Shown one piece after another: positions 1-64,000 of a DNA stretch of 64,000 bases (positions within the stretch are counted from its first letter, which is position 1; every line of letters begins with the position of its first letter). Made by a program: the position numbers and the translations under genes. Under the pieces are notes generated by a model, which was not told the origin of the DNA, ran no database searches, and saw only the letters and a program-made list of their open reading frames with translations. Source of the DNA: Fluviirhizobium alvei (lineage in GTDB: Bacteria > Pseudomonadota > Alphaproteobacteria > Rhizobiales > Rhizobiaceae); NCBI RefSeq assembly GCF_030551875.1, contig NZ_JAUOZU010000007.1:248001-312000 (forward strand), read 5' to 3'.

Positions 1-1
1 A

Positions 2-1336
2 TTTATAGAGCTTCAAAATCACACGGGAAAGTTCAAGTACTATTCTGACAGCGAGAAGATACTTCGCAGAGTCTCATACGCACTCCCCTTCATCAATCTC
101 AACAAACCAGGCCTAAACGACATCAAGTTAAGCATTCAGCTCTGGGATAAATTCATTCGAATCGAGTTGGCCGACGTAGGAAATCTGGATATCGGCATTA
201 ATAATTATAGCCATGAAGAAATATCAGCCACAATTCTGTATGGGCTTCCTGCCGTTCTGCTTAGAATAAATCTTCATTCACACGCCAAGTCCGCTGCGAT
301 TTTTTGCCTCAGAGAATATCTAACTTCCCCACAGAAAGAGTTAGCAACAGAAGCCTGCCGCGCGCTCGCGAGCGATCCCCTTGAGGCCACAAACCTAGCA
401 ATCTTGAACAATATTCATCTAGAACAAGACTATAATTACAGCAACTTTGTGATCTCACTGCTGAATAACGGGAGGAATGACAAACGCTATTCACGAGCCC
501 TAGAAAAGCTAAATCGGGAGGCCGCTAAAGCTGCAACGAGTCAGGGCCGAAATCCATCGGCCATATTTTATTCTCTAGGAAATAGTCAGGCATCTCTCGG
601 ATTGTACGGTAAGGCAGTTCGCTCATTTAACCGCGCTCGTAAATTGGAGCCGAGTTACCTATCCAGATCTTATTTTTTGAGTGAGCTTGGAGGATCGTTG
701 TTTTTCTCTAGAAAATATAGATGCTCCGTTACCGCATACCGAGCCGCATTGTCGCTAGAACAAACGGAAAAACTTCAGTTTTGCTTAGCAGATGCCCAAC
801 TTTACGCGGGATCGTTTGAGGAGGCCGCTACTGCATTTGAGGACCTTGAAAAGGTTGTAGATGAAAATCTTGCCGCAGAAGTCAGATTAAAGGCTCAACT
901 TTCAAAGTGGTTTCTCCACAATAGCATCCAAGCAAAGCCACATCAGGCTGAAAAACTCCATCACATAATGGTCCAAGCAATTGAGCGAGGAGCATTGATT
1001 GACGCCCATTTTGCGCTTCTAGCTCTTGCTCTTTTGACACCACAAAACCCCAAGCCTTGGGCAGCATTTCTCCAAATTTGCTTCCTTCTGTCAGACCGCA
1101 AGACGATGTTTGATGCCATGGTAACAGCACACGCGGAATGTGGGGCAGATGCCTACTCAATTTGCCGACAAAACCTTTTGGAAATGGGCGAACTCGCTGA
1201 AGCTACTCCCGAGATAGATGAAATTGACAGTCTATTCGCAGAGGCACGTAGAATTGATCAATCACAAGCACCCATACCTATCACATTTCGATTAATAGGC
1301 GAGAATGGGCCTGAAGTCGAATTTACGAAGAAATAA
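2..1336 (+). CDS. TPR-repeat protein, 5' end outside the window
   Basis: The frame is open from the first bases of the window without a stop, so this is the C-terminal part (444 codons visible) of a longer protein; the TTG at 167 is only an internal codon. The middle (about residues 175-300 of the visible part) has helical repeats of TPR type, with motifs such as 'AIFYSLGNSQASLGLYGKA' and 'FCLADAQLYAGSFEEAATAF'. There is no recognisable catalytic domain in the visible part. Base composition is clearly AT-richer than the housekeeping genes to the right, and codon use (AAT, TTA, ATA) differs too, which suggests transfer. It points toward the 3' end of tRNA-Phe, a classic island boundary. Function is unknown; large TPR proteins in islands are sometimes sensors of defence or signalling systems, but nothing here proves that. 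Confidence 0.7.
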   Translation, partial: FIELQNHTGKFKYYSDSEKILRRVSYALPFINLNKPGLNDIKLSIQLWDKFIRIELADVGNLDIGINNYSHEEISATILYGLPAVLLRINLHSHAKSAAIFCLREYLTSPQKELATEACRALASDPLEATNLAILNNIHLEQDYNYSNFVISLLNNGRNDKRYSRALEKLNREAAKAATSQGRNPSAIFYSLGNSQASLGLYGKAVRSFNRARKLEPSYLSRSYFLSELGGSLFFSRKYRCSVTAYRAALSLEQTEKLQFCLADAQLYAGSFEEAATAFEDLEKVVDENLAAEVRLKAQLSKWFLHNSIQAKPHQAEKLHHIMVQAIERGALIDAHFALLALALLTPQNPKPWAAFLQICFLLSDRKTMFDAMVTAHAECGADAYSICRQNLLEMGELAEATPEIDEIDSLFAEARRIDQSQAPIPITFRLIGENGPEVEFTKK

Positions 1337-1449
1337 GCCCCAGGCACTCGAAGCGCGTGCGCCTAACATCCCCAATAGCACACAAACCTTTCTATTCTCG
1401 GATAGAAAGCGCGCAAATCTCTGTAAAGCTTCTATACACAGGAAATGAA

Positions 1450-1525
1450 TGGTGCCCAGGGGCGGAATCGAACCACCGACACGCGGATTTTCAATCCGCT
1501 GCTCTACCAACTGAGCTACCTGGGC
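1450..1525 (-). tRNA. tRNA-Phe (GAA)
   Basis: 76 nt including an encoded CCA. On the minus strand it begins GCCCAGG, which pairs with CCTGGGC at the 3' end. The anticodon loop holds GAA between the arms GCGGA and TCCGC, and the T arm has GGTTCGATTCC. The 3' end faces the AT-rich gene at 2..1336. Confidence 0.97.
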
Positions 1526-1669
1526 ATCCTGTTGCTCGGGGCTTTCACCCTCACCGGAACCTTGGTTCGCCCCGGAAGCGAGCGGGGTTATAACATCTTC
1601 GGAGAGACGTGCAACCCCCTTGGTCGCTTTTTTTATTCTTTTTCCAACTCTCTGAAAATAAAGGGAGTT

Positions 1670-1879
1670 TTAATCATCCCCACGCTCAGGACGCACCGAT
1701 TCAGACTCAGCCAGCGCTTCGTCGTCAGCCACGGGAATCGCGTATGATCCCTTCAGCCAGCGCGACAGGTCGAGATTGCGGCAACGCTCCGAACAGAAGG
1801 GATAGGACTCACGGGTCGATGGCCGCCCGCATTCCGGACAAGGCCTTGCCTTGCGCAACGGTTCGACAGTTGCGGTCAC
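1670..1879 (-). CDS. yacG: DNA gyrase inhibitor YacG
   Basis: 69-residue zinc-binding protein of the YacG family. The four zinc ligands are visible as C14-x2-C17 (CPEC) and C29-x3-C33 (FCSERC), followed by the family's conserved '[16 protein letters not shown]' segment. YacG of E. coli binds GyrB and inhibits gyrase. The tail is acidic (PERGDD), as usual. Its ATG overlaps the maf stop codon in an ATGA arrangement, so it is translationally coupled and last in the maf-yacG unit. maf-yacG-tRNA-Phe order is common in rhizobia. Confidence 0.93.
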
Positions 1880-2502
1880 GACGCACCGCCCTCTTTCCAG
1901 CTGTCATGGAAGCGGAAGCCTTCGCCAACGAGAAGCTGGATGCTTTCGTAGAGCGGCAGCCCGACTACGGCTGTGTAGGAGCCGACCAGTTTCTGAACGA
2001 ATGTTCCGCCGAAGCCCTGGATGGCATAGCCACCCGCTTTGCCGCGCCATTCGCCCGATTCGAGATAGGCGGCGATTTCGACATTGGTCAGCCGCTTGAA
2101 GCGAACCTTGGTCTCCACCACCTTCTGGCGCACGGTGCCCAGCGGGGTAACGATTGCAATGCCGGTATAGACCCAGTGGCTGCGACCCGACAGAAGATGC
2201 AACGACGATGAGGCTTCTTCGAGATATTCCGGCTTTCCGAGAATGCGCCGCCCCACGGCGACTACGGTATCGGCAGCGAGAATATAGCTGCCGGCCCATT
2301 GCGGATCGCCCTTGAGCGCCTGGAAGGCCGCTTCGGCCTTTTCGCCGGACAGCCGCCGCGCCAGCGAGCGCGGATGCTCCGCGCGTTTCGGCGTCTCGTC
2401 GAGATCCATCGGCATCAACCGGTCCGGCCGCATCCCGGCCTGAACCAGAAGATCCAGACGGCGCGGAGAGCCCGATGCCAGTATCAGCCTTTGCTTGAGC
2501 AT
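1876..2502 (-). CDS. maf: Maf-like nucleoside triphosphate pyrophosphatase
   Basis: 208 residues, normal length for Maf/YhdE proteins, house-cleaning pyrophosphatases that hydrolyse dTTP/UTP or modified nucleotides. The signature '[16 protein letters not shown]' is at the N terminus, '[11 protein letters not shown]' near residue 75 carries the catalytic Asp, and '[26 protein letters not shown]' lies near the C terminus. It sits 24 nt downstream of infA and overlaps yacG by 4 nt. Substrate preference (dTTP/UTP type) is inferred from family features only. Confidence 0.93.
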
Positions 2503-2526
2503 TCCGGTCGCCGCTCCAGGCCAGGT

Positions 2527-2745
2527 TTACTTGAAGCGGTAGGTGATGCGGCCTTTGGTCAGGTCATAGGGGGTCATTTCCACCAGAACCTTGTCGCCGG
2601 CCAGAACGCGGATGCGGTTCTTGCGCATGCGGCCCGCCGTGTGCGCGATGATCTCATGCTCGTTCTCGAGCTTGACGCGGAACGTGGCGTTGGGCAGCAA
2701 TTCGGTCACGACGCCCGGAAATTCCAGTACTTCTTCTTTCGGCAT
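2527..2745 (-). CDS. infA: Translation initiation factor IF-1
   Basis: 72 residues, a full-length IF-1 with one OB fold (S1-like): '[61 protein letters not shown]' pattern, nearly invariant in alphaproteobacteria. It binds the 30S A site and assists IF-2 and IF-3 in initiation. About 170 nt separate it from the upstream phosphatase gene, so it probably has its own promoter there. maf follows after 24 nt. Confidence 0.98.
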
Positions 2746-2916
2746 ATTCGGATGATCTTCCTAGATAGAGCGGCGGCGGATGGTCCCTGCCCCGCGATTG
2801 GCGCGGAACCTACACAAAACGTTGCTGTTTGTGAACAGGGCAGGAACGGTTTTTTGAAGCCGCAAACCGTTGATTGCAGCATTCCAGGCGCTTTTCTGCG
2901 CAAAAGGCCGGATCGA

Positions 2917-3384
2917 TCACGAACCGGTGGCCGGCACTGTGGTCGCAAGCCGCTGCCGGATCAGCCGCGCAAGATGATCGCGGACCTCGCGATAGGCCGA
3001 AAGAATCTGTTCGCGCGTCCCGGTGGCTGCGGTCGGATCCGGCGTCGGCCAGTAAACGACGTCGACCGCCCAGGTGCGGGTGAGATCGAGCGCTGCATGG
3101 TGCGCTTCGGGCGCCAGCGTGACGATGAGATCAAAATAGTCGTCCTCGAGATCTTCCAGCACATGCGGCTGGTGGCGCCCGAGGCTCAGCCCGACTTCAT
3201 CCAGCACCGCATCGACAAACGGATCGCGCTCGCCCCGCCGCACCCCTGCAGAGGCAATATAGACGCTGTTGGGCAGCATCTGGCGCGCCAGCGCCTCGGC
3301 CATCGGCGAACGGATGGAGTTCATGCCGCACATGAACAGGATGGCGCCGGGTTGCTTGCCGGACGAGGCCCCCGGTTGTTCCAT
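2917..3384 (-). CDS. Low-molecular-weight phosphatase family protein
   Basis: 155 residues of the LMW protein-tyrosine phosphatase / arsenate reductase fold. The P-loop C-x5-R is C19-GMNSI-R25 followed by S26, and the general-acid loop is 'YWPTPDPT' with D116. The arsenate-reductase cysteine pair is not apparent, so phosphatase activity is more likely than ArsC activity. It follows UPF0262 by 5 nt and belongs to the hisD operon. In rhizobial genomes this gene sits in the same place between UPF0262 and infA. The physiological substrate is unknown. Confidence 0.85.
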   Translation of the reverse strand: MEQPGASSGKQPGAILFMCGMNSIRSPMAEALARQMLPNSVYIASAGVRRGERDPFVDAVLDEVGLSLGRHQPHVLEDLEDDYFDLIVTLAPEAHHAALDLTRTWAVDVVYWPTPDPTAATGTREQILSAYREVRDHLARLIRQRLATTVPATGS

Positions 3385-3389
3385 CGGGC

Positions 3390-3866
3390 TCAGCCCCGCC
3401 AGTAGAGAACACAGACCAGCGTGAACAGCCGCCGGGCCGTATCCATGTCGAGTGTGATCTTGCCCTTGAGGCGCTCCTGCAGCGTCTGCGACCCCTCATT
3501 ATGGATACCGCGACGGCCCATGTCGATCGCTTCGATCTGGCTCGGAGTCGAGGACCGGATCGCCTGATAATAACTCTCGCAGATCATGAAATAGTCCTTG
3601 ATGATCCGGCGAAAGGGGGTGAGCGACAGGATATGCGTGGCGACCGGCTCCTTGGCCTCGGTCATGATCGTCAGGACGAGCTTCTGGTCGACGAGGGAGA
3701 GCCTGAGATGATAGGGACCGCCGGCATGGCCTTCGGGCGTAAAGGAGTTTTCCTCCAGCAGGTCGAAAATCGCGACTGCCCGCTCATGCTCGACATCGGG
3801 CGTCGAGCGGCCGATCGATTCATCGAGGGTCACGTCTGTCAGGCGGAAGGCGCTCTTTGCGTTCAT
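3390..3866 (-). CDS. UPF0262 family protein
   Basis: 158 residues from the ATG at 3866, which begins 2 nt after the hisD stop; a longer frame starts at 3929 inside hisD and is not needed. The sequence '[36 protein letters not shown]' is the family's N-terminal signature. No catalytic motif is visible and the function is unknown. It is co-transcribed with hisD and the LMW phosphatase, an order conserved in Rhizobiales. Confidence 0.9.
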
Positions 3867-3868
3867 CC

Positions 3869-5167
3869 TTACGCCTCCGGATTGAGCCGGATCGCGACAG
3901 ACCTTGCATGGGCATCGAGCCCTTCGCAATTGGCGAGCGTGATCGCCGGCGGCGCCAGTTGCCGCAGCTGTTCGGCACCCAGCCGCAGGATCGACGAGCG
4001 CTTCATGTAATCGAGCACCGAAAGACCCGACGAGAACCGCGCCGAACGCGCTGTCGGCAGCACATGGTTGGAACCGCCGACATAGTCCCCGATCACTTCC
4101 GGCGTATGGCGTCCGAGGAAAAAGGCGCCGGCATTGCGGATCTTTGCCATCAGCGCTTCCGGATTGTCGGTGGCGATTTCCAGATGTTCGGCAGCGATCC
4201 GGTCCGCAAGCGGCACCGAAGCCTCAAGATCGGGCACGAGAATGATGGCACCGAAATCACGCCAGGAGGCCGATGCGGTTTCGTTGCGCGACAGGCGCTT
4301 CAGCTGTCGCTCGACCGCCTGTTCCACCGAACGGCCAAACGTCTCGTCATTGGTGATCAGGATCGATTGCGCGCCGGTATCATGTTCGGCCTGGGCCAGA
4401 AGATCCGCCGCCAGCCAGTCCGGATCATTGTCGCGATCGGCAATCACCAGCACCTCGGAAGGACCGGCAATCATGTCGATGCCGACGGTGCCGAACACCT
4501 GGCGCTTGGCGGCTGCCACGAAGGCATTGCCCGGTCCGGTAATCTTGGCGACCGGCGCGATCGTTTCGGTTCCATAGGCTAGAGCCGCCACGGCCTGGGC
4601 GCCACCGACCCGGTAGATCTCGTCAATGCCGGCAATCTTGGCAGCTGCAAGCACGGCCGGGTTGATCGCGCCTTCGCGTGCCGGAACCACCATGACGATG
4701 CGCGGCACGCCGGCAACACGGGCGGGAATGGCATTCATCAGCACCGAACTGGGATAGGAGGCCATGCCGCCCGGCACATAGAGACCGACGGCTTCGATCG
4801 CCGTCCAGCGCGAGCCGAGCGTCACACCGATGGCATCTTCGTAGATATCGTCCTTCGGCAATTGCCGGCGGTGATGTTTCTCGATCCGCTCGGCGGCGAG
4901 ATGAAGGGCATCGCGAATGGCCGGATCGAGATCGCGATAGGCCTCGTCGAGTTCGGTTGCCGTCACCCGCATCGAGATGCGATTGAAATCGAGACCGTCG
5001 AATTTCAGCGAATAATCGGCAAGAGCGACATCGCCACGGGCAATCACATCGGAAATGATGGACTTGACGGCGGCATTGACGTCTTCGGAGACTTCACGCT
5101 TGGTCGTCAGGAATGCCTTGAAACGGGCCTCGAAATCCGCTGCCTGCTGATTGAGCCAGATTGCCAA
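3869..5167 (-). CDS. hisD: Histidinol dehydrogenase
   Basis: 432 residues, full length. HisD oxidises L-histidinol to L-histidine in two NAD-dependent steps, the last reactions of histidine synthesis in the cytoplasm. Visible signatures are '[27 protein letters not shown]', the segment from '[15 protein letters not shown]' to '[11 protein letters not shown]', the zinc/substrate region '[12 protein letters not shown]' with Gln and His ligands, and 'RIAAEHLEI' with the catalytic Glu-His pair. It is followed after 2 nt by UPF0262 and preceded by a DUF2948 gene with a 28-nt gap, so they form one operon. No other his gene is in the window. Confidence 0.97.
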
Positions 5168-5195
5168 GAATGCCCCCTTGCCTGCTTGCTATCCT

Positions 5196-5633
5196 TCAGC
5201 CGACGCCGGGATGCCGCGGCCTGCGACCCGTTTCCCATGCAATCTCGGTATCTGCAAGCTGAACTTCGATACAGTCCACATTTAGCAGGATCGAAGCGTC
5301 GCCGGAAAGCAACAGTTCGATCGATCCTTCCGGTCCGTCGCCATCCTTTTCGTAGACGACGGCAAGAAGCGAATGCACCTTGTCGCCGGCGCGGCGGTCT
5401 ATGCCGATCGACCGGACCGACTTGACCTGCTTGAAAGCAATAACCGTGCGGTGCCGTTCGAAATTCTGCTCCGACCGGCTTGTCTCTTCCCAGGCAAAAC
5501 GGTTGGCGGCAATCGTCAGCTGCTTCTGTTTCTGAAGGTAGCTGACATCGGCGGTCTTGAAGACGGCATCCTGCATATGCGCCGAAACGACGCTGAGATC
5601 TTCTTCATCGAGGGCAAGCAATTTCAAGGTCAT
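5196..5633 (-). CDS. DUF2948 family protein
   Basis: 145 residues from the ATG at 5633; an upstream in-frame start at 5663 would add ten non-conserved residues. The N terminus 'MTLKLLALDEEDLSVVSAHMQDAV' and the following 'VSYLQKQKQLTIAANRFAWE' match the DUF2948 proteins that sit between murA and hisD in Rhizobiales. There is no signal peptide or membrane segment. Function is unknown; the conserved position suggests a housekeeping role. Confidence 0.87.
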   Translation of the reverse strand: MTLKLLALDEEDLSVVSAHMQDAVFKTADVSYLQKQKQLTIAANRFAWEETSRSEQNFERHRTVIAFKQVKSVRSIGIDRRAGDKVHSLLAVVYEKDGDGPEGSIELLLSGDASILLNVDCIEVQLADTEIAWETGRRPRHPGVG

Positions 5634-5719
5634 GGTCGCATCCAGACATGGAAGGGCGCCCACCGGGGCGCCGCACTGTTTCTGTCCTTCAGATAAGAAG
5701 TGCCAGCCTCCGGCGCAAC

Positions 5720-7012
5720 CTATTCGCTGACACGTTCGACAATGGCGCCGCAGCGGGTGAGTTTTTCTTCCAGCCGTTCGAAGCCGCGATCGAGGTGATA
5801 GACACGGCTGACCGTGGTTTCGCCCTCAGCGGCAAGACCGGCGATGACCAGCGACACCGACGCGCGCAGATCCGTCGCCATCACCGGCGCGCCCTTGAGC
5901 TTCTCCACCCCTTCGATGCGGGCGGTCTGGCCCGAGAGCGAAATCTTGGCGCCGAGTCGGGCCAGTTCCTGCACATGCATGAAGCGGTTTTCGAAAATCG
6001 TCTCGGTAATGTGCGAAATGCCGTTGGAGCGCGTCATCAAACCCATGAACTGCGCCTGCAGGTCGGTCGGAAAACCCGGATAGGGATCAGTGACGACATC
6101 GACCGGCTTGATCGGGCCGCCATTGCGACGCACGCGGATGCCGCGATCGGTGACTGTGATCTCGGCACCGGCGCGGCGGATCGCCTCGATGGCGGTCTCG
6201 AGATAATCGACGCTGGTATCGATGATTTCCACATCGCCGCCAGCCATGGCAACGGCCATGGCATAGGTGCCGGTCTCGATCCGGTCCGGCATCACGCGAT
6301 GGCGCGCGCCTGACAGAAGCGAAACACCTTCGATGGTGATCGTCGAGGTGCCGGCACCGGAAATGTGCGCACCCATGGCATTGAGGCAATTGGCGAGATC
6401 GACCACTTCCGGCTCGCGCGCCGCATTGCCGATTACAGTCGTGCCGCGAGCCAGACAGGCAGCCATCATCATCACATGGGTGGCGCCGACCGAAACTTTC
6501 GGGAAGGTGTAGCGGGCGCCGATCAGGCCGCCCTTCGGCGCGGTGGCATTGACATAGCCGCCATCGATTTCCATTTCGGCGCCGAGAGCCTTGAGGCTTT
6601 CTAGGAAGAGATCCACCGGACGCGTGCCGATGGCGCAACCGCCCGGAAGCGATACCCGTGCCTTGCCTTCACGCGCCAGCAAGGGCCCGATGACCCAGAA
6701 GCTCGCGCGCATCTTGGAAACGAGCTCGTAAGGCGCGGTCACATCGGCCACCGTGCGGCAGGTGAAGTGCACCGTGCGCGCGTAGGAACCATCCTGATGC
6801 TCGCGGCGACCATTGACGGAAATATCGACGCCATGGTTGCCGAGAATGCGAATGAGCTGCTCGACATCGGCGAGATGCGGAACATTCTCGAGCGTCAGCG
6901 TGTCACTGGTCATCAGCGAGGCGATCATCAGCGGCAGGGCCGCATTCTTCGCGCCGGAAATGGGAATGATGCCTTCGAGCGGGCGTCCGCCCACAATCCT
7001 GATTCGATCCAT
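5720..7012 (-). CDS. murA: UDP-N-acetylglucosamine 1-carboxyvinyltransferase
   Basis: 430 residues from the ATG at 7012 (MDRIRIVGG), the normal MurA start; an open extension to 7096 is less likely. MurA transfers enolpyruvate from PEP to UDP-GlcNAc, the first committed step of peptidoglycan synthesis. Seen: '[10 protein letters not shown]' with the conserved Lys-Asn, the catalytic loop '[12 protein letters not shown]' with C126 (the residue alkylated by fosfomycin in the family), and '[16 protein letters not shown]'. It lies at the head of the murA-DUF2948-hisD series; the gap to DUF2948 is 86 nt. Confidence 0.97.
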
Positions 7013-7165
7013 ATGTCCTGTTATCCCGTCCCGTATGCGCCCAAGGGGGCGCCGCCCGCGTCCATCCGGCCCCTTTAGACGATTGGAGATCGACATTCAA
7101 GAAAAGCCGCAAAACGCGGTAAATCCGGTAAATGGGGGGAAATTGCGGCGCTCGAAACGCAAGCC

Positions 7166-7390
7166 CTATTCCGGGTCCCGGCTGGTGTCGCCAATCGCGA
7201 GATCGCCCGGCCTGTCATCCTCGCGGCCTTCGCGCCGGGCCCGCGCCTGCTGCTTGCGCCGCTGCAGATTGGCGCGCAACTGCGATTTTAACCGTTCATC
7301 ACGCGATTCTTTGGCCTTCGCCGCAGCATTTGGCTTCCTTTCGCCGGAAACCGGCGTCGCTGCTCCCGTCGGATCTGCTTCTTTTTCCAA
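7166..7390 (-). CDS. Small basic conserved protein upstream of murA
   Basis: 74 residues if it starts at the TTG at 7390, which has GGAGGG five bases upstream; the GTG at 7396 overlaps that Shine-Dalgarno and is less likely. The core 'ESRDERLKSQLRANLQRRKQQARARR' is a strongly basic amphipathic helix, followed by an acidic tail (DDRPGDLAIGDTSRDPE). Similar short proteins occur next to murA in other Rhizobiales. No function is known; the basic helix could bind nucleic acid or ribosomes, but that is a guess. It lies 153 nt before murA. Confidence 0.65.
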   Translation of the reverse strand: MEKEADPTGAATPVSGERKPNAAAKAKESRDERLKSQLRANLQRRKQQARARREGREDDRPGDLAIGDTSRDPE

Positions 7391-7592
7391 AATCACCCTC
7401 CGGCCTCTCCAAAAAAATCAACACCCGGTCTTTGGCTCCAGATACTGCAAATCCCGCAAACCGGCAAAGGCCACTTTGAAAAAGCATGGCAATTCTCACA
7501 AAAGAGACGAATTGGCGCTTGCGCTTCGGTTTTAGCTGTGGCAATAGCCAGCCCGCTCACCGGGTTACGGGCTTTGCCCCGCCGGTCACGAT

Positions 7593-7667
7593 GCTGCTAT
7601 AGCTCAGGGGTAGAGCACTCCCTTGGTAAGGGAGAGGCCGAGAGTTCAAATCTCTCTAGCAGCACCA
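7593..7667 (+). tRNA. tRNA-Thr (GGT)
   Basis: 75 nt with encoded CCA. Acceptor strand GCTGCTA pairs with TAGCAGC, the anticodon arm is CTCCC-TTGGTAA-GGGAG with anticodon GGT, and the T arm is GAGAGTTCAAATCTCTC. Its 3' end is the left boundary of the AT-rich insert that follows. Confidence 0.97.
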
Positions 7668-7675
7668 TTTTTTCC
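7652..7675 (+). repeat. Left direct repeat (attL-like) at tRNA-Thr 3' end
   Basis: The last 16 nt of tRNA-Thr plus the following T-run read CTCTCTAG-CAGC-ACCATTTTTTCC. A copy with three substitutions and one missing T lies at 9130..9152. This is the arrangement left by site-specific integration into a tRNA 3' end. Confidence 0.6.
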
Positions 7676-7963
7676 TTTGGATATTGTTGTGAATTGCTTT
7701 GAAGCGGTGCTTCAGGCGAAACCGGTTAGCTGCGTTGAGCAAGTTTAGAGAAACCTGGCAAGCACCTTGATTTGCATTCGAGCCAGTCTAGCGACCGACT
7801 TGGCGTGAACTGCCAGAATTCCAGATCCGCAGAGCAACAACTTACAGCCCGCAAAATCAATGTGCCGCCCGACATCCCGGAAAGCATCAGGCGCGAATTT
7901 GGCGATGGTCGCGATTGACAACGACGCCCGCCGGCGAAGATCGGCGGGCTTTGATCGATACCA

Positions 7964-8848
7964 CTATCTAGGTTGATTGCCAGCGGCCTTTAATAAATCC
8001 GCAATCGCGAAGGGCTCCCCTCCGTCATTCGCGTGCCCCGGCATAGCGCGAAACAGCGCCTCTAGGACAATTGCTCTATCCGAGTTAGTTCCTTCATCTT
8101 GTTCAACCAAGTATAGATATGTTTCGAGCATTGCATGACGCTGCTCGCTGTCATCCAGCAAAATCAGCGTTCTTGCATTGTATCTGATCAACAATTTTAT
8201 AATCCAAATATATAGAGCAATTGGCAACGTGACGACAACCAATCTTCCTAACGCTATTACGTATACTAAACCACCGGCAATATCTTTACCGGACGCCACT
8301 TCCAACATTTCGGCTTCAATATTATTTAAGAATTGTAGTATTTGAAAATTTGCAGTAGCGATAAAAATTATTGGGCATATCAAAAATACTGCTATAATAA
8401 TTGAAGAATTTCGAAATGAATCTCGAAATTTCAGTGACCTTGTCGTCCACAATTTTCTTGCTTTCTCCAGCTTCAATTTCTCTAAGACACTGTTCTTAAA
8501 CCCTTCGATATCCGTTTCTACATTGATAATAGTTTGATTAATATTTGAACTCTTGTTCTCAAGTGAGGATAACTCTGCTTGGGCGCTGGACACGGATTGC
8601 GAGATATTTTCTACAAGCCCGTCAAGCTTTGCGAGACGAATTTGCGATTGATCTAAAGCGCTTCTTACTAAATTCGGCACTTCTTCTTCAATTTTGGCGT
8701 AAATCATTCTGTTGATTTCCGCTCTAAATTCATCCTCAAAATTGTTGTTAGGATTTAACAGGCCCGGGCTAGCACCAGTAAGGAGTTGTTGCAGCTTGTT
8801 GAGCGGATTAGCGTATTGCGAGATGTCCATTGCCACCCAAGACTCCAT
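7964..8848 (-). CDS. Coiled-coil membrane protein of unknown function
   Basis: 294 residues from the ATG at 8848; ATG 8830 (MDISQYANPL) is an alternative with GGGTGG just before it. Layout: an acidic N-terminal part, a coiled coil around residues 60-135 (heptad-like 'LDGLVENISQSVSSAQAELSSLENK'), two hydrophobic segments near 155-180 ('IIIAVFLICPIIFIATA') and 205-235 ('ALGRLVVVTLPIALYIWII'), then a cytoplasmic C-terminal domain 'DDSEQRHAMLETYLYLVEQ ... RAIVLEALFRAMPG'. The tail recalls DUF6161-type proteins from memory, which I cannot confirm. It is the only gene of the tRNA-Thr insert and its codons are AT-rich, so it was probably acquired horizontally. Confidence 0.75.
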   Translation of the reverse strand: MESWVAMDISQYANPLNKLQQLLTGASPGLLNPNNNFEDEFRAEINRMIYAKIEEEVPNLVRSALDQSQIRLAKLDGLVENISQSVSSAQAELSSLENKSSNINQTIINVETDIEGFKNSVLEKLKLEKARKLWTTRSLKFRDSFRNSSIIIAVFLICPIIFIATANFQILQFLNNIEAEMLEVASGKDIAGGLVYVIALGRLVVVTLPIALYIWIIKLLIRYNARTLILLDDSEQRHAMLETYLYLVEQDEGTNSDRAIVLEALFRAMPGHANDGGEPFAIADLLKAAGNQPR

Positions 8849-9129
8849 CAATTGCGCGTCAAATACGGCTCAATCACGACTCAGCGCCATATGCAATTTT
8901 AGCTTGAATGTTGATCGCCTTCACTAGCATTGGAGTGCAATGCAGGGGTATTTTTGCTGGCGCAACTCGATTTGTGCTTTTGGATAGCCTCTTGGTCCGT
9001 TTCCAACTTTCGCGCGTCCACAAAGCCGCAAGCAAAGCTTGCTACAAAGCGGCGTTTCATCAAATAATGAAAATGTAATAATATCATGTATTTATGATGC
9101 TTTAGTTTGGAGATTTCCAGTTTTTAATC

Positions 9130-9152
9130 CTCTCTAGTACTACCATTTTTCC
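9130..9152 (+). repeat. Right direct repeat (attR-like) of the tRNA-Thr insert
   Basis: CTCTCTAG-TACT-ACCATTTTTCC, matching the tRNA-Thr 3' end at 7652..7675 except for three substitutions within the CAGC/TACT segment and one T fewer. It lies 37 nt from the stop codon of the deacetylase gene, where normal composition resumes. Confidence 0.6.
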
Positions 9153-9188
9153 AGCAAAATCCATGCGTCCGGATCGATCAGCCGGTCT

Positions 9189-9959
9189 TCAACCCACCTG
9201 CGACAGCATCACCGCTTCGACCTTCCTGCTGCCGGGATCGTGGCCCGGACATTGGCACGGATCGTCAACGGCGCCCGGATGGACCATCATCAGGCAATCG
9301 TCTTTTCGTCGCGCAAGCAGCCTCGGCAGCCATCGGGCAACGGCGTCCGGCCGGTCCAGTCTCAGAAAGCCGGAAAAATCGCTGTTGATCCGCCAATGTT
9401 TGCGGGCGAAGACAGCTCTCGCCTGCCATGCCATTGCGGCGACCACCAGGACCTTGAGCCCACCTGCCCGCACATTGAGGATCAGCCCCGGGAGATGGGC
9501 CGGAAGCGGAACACGCATCCATGTCCCTTCCTCCCTCGGCAGATCGGCCGCAAAAGCAGCGATCCCCGGCAGGCAATGACAATGCTGGTGACCGTCATAA
9601 TAATCCGGCAGCGTTCCGAAGAGCTTGCGGAACGCCTCCGTTTGCCGGACGAGTTCGGTTCGCGCCCAGTCGGGAGCCTTGCCCAGCAGACATTCCCGCA
9701 TCAGTGACGAAAGCGGCGCATGCGCCGACATGGCGGCAAACGGATGCGTGAGATTGAGGTGGAGCCCGACCTTTGCGCCCTTCTCTCTGAGCGCCTTCAA
9801 GGCGCTGACATCGGCCATGTCCATGTCCCCGTCGATCATGACGGAGGTTCCGTCGATCCGGCCGCTCGCCAAAAGAGACAGGATCACGCGGTCATGTCCA
9901 CGACCAAGGCCGAAATCGTCAGCGATTGTGAGCGCGATCGCGTCAGCCTGGCCAGACAT
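9189..9959 (-). CDS. YdjC/HpnK (ChbG) family carbohydrate deacetylase
   Basis: 256 residues from ATG 9959 (MSGQADAIAL); the longer frame from 10037 lies mostly inside the upstream gene. Metal-binding signatures of the ChbG/HpnK/NaxD family are visible: 'IADDFGLG' (Asp pair), 'GLHLNLTH' (His) and 'YYDGHQHCHCLPG' (His residues). Family members remove acetyl groups from N-acetylated sugars, including undecaprenyl-phosphate-linked GalNAc (NaxD of Francisella) and hopanoid GlcNAc (HpnK). It overlaps the PMT-type gene by 17 nt, so it is the last gene of the gtrA-gtrB-PMT operon. This context favours a lipid-linked sugar as substrate. Confidence 0.85.
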   Translation of the reverse strand: MSGQADAIALTIADDFGLGRGHDRVILSLLASGRIDGTSVMIDGDMDMADVSALKALREKGAKVGLHLNLTHPFAAMSAHAPLSSLMRECLLGKAPDWARTELVRQTEAFRKLFGTLPDYYDGHQHCHCLPGIAAFAADLPREEGTWMRVPLPAHLPGLILNVRAGGLKVLVVAAMAWQARAVFARKHWRINSDFSGFLRLDRPDAVARWLPRLLARRKDDCLMMVHPGAVDDPCQCPGHDPGSRKVEAVMLSQVG

Positions 9960-11463
9960 AGACAACCGCCATTTCAAACGGGACCTTGTGCGGAAAACGC
10001 ACACCAGTCCGCCGTGTTTCAAGGATGGCTTCCGCACTGTTGAGACCGACGGTCGTCGCCCAGTTCATCGCCTCTTTGAGACAGTCGCGATCGACATTCC
10101 CGACAGGCTCCAGCGAGCAGATGATCACGCCGGCCTCCTGACGCCAGTTGGTGCGGGGCGGATAGTAGGATGGCATCCGGTCGGGCAGGTTTGGCAAAGC
10201 CTCGACCGCACCATCGGAAAAGAACGCGAGATTTGCGGCGCTGTTGCCCTTGGCCGTCCAGGACAGGGGCAAGGCCGAACGTTTGGACCAGTTGGCAAGA
10301 ATGGCGGCCGCCGCTTCCTCATTCGGCACATAGAAGCCGGGCCTGCCCTTGAGGCCCTGAACCGCGCCAATTGCCAGACCGGCCACGATCATGAGCGGCC
10401 AGAGGAAGCGGAACGCCGACACGAGCTGCGCCGAGCGAACCGCAAGCATCTGCGGCGGAACGTTCGTTGCGATATAGAGCGTGAAGGCAAAACCGATCGG
10501 AATCGCCCAGGGCATCGAGAGTTCGACAAGGCCAACGACGGAAAAAAGGATCGTCGTCAGCCAGGGACCGAGCGCCGCAAACAAGAGCAATCCCGGCACG
10601 AAACGGGGCGAGAGGATTTGCCGGATGCGCCCAGCCAAGGAGCCGCGCGCGAGAAAGGCAAAGGCAACCAGAAGCGGGATCGGCCAATAGATGAGCGGGG
10701 CAGCCAGGAACTTCAGGATGTATTTGACATGCTGCCCTGCGGTGTCGTCGGTGCCCTGTTCGCTGGCATAGGCGAGTGCTTCGGAATGCGTCACGAGCCA
10801 GTAAAGATGCGGCGCAGAGGCAAGCAGGAAAACAGCCACGGCCAGCCAGGGCGTGGCCGTTCGCCAGATCCCGCGCTGGGATGGCAGGAACGCATAGGCA
10901 AACAACGGAAGCAGCAGAACAATGGAGTAATATTTGCTCAGCATCGCGATTGCGGCCAGCACCCCGAACGCAGCCGCATGCACTCTGCGACTTTCCGTTC
11001 TGCCATCCAGCGCCTTCGCAAAAGCCCAGACCACCCAGGGCCAGACCGACAGGCAGATTGCATTCATGTTCAGTTTGCCGGGCAGCGTCAGATAGGGAAG
11101 CGCCAGCACCGTCAAAGCCAGCGCCAGCGAAACGGCAGGTTCGCTCATTTTGAGCGCGCGACCGAGAGCCACGATCCCGTACAGCGCGATGGCGAGATTG
11201 ATGGCGGACAGGAAATAGAACGAGGCAACCGATTTGGGAGCCGCCAGGAACCAGAGTTTTGCCATCCACGGCAGAAATTGCGGATGTTTGTCGGACCCCA
11301 GAAGCCAGTGCTGCGACCAGGCATAGACTTCGACCATATCGCCATAGCTATCGAGCGTGCTCTTGGCACTGATCGTCATCACCCACCAGACCAGGCAGTG
11401 AATGAGGATAAAGACGGATGGCCTTGACCAGATAGACTTGGGCGACACAGGCAACTCTTTCAA
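9943..11463 (-). CDS. ArnT/PMT-type (GT39/GT83) membrane glycosyltransferase
   Basis: 506 residues with about ten predicted membrane segments, for example 'FILIHCLVWWVMTISA' at the N terminus and 'IAMLSKYYSIVLLLPLFAYAF' in the middle. The first periplasmic loop contains 'YGDMVEVYAWSQHW' and 'KHPQFLPW', the acidic substrate loop typical of GT-C enzymes such as ArnT, Rgt and PMT proteins. These enzymes move a sugar from a polyprenyl phosphate onto lipid A, LPS core or another acceptor on the outer face of the inner membrane. It lies 34 nt after gtrB and overlaps the deacetylase gene. The acceptor cannot be told from sequence alone. Confidence 0.87.
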   Translation of the reverse strand: MKELPVSPKSIWSRPSVFILIHCLVWWVMTISAKSTLDSYGDMVEVYAWSQHWLLGSDKHPQFLPWMAKLWFLAAPKSVASFYFLSAINLAIALYGIVALGRALKMSEPAVSLALALTVLALPYLTLPGKLNMNAICLSVWPWVVWAFAKALDGRTESRRVHAAAFGVLAAIAMLSKYYSIVLLLPLFAYAFLPSQRGIWRTATPWLAVAVFLLASAPHLYWLVTHSEALAYASEQGTDDTAGQHVKYILKFLAAPLIYWPIPLLVAFAFLARGSLAGRIRQILSPRFVPGLLLFAALGPWLTTILFSVVGLVELSMPWAIPIGFAFTLYIATNVPPQMLAVRSAQLVSAFRFLWPLMIVAGLAIGAVQGLKGRPGFYVPNEEAAAAILANWSKRSALPLSWTAKGNSAANLAFFSDGAVEALPNLPDRMPSYYPPRTNWRQEAGVIICSLEPVGNVDRDCLKEAMNWATTVGLNSAEAILETRRTGVRFPHKVPFEMAVVYVWPG

Positions 11464-11497
11464 CTAGGGAAATGCAGGGGCAACAGACGCAGAGGAT

Positions 11498-12469
11498 TTA
11501 TTGCGATGGCCTGCCGTCACCCGTCACCTGATTGTCGTCGGCAATCACGTAGCTCGGCCGTCGTTTGACCTCCGAGACGATCTTGCCGACATATTCCCCG
11601 ATCAGGCCGAGAAACACCATCTGCAGACCGCCGAAAAAGGAAATCAGCGTCAGGATCGAGGCAAGGCCAATGCTGCTGGAGGGGAAGAACAGACGTTCGA
11701 TGATGATATAGAGGCCATAAAGACCGCTGAAACAGGCGATCAGCAGCCCGGCAAACGCCATGATCCGGAGCGGCGCCGTCGTGAAACTGGTCATGGCATC
11801 GAAGGAGAGCGCAAGCAGACGCAAGGAGCTGAAGCTGGATTGGCCGCGTTCGCGCTCGACATGGGGGAGCGGGATGCCGCGTTGCGAGAAGCCGACCCAG
11901 CCGTAAAGCCCCTTCATGAACCGTTCGCTCTCGGGCAACATGCGCAAGGCATTGGCGTAACGCTGGCTGATCAGCCGGAAATCGCCGGCATTCTCGGTCA
12001 TCTGGAAGCGCGAACCCTGGTTCATGATCCTGTAGAAAATCCGGCTCAGAGCCGCCTTTGCGACACCGTCGCTGACCCGTCGCGATTCCTTGTAGGCATA
12101 GACGGTGTCGACCTTTTCGTCGCGCCAGATCCGGACCATCTCCTCGATCACTTCCGGCGGATGCTGAAGATCGGCATCCATCATGATGATGGCGTCGCAA
12201 TCGGTTGCGGCATCGATGCCTGCGGTCAGCGCAGCCTCCTTGCCGAAATTGCGCGAGAACCGCAGAAGCCGGGCCTTGCGACCGCCAAAATCGAGCTGCC
12301 GCAGAAGATCGTAGCTATTGTCCCGGCTGCCATCATCCACGAAAACATAGCGGACCTCCATGCCATATTCGGCTTCGAGCCGACGCGCGATCGCGTCGAG
12401 ACGCTCGATCAGCATCTGAAGATTGGGCGTCTCATTATAGACGGGCACGATGATCGACAGGGACGTCAT
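11498..12469 (-). CDS. GtrB/ArnC-like polyprenyl-phosphate glycosyltransferase
   Basis: 323 residues from ATG 12469, which overlaps the gtrA-like stop codon (ATGA); the larger open frame up to 12862 is the shadow of that gene. GT2 fold: 'SIIVPVYNETPNL' at the N terminus, 'YVFVDDGSRDNS' and the DxD motif in 'MMDADLQHPPEV'. Two membrane helices near the C terminus ('IMAFAGLLIACFSGLYGLYIII' and 'ILTLISFFGGLQMVFLGLIGEYVG') anchor it. It should transfer a sugar from a UDP- or other nucleotide donor to undecaprenyl or dodecaprenyl phosphate. The nearest known rhizobial role is RgtE (Dod-P-GalA synthase), the enteric one ArnC. Confidence 0.9.
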   Translation of the reverse strand: MTSLSIIVPVYNETPNLQMLIERLDAIARRLEAEYGMEVRYVFVDDGSRDNSYDLLRQLDFGGRKARLLRFSRNFGKEAALTAGIDAATDCDAIIMMDADLQHPPEVIEEMVRIWRDEKVDTVYAYKESRRVSDGVAKAALSRIFYRIMNQGSRFQMTENAGDFRLISQRYANALRMLPESERFMKGLYGWVGFSQRGIPLPHVERERGQSSFSSLRLLALSFDAMTSFTTAPLRIMAFAGLLIACFSGLYGLYIIIERLFFPSSSIGLASILTLISFFGGLQMVFLGLIGEYVGKIVSEVKRRPSYVIADDNQVTGDGRPSQ

Positions 12470-12864
12470 GGGCGATCTTTCAGGAAGATGAAGGCGGAGG
12501 AAATTCCGAAATTGATGATCGAGACGGCAACGATGGCGACGATGACCGCGATCTCGGTCGACGCTCCCCAGGCCATCAGTCCATTCAGAACCACGAAGCG
12601 GAGACCGAAGACAAGGACCGTCAACAGGGCAAAGCGCCCGTAGCGCACAAGCGCACCCTTTTCGGCTACACGGAAGGTGATGTGATCGTGGTAGAGAAAG
12701 ACGACAAGGGAGCTCACAACCATGGCCAGGACAAGGGCGACGCCAGGCGACAGACCATAGTGATTGTGCAGAGAGAGGGTGATGAAATAATCGATGATCG
12801 CCCCCAGAAGCGAACCGCCCCCAAACACGATAAAGCTCTTGAGCTTGGCTAAGAGATGCCACAT
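12466..12864 (-). CDS. GtrA-like membrane flippase
   Basis: 132 residues with four membrane helices, standard size for GtrA (PF04138). The typical start 'FIVFGGGSLLGAIIDYFITLSLHN' is followed by 'FLYHDHITFRV' and 'RYGRFALLTVLVFGLRFVVLNGLMAW'. GtrA-type proteins help flip the polyprenyl-phosphate sugar made by GtrB; RgtF plays this part in rhizobial galacturonic acid transfer. First gene of the operon, overlapping gtrB by 4 nt. About 290 nt upstream to 13156 hold no gene; its promoter should be there. Confidence 0.9.
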   Translation of the reverse strand: MWHLLAKLKSFIVFGGGSLLGAIIDYFITLSLHNHYGLSPGVALVLAMVVSSLVVFLYHDHITFRVAEKGALVRYGRFALLTVLVFGLRFVVLNGLMAWGASTEIAVIVAIVAVSIINFGISSAFIFLKDRP

Positions 12865-13156
12865 CGTCAGAACGGTCCGTTCAGAACAGTCGAGTTGAGC
12901 AACGTTTGCTGCAGAAACGTGGCAAAGGAGAAAGCCGCAAGTCCGGAAATGCTCCGCACCGCGCCCGGATCCTGCATTTAAATAATGCGCAGTCCGGAAT
13001 CAATCCGCTGCGCGTAGGGTTCGTCTGGCGAGGCCCAAAAGGGAGGTCAAGACGCGTTCAGGGCGCGGGTGCGCAGGTGCGATCGCAGCCGTTATGTTTA
13101 AAGCGCCGGCGAAACCTTTAGCCGTAACGGGATGAATGAATATTGCTCCTGAGCCA

Positions 13157-15145
13157 TCAGACGGCGATCTTGCTGTCCTCGCGGCTGGTTCGAGCCGCAA
13201 ATTCCATCGCCTGCTCCTCCGGCAGCGGAGGCGAGAAGAGATAACCCTGAACGCTGGTGCCGCCCAAGGCTTTGAGTGCTTCGAGTTCTTCTTCCGTTTC
13301 GACACCCTCGATCACGCAATCCAATCCCATGTCGGCACTGAGGGTCAGGAGAGATTTGACGATTTTGTAACTTGCGGGGCTCTGGTGCAGGTTCGTGACG
13401 AAACTCCTGTCGATCTTGAATTTCGTCAGGGGCAGCGCATGCAGCCGAGTGAGGCTCGAATAGCCGGTTCCGAAATCGTCGAGCGAGATTCCGCAACCAA
13501 GGCGCCGCAAGGTCTCGACGGATTGCGTCACCTGCTCGAAGTCGTGGGTGAAGGCGGTTTCCGTAATCTCGAGGTCAAGCCGTTTCGGATCGAAGCCGCT
13601 GGTCTCGATGATGCCGATAATCGCCAGAACACCATCGGCAGCATTCAGGTCATGCGCAGACAGGTTGAACGAGAGGCGCAAAGGCGCATCCCATGAGATG
13701 GCTGCATCAAGTGCCTTCCGGAAAAGGGGCCGCGTCAGCGAGCCAATCATGCCGGCCCTCTCAGCGATCGGGATGAAGCTCGCCGGAGACACTTTCCCCA
13801 AAGTCGGGCTATCCCATCGCGCCAGCGCTTCAAACCCGATCGTCGAGCCGTCGCGGATATCCACGATGGGCTGAAAAACAACCGAGAGCTCTTTTTCCAG
13901 ATCGGCCTGCTTCAGCACACTTTCAATCCGGGCCTCAAGGTTGATCTGATGTTCATGGTCGGTATTGAAGAGAACAGCACCACCACGCAATCTCTTCTTG
14001 GCGTGGTAGAGCGCGTAGTCGGCCCGGTCAAAAAGCTGTTCGCGGTTCAGGGCCAGGTCGGGAAAGACGGCGATCCCCATGGACGCCGAGACATGGACCG
14101 TGCCTTCCGGCATCGGATACGGCTCCCGCAACCGCGCAGACACCCTGTTCGCATTTATGACGAGCTGCGCATCCTCAGGCGGCAGCGCTGCAATGATCGC
14201 AAATTCGTCACCACCCAATCTGTAGGGTGTGCTGGCGGTCAAAGTGTTGGACAGGCGATTGGCGACCTCGATCAGGAGACGATCGCCGACCGAATGACCG
14301 TAAAGGTCATTGACGGGTTTGAAGCCATCCAGGTCCATGACCCCGAGCGCCAGGCGGTTTCCGCTCGCCCGCGCCTTTTCCAGTTCGTATTCTAGGTCCG
14401 CAAAGAAGGCGCGCCGGTTTGCGAGACCCGTGAGGCTGTCGAGATTGGCGAGCCTGAAATTCTCGCAACTCAGCGCGTCACTCCGCTGCTTTGCAACCAC
14501 CATGCTTTCGAAGTTCCGGTAGTTGGTCAACAGAATGGTCATCATCCCTGCGCACACCAGAAGGATATTGATCGCTATCGCGACGAATGTTGGCTGCGCC
14601 GTCGAGACGAAGAAAGCAATAAAGGCACCGTTGACAATCAGCGTCACGATGAAGGCGGCCGAGCGGACATACATCAGACAGAAGATGCAGGATATGACGG
14701 TGATTGCCATGTAAAAGGCAACATGCGAGCGCGTGTAGGCGTCGCCATAGGGAATGAGGGCGAAGGACCAGAGCGTAAAGGCAACCGCGATCAAACCTGC
14801 GAGACGGTTGGTACGCTGAAGTGCGGCATGGGCAAATTCGGGTGATGGCGTAACATTTCTGGTCCGGAACCAGAAGAGCACGCGAAGGAGGCAGCCGAAT
14901 GTCAGTACGGATGGCACGCCGATCGTCAGCCACACTGGGGCGAGGCTGACATGGGTCATGGCGAGTGCCCAGGTGCTAGACAGCAGAATGAAATACATCA
15001 TCGGCATCTGACGGGTAAAAGCCCGATACTGAGCTTTGAGAAGCTCAGGATTTTCGCTCTGTACCGACATGAAGTCTCGGATTCTGCGTTGTATAATCTT
15101 GAAATTCATAGGCCCGCCCATCGCCAGATGAACGTTTCCTAACAT
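13157..15145 (-). CDS. Membrane GGDEF-EAL cyclic-di-GMP protein
   Basis: 662 residues (an ATG at residue 13 is also possible). About six membrane helices between residues 48 and 207 form an N-terminal sensor, followed by a GGDEF domain (intact GGDEF at 311-315, 'DSLTGLANRRAFF' at 236) and an EAL domain ('IGFEALARW' with EAL at 439-441, 'SLDDFGTGYSS', 'TKFKIDRSF', 'VIEGVETEEE'). All residues needed for diguanylate cyclase and phosphodiesterase activity seem present; no RxxD inhibitory site precedes the GGDEF. It can both make and break cyclic di-GMP in principle; which dominates is unknown. It is a single-gene unit between the gtrA operon and tRNA-Arg. Confidence 0.93.
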   Translation of the reverse strand: MLGNVHLAMGGPMNFKIIQRRIRDFMSVQSENPELLKAQYRAFTRQMPMMYFILLSSTWALAMTHVSLAPVWLTIGVPSVLTFGCLLRVLFWFRTRNVTPSPEFAHAALQRTNRLAGLIAVAFTLWSFALIPYGDAYTRSHVAFYMAITVISCIFCLMYVRSAAFIVTLIVNGAFIAFFVSTAQPTFVAIAINILLVCAGMMTILLTNYRNFESMVVAKQRSDALSCENFRLANLDSLTGLANRRAFFADLEYELEKARASGNRLALGVMDLDGFKPVNDLYGHSVGDRLLIEVANRLSNTLTASTPYRLGGDEFAIIAALPPEDAQLVINANRVSARLREPYPMPEGTVHVSASMGIAVFPDLALNREQLFDRADYALYHAKKRLRGGAVLFNTDHEHQINLEARIESVLKQADLEKELSVVFQPIVDIRDGSTIGFEALARWDSPTLGKVSPASFIPIAERAGMIGSLTRPLFRKALDAAISWDAPLRLSFNLSAHDLNAADGVLAIIGIIETSGFDPKRLDLEITETAFTHDFEQVTQSVETLRRLGCGISLDDFGTGYSSLTRLHALPLTKFKIDRSFVTNLHQSPASYKIVKSLLTLSADMGLDCVIEGVETEEELEALKALGGTSVQGYLFSPPLPEEQAMEFAARTSREDSKIAV

Positions 15146-15367
15146 ACAGGTCCTTACAATCGTGGAAATCAGTACGGTTAATCAAAGGCAACCAGTCTGA
15201 CCGGCTCAAAGGCAGGCAATCCACCACGTTCGCCGTTGATCTTGCATCTCCCTTGGCGTTCACTTCGGCAACGAAAATGTCAGGCGCAAGCGCAACCGAG
15301 CCGGCGTATTTCCGTGTCAGCCAAATCCCTGAGGAATAAACTATTCAATTATTTCAATGAAGTGTTT

Positions 15368-15444
15368 TGGCGCACCCGACAGGATTCGAACCTGTGACCT
15401 TTGGAATCGGAATCCAACACTCTATCCAGCTGAGCTACGGGTGC
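15368..15444 (-). tRNA. tRNA-Arg (CCG)
   Basis: 77 nt with encoded CCA. Acceptor GCACCCG pairs with CGGGTGC, discriminator G. Anticodon arm TTGGA-TTCCGAT-TCCAA gives anticodon CCG. T arm contains AGGTTCGAATCC. Confidence 0.96.
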
Positions 15445-15670
15445 GCATGCCGGTTGCCGCACGAAGCAGCACGACAGCCCTCCTTTAGCCTAGAGCTTTG
15501 ATGCCATCAATGGCAAAATTCAGTTCCATCCAACCAAAACGCTTTTTCCACGGACCGTGGCGAGATCCGATCCGGCTTCGGCCCGGCATGGGACCTGACC
15601 GCCTTTGTCCCTAGGTTCGGGCAAGTCAGGCATGCGAGAGATGCGGCATCATCGAGAAAGAGTGCCGACC

Positions 15671-16633
15671 ATGCCGCAAAACATCATCTGGCTCGCAAGC
15701 TATCCGAAATCGGGCAACACCTGGCTGCGCGCCTTCATCAGTTCGATCCTGGGTCTCGGCACTATCAATGACAAGGGCGCGTTTGCCCGCTTTACCTCGA
15801 CCTGCAACTCGTCGGAAGCCCGTGCGCTTTTTTATGGCGATCAGCCGATGCCGGAAGTATTGCCCGACATGGCCTGGCGGGCGCCGCTGCAGCGGCAGAT
15901 TTCCGCCCGCGTGGGCGCTTCCCGTCATTTCTGCAAGACCCACAGCCGCTTCGGCACCATTGATGGCAACCCGCTCATTGCTCCGGATGTTTCGCTGCGC
16001 GCCGTGGTGATTGTCCGCAACCCGATCGATGTCGCGGCTTCCTTTGCCAATTACATGACGACGACGCCGGAGATGGGGATCAAGCTGATTGCCAACCCCT
16101 TCATGACGCTGTCGAACCGCAACCGTTCGCATTACATGATCAGCGTTGGCAGCTGGGATCTCAACGTCCTGTCCTGGCTGACCCAGTCCGAAATCCCGGT
16201 CTTCCTCATGCGCTATGAGGATATGTATTTCGACAAGGAAACGGCGTTCGGCAACTTTGCCCGCCAGGTGCTGGGCATCCGCGACCAGGCCAAGATCGAC
16301 AAGGCAATCGAGGAAAGCGATTTCGGCCGCCTGCAGGCCCGCGAGCAGGAAGTCGGCTTCCGCGAGAACATCTCAAGCGTCAATCCCTTCTTCTGGCGCG
16401 GCTATCCCTATCATGCGCTCGAGATCTATGACGAAGCGCAGCGGCAGGCGATCTGGGATCGGCACCGCATTGTCGCCGAAGCGCTTGGCTATCGCTACGA
16501 TGGCAAGACGATCACGCTTGAAGCGCCCGACATGGCGCCGCTCCACGCCTACCGCCAGCAGCTTCTCGGCCTGATCGACGCGCCTTATGCGCTGCCGCCC
16601 GAACTGATGGCCGTGGCCAACAAGGGCAGCTGA
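15671..16633 (+). CDS. Sulfotransferase domain protein
   Basis: 320 residues from ATG 15671 (MPQNIIWLASYPKSGNTWLR); starts further up (15605, 15641) add a non-conserved stretch. The 5'-phosphosulfate loop 'YPKSGNTWLR' is at residues 10-19 and the 3'-phosphate motif 'VVIVRNPIDVAASFANYM' near 115, with a late 'FRENISSVNPFFWRGY' segment. Family members move sulfate from PAPS to hydroxyl or amino groups of sugars, lipids or proteins; no transmembrane segment is seen. It lies next to tRNA-Arg and converges with the crotonase gene (6-nt gap). The substrate is unknown; surface polysaccharide or LPS sulfation is a reasonable guess in rhizobia. Confidence 0.85.
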   Translation: MPQNIIWLASYPKSGNTWLRAFISSILGLGTINDKGAFARFTSTCNSSEARALFYGDQPMPEVLPDMAWRAPLQRQISARVGASRHFCKTHSRFGTIDGNPLIAPDVSLRAVVIVRNPIDVAASFANYMTTTPEMGIKLIANPFMTLSNRNRSHYMISVGSWDLNVLSWLTQSEIPVFLMRYEDMYFDKETAFGNFARQVLGIRDQAKIDKAIEESDFGRLQAREQEVGFRENISSVNPFFWRGYPYHALEIYDEAQRQAIWDRHRIVAEALGYRYDGKTITLEAPDMAPLHAYRQQLLGLIDAPYALPPELMAVANKGS

Positions 16634-16639
16634 CAGCAA

Positions 16640-17413
16640 TCAGCTGAAGTTCGGCTTGCGCTTTTCGAGGAACGCCTTGAGCCCTTCGCGAGCATCGGGT
16701 CCCGTCTGGCAGATCGCTGCCGTCAGGCTCTCGACATGCAATCCGTCCGAACGGCCCATGTCTGAGATCCGCGAAATGCTCTGGATCACCATCTGATTGA
16801 TCAGCGAGGAATTGGACGCGATGTTGGTCGCAAGCGTCTTTGCGGTCGCTAGCCCCTCGCCTTCGCCGACGAGATAATGCGCCAGACCGAGCCGTACTCC
16901 CTCTTCGCCGCCATAGATGCGACCGGTCAGCATCATTTCTGTCATCCGGTCCGGCCCGATGATCCGGGAAATGCGGGCCGTTGCGCCACCGCCGACGAAA
17001 ATGCCGCGCTTGCCTTCCGGCAGCTGGAACTTGACGGTCGGATCGGCAACCCGAACATGCGTAGCCGCGGCAATTTCAAGACCGCCGCCCATCACTGCAC
17101 CTTCCATGACGGAAACGATCGGCAGACCGCCGAACTGCATTTTCTCCATCACACCATGCCAATGGCGGGAATGGGCAAAAACGGCCGTCGCATCCCGTTC
17201 CACCGCTTCGGAAAGATCGAGACCAGCGGAAAAATTGCCGCCTGCGCCATGGATCACCGCCACGCGCACGCCAGCCGGCGGCGTTGAAAAGAAAGCATCG
17301 AGCTCCGCTAGCGTTCTGTCATTGATCGCGTTACGCTTCTCCGGACGCGAAAAGGTCAGGATTGCGATCGATCCTTCGACAGAGATCGCGATGTTGGGGG
17401 TCTGCTCGCTCAT
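16640..17413 (-). CDS. Enoyl-CoA hydratase/isomerase (crotonase family)
   Basis: 257 residues. Oxyanion-hole segments 'GAGGNFSAGLDL' and 'VMGGGLEIAAATH' are present; both glutamates used by enoyl-CoA hydratases seem conserved, in 'GGGLEIA' and 'QLPEGKRG'. The loop 'GIFVGGGATARISRIIGPDRMTEMMLTGR' is typical. The enzyme should act on an acyl-CoA thioester, but its exact substrate cannot be read from sequence. It is divergent from a MarR gene, with a short palindrome between them; this arrangement is common for aromatic-acid or phenylpropanoid CoA pathways controlled by MarR proteins. Confidence 0.88.
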   Translation of the reverse strand: MSEQTPNIAISVEGSIAILTFSRPEKRNAINDRTLAELDAFFSTPPAGVRVAVIHGAGGNFSAGLDLSEAVERDATAVFAHSRHWHGVMEKMQFGGLPIVSVMEGAVMGGGLEIAAATHVRVADPTVKFQLPEGKRGIFVGGGATARISRIIGPDRMTEMMLTGRIYGGEEGVRLGLAHYLVGEGEGLATAKTLATNIASNSSLINQMVIQSISRISDMGRSDGLHVESLTAAICQTGPDAREGLKAFLEKRKPNFS

Positions 17414-17447
17414 CTTTCCTCCCGCCGGTTTCAGTCCGGTTCAATAT

Positions 17448-17464
17448 AGTTATGCAATATAACT
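17448..17464. promoter_or_regulatory. Inverted repeat, probable MarR operator
   Basis: AGTTAT-GCAAT-ATAACT, a perfect 6+6 inverted repeat with a 5-nt spacer, in the 138-nt divergent region between the crotonase gene (starts 17413, minus) and the MarR gene (starts 17552, plus). Its size and AT-rich character fit MarR-family operators. Confidence 0.5.
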
Positions 17465-17551
17465 TTCTCGACAGATCCGCAAGCAGATGGTTTGCGTTAA
17501 AAGCAATTATTCCCTATAGCATTTTGAACAACCAGACGACGGGACGGGACG

Positions 17552-18019
17552 ATGGCCGTTTTCGAACAGGACGAAATGCAGAATGACGGCCGCAGGATCG
17601 ATTTCTCGATTCTGGTCGAAGCCATCGGCTACCAGCTGCGGCGCGCCCAGCTCACCGTCTTCCAGGACTTTCACGAATCCTTTGCCAACGAGGGTCTGCG
17701 CCCGGCGGATTTTTCCGTGCTGCTGGTGGTTTCGGCCAATCCCGGGTTAAAACAGAGCGAAGTTGCCGAAGCGCTTGGCATCCAGCGCGCCAATTTCGTG
17801 GCGATCGCCGACAGTCTCGAACAGCGCGGACTGGCAGAACGCCGTAAATCCGAAACCGATCGCCGTGTGCAGGCGCTTTATCTCACCGAACGCGGCGAAG
17901 AATTTGCCCGCGGTATGTTGCGCACCTGGCGCATCCACGAAGACAGGCTGGTGGAAAAACTCGGCGGCCCCGCCGAACGGGACCGCCTGCTGGAGCTGCT
18001 GGGCCGCATCACCCGATAG
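17552..18019 (+). CDS. MarR family transcriptional regulator
   Basis: 155 residues with a winged-helix MarR domain: 'LRPADFSVLLVVSANPGLKQSEVAEALGIQRANFVAIADSLEQRGLAERRKSETDRRVQALYLTERGEEF' holds the recognition helix (around 75-90) and the wing with the conserved 'DRR'. It is divergent from the crotonase gene and very likely regulates it, with a CoA-thioester or aromatic acid as possible inducer. It converges with thuB (21-nt gap). Confidence 0.9.
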   Translation: MAVFEQDEMQNDGRRIDFSILVEAIGYQLRRAQLTVFQDFHESFANEGLRPADFSVLLVVSANPGLKQSEVAEALGIQRANFVAIADSLEQRGLAERRKSETDRRVQALYLTERGEEFARGMLRTWRIHEDRLVEKLGGPAERDRLLELLGRITR

Positions 18020-18040
18020 TCGAAGAACAGCGCCGCCCGC

Positions 18041-19108
18041 TCAGAGCGACAGTTCGCGCCGTTCCCTTTCGGTAATGAAAGCCAGGTCGAGCGCCTTCTG
18101 CAGCTGCGCCGCATGGCGGAAATCCGGCTCGCCGTTGCGTCCCGTGCGCACCGCATCGATGAAGCGCTGGTAGTTGGTCGGCGTCACCCCGGCATCGAGA
18201 TCCTCCCAGACTGCCGTTTCGACATTGGCGCCGACCGAGGCCTTCAACCAGGATCCTTTGGTCGTGTGCAGCACTTCAATGCCACCCTTGTCGCCATAGA
18301 TGCGCAGCTTCAGATCGTTGAGATGTCCGGCCGCCCAGCGCGTCGCATGGATGACGCCCAATGCGCCGTTGGCAAAATCGACCGACATGGTGAAACTGTC
18401 ATTGGCATCCAGCCTGTAGTCGCCGATCCGGCCGCCCTCGACCTTGTCGAAGGTCTTCAGACGGCCGAACACATGATAGATCTCGAGCCCTGCGCCATAG
18501 GAGGCGAAGTCGAGGATGTGGATGCCAATGTCGCCCAGCACGCCGTTTGAACCATGCGCACTCGAAAGACGCCAGAGCCACTGGCTTTCCGTCCGCCAGT
18601 CGCCCCACTGTTTCGAGATCAGCCAACTTTGCAGATAGGAGGCTTCGACATGCTTGACTTGGCCGATCTCACCGGCCTGCACCATGGAACGGGCTTTCTG
18701 CAGCGGTGCCACATTGCGATAGGTGAGATTGACCATGTTGATGAGGCCCGCGCGTTCGGCAGCCACAGTCATCTCCATCGCTTTGTCGTAATTCTCCGCC
18801 AGCGGCTTTTCGCACAGCATGTGCTTGCCTGCTGCAACCAGTTGCATCGTGGTCGGGTAATGGGCCCGATCCGGCGTCACATTGGTAACGGCATCGAATT
18901 CACCCCAGGCAATGGCAGCCTCAAGTGAGGTGAAGGTGCGGGCGATCGCATGTTTGGCGGCAAAGGCATCGACGCGGGCCTGGTCGACATCGACCGCGGC
19001 CACCATCTCGACACCATCGATTGCCGCGAAGGCTTCGGCATGGCTGTTCGCCATGCCTCCGGTGCCCAGAACCAGAAGGCGAACAGGCTTCTTCGTTGCT
19101 GCGCTCAC
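18041..19108 (-). CDS. thuB: Gfo/Idh/MocA family oxidoreductase, ThuB-like
   Basis: 355 residues. N-terminal Rossmann fold with '[20 protein letters not shown]', the family's catalytic segment 'CEKPLAEN' near residue 100, and the C-terminal beta domain ('[18 protein letters not shown]'). It uses NAD(P) to oxidise or epimerise a sugar. The start overlaps the thuA stop (ATGA), the same pairing as thuA-thuB of Sinorhizobium trehalose/disaccharide metabolism, where 3-keto sugars are intermediates. The transporter genes thuEFGK are not here, so the exact sugar remains open. Confidence 0.85.
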
Positions 19109-19890
19109 TTGAAGCCCTCCTCGCCGGCTTCGTGCAGGGTCGGCCCCTTCTGCACGATCGGTTCGAGCGCCTTTTCGACCGGCACATTCGGCGCATCGTG
19201 AACGCTCGTCAGGGCCGGCATCGGGTTATGCGCCCATTTGACCCCGTTGGTGATGACCTTCATGACCATCGGATGATGGTAGGTCGGGTAGGTTTCGTGT
19301 CCGGGGCGGAAATAGAAGATATTGCCGGCGCCGCGCCTCCAGGTCATGCCGGAGCGAAACACTTCGCCGCCCTCGAACCAGGAAATGAACACCGTTTCCA
19401 ATGGTTCCGGCACCGAGAAATGTTCGCCATACATTTCCTCGTTGTCGATCACGAAATGCTCCGGAATTCCGCTTGCGATCGGATGGCCGGGATTGACGGT
19501 CCAGATCCGCTCGCGCTCGCCGGCCTCGCGCCATTTGAGCGCGCAGGGCGTGCCCATAAGCCGCTTGAAGATCTTCGAGAAATGGCCGGAATGCAGCACG
19601 ATCAACCCCATGCCTTCATAGACCCGGCGGGCGACCCGCTCGACGATCTCGTCGGCCACCGCACCATGATCCCTGTGTCCCCACCATAAAAGCACATCCG
19701 TTTCGGCCAATCGCGCCTCGGTCAATCCATGCTCGGCTTCCTGAAGGGTCGCGGTGCTAGCCGAAATGCCGCCATCGGCGTTCAGTGCCGATGCGATCGT
19801 CGTATGCATCCCATCCGGATAGAGGCCGGCAACAACCGTGTTCACTCTCTCGTGGATGTTTTCGCCCCAGACCAGCGCGCGGATCGTCAT
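19105..19890 (-). CDS. thuA: ThuA-like protein (trehalose utilisation family)
   Basis: 261 residues from ATG 19890 ([14 protein letters not shown]), which has GGAGGA 8 nt upstream; the start at 19905 is less likely. ThuA has a class I glutamine-amidotransferase-like fold; '[19 protein letters not shown]', '[20 protein letters not shown]' and '[29 protein letters not shown]' are family hallmarks. ThuA/ThuB act together in disaccharide use in rhizobia. A 16-bp perfect palindrome of LacI type lies 19-34 nt before the start codon. Confidence 0.88.
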
Positions 19891-19908
19891 AGATATCTCC
19901 TCCAAATT

Positions 19909-19924
19909 TTGAAAGCGCTTTCAA
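19909..19924. promoter_or_regulatory. LacI-family operator palindrome upstream of thuA
   Basis: TTGAAAGCGCTTTCAA, a perfect 16-bp palindrome with the central CGCG-type step (GCGC) typical of LacI/GalR operators. It lies just before the thuA Shine-Dalgarno sequence. A ThuR-like LacI regulator would be the expected binder, but no lacI-family gene is present in the window. Confidence 0.7.
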
Positions 19925-20095
19925 TTTATCGATACGTTAATTGGCAATTTCCCGCATCGCAAGGGCTATTTTTCGCGTTTGAATTCGCCTGCCGCCGCCT
20001 CCATGACGAGCGCTTTAAAAACCACGGACTGCGGAGCAAATGCCGCATTGACCGCCCAACGCAGGCCCTTTATCAGCGATTGACCGGAGGCCAAG

Positions 20096-20503
20096 ATGTC
20101 GGAAGAGACAATTACCCTGTACGAAGCGATTGGCGGCGATGCCACCATTCGCAAGCTGACGCGCCGTTTCTACGAGTTGATGGATACATTGCCGGAGGCA
20201 AAGGCCTGTCGTGATGTTCATCCGCCCAGTCTCGCCGGCTCCGAACAGAAACTTTACGAATATCTGACCGGCTATCTTGGCGGTCCGCAGCTCTATATCG
20301 AGAAATACGGCCATCCGCGCCTGCGGGCTCGTCATTTTCCCGCAGCAATCGGACCCGAAGAAAGAGACGGCTGGATCCTCTGCTTCCGGCAGGCGCTTGC
20401 CGATACGGTCGAGCATCCCAAGCTGCGCGAGATCATCTGGGATCCGATCGAGCGCCTTGCCCACCATATGCAGAACCGCGACGAAAACGGAGGGCCGGCA
20501 TGA
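20096..20503 (+). CDS. Group II truncated hemoglobin
   Basis: 135 residues. 'LYEAIGGDATIRKLTRRFYELMDTLPEA' forms helices A-B with the B10 Tyr (RFYEL). 'YLTGYLGGPQLYIEKYGHPRLRARHFPAAIGPEERDGWILC' holds the group II signature: proximal His in 'RARH' and Trp at G8 in 'RDGW'. The heme protein probably handles O2, NO or peroxide in the cytoplasm. It overlaps the DUF423 gene by 4 nt (ATGA). It is divergent from thuA with 205 nt between the starts. Confidence 0.9.
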   Translation: MSEETITLYEAIGGDATIRKLTRRFYELMDTLPEAKACRDVHPPSLAGSEQKLYEYLTGYLGGPQLYIEKYGHPRLRARHFPAAIGPEERDGWILCFRQALADTVEHPKLREIIWDPIERLAHHMQNRDENGGPA

Positions 20504-20862
20504 CGGCTGGGTTCGCGCGCCTGACACTCTTTCTCGCCGGATTGATCGGGGCTGCCGGCGTCGCGCTCTCGGCCATGGCGGCCCATGGGGCGGATCCGCA
20601 TCTCATCGGCACGGCGGCCAGCATCTGCCTCGCGCATGCCCCTGCCCTGCTTGGCCTTTATGCAGGCTTCGACAGGATCCGGACTGCAGTGCCTGCAAGT
20701 CTGCTGATCGGCCTCGGCTGCCTTCTGTTTGCGGGTGATCTTCTCTACCGGACCGAAGCCGGGCAAGGCCTGTTCCCGATGTCGGCACCGACCGGCGGCA
20801 CCATGATGATCCTGGGCTGGGTCATTCTCGCCATCGGCGCGCTACTTCCGGCGCGCCGCTGA
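20500..20862 (+). CDS. DUF423 family membrane protein
   Basis: 120 residues, four membrane helices. 'FLAGLIGAAGVALSAMAAHG' at the N terminus and 'LLFAGDLLYRTEAGQGLFPMSAPTGGTMMILGWVILAIGALL' at the C terminus are DUF423 (YgdD-like) features. Function is unknown. It is translationally coupled to the truncated hemoglobin gene and converges with the VOC gene after 19 nt. Confidence 0.85.
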   Translation: MTAGFARLTLFLAGLIGAAGVALSAMAAHGADPHLIGTAASICLAHAPALLGLYAGFDRIRTAVPASLLIGLGCLLFAGDLLYRTEAGQGLFPMSAPTGGTMMILGWVILAIGALLPARR

Positions 20863-20881
20863 ACGAAATACAGAACGGGGC

Positions 20882-21259
20882 TCAGGCTTTCGGAATCCGC
20901 CCGAATTTCAGAATATTGCCGTGCGGATCCCAGACATAGAATTCCTCCATGTTCCAGGGGCGCAGAAGCATGGGTGAGAGTTTCTCAGCACCCCGTTCAG
21001 TGAACTCCGCATGGAGGCGGTCAATCCCGCCGCCACGGATGTAGACACCGGAATTCTCGCAGAGATGCCTGTCGTCGGTTTTCCAGAAGTGGATCTCGAT
21101 CCTGCCTCCGAGGAAATCCCGTCGGAGGATGAGGTAGGTTTCATCCCGATAGACGGTCTCGTCGAAACCCAGCCGGTCCCGGTAAAAAACCTCCGTCTCC
21201 TCAATAGCGAGAGACGGAAGCATCGGCAAAACCTCGACCCGATCATCCTGCTCCATCAA
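20882..21259 (-). CDS. VOC/glyoxalase-fold (bleomycin-resistance-like) protein
   Basis: 125 residues. The VOC fold is seen from 'VEVLPMLPSLAIEETEVFYRDRLGFDETVYRDETYLILRRD' and 'EIHFWKTDDRHLCENSGVYIRGGGIDRLHAEFTERG', ending 'EFYVWDPHGNILKFGR'. Bleomycin-binding proteins have this length, but many VOC proteins of this type have unknown ligands and I do not infer antibiotic resistance. It directly abuts the heme monooxygenase gene and is last in the putative iron-responsive operon. Confidence 0.8.
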   Translation of the reverse strand: MMEQDDRVEVLPMLPSLAIEETEVFYRDRLGFDETVYRDETYLILRRDFLGGRIEIHFWKTDDRHLCENSGVYIRGGGIDRLHAEFTERGAEKLSPMLLRPWNMEEFYVWDPHGNILKFGRIPKA

Positions 21260-21574
21260 TCAGACGCCTTCGATCGTATTGAAGCCTTCGAAGACAGGTG
21301 GTCCGACATAGAGATCGCGGCTGGCGCCGGCATTCTTGTGCGCCTGACGGAAATTCTCCGATCGCGTCCAGTTCACAAAATCCTCTTCCGTCTTCCAGCT
21401 CGTATGCGACGAGAAGAGCGTGTAGCCATCCTCGGCAAAGGTCTTGCCGCGCAGAAGCAGAAATTCGATATAGCCCGGCATTTCATGCAGGCTCGAACTG
21501 CGGTTCTTCCAGATGGATTCGAATTCCGCTTCCCGCCCGACGGCGACCTTGAAGCGGTTCATGGCGATATACAT
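21260..21574 (-). CDS. HmuD/IsdG-like heme-degrading monooxygenase
   Basis: 104 residues of the ABM ferredoxin-like fold. Three residues essential in IsdG-type heme oxygenases are conserved: N6 ('MYIAMNRF'), W69 ('DFVNWTRSENF') and H79 ('RQAHKNAG'). The closest known role is that of rhizobial HmuD/HmuQ, which open the heme ring and free iron in the cytoplasm. It follows a small gene by 17 nt and abuts the VOC gene. A predicted iron-responsive element lies upstream of the operon, which agrees with this role. Confidence 0.85.
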   Translation of the reverse strand: MYIAMNRFKVAVGREAEFESIWKNRSSSLHEMPGYIEFLLLRGKTFAEDGYTLFSSHTSWKTEEDFVNWTRSENFRQAHKNAGASRDLYVGPPVFEGFNTIEGV

Positions 21575-21591
21575 GGGAGCTTCCTCGATAG

Positions 21592-21831
21592 TCAGTTGCG
21601 TCCCTGAGCGGGACGCCGGAACGCTACGACATTGTCGCCAGCGTTGCCAGTCAGAACCTTCCTTTTTTTCTCAACTTTTTCGCCGGCATGGAGAATGATC
21701 ACCTGATCGTTGAACATCTGCCGGCGTTCGGCAATCGCGGCCAGAAGTTCCGGCACCAGTCCGTCACCACGTTCGGCCGCCAGCTTGTGCAGGCCAATCA
21801 TCATGAAATCATCTCTTGTCAGGTCGCTCAT
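21592..21831 (-). CDS. Conserved small protein in the heme operon
   Basis: 79 residues, no recognised domain. The N-terminal half 'DDFMMIGLHKLAAERGDGLVPELLAAIAERRQMFNDQVIILHAGEKV' looks helical; the C-terminal half is basic and probably disordered. Its ATG overlaps the stop of the DUF2325 gene (ATGA), so it is translationally coupled to that gene and precedes the heme monooxygenase by 17 nt. It is not HemP/HmuP: the beta-rich HemP pattern is absent. Confidence 0.75.
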   Translation of the reverse strand: MSDLTRDDFMMIGLHKLAAERGDGLVPELLAAIAERRQMFNDQVIILHAGEKVEKKRKVLTGNAGDNVVAFRRPAQGRN

Positions 21832-22223
21832 TGTCGCGCGCGCTCGCTCATTTCCTGTAGAGCCCGCTCGAACGAGGATTTGGAACCGTTACGCAATGGC
21901 ACGAAAGACGTGCCGGTTTTCTTGCACCCGGTCTTCACCCGCAGGCAGGCATCATGGCTGATACAGTCGATCGGGCAGAAGACGCATTCGACTGACGGAA
22001 GCACGGTATCGATGCGGGAAACGGCTTCGCGCAGGCCACCATCGTGATGGATCAGTTCGGCACCGAAATTCTCGGCGATCTGGCGCAAATGGGCGACCTG
22101 GCAATCCCGACCGCCGACATAAAGAATGGCGCGCCCATTGAGGCGCGCAGCCTCGCGTGGCTTGCTCGTCTCCTCAACAGTCTTCGCCTGCGCCGTCGGG
22201 CGATTGCGATTCTTCTTGGCCAT
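21828..22223 (-). CDS. DUF2325 domain protein, Cys-rich
   Basis: 131 residues from ATG 22223 (MAKKNRNRP), with AGGGATGG upstream; a start at 22256 would add 11 residues. After a basic tail comes the DUF2325 core 'ILYVGGRDCQVAHLRQIAENFGAELIHHDGGLREAVSRI', then 'CVFCPIDCISHDACLRVKTGCKKTG' with five Cys that could bind a metal or cluster. Function is unknown. It is the first gene of the four-gene operon with the heme monooxygenase, and the IRO-type element lies about 86 nt upstream, so a role in iron or heme handling is inferred. Confidence 0.82.
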   Translation of the reverse strand: MAKKNRNRPTAQAKTVEETSKPREAARLNGRAILYVGGRDCQVAHLRQIAENFGAELIHHDGGLREAVSRIDTVLPSVECVFCPIDCISHDACLRVKTGCKKTGTSFVPLRNGSKSSFERALQEMSERARQ

Positions 22224-22308
22224 CTGTCCATCCCTGCATCTTGCCGCGCCCTTCATCGGCGCCGTGGGAAGACAGATACATAACTTGATAAAAAGAGTAA
22301 AGATTAAA

Positions 22309-22327
22309 CTTGATGATTATAGTCAAG
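22309..22327. promoter_or_regulatory. IRO-type element (RirA box), TGA-N9-TCA
   Basis: The sequence CTTGA...TCAAG has TGA at 22311-22313 and TCA at 22323-22325, exactly nine bases apart, in AT-rich DNA upstream of the DUF2325/heme monooxygenase operon. TGA-N9-TCA within a longer dyad is the core of the iron-responsive operator recognised by RirA in rhizobia. Whether RirA binds here has not been shown. Confidence 0.55.
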
Positions 22328-22373
22328 AAAAACGGCACCCAATCGGGCGCCGTTTTTCTCGATCCGGACGGGA

Positions 22374-23684
<1,311 letters not shown>

Positions 23685-23687
23685 TCA

Positions 23688-24575
23688 ATGTCGCGACCGA
23701 AAGCGAAGGTCCCCACCTACGGTCTTTATGGCGAGGATGATGCGCGATCGCCCGACTTCTGGATCCATGCCGAATCCATCGCTTCGCGCAGCCAGCTCTA
23801 CAATTGGGAAATCCGTCAGCACCGGCATGAGAGTTTCTTCCAGATCCTGCAGGTCAGGAACGGAACCGGCGATGCCGCGCTGGGCGAGCGCCGCGAACGG
23901 CTGAGCCCCGGCACCATTGTTACCGTCCCCGAAAAACTCACCCACGGCTTCCGCTTTTCGCATGATATCGATGGCCAGGTGATCACGCTCATGACATCCC
24001 GCCTGCCGGCTCGGCGGCCGGGTTCGGGCTGGCGGTCACTGATGTCGCAGCCGTCAGTGACAAGGTTGACCGCAGGCTCCGGCGATGGCGATTATCTGGC
24101 GACGACCCTCGATCGGATCGGCGACGAACTTGCCGTGGGTTTCGGCGCACGATCGAGCCTGATCGAGGCCTATGTCGAGATCGTGCTGACGCTCCTGGCA
24201 TCCCGCGAGCCTGGGTCCGACATGACCGCGAGCCGTGATAAAAGCCGGATCGACCAGCTCAACGACCTCATCGGCGCCCATTTTCGCCAGCACTACCCCG
24301 TCGAATTCTATGCCGGCGAGATCGGCGTCTCGCCCACCCATCTCAACCGCATCTGCCGCAACGAAACCGGCCGTTCCATGAACGAACTGCTCAAGGACAG
24401 GATCATGAGTCAGGCGAGACGCGACCTCGTTTTCACCTTCATGACAGCGCAGGAAATTGCCTGGGATCTTGGATTTTCCGATCCCGCCTACTTCACCCGC
24501 TTCTTCACCCGCGAAGCCGGAGTGACACCGCGCCAGTTCCGCGAACAGGAACGCCGGCAACTGGGCGAGATCTGA
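23688..24575 (+). CDS. pobR: AraC-type regulator PobR
   Basis: 295 residues from ATG 23688, which has GGAGGA 11 nt upstream. An N-terminal cupin-like sensing domain ('HRHESFFQILQVRNGTGDA') is followed by a C-terminal AraC double helix-turn-helix: 'FYAGEIGVSPTHLNRICRNETGRSMNELLKDRIM' and 'AQEIAWDLGFSDPAYFTRFFTREAGVTPRQFRE'. It is divergent from pobA (144-nt intergenic region), as AraC-type PobR is in other alphaproteobacteria, and should activate pobA in response to 4-hydroxybenzoate. Confidence 0.92.
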   Translation: MSRPKAKVPTYGLYGEDDARSPDFWIHAESIASRSQLYNWEIRQHRHESFFQILQVRNGTGDAALGERRERLSPGTIVTVPEKLTHGFRFSHDIDGQVITLMTSRLPARRPGSGWRSLMSQPSVTRLTAGSGDGDYLATTLDRIGDELAVGFGARSSLIEAYVEIVLTLLASREPGSDMTASRDKSRIDQLNDLIGAHFRQHYPVEFYAGEIGVSPTHLNRICRNETGRSMNELLKDRIMSQARRDLVFTFMTAQEIAWDLGFSDPAYFTRFFTREAGVTPRQFREQERRQLGEI

Positions 24576-24682
24576 TCTGGGTTCCACCTCATCTCCCCCG
24601 ACCGGCAGATCCCGAACACACGGCATTTCTCGACTTTTTGAGGCAAGTTTAGAGCCGTTAAAAAATCTTCGGCCGGAAAAGT

Positions 24683-24698
24683 TTTACCGTTTGATAAA
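24683..24698. promoter_or_regulatory. Predicted pyrimidine-catabolism operator upstream of preT
   Basis: TTTACCGTTTGATAAA, an imperfect palindrome (TTTAyC with GrTAAA). It is 14/16 identical to the reverse complement of the element at 41623..41638, next to the TetR/RutR-like gene. It lies 57 nt before the preT start, in an AT-rich stretch suited to a promoter. Confidence 0.6.
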
Positions 24699-24754
24699 TT
24701 TTTTTCCTTTGTTATCCTCCCTCCATAAACAAGAAAACCAGAGGGAACTGCACG

Positions 24755-26086
24755 ATGGCCAATCTCGCACCCGGAATCCATCATGGGCGGCTGACGCCCG
24801 AGGAATACGAGGCGAATTTCTCCGACCTTCACCCGGTCTTCGACAAGCACGAGGCGCTCGTTGCCTCGGATCGCTGCTATTTCTGTTATGACGCGCCGTG
24901 CATGACGGCCTGTCCCACCTCCATCGATATTCCGCTGTTCATCCGGCAGATATCGACGGGCAACGCGATCGGCGCCGCCAAGACCATTTTCGACCAGAAC
25001 ATTCTGGGCGGCATGTGCGCCCGCGTCTGTCCCACCGAAACTCTGTGCGAACAGGCCTGCGTGCGCAACACCGCCGAAGAGCGTCCGGTCGAAATCGGCC
25101 GCCTCCAGCGCTATGCGACTGACAAGGCCATGGACGCCGGCAAGCAGTTCTACAAGCCAGCTCCTTCGACCGGCAAGACGATCGGTATCGTCGGCGCTGG
25201 TCCGGCGGGTCTCGCCTGCGCCCATCGCCTCGCCATGAAGGGCCATGCGGTTACCATTTACGACGCTCGCCCGAAGGCTGGCGGCCTCAACGAATATGGT
25301 ATTGCCGCCTACAAGGCCCCCAACGACTTTGCTCAGCGTGAGGTCGACTACATTCTCGGCATCGGCAATATCGACATTTTCGACGGCCAGATGCTCGGCC
25401 GCGATTTCACGCTCGATGATCTCAAGAAGAAGCATGATGCCGTGTTTCTCGGCATCGGCCTCGGAGGCGTCAATGCGCTCGCCACCACCGGCGATCACGT
25501 CAATGGCGTCATGGATGCGGTGGAATTCATCGAAACCCTGCGCTCTGCCGACAGCAAGGCCGATGTGCCGGTCGGTCGCCGCGTCGTCGTCATCGGCGGC
25601 GGCATGACGGCCGTCGATGCCGCGATCCAGTCCAAGCTGCTCGGCGCCGAAGAGGTGACAATCTGCTATCGCCGCGGCAAGGAGCAGATGAACGCATCCG
25701 AATATGAGCAGGATCTCGCGGCATCGAAGGGCGTTCTGATCCGCCATTGGGTCAAGCCGAAGGAGATCTTCCACAAGGATGGCCATGTCTCCGCGATCGA
25801 GCTTGAATATACCCATATCGAGGATGGCGCGCTCAAGGGCACCGGTCACACGATCACGCTTGCCTGCGACCAGGTTCTGACCGCCATCGGCCAGAAACTC
25901 GACGTTACCGGCATCGAAAGCCTCAAGATCGAAGGTGGCAAGATCGCCATCGACGAAGAAGGCCGCACGACGCTTTCCGGCGTCTGGGCCGGCGGCGATT
26001 GTGCCCAGGGAGGAGACGACCTCACAGTATCAGCCGCCGCGATGGGTCGCGACGCTGCCGAATCCATCCACAAGGCTCTGGCCTGA
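24755..26086 (+). CDS. preT: NAD-dependent dihydropyrimidine dehydrogenase, PreT subunit
   Basis: 443 residues. An N-terminal Fe-S module ('CYFCYDAPCMTACPTSIDIP', 'CARVCPTETLCEQACVR') is followed by a FAD domain ('GIVGAGPAGLACAHRLA' near residue 150) and an NAD(H) domain ('VVVIGGGMTAVDAAIQ' near 280). PreT passes electrons from NADH to the FMN subunit PreA, reducing uracil and thymine to dihydropyrimidines, the first step of reductive pyrimidine breakdown. It starts 23 nt before preA on the same strand. A 16-bp palindrome shared with the hydrolase locus precedes it. Confidence 0.95.
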   Translation: MANLAPGIHHGRLTPEEYEANFSDLHPVFDKHEALVASDRCYFCYDAPCMTACPTSIDIPLFIRQISTGNAIGAAKTIFDQNILGGMCARVCPTETLCEQACVRNTAEERPVEIGRLQRYATDKAMDAGKQFYKPAPSTGKTIGIVGAGPAGLACAHRLAMKGHAVTIYDARPKAGGLNEYGIAAYKAPNDFAQREVDYILGIGNIDIFDGQMLGRDFTLDDLKKKHDAVFLGIGLGGVNALATTGDHVNGVMDAVEFIETLRSADSKADVPVGRRVVVIGGGMTAVDAAIQSKLLGAEEVTICYRRGKEQMNASEYEQDLAASKGVLIRHWVKPKEIFHKDGHVSAIELEYTHIEDGALKGTGHTITLACDQVLTAIGQKLDVTGIESLKIEGGKIAIDEEGRTTLSGVWAGGDCAQGGDDLTVSAAAMGRDAAESIHKALA

Positions 26087-26109
26087 TTTCGTGCGCGAGG
26101 AGCAATTCC

Positions 26110-27423
26110 ATGGCTGATATCCGTAACAATTTCGTTGGCATCAAATCCCCCAACCCGTTCTGGCTCGCATCCGCGCCGCCGACCGACAAGGCCTACAATG
26201 TCGAACGTGCCTTCAAGGCCGGCTGGGGTGGCGTTGTCTGGAAGACGCTCGGCTCGGAAGGTCCGCCGGTCGTCAATGTCAATGGCCCGCGCTATGGCGC
26301 CATCTGGGGCGCTGACCGTCGCCTGCTCGGCCTCAACAATATCGAGCTGATCACCGACCGCCCCCTGCAGGTGAACCTGCAGGAAATGAAGCTGGTGAAG
26401 AAGAACTGGCCCGATCGCGCCCTCATCGCCTCGATCATGGTGCCCTGCGAAGAGGACGAATGGAAGGCCATCCTGCCGCTCGTCGAAGAGACCGGCGCCG
26501 ATGGGATCGAGCTCAATTTCGGCTGTCCGCACGGTATGAGCGAACGCGGCATGGGTGCCGCCGTCGGCCAGGTGCCGGAATATGTCGCCATGGTGGTGCG
26601 CTGGTGCAAGCAATATACCCGCATGCCGGTCATCACCAAATTGACACCCAACATCACCGATATCCGCCGCCCGGCCCGCGCCGCGCACGAGGCCGGCACC
26701 GATGCCGTGTCGCTGATCAATACGATCAACTCTATCACCGGCGTTGATCTCGACACCTGCTCGCCGACCCCGTCGATCGACGGCAAGGGCACCCATGGCG
26801 GCTATTGCGGCCCGGCCGTCAAGCCGATCGCCATGAACATGGTGGCGGAAATCGCCCGCGACCCGGCGACCCATGGCCTGCCGATCTCCGCCATCGGCGG
26901 CGTGACGACCTGGCGCGATGCGGCCGAATTCATGATGCTCGGCGCCGGCAATGTGCAGGTCTGCACCGCCGTCATGACCTATGGCTTCAAGATCGTCGAG
27001 GAAATGATCACCGGGCTTGAGAACTGGATGGACGAGAAGGGGTATGCCACCCTCGATGATTTCCGCGGCCGCGCCGTGCCGAACGTCACCGACTGGCAGT
27101 ATCTCAACCTCAATTACATCGCCAAGGCCCACATCGACCAGGACGCCTGCATCAAGTGCGGTCGCTGCCACATCGCCTGCGAGGACACGTCCCACCAGGC
27201 CATCACCTCGATGCTCGATGGCCAGCGCCATTTCGAGGTCATCGAAGAGGAATGCGTGGCCTGCAACCTCTGCATCAATGTCTGCCCGGTCGAAAACTGC
27301 ATCACCATGGTGCAGCAGGCGCCCGGCACCACCGACAAGCGCACCGGCAAGGTCGTCTCCGACAGCTACGCCAACTGGACCACGCACCCCAACAACCCGA
27401 TGGCCAAAGAGGCTGCGGAGTAA
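26110..27423 (+). CDS. preA: Dihydropyrimidine dehydrogenase subunit PreA
   Basis: 437 residues from ATG 26110, 23 nt after preT. A DHOdehase-like FMN barrel (residues 1-330; 'NPFWLASAPPTDKAYNVERAFKAGWGGVVWKTLG', 'IELNFGCPHGMSERGMGAAVGQ') is followed by two [4Fe-4S] motifs, 'CIKCGRCHIACED' and 'CVACNLCINVCPVENC'. It reduces uracil and thymine. From memory, the mammalian general-acid Cys of this loop corresponds to V152 here. The rest agrees with bacterial PreA. It is followed by a 10-bp GC-rich hairpin. Confidence 0.95.
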   Translation: MADIRNNFVGIKSPNPFWLASAPPTDKAYNVERAFKAGWGGVVWKTLGSEGPPVVNVNGPRYGAIWGADRRLLGLNNIELITDRPLQVNLQEMKLVKKNWPDRALIASIMVPCEEDEWKAILPLVEETGADGIELNFGCPHGMSERGMGAAVGQVPEYVAMVVRWCKQYTRMPVITKLTPNITDIRRPARAAHEAGTDAVSLINTINSITGVDLDTCSPTPSIDGKGTHGGYCGPAVKPIAMNMVAEIARDPATHGLPISAIGGVTTWRDAAEFMMLGAGNVQVCTAVMTYGFKIVEEMITGLENWMDEKGYATLDDFRGRAVPNVTDWQYLNLNYIAKAHIDQDACIKCGRCHIACEDTSHQAITSMLDGQRHFEVIEEECVACNLCINVCPVENCITMVQQAPGTTDKRTGKVVSDSYANWTTHPNNPMAKEAAE

Positions 27424-27500
27424 TCCGTCACTGCCGTCATGCTCGGGCTTGTCCCGAGTATCTGACCATGGTGCAACAGGCGTGACGCAAATAACAGCTT

Positions 27501-27524
27501 CCCCTCCCCCGCAAGGGGGAGGGG
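27501..27524. repeat. GC-rich hairpin after preA
   Basis: CCCCTCCCCC pairs perfectly with GGGGGAGGGG across a GCAA loop. It lies 78 nt after the preA stop and before the convergent TolB-like gene (ends 27561). There is no T-tract, so it is more likely a repeated rhizobial palindrome or mRNA-stabilising hairpin than a classic terminator. Confidence 0.55.
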
Positions 27525-27560
27525 TTAATCCCCTAGAACCCTTCTCTCACCATCTGGGTC

Positions 27561-28520
27561 TCAACAGGCGCAACGCCCTAAATAGTCTCTTGATAGACTT
27601 GAATCGTACAACGGATAGGCGACATAAGCCAACCGGCGGCTATCGGGAGCCCAGGAGTTGACGTTTATCGTTCCCTGACCGCCGAAAAAGGCCGCAAGAT
27701 CATGCGGTTCTCCGCCATCGGCCGCCATCAGACGCAAAATGACATCCTTGTCGGCGGGGTGTCCAAGCGTTCCGGAAGGATAGCTGAGATAGACCATATG
27801 CGCGCCATCCGGCGACAGATGCGGAAACCAGTTGACCCGTTTATCGAACGTGAGTTGCTCGATTGCGGATCCATCCGGTCGCATACGGAAAATCTGCGAA
27901 TGGCCCGGTTGCAACGCCTCTCTTTCGGAATTGAAGTAAATCCAACGGCCGTCTGGCGTGAATTCTGGCCCATCATTGGGCCTGTCGATATCGCTCAAAC
28001 GCAGATCAGCTCCGCCGACGGAAGGAATGGTGAAGAGATTGATGCGCCTGTCGTTGCCTTCACCTTCCACAGCAACGTAGGCAAGTGTCGTTCCGTCCGG
28101 CGAAATCCCATGGAGATAATAGTGAAACGGCGACGAATGATGGTTGGAAACGCGCCTTGGCATACCTCCTGTTACCGGCACCGCATAGAGATGCCCATCA
28201 TCGGAACTGACATAGAGTTCAGCCCCATCCGGGGACAGGATATGGTCGTTATTGAGGTCGTCCAGATCACCGGTGTCGATACGCACGGGTAAGCCTTTCC
28301 CGTCAACAGCAATTCTGAAGATCTCACCCCCGGCATTGAAAATCAGGAATGACCCATCTGGCGTCCAGTTCGGAGCTTCGATTAGTTCGGAGCTAGAAAA
28401 AACCACCTCCGACTCTCCAGTCATGACATCGATCACGCGAAGTTCCGACCGCTGGCCATATCTCAGAGACCTGCCCCGTCGCTTGAATTCATACCCGCGC
28501 ATATCGATCGATGGAGGCAT
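27561..28520 (-). CDS. TolB-like beta-propeller (PD40) protein
   Basis: 319 residues with at least five PD40-type repeats, each with an 'SPDG' or 'TPDG' turn: 'APNWTPDGSFLIFNAGGEIFR', 'HILSPDGAELYVSS', 'GISPDGTTLAYVAV', 'PEFTPDGRWIYFNS', 'PHLSPDGAHMVYLS'. There is no signal peptide, so unlike TolB it is predicted cytoplasmic. Proteins of this type are often called biopolymer transporter Tol, but no tol/pal genes are near and the role is unknown. The C-terminal end 'SLSRDYLGRCAC' is short. Confidence 0.8.
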   Translation of the reverse strand: MPPSIDMRGYEFKRRGRSLRYGQRSELRVIDVMTGESEVVFSSSELIEAPNWTPDGSFLIFNAGGEIFRIAVDGKGLPVRIDTGDLDDLNNDHILSPDGAELYVSSDDGHLYAVPVTGGMPRRVSNHHSSPFHYYLHGISPDGTTLAYVAVEGEGNDRRINLFTIPSVGGADLRLSDIDRPNDGPEFTPDGRWIYFNSEREALQPGHSQIFRMRPDGSAIEQLTFDKRVNWFPHLSPDGAHMVYLSYPSGTLGHPADKDVILRLMAADGGEPHDLAAFFGGQGTINVNSWAPDSRRLAYVAYPLYDSSLSRDYLGRCAC

Positions 28521-28724
28521 TGGACTTACTTTCTCTGGCTCAACTGTCGAAGCTTAAGATATTTTCCGGAACCGCAAAAGCGCATCTTTTACGGGCATTA
28601 GCCGCAATAGATCTGCTTTCCGGCAGCCAACCTGTGCACAGCAACAAGGCCCTTATTTTGCGCTGCATAAGAGCGCCATTATCCACTCGCTCCCGTACAT
28701 TCTCTTTCAAGGCGCCCGCCGATA

Positions 28725-28753
28725 TTGATATCAAATCGCCGAATGTGATATCA
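28725..28753. promoter_or_regulatory. Twin palindromes, probable FitAB operator
   Basis: TTGATATCAA at 28725-28734 and TGATATCA at 28746-28753 have dyad centres about 20 bp apart, two helical turns, just upstream of the fitA-like gene (starts 28775, AAGGAG at 28760). Ribbon-helix-helix antitoxins bind such paired palindromes to repress their own operon. Confidence 0.6.
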
Positions 28754-28774
28754 AGGCCCTGAAGGAGAAATGCC

Positions 28775-29014
28775 ATGGCCAATGTCCTCATTCGCAATCT
28801 CAGCGATGAAACGCACCGCGCCTTGAAACTGCACGCGGAGAAGCATGGTCGTAGTACCGAAGCAGAAATCCGCGCCATTCTGGACGAGGCCATGAAGCCG
28901 GAAGAGCCCATCAAGCTGGGGACGGCTTTGCGCGAATTCGGTGTAAAGTTCGGCGGAATAGATATCGACTTCGAACGGGATCAGAACCCGATCGAACCGG
29001 CGACTTTTGAATGA
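28775..29014 (+). CDS. FitA/StbC-like ribbon-helix-helix antitoxin
   Basis: 79 residues. The RHH DNA-binding domain is N-terminal ('NVLIRNLSDETHRALKLHAEKHGRSTEAEIRAILDEAM'), and a short C-terminal toxin-binding tail follows ('GTALREFGVKFGGIDIDFERDQN'). It overlaps the PIN toxin gene by 4 nt (ATGA). The pair matches the FitAB type of toxin-antitoxin systems. Two palindromes upstream fit auto-repression. Confidence 0.9.
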   Translation: MANVLIRNLSDETHRALKLHAEKHGRSTEAEIRAILDEAMKPEEPIKLGTALREFGVKFGGIDIDFERDQNPIEPATFE

Positions 29015-29430
29015 TCGTCGTCGACACGAACATCATCTCCGAGCCAATGCGCTCACGGCCCGATCCCAGGGTCGAGCAATGGCTAAACGATCAGCCGCCT
29101 GCAACTCTTTTTCTTACATCTGTCAGTCAGGCAGAATTGCTGGTGGGCGTGGAATTGGTTCCGGATGGTCAGCGGAAGCGCGCCATGTTTGCCCAAATGG
29201 AGATGCTGCTGGATTCTTTGTTCGGCCCCCGGATACTACCCTTCACGACCGAAGCCGCCAGAATTTATGCGACCGCGGTCGCCCACGCCCGAAAAAATGG
29301 CTTCAACACGAGCATGGCCGATGGTCAGATAGCATCCATCGCAAGAGTAAACGGCTTTTCGGTGGCAACGCGCGATCAAGCGGCTTTCGAAGCTCTCGGC
29401 GTCCCCGTCATCAACCCCTGGACCGCCTGA
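29011..29430 (+). CDS. FitB/VapC-type PIN-domain toxin
   Basis: 139 residues. PIN-domain acidic residues are visible in 'VVDTNIISEPMR' (D5), 'SQAELLVGVE' and 'FNTSMADGQIASIARVNGFSVATRD' (two acidic sites). VapC/FitB toxins are Mg-dependent RNases, often cutting tRNA or other RNA. It is paired with the RHH antitoxin and ends 3 nt before the convergent DNA ligase gene. Confidence 0.92.
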   Translation: MIVVDTNIISEPMRSRPDPRVEQWLNDQPPATLFLTSVSQAELLVGVELVPDGQRKRAMFAQMEMLLDSLFGPRILPFTTEAARIYATAVAHARKNGFNTSMADGQIASIARVNGFSVATRDQAAFEALGVPVINPWTA

Positions 29431-29433
29431 CCC

Positions 29434-31050
29434 TCAACGGATCATCTCATCCAGCATTTTCTCCAGCGTCTCGAGCCGGTCCGCTTCGCCGGGCGGCTTG
29501 TCCCACCGGAGCCGCGAGATGCGGGGAAAGCGCATGGCGACGCCGGATTTGTGGCGGCTTGAGCGCGCCAAACCTTCGAACGCCACTTCGAACACCAGCC
29601 CCTCAGTCTCGGTTGCCTTGACGGAGCGTACCGGGCCGAAACGATCAATGGTATTGTCGCGCACGAACTTGTCGATCTGGGCCAGTTCCTCATCGGAAAA
29701 GCCGAAATAGGCCTTGCCCACCGGCACCAGTTGCAGGTTTCCCGCCTCTTCTTTCCAGACGCCGAACGTATAGTCGGAATAGAAGCTCGATCGCTTGCCA
29801 TGGCCGCGTTGAGCATACATCAACACCGCATCCACCGTATGCGGATCGCGCTTCCATTTGAACCAGGGCCCCTTCTTGCGGCCGGGCAGATAAGGCGAGC
29901 CCTTGTGCTTGATCATCACCCCTTCGATGATGGGGTGGATCGGCGCCCGCCTGATCTCGTCGAGATGCTGCCAACTGTCGAAAGCCACCAGCGGCGAGAG
30001 ATCGAACCGGTGCGGATCGAGCCGTGCGACCAGCCCCTCCAGCAATTGCCGGCGCTCATCGAGCGGCAAGGCCCTCGTGTCGCGTCCATCAAGCATCAGC
30101 AGATCATAGGCCCGCACGAAGGCCGGATATTGCTGCATCACCTTGGCCGATACGCTCTTGCGGTTCAGCCGCTGCTGCAGATCCGAGAATGTGCCGGTCT
30201 CGACTGCGGGATCGCCAACCAGCAACTCGCCATCGATAACAGCCTCGGCCGACACCGCGCCCAGCAGATCGGGAAAGGCGCCGGAAATATCATCACCGCT
30301 GCGGGAATAGAGCCGCTTGACGCCGCCTTCGCAGCTCACCTGCACCCGAATACCGTCCCATTTCCATTCGGCGCGGAAATCGGCGATGTCGAGCCCGTCG
30401 AGATCGCCCTCCTCGACCGGATTGGCCAGCATCACGGGCCGGAAAAGCGCACGTGCTGCATTGCTGGGCTTCTCCGCCCTGCCCTCCAGCCAGGCAAACA
30501 GGTCTGTGTAGGGCACTTTCAGCCCATGCCACAGCTCCTCGATCTCGATGATATCCTTGGCCCCGAAATCGGCCAGTGCCTGTTTGGCGAGCCGCGCCGA
30601 CACTCCAATGCGCAAGCCACCGCTCACCAGCTTGATCAGCGCATAGCGGCCCGGCGGGTCGAGCCGGTCGAGCAACTGGGCAAAGCGCGCCGGCGCTTCG
30701 CTGCGCGAGGCCCGTGACAGGCTTTCGACCACCATGCCGAGGCTGGGATCTTCGTCATTGGCCTGGGCATCCGCCGGCTCCGGCCAGATCAACGACACCG
30801 TTTCGGCCAGATCGCCCACATAATCGTAGCTGTATGCAAACAATACCTCATCGACCCGCTCGGCCACCAGCCCGCGGATCACCGCTGGCTTGATGGCGGG
30901 AATGTTGAGCCCGCCATCGGTGAGTGCCGCGAGCGCCAACCCGCGATCGGGGTCCGGTGTTTCGGCAAAATAGCTTTTGAGCAGCGTCAGCTTGCCATTG
31001 CGCGAAGGCATCAGCACCAGCCGGTCGATAAGTTCGGAAAATGCTCTCAT
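29434..31050 (-). CDS. ATP-dependent DNA ligase, exonuclease-associated type
   Basis: 538 residues from ATG 31050 (MRAFSELIDRL), which overlaps the stop of the upstream exonuclease gene; a longer frame to 31152 is not needed. An N-terminal DNA-binding region, the nucleotidyltransferase domain with KxDG at 230-233 ('EWKWDGIRVQ'), 'VIDGELLV', 'EGVMIKHKGSPYLPGRK' and 'WFKWKRD', then an OB fold. The family is known from operons with an SNM1-like exonuclease, often with an Lhr helicase and a phosphoesterase. No LigD polymerase or Ku gene is here. A role in DNA repair is inferred. Confidence 0.92.
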   Translation of the reverse strand: MRAFSELIDRLVLMPSRNGKLTLLKSYFAETPDPDRGLALAALTDGGLNIPAIKPAVIRGLVAERVDEVLFAYSYDYVGDLAETVSLIWPEPADAQANDEDPSLGMVVESLSRASRSEAPARFAQLLDRLDPPGRYALIKLVSGGLRIGVSARLAKQALADFGAKDIIEIEELWHGLKVPYTDLFAWLEGRAEKPSNAARALFRPVMLANPVEEGDLDGLDIADFRAEWKWDGIRVQVSCEGGVKRLYSRSGDDISGAFPDLLGAVSAEAVIDGELLVGDPAVETGTFSDLQQRLNRKSVSAKVMQQYPAFVRAYDLLMLDGRDTRALPLDERRQLLEGLVARLDPHRFDLSPLVAFDSWQHLDEIRRAPIHPIIEGVMIKHKGSPYLPGRKKGPWFKWKRDPHTVDAVLMYAQRGHGKRSSFYSDYTFGVWKEEAGNLQLVPVGKAYFGFSDEELAQIDKFVRDNTIDRFGPVRSVKATETEGLVFEVAFEGLARSSRHKSGVAMRFPRISRLRWDKPPGEADRLETLEKMLDEMIR

Positions 31051-32057
31051 TCGCTCTCGTCCTCGTAGCCGACGAGATGGAGCGGCCGGGCGGCAATGCC
31101 GTTGAGTGAACACCAGCGCACCAGCGCCTCTTCGCGGCCATGGGTCACCCACACTTCCGGTGCCTTCACCTCACGGATCGTGCCCGTCAGTTCGTCCCAA
31201 TCGGCGTGATCCGACAGGATCAGGGGCAGTTCGACACCACGCTGGCGCACCCGCTGGCGGATCTGCATCCAGCCAGAGGCAAAGCAGGTCACCGGATCCG
31301 CAAAACGTCGCGCCCAGCGATCCGAGAAGGCAGAGGGTGTCGAGATCACGATCTCGCCGGCGAAATCGCTGGCTTTCCCCTTCTCCAATGTCGCGGGCCC
31401 GAGCGGGCCAAGATCGATGCCCTGGCTATGGTAATAGTCCGACAATGTCTGCAGGGCGCCGTGAATGAAAATCTTGCGATCATAGCCAGCCTCTCGGAGC
31501 AGCCGGATCACCCGCTGCGCCTTGCCCAGCGCATAGGCGCCGACCAGATGCGTCCGGTCGGGAAACTGCGCCACGGAATGCAGGAGCCGCCGGATTTCCA
31601 TGCCGCTGTCTGGATGGCGGAACACCGGCAGCCCGAACGTCGCCTCGGTTATGAAGACATCGCATTCGACCGGCTCGAAGGGCGCACAGGTCGCATCCGC
31701 CCGCCGCTTGTAATCGCCTGACGCCACGATGCGGGTGCCGTCCTGTTCGACCACGATCTGCGCCGAACCCAGCACATGCCCAGCGGGTACGAACCGCACG
31801 GAAACGCCATTAATCGCTGTCGTCTCACCCGGCCGCGCGATCTGCACCGACCCCGCATACCCCGCACCATAGCGCAGCCCCATGATATCGAGCGTCTCGG
31901 CGGTCGCCATCACATGGGCGTGCCCCGACCGCGCATGGTCGGAATGCCCATGGGTGATCAGCGCCCGCTCCACCGGGGCGACCGGATCGATATAGAAATC
32001 GCCGGGTGGACAATAGAGCCCCTTCGGCATCGGGCAAAGCAGATCTGAAGCGCGCAT
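31047..32057 (-). CDS. Ligase-associated metallo-beta-lactamase-fold DNA exonuclease
   Basis: 336 residues from ATG 32057 (MRASDLLCPMPKG). Metal-binding motif 'ALITHGHSDHARSGH' (HxHxDH), then 'VPAGHVLGSAQIVVEQDGTRIVASGDYKRRAD', 'ITEATFGLPVF' and the beta-CASP-type tail 'ILSDHADWDELTGTIREVKAPEVWVTHG'. It belongs to the SNM1/CPSF-like nucleases found fused or adjacent to ATP-dependent ligases. It overlaps the ligase start by 4 nt, so the two are translationally coupled. It is the first gene of this two-gene repair operon. Confidence 0.9.
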   Translation of the reverse strand: MRASDLLCPMPKGLYCPPGDFYIDPVAPVERALITHGHSDHARSGHAHVMATAETLDIMGLRYGAGYAGSVQIARPGETTAINGVSVRFVPAGHVLGSAQIVVEQDGTRIVASGDYKRRADATCAPFEPVECDVFITEATFGLPVFRHPDSGMEIRRLLHSVAQFPDRTHLVGAYALGKAQRVIRLLREAGYDRKIFIHGALQTLSDYYHSQGIDLGPLGPATLEKGKASDFAGEIVISTPSAFSDRWARRFADPVTCFASGWMQIRQRVRQRGVELPLILSDHADWDELTGTIREVKAPEVWVTHGREEALVRWCSLNGIAARPLHLVGYEDESE

Positions 32058-32105
32058 GAGCAAGAGATAACCTGCTGCAGCCTCTTTTCAACCCGCCCGG
32101 CTACC

Positions 32106-32717
32106 TTATCGTTCCGCAAGCGCCAGCTTCGCGCCAAGAGCCACAAAGGCTGCGGCGAAACTGCGCCGCATCCACAGCATGATCCGCGGCCGGGAAATGA
32201 CATGATCCCGCACGGCCGCAGCAAACAGGCCATAGATCGCAAAGACCACAAAGGTCATCAGCATGAAGACGCCGCTCTACAGCAGCATCGTCACCAGCCC
32301 GTCAGCGGCGTCCTGAGGAACGAACTGTGGCAGGAAGGCGAGAAAGAAGATCGACAGTTTTGGATTGAGCAGATTGATGAGGATCGCCTGTGGAATGATT
32401 CTCCGTCCGCCTGGGCCTGCGCTTGTTGGATCGACGCTGAGCGCTCCTTGTTCCTGAAGCGTGTTCCAAGCCATGTAGATGAGATAAGCGACCCCGGCAT
32501 ATTTGAACAGCTGAAAGACGAGCGCACTCGTATGGAGCACGACCGCGAGCCCCCCGATGGCCGCAGCCAGATGCGGCACGATGCCCAATGTGCAGCCGAA
32601 GGCGGCGATGATGCTCGATCGCGCTCCCCGCGTCAGCCCGGTTGCGATGGTGAAGATGGCGCCAGTGCCCGGTGAGGCAACGACAATAAAAGCGGTGATC
32701 AGAAATTCGAGGCTCAT
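32106..32717 (-). pseudogene. LysE family exporter gene with in-frame amber codon
   Basis: The first 146 residues (start 32717) form a LysE/RhtB-type permease: 'FLITAFIVVASPGTGAIFTIATGLTRGARSSIIAAFGCTLGIVPHLAAAIGGL'. A TAG at 32277-32279 then ends the frame, but after it the same frame continues for 57 codons with fitting sequence ('SGVFMLMTFVVFAIYGLFAAAVRDHV ... AAAFVALGAKLALAER') to a TAA at 32106-32108. With the amber codon read through the protein has about 203 residues, the normal length. So it is a recently broken gene, or the base is a sequencing error. The upstream neighbour is an AraC-type regulator on the same strand. Confidence 0.75.
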
Positions 32718-32788
32718 GCTGGTTTCCCGGGTTCAATCCCCGAAAAACTAGCCAACCAGCACCTTGCGGTCTTGAACGAAATTGCAGT

Positions 32789-33607
32789 TCAGGCAATCGC
32801 CGCCGCAAAGCTTCCCGGCGAAATACCGTAGCGGGCGGCAAAGGCTCGGGTCATATGACTCTGGTCGGCAAAACCGGAAGCAGCAGAGACCTCGGCCAAC
32901 CCGACGCCCGAACCGATCAGGCGCCGCGCCAGATGTACCCGCTTCTGCAGGATATAGGCATGCGGGGTAAGTCCAGTCAGCCGCCGGAAGGCGCGCAGGA
33001 ACTGGAAACGGCTGAGAGCGCTTTGCGCCGCAAGTTTACCCAGAGAATATTCACCGACAGGACAATCATCGATCCGTGCTTTCGCCCGTTCGACAGCCAG
33101 AGGCACCGCCGTGGTCTTTTCAGACGGCACAGCTGAAACCAGACAATGAAGAAGTTCGATGAGAAGGCTCTGGGCCGCCATGCCTGTCACGGAGCCAGCA
33201 TCGGTCAAAGCATCCTTGAGATGAAGAAACAGCGACGAAGCACGGTCATCCCTAAGAACCGGGAAATGCAATTCGTCATAGGAACGCCCCTCGGCGAGGT
33301 CCCCGAAATGATCGAGGATCAAATTGCAGTCGAAATAGAGCATCGACCAGCTTCGGCCATCGGCATTGAGCGGAATGCCATCATGCACTTCGCCGGGATT
33401 GACCGTGATGAGATCGCCGGCAACAGCCTCCACGAGCCCTCGGCCGCTTGTGGATGTCTGGCCGCCCCGCAGGACGATACCGATGCCGAACTGGTCATGC
33501 GTATGGCGGGCGAAAGCGCGATTGCTGTTCGCCATCACCGCCTCCACGCCCTGCATCCGGGTTCGGTAAAGCTGGAAGTCGCGTCCCTGTCCCAATAGCG
33601 TTCCCAC
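32789..33607 (-). CDS. AraC family regulator next to lysE
   Basis: 272 residues if it starts at GTG 33607; the open frame reaches 33640, but that would overlap the terminator hairpin of the small gene upstream. The N-terminal cupin-type sensing domain ('RAFARHTHDQFGIGIVLRGGQTSTSGRGLVEAVAGDLITVNPGEVHDG') is followed by the AraC DNA-binding domain ('LGKLAAQSALSRFQFLRAFRRLTGLTPHAYILQKRV', 'EVSAASGFADQSHMTRAFAARYGISPGSF'). AraC-lysE pairs are common and the regulator usually controls the exporter. The exact start is uncertain. Confidence 0.82.
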   Translation of the reverse strand: MGTLLGQGRDFQLYRTRMQGVEAVMANSNRAFARHTHDQFGIGIVLRGGQTSTSGRGLVEAVAGDLITVNPGEVHDGIPLNADGRSWSMLYFDCNLILDHFGDLAEGRSYDELHFPVLRDDRASSLFLHLKDALTDAGSVTGMAAQSLLIELLHCLVSAVPSEKTTAVPLAVERAKARIDDCPVGEYSLGKLAAQSALSRFQFLRAFRRLTGLTPHAYILQKRVHLARRLIGSGVGLAEVSAASGFADQSHMTRAFAARYGISPGSFAAAIA

Positions 33608-33634
33608 AAAGAAATCAGCTCTGAAAATCAAAAG

Positions 33635-33654
33635 GGCCACCTTTCGGTGGCCCC
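33635..33654 (-). terminator. Rho-independent terminator after the small-peptide gene
   Basis: On the minus strand GGGCCACC pairs with GGTGGCCC across a GAAA tetraloop, followed by TTTTGATTTT. It ends the transcript of the small gene at 33715..33789. Just upstream in the same transcript are two more hairpins (33665-33680 and 33681-33701). Confidence 0.75.
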
Positions 33655-33664
33655 CATGAATTCT

Positions 33665-33701
33665 GGCCTCGTGTCAGGCCGGATCACCCGAAGGGCGATC
33701 C
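33665..33701 (-). ncRNA. Two stacked hairpins in the 3' region of a small transcript
   Basis: On the minus strand GGATCGCCC pairs with GGGTGATCC across TTC (33681-33701, one G-U pair), followed directly by GGCCT pairing with AGGCC (33665-33680). With the terminator hairpin at 33635-33654 they give three consecutive stem-loops after a 24-codon reading frame. The RNA could be a small regulatory RNA or only a structured untranslated region. I cannot assign it to a known rhizobial sRNA family. Confidence 0.5.
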
Positions 33702-33714
33702 CTGGAAGGCTGGT

Positions 33715-33789
33715 TCAGAGCGAGGGCTGCCCCGCAATCTTCACCTGAACTCCCATGCCAGCTGCGAGTACCGAAAACTCATTAGACAT
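33715..33789 (-). CDS. 24-residue small protein with strong ribosome binding site
   Basis: ATG at 33789 is preceded by GGAAGGTG at a suitable distance (7 nt). The predicted peptide starts MSNEFSVLAAGMG and ends KIAGQPSL; it is partly hydrophobic and has no recognisable domain. A structured 3' region and a rho-independent terminator follow within 80 nt, so the unit looks like a self-contained tiny gene. Either the peptide is functional or the frame is incidental inside a small RNA; the clear Shine-Dalgarno favours translation. Confidence 0.45.
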   Translation of the reverse strand: MSNEFSVLAAGMGVQVKIAGQPSL

Positions 33790-33873
33790 CGGATCACCTT
33801 CCTTTCGTTTCGTTGAACATGAGATCAATGTAGGCCGATCCGCGACGAATGCAAGAGGTGCGATATCGCGACA

Positions 33874-34641
33874 CTAAACATCGCCCTCGTTCGGAATATG
33901 CAGCACCGAACCGCAGTGCTTGCAACAGACCGCGTCGCGATCATGCAGGAAGAGGCCGCAATCCTCGCAGGTGTAGCGCACCTTCGATGGCCGGAAAATC
34001 GTCTGGATCAGCCGCAGGAACAGCGACACCCCGATGACCATGATGAAGATGGCCAGCAACCTGCCGCCATCGCCCACCAGCGTCACATCGCCGAAACCGG
34101 TCGTCGTCAGCGTCGTCACCGTAAAATAGAGTGCATCGAGAAAGTTACCGATTTCCGGGTTGATCCGGTGCTGGCTCATGAACACCAGTTCGGTCATGAC
34201 GAACAGGAACACCAGCAGATTGAGCGCACTATTGATGACATCCTCGTTGCGTCGATAGAAATCGAAATCCTCGCGCAATTTGTTTTGCAGCCGGTAGGAC
34301 CTGAGGAGCCTGAGCGTTCTCAGGCTGCGCAGGAAGGAGAGGCTTGCATTGAACAATGGTGCAAACAGCGACAGGATGACGAGCAGATCGACCAGATTGA
34401 GGGGTTGGCGAATGAATTCGAGTTTGCGCCCCGCAATCCAAAGCCGCGCCAGATAATCGAGCAACACATAAATACCGATCGCAACATCGACCCAGATGAC
34501 CCAGGGTTCATCCATCATGAAGGTGCTGATGACGAGGAAAATGATCGTGGCGATATCGATCAGAAGCAAAGTGTAGCGAAAGATGTTCGCATCTCCCGAC
34601 TTCGATTCATAAAGCGCCGCGACGCGTACCTTCAGCCGCAT
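33874..34641 (-). CDS. Voltage-gated-type potassium channel with C-terminal zinc ribbon
   Basis: 255 residues. Membrane helices S1-S4 occupy about residues 20-120, with an S4-like basic helix 'FLRSLRTLRLLRSYRLQNKL'. The pore loop 'FTVTTLTTTGFGDVTLVGDGGRLLAIFIMVIGVSLFLRLI' contains TTTGFGDV, a variant of the K+ selectivity filter. After the last helix comes a short zinc ribbon 'YTCEDCGLFLHDRDAVCCKHCGSVLH' with C-x2-C ... C-x2-C. Most bacterial Kv-like channels have no such domain; it might gate the channel by metal or redox state (inference). Single-gene unit. Confidence 0.88.
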   Translation of the reverse strand: MRLKVRVAALYESKSGDANIFRYTLLLIDIATIIFLVISTFMMDEPWVIWVDVAIGIYVLLDYLARLWIAGRKLEFIRQPLNLVDLLVILSLFAPLFNASLSFLRSLRTLRLLRSYRLQNKLREDFDFYRRNEDVINSALNLLVFLFVMTELVFMSQHRINPEIGNFLDALYFTVTTLTTTGFGDVTLVGDGGRLLAIFIMVIGVSLFLRLIQTIFRPSKVRYTCEDCGLFLHDRDAVCCKHCGSVLHIPNEGDV

Positions 34642-34765
34642 GTTTATCTCCCCCTGCCGGCCATCAAGTAGGGTGCCCGAGGCTTGACGGCAAGACTGGT
34701 CTTCGGACGGCAGGCGCCGGCGGGAATCCGCTAGCCTTGGAAAGCGCTGCCGGCTAAGACGCAGT

Positions 34766-35095
34766 ATGACCTACATCCTGTTGTTTGCCGCCATCGTCGC
34801 TGAAGTGATTGCAACATCCGCCTTGCCAAAGACGGAGGGCTTCACCCGCCTCGGGCCGAGCCTGATTGCGATTATCGGTTACGGCTTCGCCTTTTTCCTG
34901 CTGTCGCTCGTTACACGGGTGCTGCCGGTCGGCATCGTCTATGCCGTCTGGTCCGGCGCCGGTATCGTGCTCGTAGCTGCCGCAGGCTGGCTTCTCTTCG
35001 GCCAGAAGCTCGATCTTGCGGCCATCTTCGGTCTTTTCCTGATCATTGCCGGCGTGCTGATCATCAATCTGCTGTCGAAATCCGTCAGCCATTGA
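34766..35095 (+). CDS. SMR family small multidrug/quaternary amine transporter
   Basis: 109 residues with four membrane helices, the size of EmrE/SugE proteins. The essential Glu is E13 ('FAAIVAEVIATSALPKTEGFTRLGPS'), and 'LPVGIVYAVWSGAGIVLVAAAGWLLFGQKLDLAAIFGLFLIIAGVLIINLLS' forms helices 3-4 with the family's SG-IV pattern. It acts as an antiparallel dimer driven by the proton gradient. EmrE-like rather than SugE-like judging from 'VWSGAGIV'. It converges with the hydrolase gene. Confidence 0.93.
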   Translation: MTYILLFAAIVAEVIATSALPKTEGFTRLGPSLIAIIGYGFAFFLLSLVTRVLPVGIVYAVWSGAGIVLVAAAGWLLFGQKLDLAAIFGLFLIIAGVLIINLLSKSVSH

Positions 35096-35119
35096 TGAAA
35101 TCTGAGGAAGAACGCCCCT

Positions 35120-36139
35120 TTAGAGGCGTTCCCGCAGGTATCGCGTGGCTTCGCTGAAGGCGGCATTGGCCGCAGGCACATACCCAGCCACATTGATGAA
35201 GGGATGGACGAGACCATCGAACAGTCTCACCACGGTCGGCACACCGGCCGCCTTCAGCTTTTCGCCATAGGCCAGTCCTTCGTCGCGTAGCGGGTCGAAG
35301 CCGGCAATCAGCAACACGGCCGGGCATACGCCGTCCACATCACCAAGAAGCGGTGATGCCATCGGATCGAGCGCGTCATCGGGCTTGCTGAGATAGAGGT
35401 CGGTGTACCATTCCATCTTTGCCTTTTCGAGAAAGAAGCCCTCAGCAAAGAGCTGGTAGGAACGCGACTGCTTGCTCATGTCGAGCCAGGGCACCCAGAG
35501 CATCTGCAGGCGCGGCGGGAACGCGGCCTTGCGCCGCTGCTGCGCCACAACCGCGGCAGCATTTCCGCCCGCACTGTCGCCACCGAGCCCAATCCTCGCC
35601 GGATCGATGCCGAGCATCTCGGCATTGGCGACAACCGAATCGAAGGCGGCAATGCAGTCATTGATACCGACGGGAAACCGGTGTTCGGGTGCGAGGCGAT
35701 AGTCCACGGCAATGACAGCACAGCGACCGTCATGCGCCAGCTGACGACAGACATCGCGATGGGAATCGAGCGAACCGGCGACATGGCCGCCACCGTGAAA
35801 GAAGATCAGGACCGGTGCATCCTTGGCCGGGAGAGACGCCGGACGATGGATCTCGCACCGGACTTCGCCCGCAGGCCCCTGGAAAGACCAGGCCTCAATC
35901 CGGACACTGGGCTCCGGCGGATGCGTGAGCCAGTTACCCTGCACATCAAAACCGTCGCGGGTTTCCTGAACGGATGCAAGCGTGCCCGGTGGCTCGGCGA
36001 AATAGCGAACCATGAACTGGACGACGGGATCGAGTTGCCGGCCATCGATTTGTGCCGGTTTGCCGCTGAGAAGTTTCATGATCGGGAGCGGCAGCCTGCA
36101 CGCGGCGCGGGCAACCCATTTCAGGTGAGATGAAGCCAT
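35120..36139 (-). CDS. Alpha/beta hydrolase of the hormone-sensitive lipase family
   Basis: 339 residues. The oxyanion motif 'FFHGGGHVAG' near residue 115, nucleophile elbow 'LGGDSAGGNA' near 190, the acid in 'GFDPLRDEG' and the His in 'DGLVHPF' give a complete HSL-type triad. It should hydrolyse short acyl esters; the natural substrate is unknown. No signal peptide. The 289 nt upstream (36140-36428) are AT-rich and contain a near-palindrome (CTTATACATGATAAG). Confidence 0.9.
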   Translation of the reverse strand: MASSHLKWVARAACRLPLPIMKLLSGKPAQIDGRQLDPVVQFMVRYFAEPPGTLASVQETRDGFDVQGNWLTHPPEPSVRIEAWSFQGPAGEVRCEIHRPASLPAKDAPVLIFFHGGGHVAGSLDSHRDVCRQLAHDGRCAVIAVDYRLAPEHRFPVGINDCIAAFDSVVANAEMLGIDPARIGLGGDSAGGNAAAVVAQQRRKAAFPPRLQMLWVPWLDMSKQSRSYQLFAEGFFLEKAKMEWYTDLYLSKPDDALDPMASPLLGDVDGVCPAVLLIAGFDPLRDEGLAYGEKLKAAGVPTVVRLFDGLVHPFINVAGYVPAANAAFSEATRYLRERL

Positions 36140-36371
36140 GATGTCTGTTCCAGGCGCGATTAAACTCGGTCATGCGATGGCCTCTGTCAAAGCCAGGCGT
36201 TTGCATGGTCTGTCGCTCGAGCCGGAAAAGTTTCCTCGGGACATTCGGCTCGATGGAGCAAGACCAACCGTGATAGTATGTTCGGCAAACGACCGGAAAC
36301 GCAAGCACCCGTGCAAAACAAGAATTATAGCAATATCAACATCTTGATGAAAAAATTAACATCAGAATTCT

Positions 36372-36386
36372 CTTATACATGATAAG
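36372..36386. promoter_or_regulatory. Near-palindrome upstream of the hydrolase gene
   Basis: CTTATACATGATAAG is symmetric at 13 of 15 positions and lies in the AT-rich region between the TauE-like gene (ends 36429) and the hydrolase start at 36139. It may be an operator; the binder is unknown. The rest of 36140-36428 shows no gene. Confidence 0.3.
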
Positions 36387-36428
36387 ATGTCACATTTTTC
36401 TGTCGGCCATATCAATACACCACTCTGT

Positions 36429-37214
36429 TCAGCCACGAATCCACGGATCGAAAAGCGGCAGGCTGGTGAGCGCGGCAAGGCCGATCAGTCCATAACAGAT
36501 GAAGCGAAAGACCCTGTCGCTGACCAGACCGAACAGACGAGCGCCAATCGTCAGTCCGAGCGCGTAAATCGGCCCGCAAACGAGTGCGAGAATAAAGACA
36601 TCGCGAACCAGTAGGCCCGCGAACGCATAACTCACGGCGGAAATGACCGACGAAATGGCGAAATAAAGAACCACATTGGCCCGCACCATATCGGGATTGC
36701 TGCGACCGCCCAGCCAGTAGGCGACGACCGGCGGCCCACCCAGCTGCGCGGCACCGCTATAGAGGCCGGCGACCAGTCCGACACCGGAGGCGACCGGCAC
36801 CGAGGGCTTGCCGCTATAGCGCCAGCCCGACATCAGAAGCAGCAGAAATGCGGCTGCGGTCAACGAAATGATCCAGCGGACAAGCGTCGGATCTGCCATC
36901 GTCAAAAGCACCGCACCGGCCGGAACGCCGAGCAGCGCGCCGGCGGTCATTGCCCCGACATCGCGACGATTGGCTTTCGCCACCGCATTCGGCAGCAATC
37001 CCGCTGCAGCCACCATATCGATGACAAGCAGAACCGGGCTTGCAAGCTTCGGACCGATGAGCGCGCTCGCGAGTGGTATGAAAATCAGCGCGGCGCCAAA
37101 TCCGGAAAATCCCCGCGCCAATCCGGCAACGAAAATTGTCAGAGCCAGCATGGCCAGCATCCCCGCTGAGAGGCCGGGAAGCAGGGACTGGATGAATTCC
37201 TGGGCAAACTGCAC
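36429..37214 (-). CDS. TauE/SafE family sulfite exporter-like permease
   Basis: 261 residues with about eight membrane helices. Two family repeats are visible: 'IFVAGLARGFSGFGAALIFIPLASALIGPKLASPVLLVIDM' and 'GVGLVAGLYSGAAQLGGPPVVAYWLGG'. TauE/SafE proteins export small organosulfur compounds or sulfite, but many members have unknown substrates. Divergent from the DMT exporter gene (89-nt gap). Confidence 0.88.
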   Translation of the reverse strand: MQFAQEFIQSLLPGLSAGMLAMLALTIFVAGLARGFSGFGAALIFIPLASALIGPKLASPVLLVIDMVAAAGLLPNAVAKANRRDVGAMTAGALLGVPAGAVLLTMADPTLVRWIISLTAAAFLLLLMSGWRYSGKPSVPVASGVGLVAGLYSGAAQLGGPPVVAYWLGGRSNPDMVRANVVLYFAISSVISAVSYAFAGLLVRDVFILALVCGPIYALGLTIGARLFGLVSDRVFRFICYGLIGLAALTSLPLFDPWIRG

Positions 37215-37303
37215 GTCAAACCGCCATTCGATACCGACCAGAGATTGCTTTCATCGGCCATCTCGGGCACACAGGCAATCCTCTTCGTCTGGAATTCGCA
37301 ATC

Positions 37304-38215
37304 ATGGCAGCTTCCGCAAATATTCACGCCAAAGGCTACGAAAAGCTCAAGGCCCACGGCGCCATGTTGCTGTTTGCCATCCTGATTGCCGGTTCCTTCT
37401 CGCTGGGCGGATTGGCGGCTGGCGTGATGCCGTCAGCAGCGATCAATGCGATCCGCTATGTCATCGGCACTGCCGTCATGGGCCTTTTCGGATTGTTCGT
37501 GCTTCGGGTCGAGATCCGCGTTCCGGCCGCCTTCTGGCGTTTCGTCATTCTTGGCATGCTGATGGCCGTCTACATGTTCACCATGTTCAAGGCGCTGGAG
37601 TTCACCAGCCCGGTTTCGACGGGTGCAGTCTTCACGCTCATGCCGCTGATGAGCGCGGGTTTTGCCCTCGTGTTTCTCGGCCAGAAGACGAGGCCACCCG
37701 TGCTGGCCAGTCTCATTCTGGCCGCTGCGGGTGCCGTTTGGGTGATTTTCCGCGGCAATATCGACGCCATCCTGTCTTTCGATGTCGGACGCGGCGAGTT
37801 GATCTATTTCATCGGCGTGATCTGCCATGCCGCCTATGCGCCACTGCTGCGCAAGTTCAATCGCGGCGAAAGCGCCTTCACCTTCGGCTTCTGGGGCGTG
37901 GCCTGTACGGGTGTGATCTTGCTCATTCCCGGCGTGCCCGCCATCGCCGAAAGTGGCATCACCAATCTTCCGCTGATTGCCTGGGTCGCGATCTTCTATC
38001 TCGCGATCGCCACCACCGCGATCACCTTCATGCTGCTGCAATATGCATCCATGCGCCTGCCGGCATCCAAGGTGCTCGCCTATGGCTATCTCACCCCGAC
38101 CTTCATCATCATGGTAGAAGGAATGATCGGCCACGGATGGGTGTCCGCTTCGGTCTTTGCCGGCGCCGCCGTCACAGCGCTCGGCCTCGTGGTCATGGCG
38201 CTGTTGCCGGATTGA
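37304..38215 (+). CDS. EamA/DMT family transporter
   Basis: 303 residues with ten membrane helices arranged as two EamA repeats: 'AMLLFAILIAGSFSLGGLAAGVMPSAAINAIRYVIGTAVMG' and 'ELIYFIGVICHAAYAPLLRKFNRGESAFTFGFWGVACTG'. It probably exports a metabolite or amino acid; the substrate is unknown. Divergent from the TauE-like gene. Downstream 38216-38497 contains no gene. Confidence 0.9.
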   Translation: MAASANIHAKGYEKLKAHGAMLLFAILIAGSFSLGGLAAGVMPSAAINAIRYVIGTAVMGLFGLFVLRVEIRVPAAFWRFVILGMLMAVYMFTMFKALEFTSPVSTGAVFTLMPLMSAGFALVFLGQKTRPPVLASLILAAAGAVWVIFRGNIDAILSFDVGRGELIYFIGVICHAAYAPLLRKFNRGESAFTFGFWGVACTGVILLIPGVPAIAESGITNLPLIAWVAIFYLAIATTAITFMLLQYASMRLPASKVLAYGYLTPTFIIMVEGMIGHGWVSASVFAGAAVTALGLVVMALLPD

Positions 38216-38497
38216 TGATCGCAAGACCACCCACGCCACATCAAGTCTCTAATATATTGCGAAGACGTACCTGTAATTTCTTATAGGCAGGACCTTCATC
38301 AATCCGATAGTTTCCTCCGCCAATATTGTTCAACGCTAAACTATTGCTCAAAAAACAGGCAATACTTGATCAAGGCCGTCCAAATGCCTCGGCCACAATA
38401 AAAGCATGACGCTTTTATTCTGCCAGCGCTATCCGGCGAACCGTCGGCGTGTGGCGAAAATCCTGCGATTTACTCCGACCATGCACAGGCTTCTAAA

Positions 38498-40792
38498 ATG
38501 AAGTTTCTTTCGCGTCTTGCCTTCCAGAAACTTGTGGCCGTTCTCGCCATCATCCCCCTTCTCGGCATTATTGCACTCGGCGGCATGCTGTCCTGGGATG
38601 CCTACAAGAATTACACCTCCCTGAATGACGCAGCCAAACTGCAGAAGCTCGTTCATGGCGCCGGCAGCCTCATTCTCCTGCTGCCTGTGGAAGGCGCTGC
38701 GACGGGCACCGATCTCATCGATACCCGCAAGAAGGTGGATGACAATTACCAGGCCATCCTTTCGGCCTACGGCGATGTCAAGGAGGCCGGTATCGATACG
38801 AGCAGGATCGCCGGCGCTATCGACAACCTCACGGAAAAATTCGGCAAGATCCAGGGCTATCGCCAGGCTATCGACGCCGGGACCGCCGACCCCTTGCTCG
38901 CGCTCGGGGTCTTGCAGCCGATTTCCGGTGCAAGCGCTGAACTGACTCGCACGATCGCGGTCATGACGGATGACCGCATCCTGTCGCGCGCGACAACAGG
39001 ATATTATGCCTTCATGCAGGTCAACGATGGCTTCCAGATGTTCAATCGTCTGGGCACGACCTACATCACCAAAGGACAGCTCGATCTTCCGGCCTATGCC
39101 ACGTTCCAGCGCGCACACAACCTCATCCTCACCTACGAACGCGCCTACCGTGAAGCAATGCCGAAGGATCTGGTCGATCGCTATGACAGTTTCTTCGAAA
39201 CGCCTGAAGGTGCCATGATCAAGCGCCTGCGCGGGCTGATGGAAAAGAACGAAGCCTATACCGGAAGCGAAGAGGAAGCATCGGCCTGGAAGAGCGCCAA
39301 TGTTGCCCGCCGCAAAGTCGCTGCAACGATCATCGACGAAGCGGGTGATCGGATCTCGTCGGACATGCAGACCGCCCTTGCTGCTGCGACCAGCAATCTC
39401 AGGATCGTGCTGGCGGCCCAGGCAGCCCTCGCCGTCATCATGATTGTCCTGAGCGCTTTCGTGGCCCGCACCCTGTCCTCTTCGATCCGGTCGCTCGCCG
39501 GCCGCATGACCAGCCTGGCCGAAGGAGATACGGCGGCAGCGATCCCGAATACGGACCGGAGTGACGAGATCGGTGCAATGGCCCATGCTGTCGAGATCTT
39601 CCGGCAGGCGGCAATCCGCAACCGCGACCTTGAGAGAGAAACTGAAGAAAACCGCAAGCGTGCTGAGATCGAACGGATCGAGATGCAGCAACGAGCGGAA
39701 GTTGAAGCGGAAGCACGCCTGACCCAGGCGACGGGCGCACTGGCGACCGGGCTGAAGCAACTGGCCGCTGGCGATCTTCTCTGCGAAATCCACCAGCAAT
39801 TCGCCGAGAAATTCGAACCGCTGCGCCACGACTTCAACAGTTCCGTCCAGCAGTTGCGCGATGCGCTGTCCGCTGTCGGTCGCACCGCCGCCTCGGTCAA
39901 TTCGGGCAGCTCGGAAATCTCCAATGCCTCCGGGGATCTCTCCAAACGTACGGAGCAGCAGGCCGCATCCCTCGAAGAAACGGCAGCAGCGCTTGAGGAA
40001 ATCACCGCCAATGTGGTCGCCACCACCAAGCGCACCGCTGAAGCACGTCAGGTAGTGCAGACGACAAGAACCACCGCCGGCCAGTCGGGCGAAGTTGTCC
40101 GCAATGCAGTGGGCGCCATGGAACGGATCGAATCCTCCTCACGCCAGATCGGGCAGATCATCGGTGTGATCGACGAAATCGCCTTCCAGACCAACCTGCT
40201 CGCGCTCAATGCCGGTGTCGAAGCCGCACGCGCCGGTGAAGCCGGCAAGGGTTTCGCCGTCGTCGCCCAGGAAGTGCGCGAACTCGCCCAGCGTTCGGCT
40301 AATGCCGCCAAGGAGATCAAGTCTCTGATCGCCAACTCGGCCCATGCTGTCAGCGAAGGCGTCAAGCTGGTCAACGATACGGGCGAAGGTCTTGGCGCGA
40401 TCGAGGCACTTGTGGTGACTATCAACGAACATATGGACGCCATTGCCACAGCAGCGCAGGAACAGTCTGTCGGTCTGGCGGAGGTCAACACTGCCGTCAA
40501 CCACATGGACCAGGCAACCCAGCAGAATGCCGCCATGGTCGAGGAAATGAGCGCTGCGGGCTCGACGCTCGCAGAAGAAAGCAACCAGCTTTATGCGCTC
40601 CTGGCCGGCTTCAAGCTTGGCGACGGCGCTGCCGCCTTGCGGGATACCGCAAGCCGGATGCGCTCCGCTGCCCAGCCACAAGCGCAGGCCACGCGCCCAA
40701 AGCCGGTAACGCGGCCCGCAGTCGCCCGGTCCTCGGCGCCGCAGCGCGCAGCCTCAACTGCCCCGGCCGCCGACAGCTGGGAAGAGTTCTGA
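38498..40792 (+). CDS. Methyl-accepting chemotaxis protein with NIT sensor
   Basis: 764 residues. TM1 near 10-35, a large periplasmic domain 36-300 of nitrate/nitrite-sensing (NIT) type ('[24 protein letters not shown]'), TM2 near 305-325, HAMP ('[23 protein letters not shown]'), a second HAMP-like segment ('[14 protein letters not shown]' type, near 420) and the MCP signalling domain with hairpin tip '[44 protein letters not shown]'. The C terminus ends WEEF, a CheR/CheB docking pentapeptide-like motif. The ligand is unknown. A strong hairpin follows the stop. Confidence 0.93.
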
Positions 40793-40811
40793 GCCGGAGA
40801 GAAGAATTGAG

Positions 40812-40831
40812 CCGGGGCGGAAACGCCCCGG
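40812..40831 (+). terminator. Terminator after the chemoreceptor gene
   Basis: CCGGGGCG pairs perfectly with CGCCCCGG across a GAAA loop, followed by TTATTTGTTT on the plus strand. It lies between the convergent chemoreceptor and TetR genes, partly adjoining the TetR stop codon, so it may serve both. Confidence 0.75.
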
Positions 40832-41476
40832 TTATTTGTTTGGGATCGAAAGACCGCCCATATAGAGACCTTCCAGAAAGCGGGCCGCATCTTCGAACCT
40901 GCCCTCGCCCGCCTTCTCCTGTCCCAGCACAGCTCGCACCTGAACATCGAAGTCGGCATAATGCTGGGTCGTCGCCCAGATCGAGAAGATGAGGTGGTAG
41001 GGATCGCATTTGGCAATCTTGCCGGCCTTGGCCCAGCTTCGGATCACCTCCGCCTTCTCATCGACCAGTTGCTTGAGCGGCCCCTTGAGCTCATCTTCGA
41101 TCAGCGGCGCACCGCGCAGCACCTCGTTGGCAAACAGGCGGCTTTCGCGAGGATAATCACGCGCCATTTCCAGCTTGCGGCGAATGTAGGAGCGGATTTC
41201 GGCTTCCGGATTGCCATCGGCATTGAATTCCCGTAGCGGATCGAGCCAGGTATCGAGGACGCGCTGGATCAGAGCCTTGTGAATGGCTTCCTTGGTGCGG
41301 AAATAATAGAGAAGGTTCGGTTTCGACATGCCGGCGACATCGGCAATCTGGTCGATGGTGGCGCCCTTGAAGCCATTCTGGGAAAACACTTCCAGCGCAG
41401 CCTCCAGAATCAGCTCTTCCTTCTCCTCCTGGATGCGTGTGCGCCGTTGGGTTTTCGCCGCCCTGGGTATGGCCAT
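40832..41476 (-). CDS. TetR family regulator, RutR/PydR-like
   Basis: 214 residues. N-terminal TetR helix-turn-helix 'QEEKEELILEAALEVFSQNGFKGATIDQIADVAGMSKPNLLYYFRTKEAIHKALI', then a RutR-type ligand domain ('RDYPRESRLFANEVLRGAPLIEDELKGPLKQLVDEKAEVIRSWAKAGKIAKCDPYHLIFSIWATTQHYADFDVQVRAVLG'). RutR of E. coli senses uracil and controls pyrimidine degradation. Here the gene is divergent from beta-ureidopropionase, with a RutR-box-like palindrome between, so it is very likely the regulator of the pyrimidine catabolic genes. Confidence 0.88.
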   Translation of the reverse strand: MAIPRAAKTQRRTRIQEEKEELILEAALEVFSQNGFKGATIDQIADVAGMSKPNLLYYFRTKEAIHKALIQRVLDTWLDPLREFNADGNPEAEIRSYIRRKLEMARDYPRESRLFANEVLRGAPLIEDELKGPLKQLVDEKAEVIRSWAKAGKIAKCDPYHLIFSIWATTQHYADFDVQVRAVLGQEKAGEGRFEDAARFLEGLYMGGLSIPNK

Positions 41477-41622
41477 CGTGCCTGTCGCTCCTTCACCTGC
41501 ACAACCAAAGTCGTAAGGAATGTCCGCTTTTTAAGCTCTGCCTGTGCGTTAGGCAACGCTCCCCAAAATTCTCCGCTTCTTTCCCGTTTTTCGGCTTGAG
41601 TGCGGCGAAAGAAGTTGTAATG

Positions 41623-41638
41623 TTTACCAAACGGTCAA
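41623..41638. promoter_or_regulatory. RutR-box-like operator between tetR and beta-ureidopropionase
   Basis: TTTACCAAACGGTCAA differs at two fixed positions from the E. coli RutR consensus TTGACCAnnTGGTCAA. Its reverse complement matches the element upstream of preT (24683..24698) at 14 of 16 positions. It lies in the 299-nt divergent region between the TetR-type gene and the hydrolase gene. Confidence 0.65.
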
Positions 41639-41775
41639 ATTATTGGACAATTCCACTCCAGTTGGCAACTGTCCATTTCGGGGAATAACAAAAATCAACC
41701 CCGAAGACCACGCGGGAACAACCATGACCCGGCCTTAACCGGGTCGCATGACATTGAATGCATGGGAGACTAATC

Positions 41776-43026
41776 GTGACTGCACCCGGCGAAAACATGC
41801 GCATCAACGGCGATCGTCTTTGGGATTCGTTGATGGAAATGGCGAAGATCGGCCCCGGCATTGCCGGCGGCAACAATCGCCAGACCCTGACGGATGCCGA
41901 TGGCGAAGGCCGCCATCTGTTCAAGCGCTGGTGCGACGAAGCCGGCATGACCATGGGCGTCGACAAGATGGGCACCATGTTCATGACCCGGCCGGGCACG
42001 GATCCGGATGCACTTCCGGTCTATGTCGGTTCGCATCTCGATACCCAGCCGACCGGCGGCAAATATGACGGCGTGCTCGGCGTTCTGGCCGCGCTCGAAG
42101 TCGTCCGCTCCATGAACGATCTCGGCATCAAGACGAAACATCCGATTGTCGTCACCAACTGGGCTAACGAAGAGGGTGCCCGTTTTGCGCCAGCAATGCT
42201 CGCCTCCGGTGTCTTCGCCGGCGTTCATACGCTCGATTACGCCTACGGCCGCAAGGATCTCGAAGGCCTCACCTATGGTGACGAGTTGAAACGCATCGGC
42301 TGGCAGGGCGACGAAGAGGTCGGCGCCCGCAAGATGCACGCCTATTTCGAATATCACATCGAACAGGGCCCGATTCTCGAAGCAGAAAACAAGCAGATCG
42401 GTGTCGTTACCCACTGCCAGGGTCTGTGGTGGCTTGAATTCACCCTCACCGGCAAGGAGGCACACACCGGCTCGACGCCGATGAACCATCGCGTCAATGC
42501 CGGGCTTGCCATGGCGCGCATCATGGAAATGGTGCAGACGGTGGCGATGGAAAACCAGCCGGGCTGTGTCGGTGGCGTCGGCCAGGTCAATTTCTCACCG
42601 AATTCCCGCAACGTTCTGCCGGGCACGGTCATCTTCACGGTCGATATCCGCTCGCCGGAACAGGCCAAGCTCGACGGCATGCGGGCCCGCATCGAAAAGG
42701 AAGCGGCTGAGATCTGCGCCAAGCTGGGCGTCGGCTGTTCGGTCGAGGCGGTCGGCCATTTCGACCCGGTCACCTTCGATCCGACGCTGGTCGCGTCAGT
42801 GCGCAAGGCGGCCGAAGATCTCGGCTACAGCCACATGAACATCATTTCCGGCGCCGGCCACGATGCCTGCTGGGCCGCCAAGGTGGCGCCCGCGACCATG
42901 ATCATGTGCCCCTGCGTCGATGGGCTTTCGCACAACGAAGCCGAGGACATCTCGAAGGAATGGGCGTCTGCCGGTTGCGACGTGCTTCTGCGCGCCGTGG
43001 TGGAGACGGCGGGGATCGTGGAGTAG
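41776..43026 (+). CDS. Beta-ureidopropionase / N-carbamoyl amino acid hydrolase (M20 type)
   Basis: 416 residues from GTG 41776 (VTAPGENMRING), which has GGGAGA 6 nt upstream; ATG 41758 is upstream of the Shine-Dalgarno. Zn-dependent M20 amidohydrolase: metal ligands in 'VGSHLDTQPTGGKYDGVLG' and 'NWANEEGARFAPAM', 'EYHIEQGP', and dimerisation segment 'TGKEAHTGSTPMNHRVNAG'. It removes the carbamoyl group from N-carbamoyl-beta-alanine, releasing CO2 and ammonia. With preTA and hydA it completes the reductive pathway; allantoate amidohydrolase activity is an alternative but less likely in this context. Confidence 0.92.
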   Translation: MTAPGENMRINGDRLWDSLMEMAKIGPGIAGGNNRQTLTDADGEGRHLFKRWCDEAGMTMGVDKMGTMFMTRPGTDPDALPVYVGSHLDTQPTGGKYDGVLGVLAALEVVRSMNDLGIKTKHPIVVTNWANEEGARFAPAMLASGVFAGVHTLDYAYGRKDLEGLTYGDELKRIGWQGDEEVGARKMHAYFEYHIEQGPILEAENKQIGVVTHCQGLWWLEFTLTGKEAHTGSTPMNHRVNAGLAMARIMEMVQTVAMENQPGCVGGVGQVNFSPNSRNVLPGTVIFTVDIRSPEQAKLDGMRARIEKEAAEICAKLGVGCSVEAVGHFDPVTFDPTLVASVRKAAEDLGYSHMNIISGAGHDACWAAKVAPATMIMCPCVDGLSHNEAEDISKEWASAGCDVLLRAVVETAGIVE

Positions 43027-43052
43027 TTCCATGCTCCGTTGTGGCAGCAAAG

Positions 43053-43230
43053 CCCCCTCATCCGGCCCTTCGGGCCACCTTCTCCCCGCTGGGGAGAAGA
43101 GGGAGGCCGTTGCAACGCCCACATACAAGGCGTTCCTCTCACCCACGGCCAAGAGAGATTCACGAGGGCGCGTCTGGTATCTCTTCTCCCCAGCGGGGAG
43201 AAGGTGGCCCGAAGGGCCGGATGAGGGGGT
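43053..43230. repeat. RIME-like nested palindromic repeat, copy pair A
   Basis: A unit CCCCCTCATCCGGCCCTTCG... at 43053-43113 is repeated inverted at 43181-43230, with 67-75 nt between. Each arm itself contains two hairpins: CGGCCCTTCGGGCC and TTCTCCCC-GCT-GGGGAGAA. This architecture is that of Rhizobium-specific intergenic mosaic elements (RIME1). The right arm ends 7 nt before the DUF559 start codon and supplies its purine-rich Shine-Dalgarno (GAGGGGGTG). Confidence 0.8.
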
Positions 43231-43237
43231 GTCGCGC

Positions 43238-43681
43238 ATGCAAAATCCCAAGACGGCCGCGAGCAAGCGCTGGCGTGGAGCGACCACCAAAGCCCGTACC
43301 CTGCGACAAAACGAAACCGAAGCTGAGTATCGGCTTTGGGGCGAATTGCGAAACCGCCTGCTCAATGGCCACAAGTTCGCGCGTCAGGTCCCATTAGGTC
43401 CCTATGTCGCAGACTTTGTCTGTCGCGAGAAGAGGCTCGTCGTCGAACTCGATGGCTCGCAGCATGCCGAAAGCAACCATGATACGACAAGGACCAGATG
43501 GCTCAACGACCATGGCTATTCTGTCTTGCGGTTCTGGAACCATGAAGTGCTTGAAGAGCGCCGTGCCGTTCTGGACACGATCCTCGCTGCATTGGATGGC
43601 AGGATCTTTGCGCGGGATGACGTGCTGAGATTTTCGCCGGGGTGCCCCTTGCGTGGGTTCGATGAGGTAGGCGGGGGATGA
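43238..43681 (+). CDS. DUF559 (Vsr-like) endonuclease domain protein
   Basis: 147 residues from ATG 43238 (MQNPKTAASKRWRG). The PD-(D/E)xK-like core is visible: 'NETEAEYRLWGELRNRLLNGHKFARQVPLGPYVADFVCREKRLVVELDGSQHAESN' with D and ExDG acidic residues, then 'RTRWLNDHGYSVLRFWNHEVLEERRAVLDTIL'. DUF559 proteins resemble Vsr mismatch endonucleases; their role is unknown. It sits between two genes of the pyrimidine pathway and is bracketed by RIME-like repeats on both sides, so it looks like an inserted gene. Confidence 0.82.
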   Translation: MQNPKTAASKRWRGATTKARTLRQNETEAEYRLWGELRNRLLNGHKFARQVPLGPYVADFVCREKRLVVELDGSQHAESNHDTTRTRWLNDHGYSVLRFWNHEVLEERRAVLDTILAALDGRIFARDDVLRFSPGCPLRGFDEVGGG

Positions 43682-43699
43682 GGGCAGTTTGTGTGTGCA

Positions 43700-43872
43700 A
43701 CCCCTCATCCGCCCTTCGGGCACCTTCTCCCCAAGGGGAGAAGAGGGAGACTGCGGCGCCCGTTCGCCGTAACGCAACCTTTTCGCCGACCCTTAACTCA
43801 GAAGTTCGGCGGCGAGGCTGGCTTCTCTTCTCCCCTTGGGGAGAAGGTGGCCCGAAGGGACGGATGAGGGGT
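43700..43872. repeat. RIME-like nested palindromic repeat, copy pair B
   Basis: A second inverted pair starts 19 nt after the DUF559 stop: ACCCCTCATCCGCCCTTCGG... at 43700-43748 and its inverted partner at 43825-43872. Arms contain CGCCCTTCGGGC and TTCTCCCC-AA-GGGGAGAA hairpins. The sequence differs slightly from pair A, so it is a related but separate copy. Confidence 0.8.
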
Positions 43873-43976
43873 TCTTTTAATCGTAGCAAGGTCTCTGCGC
43901 ACCATAGCGACCAACATACAGCCTTCGAAGCACTCAGGCACCAGCCATCCAATAAACTCGAAACGGGAACAGCATC

Positions 43977-45431
43977 ATGAGCAAAGTCATCAAGAACGGA
44001 ACCATCGTCACCGCCGACCTGACCTACAAGGCGGACGTCAAGATCGAAGGCGGCGTGATCGTCGAGATCGGCCCCAATCTTTCCGCCGACGAAGTGCTCG
44101 ATGCGACCGGCTGCTACATCATGCCGGGCGGCATCGATCCGCACGTCCATCTCGAAATGCCCTTCATGGGCACCTATTCGGCCGATGATTTCGAAAGCGG
44201 CACCCGCGCGGGTCTGGCCGGCGGCACCACAATGGTGGTTGATTTCTGCCTGCCGGGGCCTGACCAGTCGCTGCTCGAAGCGCTGCAGATGTGGGACAAC
44301 AAGACCTCGCGCGCCAATGCCGACTTCTCCTTCCACATGGCCATCACCGGCTGGAACGAGCGTGTCTTTGACGAGATGAAGACCATCGTCCAGGACAAGG
44401 GCATCAACACCTTCAAGCATTTCATGGCCTACAAGGGCGCGCTGATGGTGAATGACGACGAGATGTTCGCCTCCTTCCAGCGTTGCGCCGAACTTGGCGC
44501 CCTGCCGCTCGTCCATGCCGAAAATGGCGATGTCGTCGCATCGATGACGGCGAAGTTGCTCGCCGAGGGTAACAACGGTCCCGAGGCGCACGCCTATTCG
44601 CGGCCGCCGGAAGTGGAGGGCGAAGCCACCAACCGCGCCATCATGCTGGCCGATATGGCAGGCGTCCCACTCTATGTCGTTCATACTTCCTGCGAACAGG
44701 CGCATGAAGCCATCCGCCGCGCCCGCCAGAAGGGCATGCGCGTTTATGGCGAGCCGCTGATCCAGCATCTGACGCTCGATGAAAGCGAGTATTTCAACCA
44801 GGATTGGGACCACGCCGCCCGTCGCGTAATGAGCCCGCCCTTCCGCAACAAGCAGCATCAGGACAGTCTCTGGGCCGGCCTGCAGGCAGGTTCTCTTTCC
44901 TGCGTGGCGACAGACCATTGCGCCTTCACCACCGAACAGAAGCGCTTCGGGGTCGGCAATTTCGCCAAGATCCCGAACGGCACCGGCGGGCTTGAAGATC
45001 GCCTGCCGATGCTCTGGACCTATGGCGTCAATACCGGCCGCCTGACGATGAACGAGTTCGTCGCCGTCACCTCGACCAACATTGCCAAGATCCTCAACAT
45101 GTACCCGAAGAAGGGTGCTGTGATGGTCGGCGCCGATGCCGATCTGGTGGTCTGGGACCCGAACCGGTCCAAGACCATCTCGGCAAAGAGCCAGCAGTCC
45201 TCAATCGACTACAACGTCTTCGAGGGCAAGGAGGTCAAGGGCCTGCCGCGCTATACGCTAACGCGCGGCGAAGTCGCCATCGAGGAATCGACCGTCAAGA
45301 CGAAGGAAGGCCACGGCAAATTCGTGCGCCGCGAGCCGTTTCAGGCGGTCAACAAGGCGCTGTCGACCTGGAAGGAACTGGTCGCGCCCCGCAAGGTGGA
45401 ACGCACCGGCATCCCGGCCACGGGAGTCTGA
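43977..45431 (+). CDS. hydA: Dihydropyrimidinase (D-hydantoinase)
   Basis: 484 residues. Cyclic amidohydrolase with 'GGIDPHVHLEMPFMG' (HxH metal ligands), the carboxylated Lys in 'FKHFMAYKGAL', further His in 'LPLVHAENGDV' and 'LYVVHTSCEQ', and Asp in 'CVATDHCAF'. It opens dihydrouracil/dihydrothymine rings, giving N-carbamoyl-beta-alanine or its methyl analogue, the second step of the pathway. The length is normal. It is separated from beta-ureidopropionase only by the DUF559/RIME insert and overlaps the following gene by one base. Confidence 0.96.
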   Translation: MSKVIKNGTIVTADLTYKADVKIEGGVIVEIGPNLSADEVLDATGCYIMPGGIDPHVHLEMPFMGTYSADDFESGTRAGLAGGTTMVVDFCLPGPDQSLLEALQMWDNKTSRANADFSFHMAITGWNERVFDEMKTIVQDKGINTFKHFMAYKGALMVNDDEMFASFQRCAELGALPLVHAENGDVVASMTAKLLAEGNNGPEAHAYSRPPEVEGEATNRAIMLADMAGVPLYVVHTSCEQAHEAIRRARQKGMRVYGEPLIQHLTLDESEYFNQDWDHAARRVMSPPFRNKQHQDSLWAGLQAGSLSCVATDHCAFTTEQKRFGVGNFAKIPNGTGGLEDRLPMLWTYGVNTGRLTMNEFVAVTSTNIAKILNMYPKKGAVMVGADADLVVWDPNRSKTISAKSQQSSIDYNVFEGKEVKGLPRYTLTRGEVAIEESTVKTKEGHGKFVRREPFQAVNKALSTWKELVAPRKVERTGIPATGV

Positions 45432-45808
45432 TGATGAAAGGCGGCGCCCTCGCCATAGTGATATTTCTGGGCGCCGCGCCTGCGGGGCTGGCGGCAAAGA
45501 CGTTGCCGATTGATGGCGTCTTTGGCGATGCGGTTAGCTGCGAGCTGCACCGCACCGGCGAGTATAGCGAACGTGGCGACAAGCTCGTGCTCAGCGCCGA
45601 TGGCCTGTTGTCGATGATGTGGGCCTGCTCGTTCGAACATATCGAGAAGAAAGGGAACGTCACTAGTCTTAAGCTGGCCTGCAGTTCGGAGGGCTCCGGC
45701 CCGGAGGATGACTACAAGGACGAGGCCGAACTCACGGGCGATGCTCAATCCGGGTTCATGGTGACGTTCAAGGATGGCGGAAAATGGGGGCCGATGAAGC
45801 GATGCTAG
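45431..45808 (+). CDS. Secreted hypothetical protein after dihydropyrimidinase
   Basis: 125 residues. The N terminus 'MMKGGALAIVIFLGAAPAGLAAK' is a signal peptide with an AxA-like cleavage site, so the mature protein of about 105 residues should be periplasmic. Four cysteines ('VSCELHR', 'MWACSFEH', 'KLACSSEG', 'MKRC') could form two disulfides. No family is recognised. Its ATG overlaps the hydA stop (TGATG), so it is translated with it, though it may be only a passenger. Confidence 0.65.
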   Translation: MMKGGALAIVIFLGAAPAGLAAKTLPIDGVFGDAVSCELHRTGEYSERGDKLVLSADGLLSMMWACSFEHIEKKGNVTSLKLACSSEGSGPEDDYKDEAELTGDAQSGFMVTFKDGGKWGPMKRC

Positions 45809-46296
45809 AGGCGCAGTCGGCACCGACGACGAACGAGACCAGGGCACCCGCGAAATCCAGAGTGGTTATCCGTCGGCTGATCGGCTACTTGCTGGCCGTT
45901 GCCGTTGGATATGCCATCTTTGTGTTTATGTGGCGTGTTTGGCCTGGAAACCCGCTCGAACCACACCAAACTTCTTATATTTTGAGCGAGTTGAGCGTAC
46001 CGTACCAGCTGCTTTCGGACTACCTGACGGCTGCAATCTTTGGCATCCCATACACTGTTCTGGGTATTGTTGCCGTTAAGCAATTATGGCCTCACAGCAG
46101 GCTGGCTTTTCTTGTCACTGGCATGTTCTGCCCCGCCGTATCGCTAGTCCTGTTTTTCGGCTGGAACGGATTGACTACTTTTATCGATGATGCGGCGGGC
46201 CTCTTTCTGCTGACTCCGCCTGCCGGTCTCGCAGCTGCTTACATTTTCGGTGCGATCGGAATGGGATACGGGTTTGGTCGATGGAGGTTGGGATGA
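45802..46296 (+). CDS. Hypothetical membrane protein
   Basis: 164 residues from ATG 45802 (MLEAQSAPTTNETRAP), overlapping the previous stop by 7 nt. Four membrane helices are seen: 'LIGYLLAVAVGYAIFVFMW', 'YLTAAIFGIPYTVLGIVAV', 'LAFLVTGMFCPAVSLVLFFG' and 'AGLAAAYIFGAIGMGYGFG'. No family recognised. Composition is slightly AT-richer than its neighbours. Converges with the cupin gene; between them (46394-46414) lies a hairpin. Confidence 0.6.
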   Translation: MLEAQSAPTTNETRAPAKSRVVIRRLIGYLLAVAVGYAIFVFMWRVWPGNPLEPHQTSYILSELSVPYQLLSDYLTAAIFGIPYTVLGIVAVKQLWPHSRLAFLVTGMFCPAVSLVLFFGWNGLTTFIDDAAGLFLLTPPAGLAAAYIFGAIGMGYGFGRWRLG

Positions 46297-46393
46297 TGCC
46301 TCATTTTGACGTCCCGGCCGGGCATCGCAAAGCTATAATCACCCCTCACCAACTTCGGCTAAGGATTCGCTTGCGCTCACCCAGCCTTCGTAT

Positions 46394-46414
46394 CCTCTCC
46401 CGCAATGGGAGAGG
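46394..46414. repeat. Hairpin between convergent genes
   Basis: CCTCTCCC pairs with GGGAGAGG across GCAAT. The preceding 60 nt ('TCACCCCTCACCAAC' onward) also look like part of a dispersed rhizobial repeat. It may act as a bidirectional terminator or simply be a repeat. Confidence 0.5.
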
Positions 46415-46436
46415 TAAGCCTGCTGCGGTCGCTTCT

Positions 46437-46850
46437 TCAATCCGCAAACTTTTCCAGCTCCGGCAGCAGGACGACGCTCTCCTGCTCGTTCGGATCCGTC
46501 CGCGCAATCACCGCCGAGCAGCTCTCTGTCGCCGAACGATTGACCGGCAGATGCGGCACACCGGCCGGAATATAGAACATGTCGCCGGCGCGCGCCGTGA
46601 TGCGATGTTCGAGATTGGTGCCGTAGAAGGTTTCGACTTCGCCCGAAAGCACAAAGATCGCCGTTTCGTGACCCTCATGCATATGCGCCTTGGCACGTCC
46701 GCCCGGCGGAACCGTCAGCAGCATCATCGCAATGCCGCTCGAGCCGCTGCTTTCGGCACAGATACCTTCAATATAGGAGAAGCCCTGCTTGCCATCATAG
46801 GGGATGGCCGGCCGGATCAACTTGCATTCGGGATGCGGGGATGATGACAT
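46437..46850 (-). CDS. Cupin domain protein
   Basis: 137 residues from ATG 46850 (MSSSPHPECKLIRPA); longer frames overlap the ABC gene. Cupin motif 1 is 'GGRAKAHMHEGHETAIFVLSGEVETFYG' and motif 2 'AGDMFYIPAGVPHLPVNRSA', with His/Glu metal ligands. It is a single-domain cupin of unknown function on the opposite strand to the flanking genes, divergent from the ABC ATPase gene (70-nt gap). Confidence 0.8.
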   Translation of the reverse strand: MSSSPHPECKLIRPAIPYDGKQGFSYIEGICAESSGSSGIAMMLLTVPPGGRAKAHMHEGHETAIFVLSGEVETFYGTNLEHRITARAGDMFYIPAGVPHLPVNRSATESCSAVIARTDPNEQESVVLLPELEKFAD

Positions 46851-46920
46851 AGACAAACTCCTGCCAGAGAACGAGCGGAAAACCGCCTTGGGGAACGAAT
46901 AAACATGAAACTGGGTAGCA

Positions 46921-47712
46921 ATGTCAAAAACGAACGATAACGTGGTCTCGGCCAGGGATCTTGGTCTGGTCTTCTCGACCAATGACGGTCCCGTGACCGC
47001 CCTCACCGGTGTCAATCTCGAGGTGAAGAAGGGCGATTTCGTCTCCTTCATCGGACCGTCCGGCTGCGGCAAGACAACATTTCTGCGGGTAATCGCCGAT
47101 CTCGAAAAGCCGACATCGGGAACCATAACCGTCAACGGCATGACGCCGGAACAGGCCCGCCAAAAGCGCGCCTATGGCTATGTCTTTCAGGCGGCAGCAC
47201 TCTATCCCTGGCGGACGATCGAAAAGAACATCGCCTTGCCGCTCGAAATCATGGGCTATTCGGCCGCCGAGCAGAAGGCACGCATCGAACAAACGCTTGA
47301 TCTCGTCAACCTTGCCGGTTTCGGCAAGAAATTCCCCTGGCAGCTCTCCGGTGGCATGCAGCAGCGCGCCTCGATTGCCCGCGCACTCGCCTTCGATGCC
47401 GACCTGCTTCTGATGGACGAACCGTTCGGTGCTCTCGATGAAATCGTCCGCGACCATCTGAACGAACAGCTCCTGCAGCTCTGGGATCGCACCAACAAGA
47501 CGATCTGCTTCGTGACCCACTCCATTCCGGAAGCGGTCTATCTCTCGACCAAAATCGTGGTGATGAGCCCGCGCCCCGGCCGCGTTACCGACGTGATCGA
47601 ATCGACGCTGCCGCGCGAGCGTCCGCTCGATATCCGCGAGACGCCGGAATTCCTAGCAATCGCCCACCGCGTGCGCGAAGGCCTGAGAGCGGGGCATAGC
47701 TATGACGAATAG
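46921..47712 (+). CDS. ABC transporter ATPase (nitrate/sulfonate/pyrimidine-precursor type)
   Basis: 263 residues. Walker A 'GPSGCGKTT', Q-loop 'YVFQAAALYPWRT', signature 'LSGGMQQRASIARAL', Walker B 'LLLMDEPFGALDE' and H-loop 'CFVTHSIPEAVYLS' are all present. It belongs to the SsuB/TauB/ThiZ group that works with NMT1-like binding proteins. First gene of a five-gene importer operon next to dihydropyrimidinase; a pyrimidine substrate is inferred from context. Confidence 0.93.
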   Translation: MSKTNDNVVSARDLGLVFSTNDGPVTALTGVNLEVKKGDFVSFIGPSGCGKTTFLRVIADLEKPTSGTITVNGMTPEQARQKRAYGYVFQAAALYPWRTIEKNIALPLEIMGYSAAEQKARIEQTLDLVNLAGFGKKFPWQLSGGMQQRASIARALAFDADLLLMDEPFGALDEIVRDHLNEQLLQLWDRTNKTICFVTHSIPEAVYLSTKIVVMSPRPGRVTDVIESTLPRERPLDIRETPEFLAIAHRVREGLRAGHSYDE

Positions 47713-47745
47713 GCTCGCTATTTCCTCGCTGGGGAGGTGCAGCAC

Positions 47746-48081
47746 ATGAGGGCTACAGTCCTGCTCTGGCTCGCCGGCTCCTCGGTGATCTTTCTCGCCG
47801 CCGCAACCGCCACCCGCCACTATGTCGGCAACAACAACATCGTCTGGCTGTTGCTGTCGCTGTCGCTCTATGTCGTCGGCAACCTGGTGATGGTTCGCAT
47901 CATGCGCGAAGGCGGCCTCGGCCTCGCCGTTTCCATTTCGGCCATCGCCCAGTTGCTGCTCGTCAATCTGGTCGCCTTCGCCCTTTATGGCGAGAGGCTG
48001 ACGGCCATGCAGATGAGCGGTCTGGTCCTCGGCATCGCCTCGATGACGCTTTTGATGTGGCCACAGGGAGGCTCGACATGA
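47746..48081 (+). CDS. Small four-helix EamA/SMR-like membrane protein inside the ABC operon
   Basis: 111 residues from ATG 47746, with GGGGAGGT 7 nt before it. Four helices, e.g. 'VLLWLAGSSVIFLAAATATRHYV' and 'MSGLVLGIASMTLLMW'. The layout 'NNNIVWLLLSLSLYVVGNLVMVRIMREGGLGLAVSISAIAQLLLVNLVAFALYGERLTAMQ' resembles SMR/half-EamA transporters, but the SMR Glu is not visible. Its stop overlaps the start of the next permease gene (ATGA), so it is produced with the ABC importer. Its role there is unknown. Confidence 0.75.
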   Translation: MRATVLLWLAGSSVIFLAAATATRHYVGNNNIVWLLLSLSLYVVGNLVMVRIMREGGLGLAVSISAIAQLLLVNLVAFALYGERLTAMQMSGLVLGIASMTLLMWPQGGST

Positions 48082-48965
48082 GCTGGCGCGAAAAGATCCT
48101 CCCCGTCACTGTCGTCGTGCTTGCGATCATCGCTATCTGGTATGCCGGCACGGTCTATCTGAACGCACCTTTCGCACGGGATATGGCGGCGAAGGACGGC
48201 AAGGAACTCACCTTCTCCGAGCTGGTCTCCGTCACCATGCACCAGGAACGGCCGGTGCTGCCCTCCCCGCACCAGGTCTTTGCCGAATGGTACAAGACCA
48301 CCTTCGAAATGAAGCCCACCTCCAAGCGCAGCCTCGTCTATCATTCCTGGGTAACGATCTCGGCCACCCTGCTCGGCTTTGCCATGGGCACCGTGCTTGG
48401 CATCGTGCTCGCCGTCGGCGTCGTCTTCAATCGCGCCATGGACAAGTCGCTGATGCCCTGGGTGATCGCCAGCCAAACAATCCCGATCCTCGCAATCGCG
48501 CCGATGATTATCGTCGTGCTCAATGCGATCGGCATTTCGGGCCTGCTGCCGAAGGCCGTGATTTCCACCTATCTCAGCTTTTTCCCGGTGGTTGTCGGCA
48601 TGGTCAAGGGCCTTCGCTCGCCGGAACGGATCCAGCTCGATCTCATGCATACCTATAATGCCTCGTCCTGGCAGACGCTGACGAAACTGCGTTGGCCGGC
48701 CTCGATCCCCTACCTGTTCGCGTCGCTGAAGGTGGCAATCGCCTCATCTCTGGTCGGTGCCATCGTCGGTGAACTGCCGACAGGTGCGGTCGAGGGCCTC
48801 GGCGCCCGGCTTCTCTCGGGCTCCTATTACGGCCAGACAGCACAGATCTGGGCAGCGCTGCTGATGGCATCGGCGGTGGCAGCGATCCTCGTTATGCTGG
48901 TCGGCGTCGCCGAGAAGGTGACGGCGGTTGCCATGGGCGCACGACCGGCAGGAGTCCGCCCATGA
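48078..48965 (+). CDS. ABC transporter permease
   Basis: 295 residues from ATG 48078, coupled to the gene before it. TM1 'ILPVTVVVLAIIAIWYAGTVYL' is followed by a long extracytoplasmic segment and five helices with the BPD_transp_1 signature 'QLDLMHTYNASSWQTLTKLRWPASIPYLFASLKVAIASSLVGAIVGELPTG' (EAA-like loop). It pairs with the permease that overlaps its stop (ATGA). Confidence 0.9.
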   Translation: MSWREKILPVTVVVLAIIAIWYAGTVYLNAPFARDMAAKDGKELTFSELVSVTMHQERPVLPSPHQVFAEWYKTTFEMKPTSKRSLVYHSWVTISATLLGFAMGTVLGIVLAVGVVFNRAMDKSLMPWVIASQTIPILAIAPMIIVVLNAIGISGLLPKAVISTYLSFFPVVVGMVKGLRSPERIQLDLMHTYNASSWQTLTKLRWPASIPYLFASLKVAIASSLVGAIVGELPTGAVEGLGARLLSGSYYGQTAQIWAALLMASAVAAILVMLVGVAEKVTAVAMGARPAGVRP

Positions 48966-49831
48966 ACCTCTCTCTCGTCATCTTCGCGATCGTCTTCTGG
49001 CTCGCCGCCTGGGCGTTCAACGACTGGCTGTCGCGCAAGAGGTTCAAAAACCCCTCCGCCCAGCGGCTAGCCTCGCTGGTGGTACCGGCTCTGTTCGGCA
49101 TCACCATTCTCGTGCTGTGGGAATGTCTCACGCGCGGCTTCAATGTGCCTGGCGTTCTTCTGCCGCCGCCATCGGCCATTGCGCATCGACTGGTCAATTC
49201 GCTGCCGATCCTCTGGGCCGATGTGCAACAGACCTTCTTCAAGGCCGTGCTCGCGGGCTATATTCTCGGCTGCGGCTTGGGCTTTCTTACAGCGATCCTG
49301 ATCGACCGTTCGCCCTTCCTGCAGAAGGGGTTGCTGCCGCTCGGCAATTTCGTCTCGGCGCTGCCGATTGTCGGCGTCGCCCCGATCATGGTCATGTGGT
49401 TCGGCTTCGACTGGCAGTCAAAGGCTGCCGTCGTGGTGATCATGACCTTCTTCCCGATGCTCGTGAACACGGTCGCCGGATTGGCCGCATCGACCCCGAT
49501 CGACCGCGATCTCATGCATACCTATGCCGCCAGCTGGTGGCAGAGCCTCGTCAAGATGCGTCTGCCCGCCGCCTGGCCATTCATCTTCAACGCACTCAAG
49601 ATCAACTCCACCCTGGCGCTGATCGGCGCCATCGTGGCCGAGTTCTTCGGCACCCCCATTGTCGGCATGGGGTTCCGAATCTCCACGGAAGTGGGACGCA
49701 TGAATGTCGACATGGTCTGGGCCGAAATCGCGGTTGCCGCGCTGGTCGGCTCACTGTTTTACGGACTCGTTGCGTTCATCGAACGGCGGGTTACATTCTG
49801 GCATCCGTCTGTCCGTGGTGGGCAGACGTAA
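48962..49831 (+). CDS. ABC transporter permease
   Basis: 289 residues, six predicted helices. The EAA-type loop is 'DLMHTYAASWWQSLVKMRLPAAWPFIFNALKINSTLALIGAIVAEFFGTPIVGMGF', very close to that of the preceding permease, so the two form a heterodimer. It overlaps the previous gene by 4 nt and precedes the binding protein gene by 18 nt. Confidence 0.9.
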   Translation: MNLSLVIFAIVFWLAAWAFNDWLSRKRFKNPSAQRLASLVVPALFGITILVLWECLTRGFNVPGVLLPPPSAIAHRLVNSLPILWADVQQTFFKAVLAGYILGCGLGFLTAILIDRSPFLQKGLLPLGNFVSALPIVGVAPIMVMWFGFDWQSKAAVVVIMTFFPMLVNTVAGLAASTPIDRDLMHTYAASWWQSLVKMRLPAAWPFIFNALKINSTLALIGAIVAEFFGTPIVGMGFRISTEVGRMNVDMVWAEIAVAALVGSLFYGLVAFIERRVTFWHPSVRGGQT

Positions 49832-49849
49832 TAAAAGAGGGAACGAAAA

Positions 49850-50842
49850 ATGAAAAAAACGATCGCTATGCTTCTGGCTGCCTCCGCGCTTTCGATGGGC
49901 GCCCTCAGCGCGGAAGCCGCCGACAAGGTGACGCTGCAGCTCAAGTGGGTCACGCAGGCCCAGTTTGCCGGCTACTACGTTGCCAAGGAAAAGGGCTACT
50001 ATGACGAGGAAGGCCTCGATGTCGACATCAAGGCCGGTGGCCCGGATATCGCTCCGGCCCAGGTTCTCGCCGGTGGTGGCGCCGATGTCATCGTCGACTG
50101 GATGCCGTCCGCTCTCGCCACGCGCGAAAAGGGCCTGCCGCTCGTCAACATCGCCCAGCCGTTCAAACATTCCGGCCTGATGCTGACCTGCGCCAAGGAT
50201 TCCGGCGTTACCAAGCCGGAAGATTTCAAGGGCAAGACGCTCGGCGTCTGGTTCTACGGCAACGAGTATCCGTTCCTGACCTGGATGGGCAAGCTCGGCA
50301 TCAAGACCGATGGTGGTGCGGAAGGCGTGACGGTTCTCAAGCAGGGCTTCAACGTCGATCCGCTGCTGCAGAAGCAGGCAGCCTGCATCTCCACCATGAC
50401 CTACAACGAGTATCACCAGATCCTCGAAGCTGGCGTCAAGGCAGACGATCTCATCACCTTCAAATATGAAGACCAGGGCGTCGCAACGCTCGAAGACGGT
50501 CTCTATGTGCTGGAAGACAAGCTGAAGGACGATGCCTTCAAGGCCAAGATGGTGAAGTTCGTCCGCGCTTCGATGAAGGGCTGGAAGTATGCCGAAGCCA
50601 ACCCGGATGAAGCCGCTGGCATCGTGCTCGAGAACGACGCCTCCGGCGCCCAGACCGAAGCCCACCAGAAGACGATGATGGCCGAAGTTGCCAAGCTGAC
50701 TGCTGGCTCGAACGGCGCTCTCGACCCGGCCGACTTCGAGCGCACTGTCGCAACGCTGCTGGCTGGTGGCTCCGATCCGGTCATCACCAAGAAGCCGGAA
50801 GGCGCCTACACGCTCGACATCACCAACGAAGCGCTGAAGTAA
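49850..50842 (+). CDS. NMT1/THI5-like ABC substrate-binding protein
   Basis: 330 residues. Signal peptide 'MKKTIAMLLAASALSMGALSAEAA' with cleavage after AEA. The mature domain 'KVTLQLKWVTQAQFAGYYVAKEKGYYDEEGLDVDIKAGGPD' is the NMT1/SsuA-type start and is most like ThiY-type proteins that bind hydroxymethylpyrimidine precursors. With hydA next door, uptake of uracil, thymine or a pyrimidine precursor is the working idea; substrate specificity is not proven by sequence. A good terminator follows. Confidence 0.92.
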   Translation: MKKTIAMLLAASALSMGALSAEAADKVTLQLKWVTQAQFAGYYVAKEKGYYDEEGLDVDIKAGGPDIAPAQVLAGGGADVIVDWMPSALATREKGLPLVNIAQPFKHSGLMLTCAKDSGVTKPEDFKGKTLGVWFYGNEYPFLTWMGKLGIKTDGGAEGVTVLKQGFNVDPLLQKQAACISTMTYNEYHQILEAGVKADDLITFKYEDQGVATLEDGLYVLEDKLKDDAFKAKMVKFVRASMKGWKYAEANPDEAAGIVLENDASGAQTEAHQKTMMAEVAKLTAGSNGALDPADFERTVATLLAGGSDPVITKKPEGAYTLDITNEALK

Positions 50843-50863
50843 GCCTCGGACATTCATCAGGAA

Positions 50864-50888
50864 GGCGGGCTCTCAGGGCCCGCCTTTT
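50864..50888 (+). terminator. Rho-independent terminator of the ABC importer operon
   Basis: GGCGGGC pairs with GCCCGCC across seven bases, followed by TTTTCG. It lies 21 nt after the binding-protein stop codon. Confidence 0.85.
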
Positions 50889-50944
50889 CGTTACAAAAAG
50901 CTCCGGTCAAAGAATAAACCAACGCTCTCAAACGTTTTCCGACC

Positions 50945-51877
50945 ATGGACCATTTCAACTCAGCCCAGGTGAACGCTGTCGCGCGGCGGTTCGAACTCGC
51001 ACATAAGGCGATTGCCGCCCATGTGGGAACGCGCGAGTTTTCTGCGCGCGGTGATTTCGAGTTCGAGACCCGGATCTCGGTGGCGTCCTTTGCGGACCAT
51101 GTCACTCTGGGACGGGCGAATTATTCTCCGGTCATCGGCAGGCGCACTGCAGCAGCGCTTGCCGACAATCGCGACGGCTATCTCGTGACCCGACATCGCC
51201 ATGACCACGAAATCTCGGTTGCTGGCCGGACCCCGTTCCGGGTCCGTGCGGGGGATGTGCTCATCGTCAGTGATACGGTGATCTCGGAGTTCCACCTGCC
51301 GAGAACCAGCGTCGATGTGCTCTATTTCGACCGCAAGGCACTGGAGACCAGAATTCCGTCACTCGCCCGCAATGCGCACGCCCTTTATTCGGGCCGGAGC
51401 GAGCAGGCGCGTGTCTTCTTCGGTTATGCCGACCTCCTCATGCGCCATGTGACGCCGAAGGGAGCCACCGGGCTCATTGGCGGTCGGCATCTCGTCGACC
51501 TCGCTGCCCTGCTCCCGGACCAGCGCGTTGATGCCGGCGCACAGGATCTGCGTCTCGCCCGGACGGCGGCGATCCGCCAGATGATTGCCGACCGCTGCAC
51601 CGATCTCGGCCTGACCATTGCAGCTGTCGCCCGCGCCCAATCTGTGACGCCCCGCTATGTACAGCAGCTTCTTGCTGCCGACGGGACCAGTTTTTCCGAT
51701 TGTCTGCGCGCCTGCCGCCTCGACCATGCGGCGTCGCGTCTCCGCAATGACAAGGTTTCGCCCATCGCCCGGATCGCCTTCGATTCCGGCTTCTCCGACC
51801 TGTCGACATTTAACCGCGCGTTCCGCCGCCATTTTGGCGTTACTCCGAGCGAGTTCCGCGACGCTGCGGCTTCCTGA
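50945..51877 (+). CDS. AraC family transcriptional regulator
   Basis: 310 residues. The N-terminal AraC-binding-like domain includes 'YSPVIGRRTAAALADNRDGYLVTRHRHDHEISVAGRTPFRVRAGDVLIVSD'. The C-terminal AraC DNA-binding domain 'TIAAVARAQSVTPRYVQQLLAADGTSFSDCLRACRLDHAASRLRNDKVSPIARIAFDSGFSDLSTFNRAFRRHFGVTPSEFR' is complete. It follows the ABC importer operon but has its own promoter region after the terminator. Target genes are unknown. Confidence 0.88.
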   Translation: MDHFNSAQVNAVARRFELAHKAIAAHVGTREFSARGDFEFETRISVASFADHVTLGRANYSPVIGRRTAAALADNRDGYLVTRHRHDHEISVAGRTPFRVRAGDVLIVSDTVISEFHLPRTSVDVLYFDRKALETRIPSLARNAHALYSGRSEQARVFFGYADLLMRHVTPKGATGLIGGRHLVDLAALLPDQRVDAGAQDLRLARTAAIRQMIADRCTDLGLTIAAVARAQSVTPRYVQQLLAADGTSFSDCLRACRLDHAASRLRNDKVSPIARIAFDSGFSDLSTFNRAFRRHFGVTPSEFRDAAAS

Positions 51878-52003
51878 GCGGTACTGACAAGGCAGAAAAC
51901 GAAGCAATCGAGTTCGCCGGATGCACAGGCGCGCACCGGACGCCGAGACGGTTGACGGTACGTTCCGTATCTCTCGATCCGAAACTTGATCGAGGAGATT
52001 GCC

Positions 52004-52132
52004 ATGTCGCTTGCGCGCACTGCCCTGAACAGCCAGAACCGAGAGAAAGATACCCTGCCCTGCCAATGGGCCTGCGTCATGTCACTGTTGATCATCGCGA
52101 CATCCGCTCTGGCATTGATCTTTTGTCTCTGA
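52004..52132 (+). CDS. 42-residue single-span membrane peptide
   Basis: ATG 52004 is preceded by GAGGAG 6 nt upstream and the frame ends at TGA 52130-52132. The peptide has a polar N-terminal half (AREKDT-type) and a C-terminal hydrophobic helix starting 'ACVMSLLIIATSALALIF'. It fits a small inner-membrane protein of unknown function. It lies in the 322-nt gap between an AraC gene and livK; no other gene is supported there. Confidence 0.5.
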   Translation: MSLARTALNSQNREKDTLPCQWACVMSLLIIATSALALIFCL

Positions 52133-52152
52133 CAAGAAGTCCCAAACAAAAA

Positions 52153-52176
52153 AGGCCCGGGATCGCTCCCGGGCCT
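52153..52176 (-). terminator. Terminator of livK
   Basis: On the minus strand AGGCCCGGGA pairs with TCCCGGGCCT across GCGA, followed by a TTTTTTTG run. It lies 24 nt after the livK stop codon. The plus strand has an A-run before it, so it may also stop transcripts coming from the left. Confidence 0.88.
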
Positions 52177-52199
52177 CGCAACTCGTGGAACAAGAAAGC

Positions 52200-53318
52200 T
52201 TACTTGTTCTCGAGATAGGTGTACTTGCCGTCTGCACCCTTCTGCCAGGTGTACATGGTGTAGTCCGGACGGGTGATGTCGCCCTTCGCGTCGAAACCGA
52301 TATCGCCGATAACGGTCTTGAACGGACCCTTGGCCTTGGCAGCTTCAGCAACCTTCATCGGGTCGTTGTCGCCAGCAGCCTTTGCAGCGTCGGCAATGAT
52401 CTGCACGGCAGCATAGGAGTAGAGCGTGTAGGCTTCCGGCTCGAAGCCAGCGTCGCGGAACTTCTTTACGGCGTCGGCAGCGTTCGGGTTGTTACGCGGA
52501 TCCGGCGGGAAGGTCATCAGCGTGCCGTTGACGGCGTCGCCGGCGATCGAGGCCAGTTCGTTGGAGGTGATGCCGTCGCCCGACATCAGCGTAGCCTTCA
52601 GGCCCTGGTCGGCCATCTGGCGCATGATGAGGCCAGCTTCGGTGTGCAGACCGCCGAAGTACACGAGCGAAACGCCGGCGTCCTTCATCTTGGCGATCAG
52701 AGCCGAGTAGTCCTTTTCACCGGGGGTGATGCCTTCGTAGAGGGCTTCCGTCACGCCGAGACCGTTCATGGCCTTCTTGGTTTCGTCAGCGAGACCCTGG
52801 CCGTACGGGGTCTTGTCGTGAACGACAGCGACCTTGGCGTCAGCGAAATGGTCCTTGATGTACTGGCCGGCAACAGCGCCCTGCTGGTCGTCACGACCGC
52901 AGGTACGGAACGTGTTCCACAGGCCGCGTTCGGTGAACTTCGGGTTGGTCGAAGCCGGGGTGATCTGGAAGATGCCGTTTTCGGCATAGACTTCCGATGC
53001 CGGGATCGAAACGCCCGAGTTGAAGTGACCGACAACGAACTTGACGCCGTCACCGACGAACTTGTTGGCAACCGAGATACCCTGCTTCGGGTCCGACACG
53101 TCGTCGCCGAGCACGATCTTGATCTGTTCCCCATTGATGCCGCCAGCAGCATTGATATCAGCTGCAGCCTGTTCGGCTCCCTTCTGGAGCTGGGCACCGA
53201 AAGCGGCATTCGGTCCCGTCAGCGGGCCTGCAACGCCGATGAGAATATCGGCCCAGGCGGATCCGCCGAAAGCGACCATGGCCGACACTGCCACGGCTGA
53301 GAGAAGCATCTTTTTCAT
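52200..53318 (-). CDS. livK: Branched-chain amino acid ABC transporter, binding protein
   Basis: 372 residues. Signal peptide '[23 protein letters not shown]'. The mature start '[66 protein letters not shown]' is typical of LivJ/LivK type I periplasmic binding proteins. It binds leucine/isoleucine/valine or related amino acids. It lies 117 nt downstream of the DUF6867-type gene and probably also has its own promoter. Confidence 0.93.
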
Positions 53319-53435
53319 TTTTGACTCCCAAAATTGAGGTGAGCTGGTTCCTGTTCTGCCACCGGCCGCTCACCTTTAGCACCGGAGGATATTCCTCTCG
53401 CCGATCCCTCTCGGCGGAAAGAAAACTTTTATAAT

Positions 53436-53801
53436 TCAGTGGCTGCCCTGGCCGGCATTTTTAAGGCGCCAGCCGAAAGGACCTGTCTTTTCGTAAAGCC
53501 AGTAATATTTCGAGGACATCTGGTTCGCCCGCGTATAGCGAAAACCCAGGAACGAGAAGACCATCAGGATGATGGTATCGATCACATAGTAGTAGGCGCT
53601 GAACATCGTTCCGAAGAACAATGCATGGTGGATAAACCGCACGCCGATGCCAAGCAGCAGCGTGTAGATCACCATCTGCGGCCAGACCTTGCCCCAGCTT
53701 TCGGCAACGCCCTTGCCTGTCATCCAGGCAGTCCAGCCGCCGATCACGATCGAGATCATGATGAACGGCCACAACCCTTCTTCGTAGAGAATTCCTTGCA
53801 T
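53436..53801 (-). CDS. DUF6867-type small membrane protein of the liv operon
   Basis: 121 residues from ATG 53801 (MQGILYEEGLWPF); an open extension to 53849 is not needed. Three or four membrane helices: 'FIMISIVIGGWTAWMTG', 'WPQMVIYTLLLGIGVRFIHHALFFG' and 'YYVIDTIILMVFSFLGFRYTRANQM'. This small gene regularly sits in the rhizobial liv operon between livF and livK. Its function is unknown; assembly or modulation of the transporter is a guess. Confidence 0.82.
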   Translation of the reverse strand: MQGILYEEGLWPFIMISIVIGGWTAWMTGKGVAESWGKVWPQMVIYTLLLGIGVRFIHHALFFGTMFSAYYYVIDTIILMVFSFLGFRYTRANQMSSKYYWLYEKTGPFGWRLKNAGQGSH

Positions 53802-53872
53802 ATCAAAACTCCCTCGCCGGAACTCTATCCGATTGCACTGCAAGTGCAAGAAGTTCCAAACGAATTGTCATC

Positions 53873-54598
53873 TTAATGGTGTCCGCCTTCGAGATAGGCA
53901 GCGCGCACTTCCGGATTGGCCAGCAGTTCCTTGCCGGACCCGCTCATCGTCACCAGACCGTTGACCATGACATAGCCACGGTCGGCGAGCCGGAGTGCCG
54001 CAAAAGCGTTCTGTTCGACCAGGAACACCGTCAGCCCTTCGCTCTTGTTGAGCTTGCCGATTGCCTCGAAGATTTGTTTGGAGATCAGCGGCGCAAGGCC
54101 GAGCGAAGGCTCGTCGAGCATCAGAAGCTTCGGGCGCGCCATCAGGGCACGACCGATCGACAGCATCTGCTGTTCGCCACCTGAAAGCGTGCCACCGCGC
54201 TGGGCCTGACGCTCTTCAAGACGCGGGAAAAGTTCGAAGATCCGCTTGACGTCCTCGTTGAAGTATTTCTGGTTATCGAGTCCGGCACCCATCTGAAGGT
54301 TTTCATAGACCGTCATGCGCGGGAAGATACGACGACCTTCCGGCGACTGGGCGATCCGCAGGCGGGCGATCTCGTGGGTTGGCATCCGCGTGATGTCCTT
54401 GCCATCGAACACGATCGAGCCGGTCCGGGCCTGCGGGCTGCCGCAGATGGTCATCATCAGCGTTGACTTGCCGGCGCCGTTGGCACCGATCAGGCAGACG
54501 ATTTCACCCTTGTTGACTTCGACATCCACGCCGCCGAGTGCGCGAATATTGCCATAGAAGGTTTCCACCCCTTTGACTGAGAGCAGTGGCTGGGACAT
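53873..54598 (-). CDS. livF: Branched-chain amino acid ABC transporter ATPase LivF
   Basis: 241 residues. Walker A 'GANGAGKST', signature 'LSGGEQQMLSIGRALM', Walker B 'LLMLDEPSLGLAP' and 'VFLVEQNAFAALRLADRGYVMVNG' are in LivF form. Its ATG overlaps the livG stop by one base. With LivG it drives the LivHM permease pair. Confidence 0.95.
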   Translation of the reverse strand: MSQPLLSVKGVETFYGNIRALGGVDVEVNKGEIVCLIGANGAGKSTLMMTICGSPQARTGSIVFDGKDITRMPTHEIARLRIAQSPEGRRIFPRMTVYENLQMGAGLDNQKYFNEDVKRIFELFPRLEERQAQRGGTLSGGEQQMLSIGRALMARPKLLMLDEPSLGLAPLISKQIFEAIGKLNKSEGLTVFLVEQNAFAALRLADRGYVMVNGLVTMSGSGKELLANPEVRAAYLEGGHH

Positions 54599-55461
54599 CA
54601 GGCATTGCCTCCGGCAATCTTGGCGGCTTCTTCTTCATCATCGACACCGAGATAGGCGGCAATGACCTTGGGATCGTTCTTGACGTGGTCGGGCGTGCCA
54701 TCGGAAATCTTCTGGCCATATTCCAGAACCACGACATGGTCGGAGATTTCCATGACCACCGACATGTCATGCTCGATCAGCAGGATCGAGGTGCCGGTAT
54801 CCTTGCGGATCGAACGCAGCAGTTCGTTGAGCGCCAGCGATTCCTTGGGGTTGAGACCGGCGGCCGGCTCGTCGAGGCACAGAAGCTTCGGGCCGGTGCA
54901 CATGGCGCGCGCGATTTCCAGACGGCGCTGGGCGCCATAGGGAAGATCGCCGGCCGGGTCATCGGCGCGATCGATGAGATCGGCCTTTTCGAGCCAGAAG
55001 CGGGCGCGCTCTATCGCTTCACTGGCCTCCTTCTTGTAGCCGCCGATACCCATCAGCCCGAGAATGGTGAAGCCGGACGCCTTCATAAGGCGGTTATGTT
55101 GCGCCACCAGCAGGTTTTCGAGCACCGTCAGGCCGGAGAAGAGTCGGATATTCTGGAAAGTGCGTGCTACCTTGGCATGCGCCGTGATCTTGAAATCCGG
55201 CATCTGCTCGAGTTGGAAGACTTTTCCGTCATCGTGATTGAGCCGGATCATGCCCATCGTCGGCTTGTAAAAACCGGTGATGCAGTTGAAGACCGTGGTC
55301 TTGCCGGCACCGTTCGGGCCGATGAGCGCAGTGATTTCACCCTCATAGGCATTGAACGACAGGTCGTTGATGGCCATGAGGCCGCCAAACTTCATCGAGA
55401 TGTGCTCGAGCTCGAGCAGAGGCTTCTTGTTCATTGTTTTGTCCGATCCCGACATGATCAA
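54598..55461 (-). CDS. livG: Branched-chain amino acid ABC transporter ATPase LivG
   Basis: 287 residues (ATG 55455 is an alternative start). '[50 protein letters not shown]' holds Walker A, and '[23 protein letters not shown]' is the LivG-specific Q-loop. Walker B is '[16 protein letters not shown]'. The signature reads '[15 protein letters not shown]', as in other LivG proteins. It overlaps livM by 4 nt. Confidence 0.95.
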
Positions 55462-56843
55462 CCATGCCCTTCCTTGGTGAAGCTGCCGGACACCGCCCGA
55501 CGCTGGAACAGGAAGGCGGTCGGCTCGCGGCTACCCACGAAACCACGCGGTTTCCAAACCATGATGACAACCATCGCGAGGCCGAAGATCAGCATGCGAT
55601 AGAGTTCCGGGGTGAAGTTGTCACCGAAGATCGCCTTGAGGAATTCCATGTTACGCAGGAGTTCGGTACCGCCAACCATAGCAACGGCCGCGACCGCGAT
55701 ACCGACCAGCGATCCCATGCCGCCCAGAACGACGATGGCAAGGATGATGGCGGATTCGAGGAACACGAAGGATTCCGGCGAAACGAAGCCCTGGCGAACG
55801 GCGAAGAAGGAGCCGGCAAAGCCGCCGAACATCGCGCCGATGGCAAAGGCCGTCAGCTTGGTGTTGGTGGTGTTGATGCCGAGCGACCGGCAGGCGATCT
55901 CGTCTTCACGCAGCGCTTCCCAGGCACGACCGATCGGCATGCGACGAAGACGAATCGTCACATAGGCGGTCAGCAGGCACAGTGCGAGAATGAGATAGAA
56001 GAGGAAGATCTTGTAATAGACCGACGACATCGGCAGATCGAAGGCCTTGGCGAAATTGTTCTCCGCCCCGACGTCAAACGACCAGATCCCGAAGATCGAT
56101 GCCTTAGGAATGCCCGAAATACCGGCGGAACCGTTCGTGACTTCCTTCCAGTTGATCAGCACCAGTCGGATGATTTCACCGAAGGCCAGCGTCACGATCG
56201 CCAGGTAGTCACCCTTGAGGCGCAAAACCGGGAAACCGAGGATCACGCCCCAGAAGGCGGCGAGAATGCCGGCAAGCGGCAGGAGGATCCAGAAGGAGAA
56301 GCCGAAATACTGTGACAGCAGCGCATAAGAATAAGCACCCACCGCGTAGAAGGCCACATAGCCGAGGTCGAGAAGACCGGCCAGACCCACGACGATGTTC
56401 AGACCCCAGCCCAGCATCACGTAGATCAGGATCTGGATGCCGAAATTGTCGATATATTTCAGGGACGGCTGGAAGCCGAGCAGGCCAACGCAAACCGGCG
56501 GATAGAGAACAAGGATCGCAAGACCGATCTTGTTGAAATGCTTCTTGAGGAAGCTCTGTTCGCCGGGAGCTTCCTTGGTCTTTGATGCAGAACGCGCCGC
56601 GAGCCAGGGCCGTACGACCGCGATCATTGCAAACCGAACGACCATCGTCAGGATGACGGCGACGGCCAGTGCAGTCCAATGGGTGGCAACGATCAACTCG
56701 TTGTGGATGTTCTGCGTCGTCTCAAGCCCGATGAAGAGGAAGAACAGTCCGAAGGCAATGATGCCGGCGAAAATCGACTCGCGGATTGCCATGGCGGTCA
56801 GGTTTCCGCCGGCCGCCTTGTTACTCGAATTCGTGTTTTGCAT
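55458..56843 (-). CDS. livM: Branched-chain amino acid ABC transporter permease LivM
   Basis: 461 residues from ATG 56843 (MQNTNSSNK); the frame to 56906 is less likely. An N-terminal extension with two helices (residues 25-75) precedes the LivM core: '[34 protein letters not shown]', '[29 protein letters not shown]' and '[33 protein letters not shown]' (EAA-like loop). It forms the channel with LivH. Only 4 nt separate it from livH. Confidence 0.94.
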
Positions 56844-56847
56844 GTCG

Positions 56848-57750
56848 TCAGACCTTTTCGACTTCCGGTCGGCCCAGGAGGCCCGAAGGCTTGAAGATGA
56901 GCGCAATCGCCAGGATCGAGAACGTCGCGACGTCCTTGTAGTCGATCGTGAAATAGGCAGACCAGAGGCTCTCGATCAGGCCGATCAGCAAACCGCCGAT
57001 CACAGCGCCCGGAAGCGAACCGATGCCACCAAGAACGGCCGCGGTGAATGCCTTCACACCCGGGATGAAGCCGTCTGCGAACGAAATGACGCCGTAATAC
57101 ATGAGATACATGGTCCCGGCGACGGCAGCGAGTGCCGCACCCATCACGAAGGTGATGGAGATGGTGCGGTCGACATTGATGCCGAGGAGCGCGGCCATCT
57201 TGCGGTCCTGCTCGGTCGCACGCTGGGCGCGCCCCAGAGCGGTGCGATTGACGATGTACCAGAAGCCAGCCAGCAACACGGCCGTCAGGACAACGATGAC
57301 GATCTGCTTCAGGGAGATCGAGATGCCGCCGATCTCATAGACCGAGGTGATCATGCCCGGGATCGCCTTGTTGCGCGGGCCCTGGGTGACCTGCACGAAG
57401 TTCGAAAGCACGATCGACATGCCGATGGCCGTGATGAGCGGCGCAAGGCGGAACGAGCCGCGCAGCGGCCGATAGGCCATCTTTTCGATCGTCCAGTTCC
57501 AGAGGCTGGTGACCGCCATGGCGACGATCATCATCACCAGAAGCGCCACGGCAACCGGAATACCGGCGATGGCAGATGTGAGAACGAGAAACACGATGAG
57601 CGCGACGAAGCCACCGAGCATGAAAATATCGCCGTGAGCGAAATTCACCATGCCGATGATGCCGTAGACCATCGTGTATCCAATTGCGATAAGACCGTAG
57701 ATAGACCCAAGCGTCAGCCCGTTAACGAGCTGCTGGACAAAATATTCCAT
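56848..57750 (-). CDS. livH: Branched-chain amino acid ABC transporter permease LivH
   Basis: 300 residues with about eight helices. '[48 protein letters not shown]' is the classic LivH start and '[46 protein letters not shown]' the EAA-like loop. First gene of the livHMGF operon; the promoter must lie in 57751-58065. Confidence 0.95.
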
Positions 57751-58065
57751 CCGTTTTTCCCCGCGAATGCCTTTTTGGCACCGTCATTTTTGGACCGGCT
57801 CTTTCAAGAGCTCTGTTGATCAGGGGATTCCATAACGCTTTCGGCTAAAATGTGAAGACGAAAAGTGCGCAATGCAGAGAAACTTTGGCAAAAACGGTGA
57901 AATCGGCCATTTTTGGCGCAAACTGAGCTAAAAATGACCAAAATGAGACGCAAAAACGAACAAATTCACATCGTTTGTCGGGCCGTTTTCGGGCCCGACA
58001 ATGTTTTCAGTTTGAAATAAACGTTCCGAAACAGCCGTCGAAGGTCGTTCAGGAAGCCCTGCTGG
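57751..58065. other. 315-nt gene-free region with hairpin, liv promoter region
   Basis: No gene is seen. The part 57800-57975 is A-rich on the plus strand with repeated 'AAAATG' and 'CAAAAACG' words, and should hold the liv promoter. A hairpin at 57977-57999 (GTCGGGCC with GGCCCGAC, 7-nt loop) lies 67 nt beyond the stop of the dehydrogenase gene and may end its transcript, although the U-tract is poor. Confidence 0.5.
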
Positions 58066-60492
58066 CTAGCCGCGCATGATCTGGCTGTCCGGGTCGAAGA
58101 GCGGCGTTGCTTGCAGGCGCGCATCGAGCATATCGCCTAAAAGTTCCACCTGCCATCCGTCATTCTGATCGGCAATCTCCTTAGGGACATAACCGATCGC
58201 GACGGAAACGCCGGGCCCGTGGGCATAGCCGCCTGAAGTCACCCAGCCGCGCACTTCTCCCTTGTACCAGATCGGCTCGTCGCCCACCACATCGGCATCT
58301 TTCGCTTCGATGATGAAGGTGCGCAGGCGGAGGGTTCCGCCCTCGGCCTTTTCCCGGATGGCCGCCTGCTTCCCGATGAAATCGGCCACCTTGCCGGTTG
58401 CCACAAACCGACCGAGCTCGGCTTCCACCGGGCCGTAGAGCGGGCGGTACTCGCGGGACCAGCTGCCATAGGCCTTTTCGAGCCGAAGCGAATTGAGTGC
58501 GCGGAGACCGAAAGGCCGGATACCGTATTCCGCGCCGGCTTCCATCAGCTCGTCGAAGATGTAACGCTGATATTCCGGCTTCATCCAGATTTCGTAACCG
58601 AGATCACCGGTATAGCTGACGCGACCGACAATTGCCGGTGCCATGCCGATATCCATCTTGCGAATGGCCATGAAGGGGAAGGCATCGGTCGAAAGATCGA
58701 GATGGGTGAGTTTGGCCAGCACATCGCGCGCCTTCGGCCCGGCGATCGCAAGTCCCGTCAGGCCGAGCCCGATCGCCTCGAACCGAACCGATCCATCGGC
58801 CGGCAAATGACTCTCGAACCAGCGCATATGATAGTTCTCGGCAACGCCGGAGCCGATGACGAGGAAATCGTCCTCGCCCATCGTCGCCAGGGTGAAATCA
58901 CCGATCAGCTTGCCATCCTCCTTCAGCATCGGCGCGAGCGTCATTTTGCCTTCGGCCGGAATACGGGCCGCGAGAATATGGTCGAGATAGGCGCGCGCGC
59001 CCTTGCCCGTAACCCGGTATTTGGCAAAGCCGGATGTCTCCATGATGCCGACGCTGGCACGCACGGCATTCACTTCCGCACCGACATGGTCGAAGTCGGT
59101 CGAGCGGCGCCAGGAGAACTTGTCCTCGACGCCAGCCGGTGCGAACCAGAGCGGCTGTTCGAGCCCGTAATAGGCGCCGAACTGGGCTCCGAGCGCCTTG
59201 AGCCGGTCATAGATCGGCGTTGTCTGCAGCGGCCGCCCGGCCGGCAACTCTTCGTTCGGGAACCGGATCGAAAAGCGTCGCGAATAGCCTTCGCGCACCT
59301 TGGCATTGGTATAGGCCATCGTGGTATAATCGCCGTAGCGCGAAACATCCATCGCGAACACGTCGAAGCCCGGATCGCCTTCGATGATCCAGTTTGCCAG
59401 CGCGAGACCGACACCGCCACCCTGGCTGAAACCGGCCATAACCGCGCAGGCCGACCAGAAATTCTTGAGCCCACGGATCGGGCCGACCAGCGGGTTGGCA
59501 TCCGGCGAGAAGGTGAAGGGCCCGTTGATGACCTTGCGGATACCGGCATTGTTGAAAGCCGGGAAATGCCGGAAACCGACTTCCAGTTCGCCGGTGATGC
59601 GCTCGAGATCTTCCGCCAGCAGTTCATGACCGAAGTTCCACGGTGTCGTGATCGGCGACCAGGGACGGCAATCCTTCTCATAGGTGCCCATGAGCATGCC
59701 GCCCCGTTCCTGGCGGACATAGATTTCGCCGTCGAAATCGACGCAATGGACGATTTCCTTGCCGGTCGCGGCATTGTAATCGGCGACTTCCTGCATGTCC
59801 TCGGTGATGAGATACATATGCTCCATGGCGAGCACGGGAAGCTCGAGGCCCACCATGCGGCCGACTTCGCGGGCCCAGAGACCGGCGGCATTGACGACAT
59901 GCTCGGCAACGATCTCGCCCTTGTCGGTGATGACGCGCCACATGCCATCCTCACGCTGCACGAGATCCTCGACCTTGGTGTGGAGATAGATCTCGGCTCC
60001 GTTCTTCTTGGCCGATTTCGCATAGGCATGGGTCGTACCATAGGGATCGAGATGGCCTTCGACCGGGTCAAAAAGGGCGCCGACGAACTGGTCCGGATCG
60101 AGAAGCGGCATGAATTCCATCGCTTCGCGCGGCGTCAGCAATTCTGTGTCGAGACCGCCGTAGCGGCCCTTGGCCTGAATGGTCTTCAGCCAGTCGAAAC
60201 GGTCCTTGGTCGCTGCCAGCATCAGACCGGAAGTCATGTGCAGACCCACGTCCTGGCCGGAATAGTCCTGGATCTCCTTGTAGAGCTCCACCGTATATTT
60301 CTGCAGCTTTGCGACGTTCGGGTCGCCGTTGATCGTGTGCATGCCACCGGCTGCGTGCCAGGTCGATCCCGAAGTCAGTTCGGACCGCTCCAGAAGCACC
60401 ACATCGGTCCAGCCGAATTTCGTGAGGTGATAGAGCACCGAACAGCCGACAACACCGCCGCCGATGACCACTACCCTGGCATGACTTTTCAT
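58066..60492 (-). CDS. Dimethylglycine/sarcosine dehydrogenase-like flavoprotein (DAO-GcvT fusion)
   Basis: 808 residues from ATG 60492 (MKSHARVVVIGGG); a start at 60537 adds 15 residues. An N-terminal DAO-type FAD domain has 'VVVIGGGVVGCSVLYHL' and 'SGSTWHAAGGMH', where H46 corresponds to the His that binds FAD covalently in mammalian DMGDH/SDH. It is followed by FAO_M and a C-terminal GcvT folate-binding domain ('RKMDIGMAPAIVGRVSYTGDLGYEIW', 'GLRALNSLRLEKAYGSWSREY'). It oxidatively demethylates methylated glycines, passing the carbon to tetrahydrofolate. It lies next to sarcosine oxidase genes, which supports this. Confidence 0.9.
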   Translation of the reverse strand: MKSHARVVVIGGGVVGCSVLYHLTKFGWTDVVLLERSELTSGSTWHAAGGMHTINGDPNVAKLQKYTVELYKEIQDYSGQDVGLHMTSGLMLAATKDRFDWLKTIQAKGRYGGLDTELLTPREAMEFMPLLDPDQFVGALFDPVEGHLDPYGTTHAYAKSAKKNGAEIYLHTKVEDLVQREDGMWRVITDKGEIVAEHVVNAAGLWAREVGRMVGLELPVLAMEHMYLITEDMQEVADYNAATGKEIVHCVDFDGEIYVRQERGGMLMGTYEKDCRPWSPITTPWNFGHELLAEDLERITGELEVGFRHFPAFNNAGIRKVINGPFTFSPDANPLVGPIRGLKNFWSACAVMAGFSQGGGVGLALANWIIEGDPGFDVFAMDVSRYGDYTTMAYTNAKVREGYSRRFSIRFPNEELPAGRPLQTTPIYDRLKALGAQFGAYYGLEQPLWFAPAGVEDKFSWRRSTDFDHVGAEVNAVRASVGIMETSGFAKYRVTGKGARAYLDHILAARIPAEGKMTLAPMLKEDGKLIGDFTLATMGEDDFLVIGSGVAENYHMRWFESHLPADGSVRFEAIGLGLTGLAIAGPKARDVLAKLTHLDLSTDAFPFMAIRKMDIGMAPAIVGRVSYTGDLGYEIWMKPEYQRYIFDELMEAGAEYGIRPFGLRALNSLRLEKAYGSWSREYRPLYGPVEAELGRFVATGKVADFIGKQAAIREKAEGGTLRLRTFIIEAKDADVVGDEPIWYKGEVRGWVTSGGYAHGPGVSVAIGYVPKEIADQNDGWQVELLGDMLDARLQATPLFDPDSQIMRG

Positions 60493-60700
60493 CTGAACGC
60501 TCCAGTTCGGAAATTGTGAAGGCATGGGCCTGCACATTGAATGAGATGAGGAAGCCTAGTCGCTGCACCCGACATCGACTGGCCCGTCTGCGAAACGAAC
60601 TTTGTCGTTTTCGACATAATTTTCATCCTGTTTGCGCCATGTTTCTGCCGTTCGATGAACAGGGATGTCGAAGCCGTCACAGCCGCTCAAAAACGGAAAA

Positions 60701-60724
60701 CCCCGCGCGGCATAACCGGCGGGG
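60701..60724 (-). terminator. Probable terminator after soxG
   Basis: On the minus strand CCCCGC pairs with GCGGGG with inner pairing CGG/CCG, followed by TTTTCCGTTTTTG. It lies 43 nt after the soxG stop and before the dehydrogenase promoter region (60493-60700), where no gene is seen. Confidence 0.7.
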
Positions 60725-60766
60725 CGACGATATATTTCGTTCGCAGTTTTTGTGGCGACTGTTGGC

Positions 60767-61294
60767 TCAGCGTTCAGAGATGGCGAAGGACAGGCCGAAC
60801 TCGCGTCCAGCCAGCTTGAGATCGTGCAGGAGGCTTTCGGCGTAGGAGCGCATCACAATCAGCTCGAAACTCTCCTCATCGATGCGCGCCAGGTTGATGC
60901 TGATATGGCCGAACAGCATGTTGGCCGAGCTACCGACCGGAAATGCCCCATCGAGGTAAACGCCGACACCCTTCATCAGCAGGGCGAGCGCCCGCGGTCC
61001 GCCAAGCCTGAACAGGCAACGACCGTGGCTCTGGTCGACGACAAGCGCCTGCGCCGGATCAATATCCGGAACCTTGTCGGCAGCCACGACGATCCAGTCA
61101 TCCGGACCGACGGTGCGCAGCGAAAGGCTCTTGGAGCGTTTCAACTTCTGAAGAAGCGCCTTGCCTTGGCCCCGAAACGGCATGACGGTGAAGATGCGGG
61201 CGCCATCGATCAGTTCGAGATGCGTCGCACCCGGCATCTCGATGCCGAGGGTCGCGCGTTCTGCCAGGGGATGGCGGGCGGTCAGAGAGGCCAT
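60767..61294 (-). CDS. soxG: Sarcosine oxidase gamma subunit
   Basis: 175 residues. SoxG family features: 'VMPFRGQGKALLQKLKRS', 'LVVDQSHGRCLFRLGGPRALALLMKGVGVYLDGAFPVGSSANMLFGHISINLARIDEESFELIVMRSYAESLLHDL'. It is the small GcvT-like subunit of heterotetrameric sarcosine oxidase (SoxBDAG). It starts 4 nt after the soxA stop. The subunits soxB and soxD are expected to the right of the window. Confidence 0.93.
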   Translation of the reverse strand: MASLTARHPLAERATLGIEMPGATHLELIDGARIFTVMPFRGQGKALLQKLKRSKSLSLRTVGPDDWIVVAADKVPDIDPAQALVVDQSHGRCLFRLGGPRALALLMKGVGVYLDGAFPVGSSANMLFGHISINLARIDEESFELIVMRSYAESLLHDLKLAGREFGLSFAISER

Positions 61295-61298
61295 CTCA

Positions 61299-64000
61299 TC
61301 AACCTTTCAGCTTGCTGTTGTCGGGATCGATGAACACGGTCGGGCAAATCACCGCTTCGCATTCCAACCCGCGCAATTTGTCCCAGATCACCACAGTTTC
61401 GCCCATCCGTTCGTGTCCGGATTTGACGAAGCCGAGCGCAATCATATGCCCGAGGCTGGGCGAATAGCAGACGGAAGAGACCCAGCCCTGATCGTTCGGC
61501 GTCGAAGGGGTCGCGCCCGCCTTGAGAATATGGGCTCCTGCCTTGATCTCATCCTTCGGATCGACCGGCTTCAGGCCGACAAGCTGCGGCCGGTCGGCGG
61601 CCTTGAGGCCGAAACGGTCGAGCATACGCTTGCCGATGAAATCCGGCTTGGATTGCGACACGAGCTTGCCGAGCCCGACATCGTCGGCTGTCACGCGGCC
61701 GTCAAGTTCCGAATGGGTGACATGGCCCTTCTCGATGCGCATGACATTGAGGGCTTCCACGCCATAGGCGCAGATTCCGTCAGCCGCACCCGCATCCATG
61801 ATCGCATCGGCAACCGCCTCGCCGTAACCGGCGGGAACCGCAAGTTCATAAGCAAGTTCACCGGAGAAGGAGATGCGGAACAGCCGGGCGGATAGACCAT
61901 CCTTCAGTGTCACTTTTCGTGCTGCCATGAAGGGGAAAGCCGCATCCGAAAGGTCGTCCGCAATGAGCTGCTCGAGGATCGTCCGCGACTTCGGACCGAC
62001 GATCGACATCTGCGCCCATTCGTCGGTGACCGAGACATAACGAACATCAAGCTCCGGCCAGGCTGTCTGATGATAGAATTCGAGATGCGCCATCACTTCG
62101 GCGGCATAGGCCGTGGTGGTGGTGATGAAGAAATGGTTGTCGCCAAAGCGGGCAATCGTGCCATCATCATAGACCATGCCGTCTTCGCGCAGCATCAGCC
62201 CGTAGCGGGCCCTGCCGACGGCAAGCTTCAGAACCGGATTGGAATAGATGCGGTTGAGGAACTCGGCTGCATCCGGTCCGGCGATCTCGATCTTGCCGAG
62301 CGTCGAGACATCGCAGAGACCGGCGCGGCTGCGCACCGTCATCACTTCGCGATCGACGCTTTCGCGCCAGGTCTTTTCGCCGGCCTTGGGGAACCAGCTC
62401 GAACGATACCAGAGACCGGTTTCCACCATGACGGCGCCGTTTTTCTTCGCCCAGTTGTGCAGCGGCGAATAGCGGATCGGGCGGGCATGTTCGAACCGCG
62501 CAGAACCGGCGAGCGCCCCGAACGTTACCGGCGTATAGAAGGGCCGGAAGGTCGTCGTTCCGGCTTCACCCGGAGAAATGCCTCGCATGGCGGCCACGAT
62601 GGCCGATGCATTGACATTGCCGAGCTTGCCCTGGTCGGTCGCCATGCCGTTGGTTGTATAGCGCTTGGCAAGCTCCACATGACCATAGCCTTCGCGCACC
62701 GCGAGCCCGAGATCCTTGATATGGACATCGTTCTGGAAATCGACGAAGGCCTTCGCACGGGCTCCGGGCACGAAATAGATCGGCGTAAAGGACGGGTTCG
62801 CCTCGCCTTCGACATCGACGCCGGCATAGGCCGGCGCGGTCGCGCCAAGCGCCTCGATGGCATCGACAGCCTTGCGCCAGCCATCGGCCAGCGCCTCGGC
62901 TGTGCCATAAACGCCATTGGCCGAGCCGGCGGGAACGAAGGCCGGATCGACGTCCGGCGCGAGGAAGGCGGCCTTCTCCTCCGACCAAACGGGCTTGGCG
63001 CCCTTGTGGCAGAGAAGATGCACGATCGGGCTCCAACCACCCGAAACGCCCATCGCATCGCAGGCAATCTCTTCCTCAAAACCCGATCGCGACACGGTCA
63101 TCGATTTCAGGCGCGCGCCGCCCGACGTCTTTAGGATGGCTCCGCCGGCATAGACCGGAGCGTTGGCGAATTCGGGAACGAAAGCCGCATTGCGGCTATC
63201 GACGATGGCCGCGACCTCGACCCCTGCCGCAACGAGATCTCGGGCTGTTGCATGACCGGAATCGCCATTGGTGAAAATCGCGACCTTCTTGCCGGCCGCA
63301 ACGCCATAGCGGTTCAGGTAGCTGCGCATGGCCGACGCCGTCATGATGCCGGGCCGATCGTTGCCACCAAAGACCAGCGGCCTTTCTTCCGCACCGGTGG
63401 CGAGGATGGCCCGGCGGGTGGCGATGCGCCAGACGCGCTCGACGGGTCGGTCCGAAGCCGGCAGCGCGACATGTTTCTGCACCCGCTCGACCGCGCCGAA
63501 CACCTGATCGTCGAACCAGCCGAAGGCCGTAGTTCGGGTCAGGATCCGGACATTCGAGAGGCTTTCAAGCTCTGCGACCGTCTGGGAGACGAAATCGACC
63601 GCGCTCCTGCCAGCAATCGACAGGCGGCTCGACAGCAATGCACCACCGCAGGCAGTGCCTTCATCGAGAAGAATGACCCTGAGGCCGGCTCGACCAGCCG
63701 CAAGCGCGGCCATCAGACCGGCGGGGCCTGCACCAATGACCAGAAGATCGCAGAAGGCCCAGCTCTTCTCGTAACTGTCGGGATCAAGTTCACCGATCGA
63801 CAGTTTTCCGAGCCCGGCCGCCTTGCGGATAAAGGGTTCGTAGAGCTTTTCCCAGAACGCTTTCGGCCACATGAAAGTCTTGTAGTAAAAGCCGGCGCTC
63901 AGGAAGGGCGACAGCAGCGCGTTCAAACTGCCGATGTCATATTTCAGCGACGGCCAGCGGTTCTGGCTTGCGGCAATCAACCCGTCGTGAAGCTCGACCA
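61299..64000 (-). CDS. soxA: Sarcosine oxidase alpha subunit, 5' end outside the window
   Basis: The frame runs to the right edge; 900 codons are visible, and the family's roughly 980 residues mean about 80-90 N-terminal residues are missing. Visible: the start 'QNRWPSLKYDIGSLNALLSPFLSAGFYYKTFMWPKAFWEKLYEPFIRKAAGLG', the NAD/FAD Rossmann motif 'LLVIGAGPAGLMAALAAGRAGLRVILLDEG', and a C-terminal GcvT domain ('LEQLIADDLSDAAFPFMAARKVTL'). SoxA binds NAD+ and the folate that accepts the methyl carbon as methylene-THF. TTG 63978-63980 is internal, not a start. Confidence 0.94.
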   Translation of the reverse strand, partial: VELHDGLIAASQNRWPSLKYDIGSLNALLSPFLSAGFYYKTFMWPKAFWEKLYEPFIRKAAGLGKLSIGELDPDSYEKSWAFCDLLVIGAGPAGLMAALAAGRAGLRVILLDEGTACGGALLSSRLSIAGRSAVDFVSQTVAELESLSNVRILTRTTAFGWFDDQVFGAVERVQKHVALPASDRPVERVWRIATRRAILATGAEERPLVFGGNDRPGIMTASAMRSYLNRYGVAAGKKVAIFTNGDSGHATARDLVAAGVEVAAIVDSRNAAFVPEFANAPVYAGGAILKTSGGARLKSMTVSRSGFEEEIACDAMGVSGGWSPIVHLLCHKGAKPVWSEEKAAFLAPDVDPAFVPAGSANGVYGTAEALADGWRKAVDAIEALGATAPAYAGVDVEGEANPSFTPIYFVPGARAKAFVDFQNDVHIKDLGLAVREGYGHVELAKRYTTNGMATDQGKLGNVNASAIVAAMRGISPGEAGTTTFRPFYTPVTFGALAGSARFEHARPIRYSPLHNWAKKNGAVMVETGLWYRSSWFPKAGEKTWRESVDREVMTVRSRAGLCDVSTLGKIEIAGPDAAEFLNRIYSNPVLKLAVGRARYGLMLREDGMVYDDGTIARFGDNHFFITTTTAYAAEVMAHLEFYHQTAWPELDVRYVSVTDEWAQMSIVGPKSRTILEQLIADDLSDAAFPFMAARKVTLKDGLSARLFRISFSGELAYELAVPAGYGEAVADAIMDAGAADGICAYGVEALNVMRIEKGHVTHSELDGRVTADDVGLGKLVSQSKPDFIGKRMLDRFGLKAADRPQLVGLKPVDPKDEIKAGAHILKAGATPSTPNDQGWVSSVCYSPSLGHMIALGFVKSGHERMGETVVIWDKLRGLECEAVICPTVFIDPDNSKLKG

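Follow-up and report, generated by a model that had tools for sequence, protein, structure and literature searches.

An accessory gtrA-gtrB-ydjC operon of Fluviirhizobium alvei with a PMT_2-type transferase, predicted to add an amino sugar to the cell envelope

Does the rhizobial bacterium Fluviirhizobium alvei possess a module that adds an amino sugar to its cell envelope, and which acceptor would receive the sugar? The question is raised by four genes in a stretch of 64,000 nucleotides (contig NZ_JAUOZU010000007.1, positions 248,001 to 312,000), hereafter called the window. Cationic sugars attached to lipid A aid the survival of Gram-negative bacteria exposed to cationic peptides and are found in some polymyxin-resistant bacteria. 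Amino-sugar modules have been described from Francisella, Bordetella and Acinetobacter in the papers cited below for these systems. The genes in the window are:

12466..12864, minus strand: gtrA, PF04138 with 53.4 bits (cut-off 26.1)
11498..12469, minus strand: gtrB, GT2, PF00535 with 97.6 bits (cut-off 23.3)
about 9943..11463, minus strand: GT-C terminal transferase, PMT_2 only, PF13231 with 72.5 bits (cut-off 26.1)
9189..9959, minus strand: ydjC, YdjC-family carbohydrate N-deacetylase, PF04794 with 116.2 bits (cut-off 29.7)

All four genes announced in a preliminary description of this DNA (GtrA, GtrB, GT-C and YdjC) are present on the minus strand, none of them disrupted, with the stated order and span. 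Its statement that the genes overlap holds for gtrA and gtrB, which share 4 nt (ATGA), and for the GT-C gene and ydjC, which share 17 nt, while gtrB and the GT-C gene lie 34 nt apart if TTG at 11463, used here as the uncertain start of the GT-C gene, is correct. Promoter and terminator scans of positions 8800-13200 gave no excess over shuffled sequences (2 versus 1.5 and 4 versus 5.1, respectively), so the limits of the operon were drawn from gene spacing alone. The operon showed no recognisable regulator or further LPS gene.

Multi-component transmembrane glycosylation is described as the joint work of a GT-A/GT2 polyprenyl-phosphate transferase, a GtrA-type flippase and a GT-C transferase (PMC8035078), and the Pfam families of GtrB, GtrA and the GT-C protein fit this definition. 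GtrA is a small GtrA/DPMS protein with four hydrophobic segments by hydropathy and, judged by its family, the presumed flippase of the lipid-linked sugar. GtrB has two hydrophobic segments, both C-terminal by the same measure, and scores under the cut-offs of both ArnC (160 versus 529) and PgfS (241 versus 500). A search of its own genome with GtrB returned one match at E 0.001 and no second relative of its kind.

YdjC is the sole PF04794 match in the genome. Its N-terminus does not resemble a signal peptide, and the hydropathy plot contains one internal hydrophobic segment (residues 159-177) and none at the N-terminus. The Asp-Asp, His and HxHxH residues are intact; D14, D15, H67, H124, H126 and H128 are invariant in 19 aligned sequences, including homologues from Bordetella and Acinetobacter, and we take the Asp-Asp and His residues to be catalytic. 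The best solved match to the predicted structure (pLDDT 95.1) is ChbG (7vi8, E 1.3e-11). Profile, residues and predicted fold thus place the protein in the YdjC/ChbG superfamily (PF04794). Narrower identities as HpnK (27.1 bits versus a cut-off of 232.6 for TIGR03473) or ChbG (49.8 bits versus 227 for NF002559) were rejected, and none of eight scanned YdjC relatives passed these cut-offs.

A quick, midpoint-rooted tree was calculated from 113 of 119 YdjC sequences, all of them other than HpnK and ChbG and with a long-branch warning for locus L026; the partial sequences L097 and L123 as well as L021-L024, copies of named loci, had been dropped. YdjC from the window falls into a mostly rhizobial clade of 29 rows (SH-aLRT 100), and the deacetylases from Bordetella (four rows) and Acinetobacter (four rows) form clades apart from it and from each other. 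The preliminary description had likened the enzyme to NaxD and named a phylogeny as a check; in this tree it does not group with the Bordetella or Acinetobacter proteins. YdjC is therefore of the NaxD/LgmC type by the linkage of its gene to GT2 and GT-C genes but not by its position outside the sampled clades.

This linkage is pronounced. Of 80 ydjC loci from named genomes, 75 have a gtrB relative near the deacetylase gene. All four functions stand together in 22 of the 24 close named loci (L069-L092), which exceeds chance, the remaining two (L076 and L084) end at a contig edge, and a GT-C gene is present in every one of the 24. Among 56 more distant ydjC loci, 30 contain a GT-C gene (ArnT-like in 21, PMT-like in nine) and 26 showed none in the stretch. 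In two of the nearer relatives of the window these profiles detected an incomplete set, with no gtrA in L025 and neither gtrA nor a GT-C gene in L026. Within the family, relatives of the window GT-C protein occur in just 17 of 151 genomes. Thirteen genomes have both this GT-C type and YdjC, four the GT-C type only, six YdjC only and 128 neither, with both searches taken as covering one set of genomes (Fisher p 2.7e-11, kinship ignored). The two genes lie within one fetched stretch in 10 of the 13, and the four genomes with the GT-C type only have no YdjC match and neither GtrB nor YdjC within about 1.5 kb of it.

Since gtrB accompanies ydjC in so many loci, those resembling the Lgm and NaxD systems included, the operon is best explained by a pathway in which a polyprenyl-phosphate N-acetylhexosamine is made, deacetylated, flipped and transferred to an acceptor in the cell envelope, with lipid A or the LPS inner core as the likeliest target; we regard this reading as probable. 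On the cytoplasmic side of the inner membrane, GtrB would load UDP-activated N-acetylhexosamine (GlcNAc or GalNAc) onto undecaprenyl phosphate, and cytoplasmic YdjC would take off the acetyl group to leave a cationic hexosamine. GtrA would then carry the lipid-linked amino sugar across to the outer face, where the GT-C protein would hand it to the acceptor, presumably lipid A or the LPS inner core, and the surface would become less negative. We infer these reactions and their order, and likewise an effect on cationic peptides. Sequence fixes neither the sugar nor the acceptor; GlcNAc and GalNAc are candidates for the former, lipid A and core for the latter.

The GT-C protein has nine hydrophobic segments by hydropathy and is the sole PF13231 match in a genome-wide profile search. 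PF02366 matches neither this protein nor any other in the genome, in contrast to three scanned ArnT-like proteins, which match both PF02366 and PF13231. A profile of the ArnT-like genes from the loci studied here (eight seeds) did not detect the protein at E 10. A sequence search of the PDB yielded chance-like matches only (E 0.46 or worse), and a fold comparison was therefore needed. The best solved match to the AlphaFold model (pLDDT 85.0, pTM 0.87) is ArnT (5f15; Z 24.8, rmsd 4.8, 422 residues, model range 8-506), and Foldseek TM values range from 0.51 to 0.59. Oligosaccharyltransferases likewise align over the whole chain, with Z values no higher than 19.6. According to the model, the protein is a member of the ArnT-type fold with a periplasmic C-terminal domain.

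ArnT is described as carrying a functional Tyr43 in an RYA motif and a functional lysine in a YFEKP motif (PMC5377068). In an alignment at 15-17% identity, the window protein has SYG where ArnT has RYA; the tyrosine is thus present and is not invariant within the subfamily. RYA appears in the rhizobial and Bordetella ArnT-like rows of this alignment and RYG in those from Acinetobacter. At the same low identity, K59 of K59-H60-P61 lies one column away from the ArnT lysine, and no arginine was seen at the presumed place of the second-loop arginine of ArnT. With SYG in place of RYA and no arginine seen there, a lipid A phosphate cannot be taken for granted as the acceptor.

In principle, the same donor pathway could serve an acceptor outside LPS, be it a lipid, a different polymer of the envelope or, through O-glycosylation, secreted proteins, with the GT-C protein acting as a protein or polysaccharide glycosyltransferase. 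This would agree with the failure of the ArnT profile to pick up the protein, with the lack of a recognised LPS gene adjoining the operon and with the fit of the model to the protein O-mannosyltransferase Pmt4 (9i5l; Z 23.2, 337 residues), which is nearly as good as that to ArnT. However, Pmt4 covers residues 4-372 only, whereas ArnT covers 8-506, and an ArnT-like gene takes its place in two Martelella operons whose core belongs to the same clade, which favours a similar acceptor. We therefore consider an acceptor outside LPS unlikely and retain lipid A or the inner core as the preferred target.

The Martelella operons also bear on the origin of the last gene. The last transferase is not ArnT-like but of PMT type in the window, in five Shinella and in Martelella mediterranea, and two other Martelella combine the same gtrA-gtrB-ydjC core with an ArnT-like gene (M. 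alba is of this ArnT type), each same-core operon carrying one of the two types. Trees comprised 25 or 22 loci; from the 24 close loci, L076, L081, L084 and L085 were excluded because they were truncated, partial or nearly identical to another. In the tree of concatenated GtrB and YdjC, the ArnT-carrying Martelella pair lies inside a nine-row group (100/99) with the window, Shinella and M. mediterranea, and is nearest to the window (89/94). The ArnT tree, a quick tree in which a branch of 0.65 leads to the pair, places the same two inside the rhizobial ArnT clade (SH-aLRT 98 for 18 rows, 87 for the inner 10). Forcing the seven PMT rows together was not rejected for GtrB and YdjC (p-AU 0.219); because one origin of these rows was thus not rejected, exchange is read from the clash of the two trees, which suggests that the last step has been exchanged. 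It is possible, though not probable, that the PMT_2-type protein is a new last enzyme for deacetylated lipid-linked hexosamine, exchangeable with ArnT-like ones on a conserved GtrA-GtrB-YdjC core and directed to a different acceptor position, such as a site other than a phosphate on the phosphate-poor lipid A or core of rhizobia. In that case, GtrA-GtrB-YdjC would be a donor module that takes different last transferases.

GlcN and GalN on lipid A have been reported in Bordetella and Acinetobacter (PMC11401268, PMC6635527, PMC11279074), where LgmB is described as placing GlcN on the lipid A phosphates of B. pertussis (PMC11401268) and NaxD, in a review, as deacetylating undecaprenyl-phosphate GalNAc (PMC11279074). 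By gene content and genus, L106, L114, L117 and L138 look like the Bordetella lgm loci (LgmA-D). As in the window, GT2, GT-C, GtrA and YdjC genes stand together, but gtrB and the ArnT gene are separated from ydjC by a gtrA on the opposite strand, whereas all window genes are on the minus strand. Unlike the window protein, the Bordetella GT-C protein has PF02366, PF13231 and RYA; the deacetylase shares the active-site residues and 32% identity with YdjC and belongs to another clade. The Acinetobacter loci look like NaxD systems (PmrAB-regulated GalN on lipid A). They likewise hold the four functions in one stretch, but in the order ydjC-gtrB-gtrA-ArnT (L129, L130, L147), with an ArnT-like last gene containing PF02366 and a deacetylase of another clade, 26% identical to YdjC.

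By published descriptions, FlmF2-NaxD-FlmK of Francisella follows the same logic, with naxD presumably beside flmF2 and flmK. The locus numbers of the latter two adjoin (FTN0545 and FTN0546; PMC4688374). Rhizobial sister operons from Hoeflea, Brucella/Ochrobactrum, Mesorhizobium soli and Rhizobium tubonense have the gtrA-gtrB-ydjC core and deacetylases with 50-56% identity to YdjC in one 26-row clade with it (SH-aLRT 98). In them an ArnT-like gene comes last, after ydjC, whereas the window GT-C gene precedes ydjC; RYA was found in the three aligned operons (L025, L077, L083) and PF02366 in the scanned one (L025). In the rhizobial Rgt system, RgtE is described as making a polyprenyl-phosphate sugar donor for transfer to lipid A (PMC5644692). 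RgtE/RgtF/Rgt resembles the window operon, by description, in this donor, but the papers and the preliminary description present it without a deacetylase, and its sugar, galacturonic acid, is an acid and not an amine. The logic proposed earlier is supported in part, by the four functions standing together in the Bordetella and Acinetobacter loci, but "exactly this logic" goes too far for a GT-C protein unseen by the ArnT profile and PF02366 and a YdjC outside the sampled clades and under the HpnK cut-off.

GtrA and GtrB are also the two constant genes of gtr-type cassettes. Periplasmic addition to O-antigen or capsule, as in GtrABC serotype conversion and with the deacetylase tuning the sugar, would explain their presence here, and O-antigen modification is named as one use of such systems (PMC8035078); the deacetylase recurs in the company of PMT_2 or ArnT-like genes, which renders this very improbable. 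Chance placement of a hopanoid- or chitooligosaccharide-linked deacetylase beside a glycosylation cassette deserves hardly any credence, for the weak NCBIfam similarity (ChbG 49.8 bits, HpnK 27.1 bits) and ChbG as closest solved fold are set against scores far under the curated cut-offs (227 and 232.6), the gtrB relative in 75 of 80 loci and the overlap of ydjC with the GT-C gene.

Compared with the known systems, the putative lipid-linked amino sugar pathway is new in its last enzyme, which differs from ArnT-like ones, and in its separate deacetylase clade, judged from sequence; the kind of system itself is known. A literature search of partial coverage found no description of such an operon in rhizobia, and no title on the lipid A of Shinella, in keeping with the earlier claim of novelty, but the operon type is not unique to this genome. 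The apparent natural swap of GT-C genes on one core offers close operon pairs for probing what sets the acceptor. Related operons occur in Shinella, Martelella, Hoeflea, Brucella/Ochrobactrum, Mesorhizobium soli and Rhizobium tubonense, a patchy trait of rhizobial genera with its own deacetylase clade. The operon is accessory, being present in one of nine congeners.

Gene calls and domain matches place four genes, all with open reading frames, in a single set:

9189–12864, minus strand: gtrA, gtrB (GT2), a GT-C transferase gene with a PMT_2 domain and a gene for a YdjC-family deacetylase

The preliminary description spoke of four overlapping genes. All four families are indeed present, and gtrA/gtrB and the GT-C gene/ydjC overlap by 4 and 17 nt, respectively, but gtrB and the GT-C gene are spaced 34 nt apart. 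Genome-wide (completeness 99.75), there is one match to YdjC (PF04794), one to PMT_2 (PF13231), one relative of the operon GtrB and none to PF02366, the GT-C family matched by ArnT-like proteins. The operon thus brings its own last transferase, and no second protein of these GT-C families was found.

YdjC relatives occur in 19 of 151 genomes of the family. Six (G000, G075, G081, G012, G108, G059) show 51–100% identity to the window protein; that of G115, at 36% identity, nevertheless groups with these six in the tree, and the remaining 12 reach 31–38%. YdjC is present in one of nine genomes of the genus (one of five when limited to those at least 90% complete) and matched in 35 of 385 of the class, the window genome counted; the class matches listed besides the window's own belong to other families, none above 36% identity. 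A scan of named genomes yielded 136 YdjC relatives, of which 80 were retained as loci, 75 of them with a GtrB relative within the fetched stretch. None was found in the fetched stretches of loci L076, L102, L110, L123 and L140, at least the first two of which are short contigs. gtrB and ydjC adjoin or flank a GT-C gene, except in L100, where they are about 2.7 kb apart. The 24 closest loci (L069–L092) sort into three arrangements:

gtrA-gtrB-PMT-ydjC (window order), 6 of 24: five Shinella and Martelella mediterranea
gtrA-gtrB-ydjC-ArnT-like, 16 of 24, two ending at a contig edge: including Hoeflea, Brucella/Ochrobactrum, Mesorhizobium soli and Rhizobium tubonense
gtrA-gtrB-ydjC with ArnT-like upstream on the opposite strand, 2 of 24: Martelella alba and Martelella sp. 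HB161492

By the profiles built here, the 56 more distant loci comprise 21 with an ArnT-like gene, nine with a PMT-like gene and 26 with no GT-C gene; a GtrA relative is present in 39. The same profiles found no GT-C gene in the fetched stretch of L119, L133, L142, L143 (Ancylobacter) and L112, loci with gtrB and ydjC in head-to-head orientation on opposite strands. In L107 (Pseudovibrio stylochi, 4445–9383), a gtrB-ydjC pair lies between two different PMT_2 proteins, as if one lipid-linked sugar fed two last transferases.

When GtrB and YdjC of 22 loci are combined in one tree, a nine-row group (100/99) unites the window with Shinella, M. mediterranea and the two Martelella that carry ArnT-like genes, a pair that falls within the rhizobial clade of the ArnT tree (98, 18 rows). 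This suggests that the GT-C last step has been exchanged on one GtrA-GtrB-YdjC core. Over 25 loci and an outgroup, the minimum is two changes of GT-C type; a single clade of PMT rows is not rejected in the AU test (p 0.219), so that more than one direction and number of exchanges would fit. The link between the PMT type and YdjC extends past the nine-row group: of 151 family genomes, 13 have both, four only the PMT-type GT-C, six only YdjC and 128 neither one (Fisher p 2.7e-11, without correction for relatedness). Both genes lie in one stretch in 10 of the 13, and three of these 10 score only 50–61 bits with the PMT profile. The four GT-C-only genomes have no GtrB or YdjC within about 1.5 kb, which argues against a strict tie.

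PF13231 is the only one of the two GT-C families that the window GT-C protein matches; the ArnT-like proteins of rhizobial L025, Bordetella L106 and Acinetobacter L129 match both PF02366 and PF13231. Even with the cut-off at E 10, the window protein goes undetected by an ArnT profile from eight seeds. Seven more distant PMT-type proteins do score with this profile (13–29 bits), which makes a remote relationship between the two types probable. ArnT function is reported to need the RYA-motif tyrosine and the lysine of YFEKP (PMC5377068). In an alignment at 15–17% identity, SYG of the window protein stands opposite RYA/RYG of the ArnT-like proteins, a different motif that still has the tyrosine, and the lysine of K-H-P lies next to the aligned place of the YFEKP lysine. 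The SYG tyrosine is not invariant within the PMT subfamily, where 16 positions are invariant in 19 sequences, including D42, E45, H60, P61, K177 and Y178. In fold comparison, the model of the window protein (pLDDT 85.0) has Cupriavidus ArnT as its closest match (residues 8–506, Z 24.8, rmsd 4.8, 422 aligned), followed by Pmt4 (residues 4–372, Z 23.2, 337 aligned).

In all 19 aligned deacetylases, Bordetella and Acinetobacter homologues among them, the active-site-type residues (Asp-Asp, His, HxHxH) do not vary, and the predicted structure of the window protein, a confident model (pLDDT 95.1), is nearest to ChbG. A 113-row tree, the kind of check proposed earlier, groups the window type in a 29-row clade (SH-aLRT 100; 26 rows and 98 without the three outermost), comprising rhizobial records (NCBI Brucellaceae, Phyllobacteriaceae and Martelella among them) and two Rhodobacteraceae, separate from the Bordetella, Acinetobacter and other alphaproteobacterial clades. 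It looks like a lineage parallel to the proteins of Bordetella and Acinetobacter rather than orthologous to them. Gene order differs as well: gtrA-gtrB-PMT-ydjC on one strand in the window, gtrB-ArnT-ydjC with gtrA between ArnT and ydjC on the other strand in four Bordetella loci, and ydjC-gtrB-gtrA-ArnT in Acinetobacter L129 and L130. The Bordetella loci look like lgm and the Acinetobacter loci like naxD, the fetched records being without annotation. Deacetylating three-component amino-sugar decoration is already known; new are the separate deacetylase clade, the different last transferase and the rhizobial host. A literature search of partial coverage found no account of such a rhizobial operon.

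In the proposed pathway, GtrB would make a polyprenyl-phosphate HexNAc, soluble YdjC would deacetylate it, GtrA would flip the product and the GT-C protein would transfer the hexosamine, an order that fits the sequence. For NaxD, a review describes deacetylation on undecaprenyl phosphate before transfer (PMC11279074), and lipid A phosphates are reported to receive GlcN via LgmB (PMC11401268). According to the same review (PMC11279074), lipid A loses its phosphates in R. etli and R. leguminosarum, and the last transferase is no recognised ArnT, so a lipid A phosphate need not be the acceptor; but two Martelella pair this core with ArnT-like genes, which argues for a similar acceptor, and lipid A or core is the first candidate. 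No strong resistance effect should be assumed, because naxD overexpression was reported as insufficient for colistin resistance in clinical Acinetobacter isolates, with PmrC as main effector (PMC6635527).

The operon lies just beyond a tRNA gene, and the surroundings contain:

7593–7667: tRNA-Thr(ggt), beside murA
7964–8851, minus strand: DUF6161 gene, between tRNA-Thr and 9109–9150
15368–15444: tRNA-Arg

The 3′-terminal 42 nt of tRNA-Thr recur in degenerate form (71%) at 9109–9150, and the stretch between is AT-richer (42% GC at 8001–9000); the arrangement suggests a small element inserted at the tRNA gene, the repeat being its worn att-like copy. murA was found by tblastn in six of six congener stretches and the nearby tRNA-Thr is kept in five. 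None of these six stretches, two of which are shorter than 7 kb, gave a tblastn match to any of 11 proteins encoded in the window from DUF6161 to 21607, including the four of the operon. Together with the degenerate copy and the AT-richer stretch, this absence is consistent with an accessory region that was acquired. A GGDEF-EAL protein gene (13157–15145, likewise on the minus strand) lies directly upstream of gtrA after a gap of about 290 nt; it may also be accessory, as the best full-length matches elsewhere in the genus reach no more than 45–50% identity. Past tRNA-Arg follows a sulfotransferase-domain protein (15605–16633; PF00685, 42 bits). The start of a small ORF at 29011–29430, read from its translation start only, presumably resembles a PIN-domain (VapC-type) toxin.
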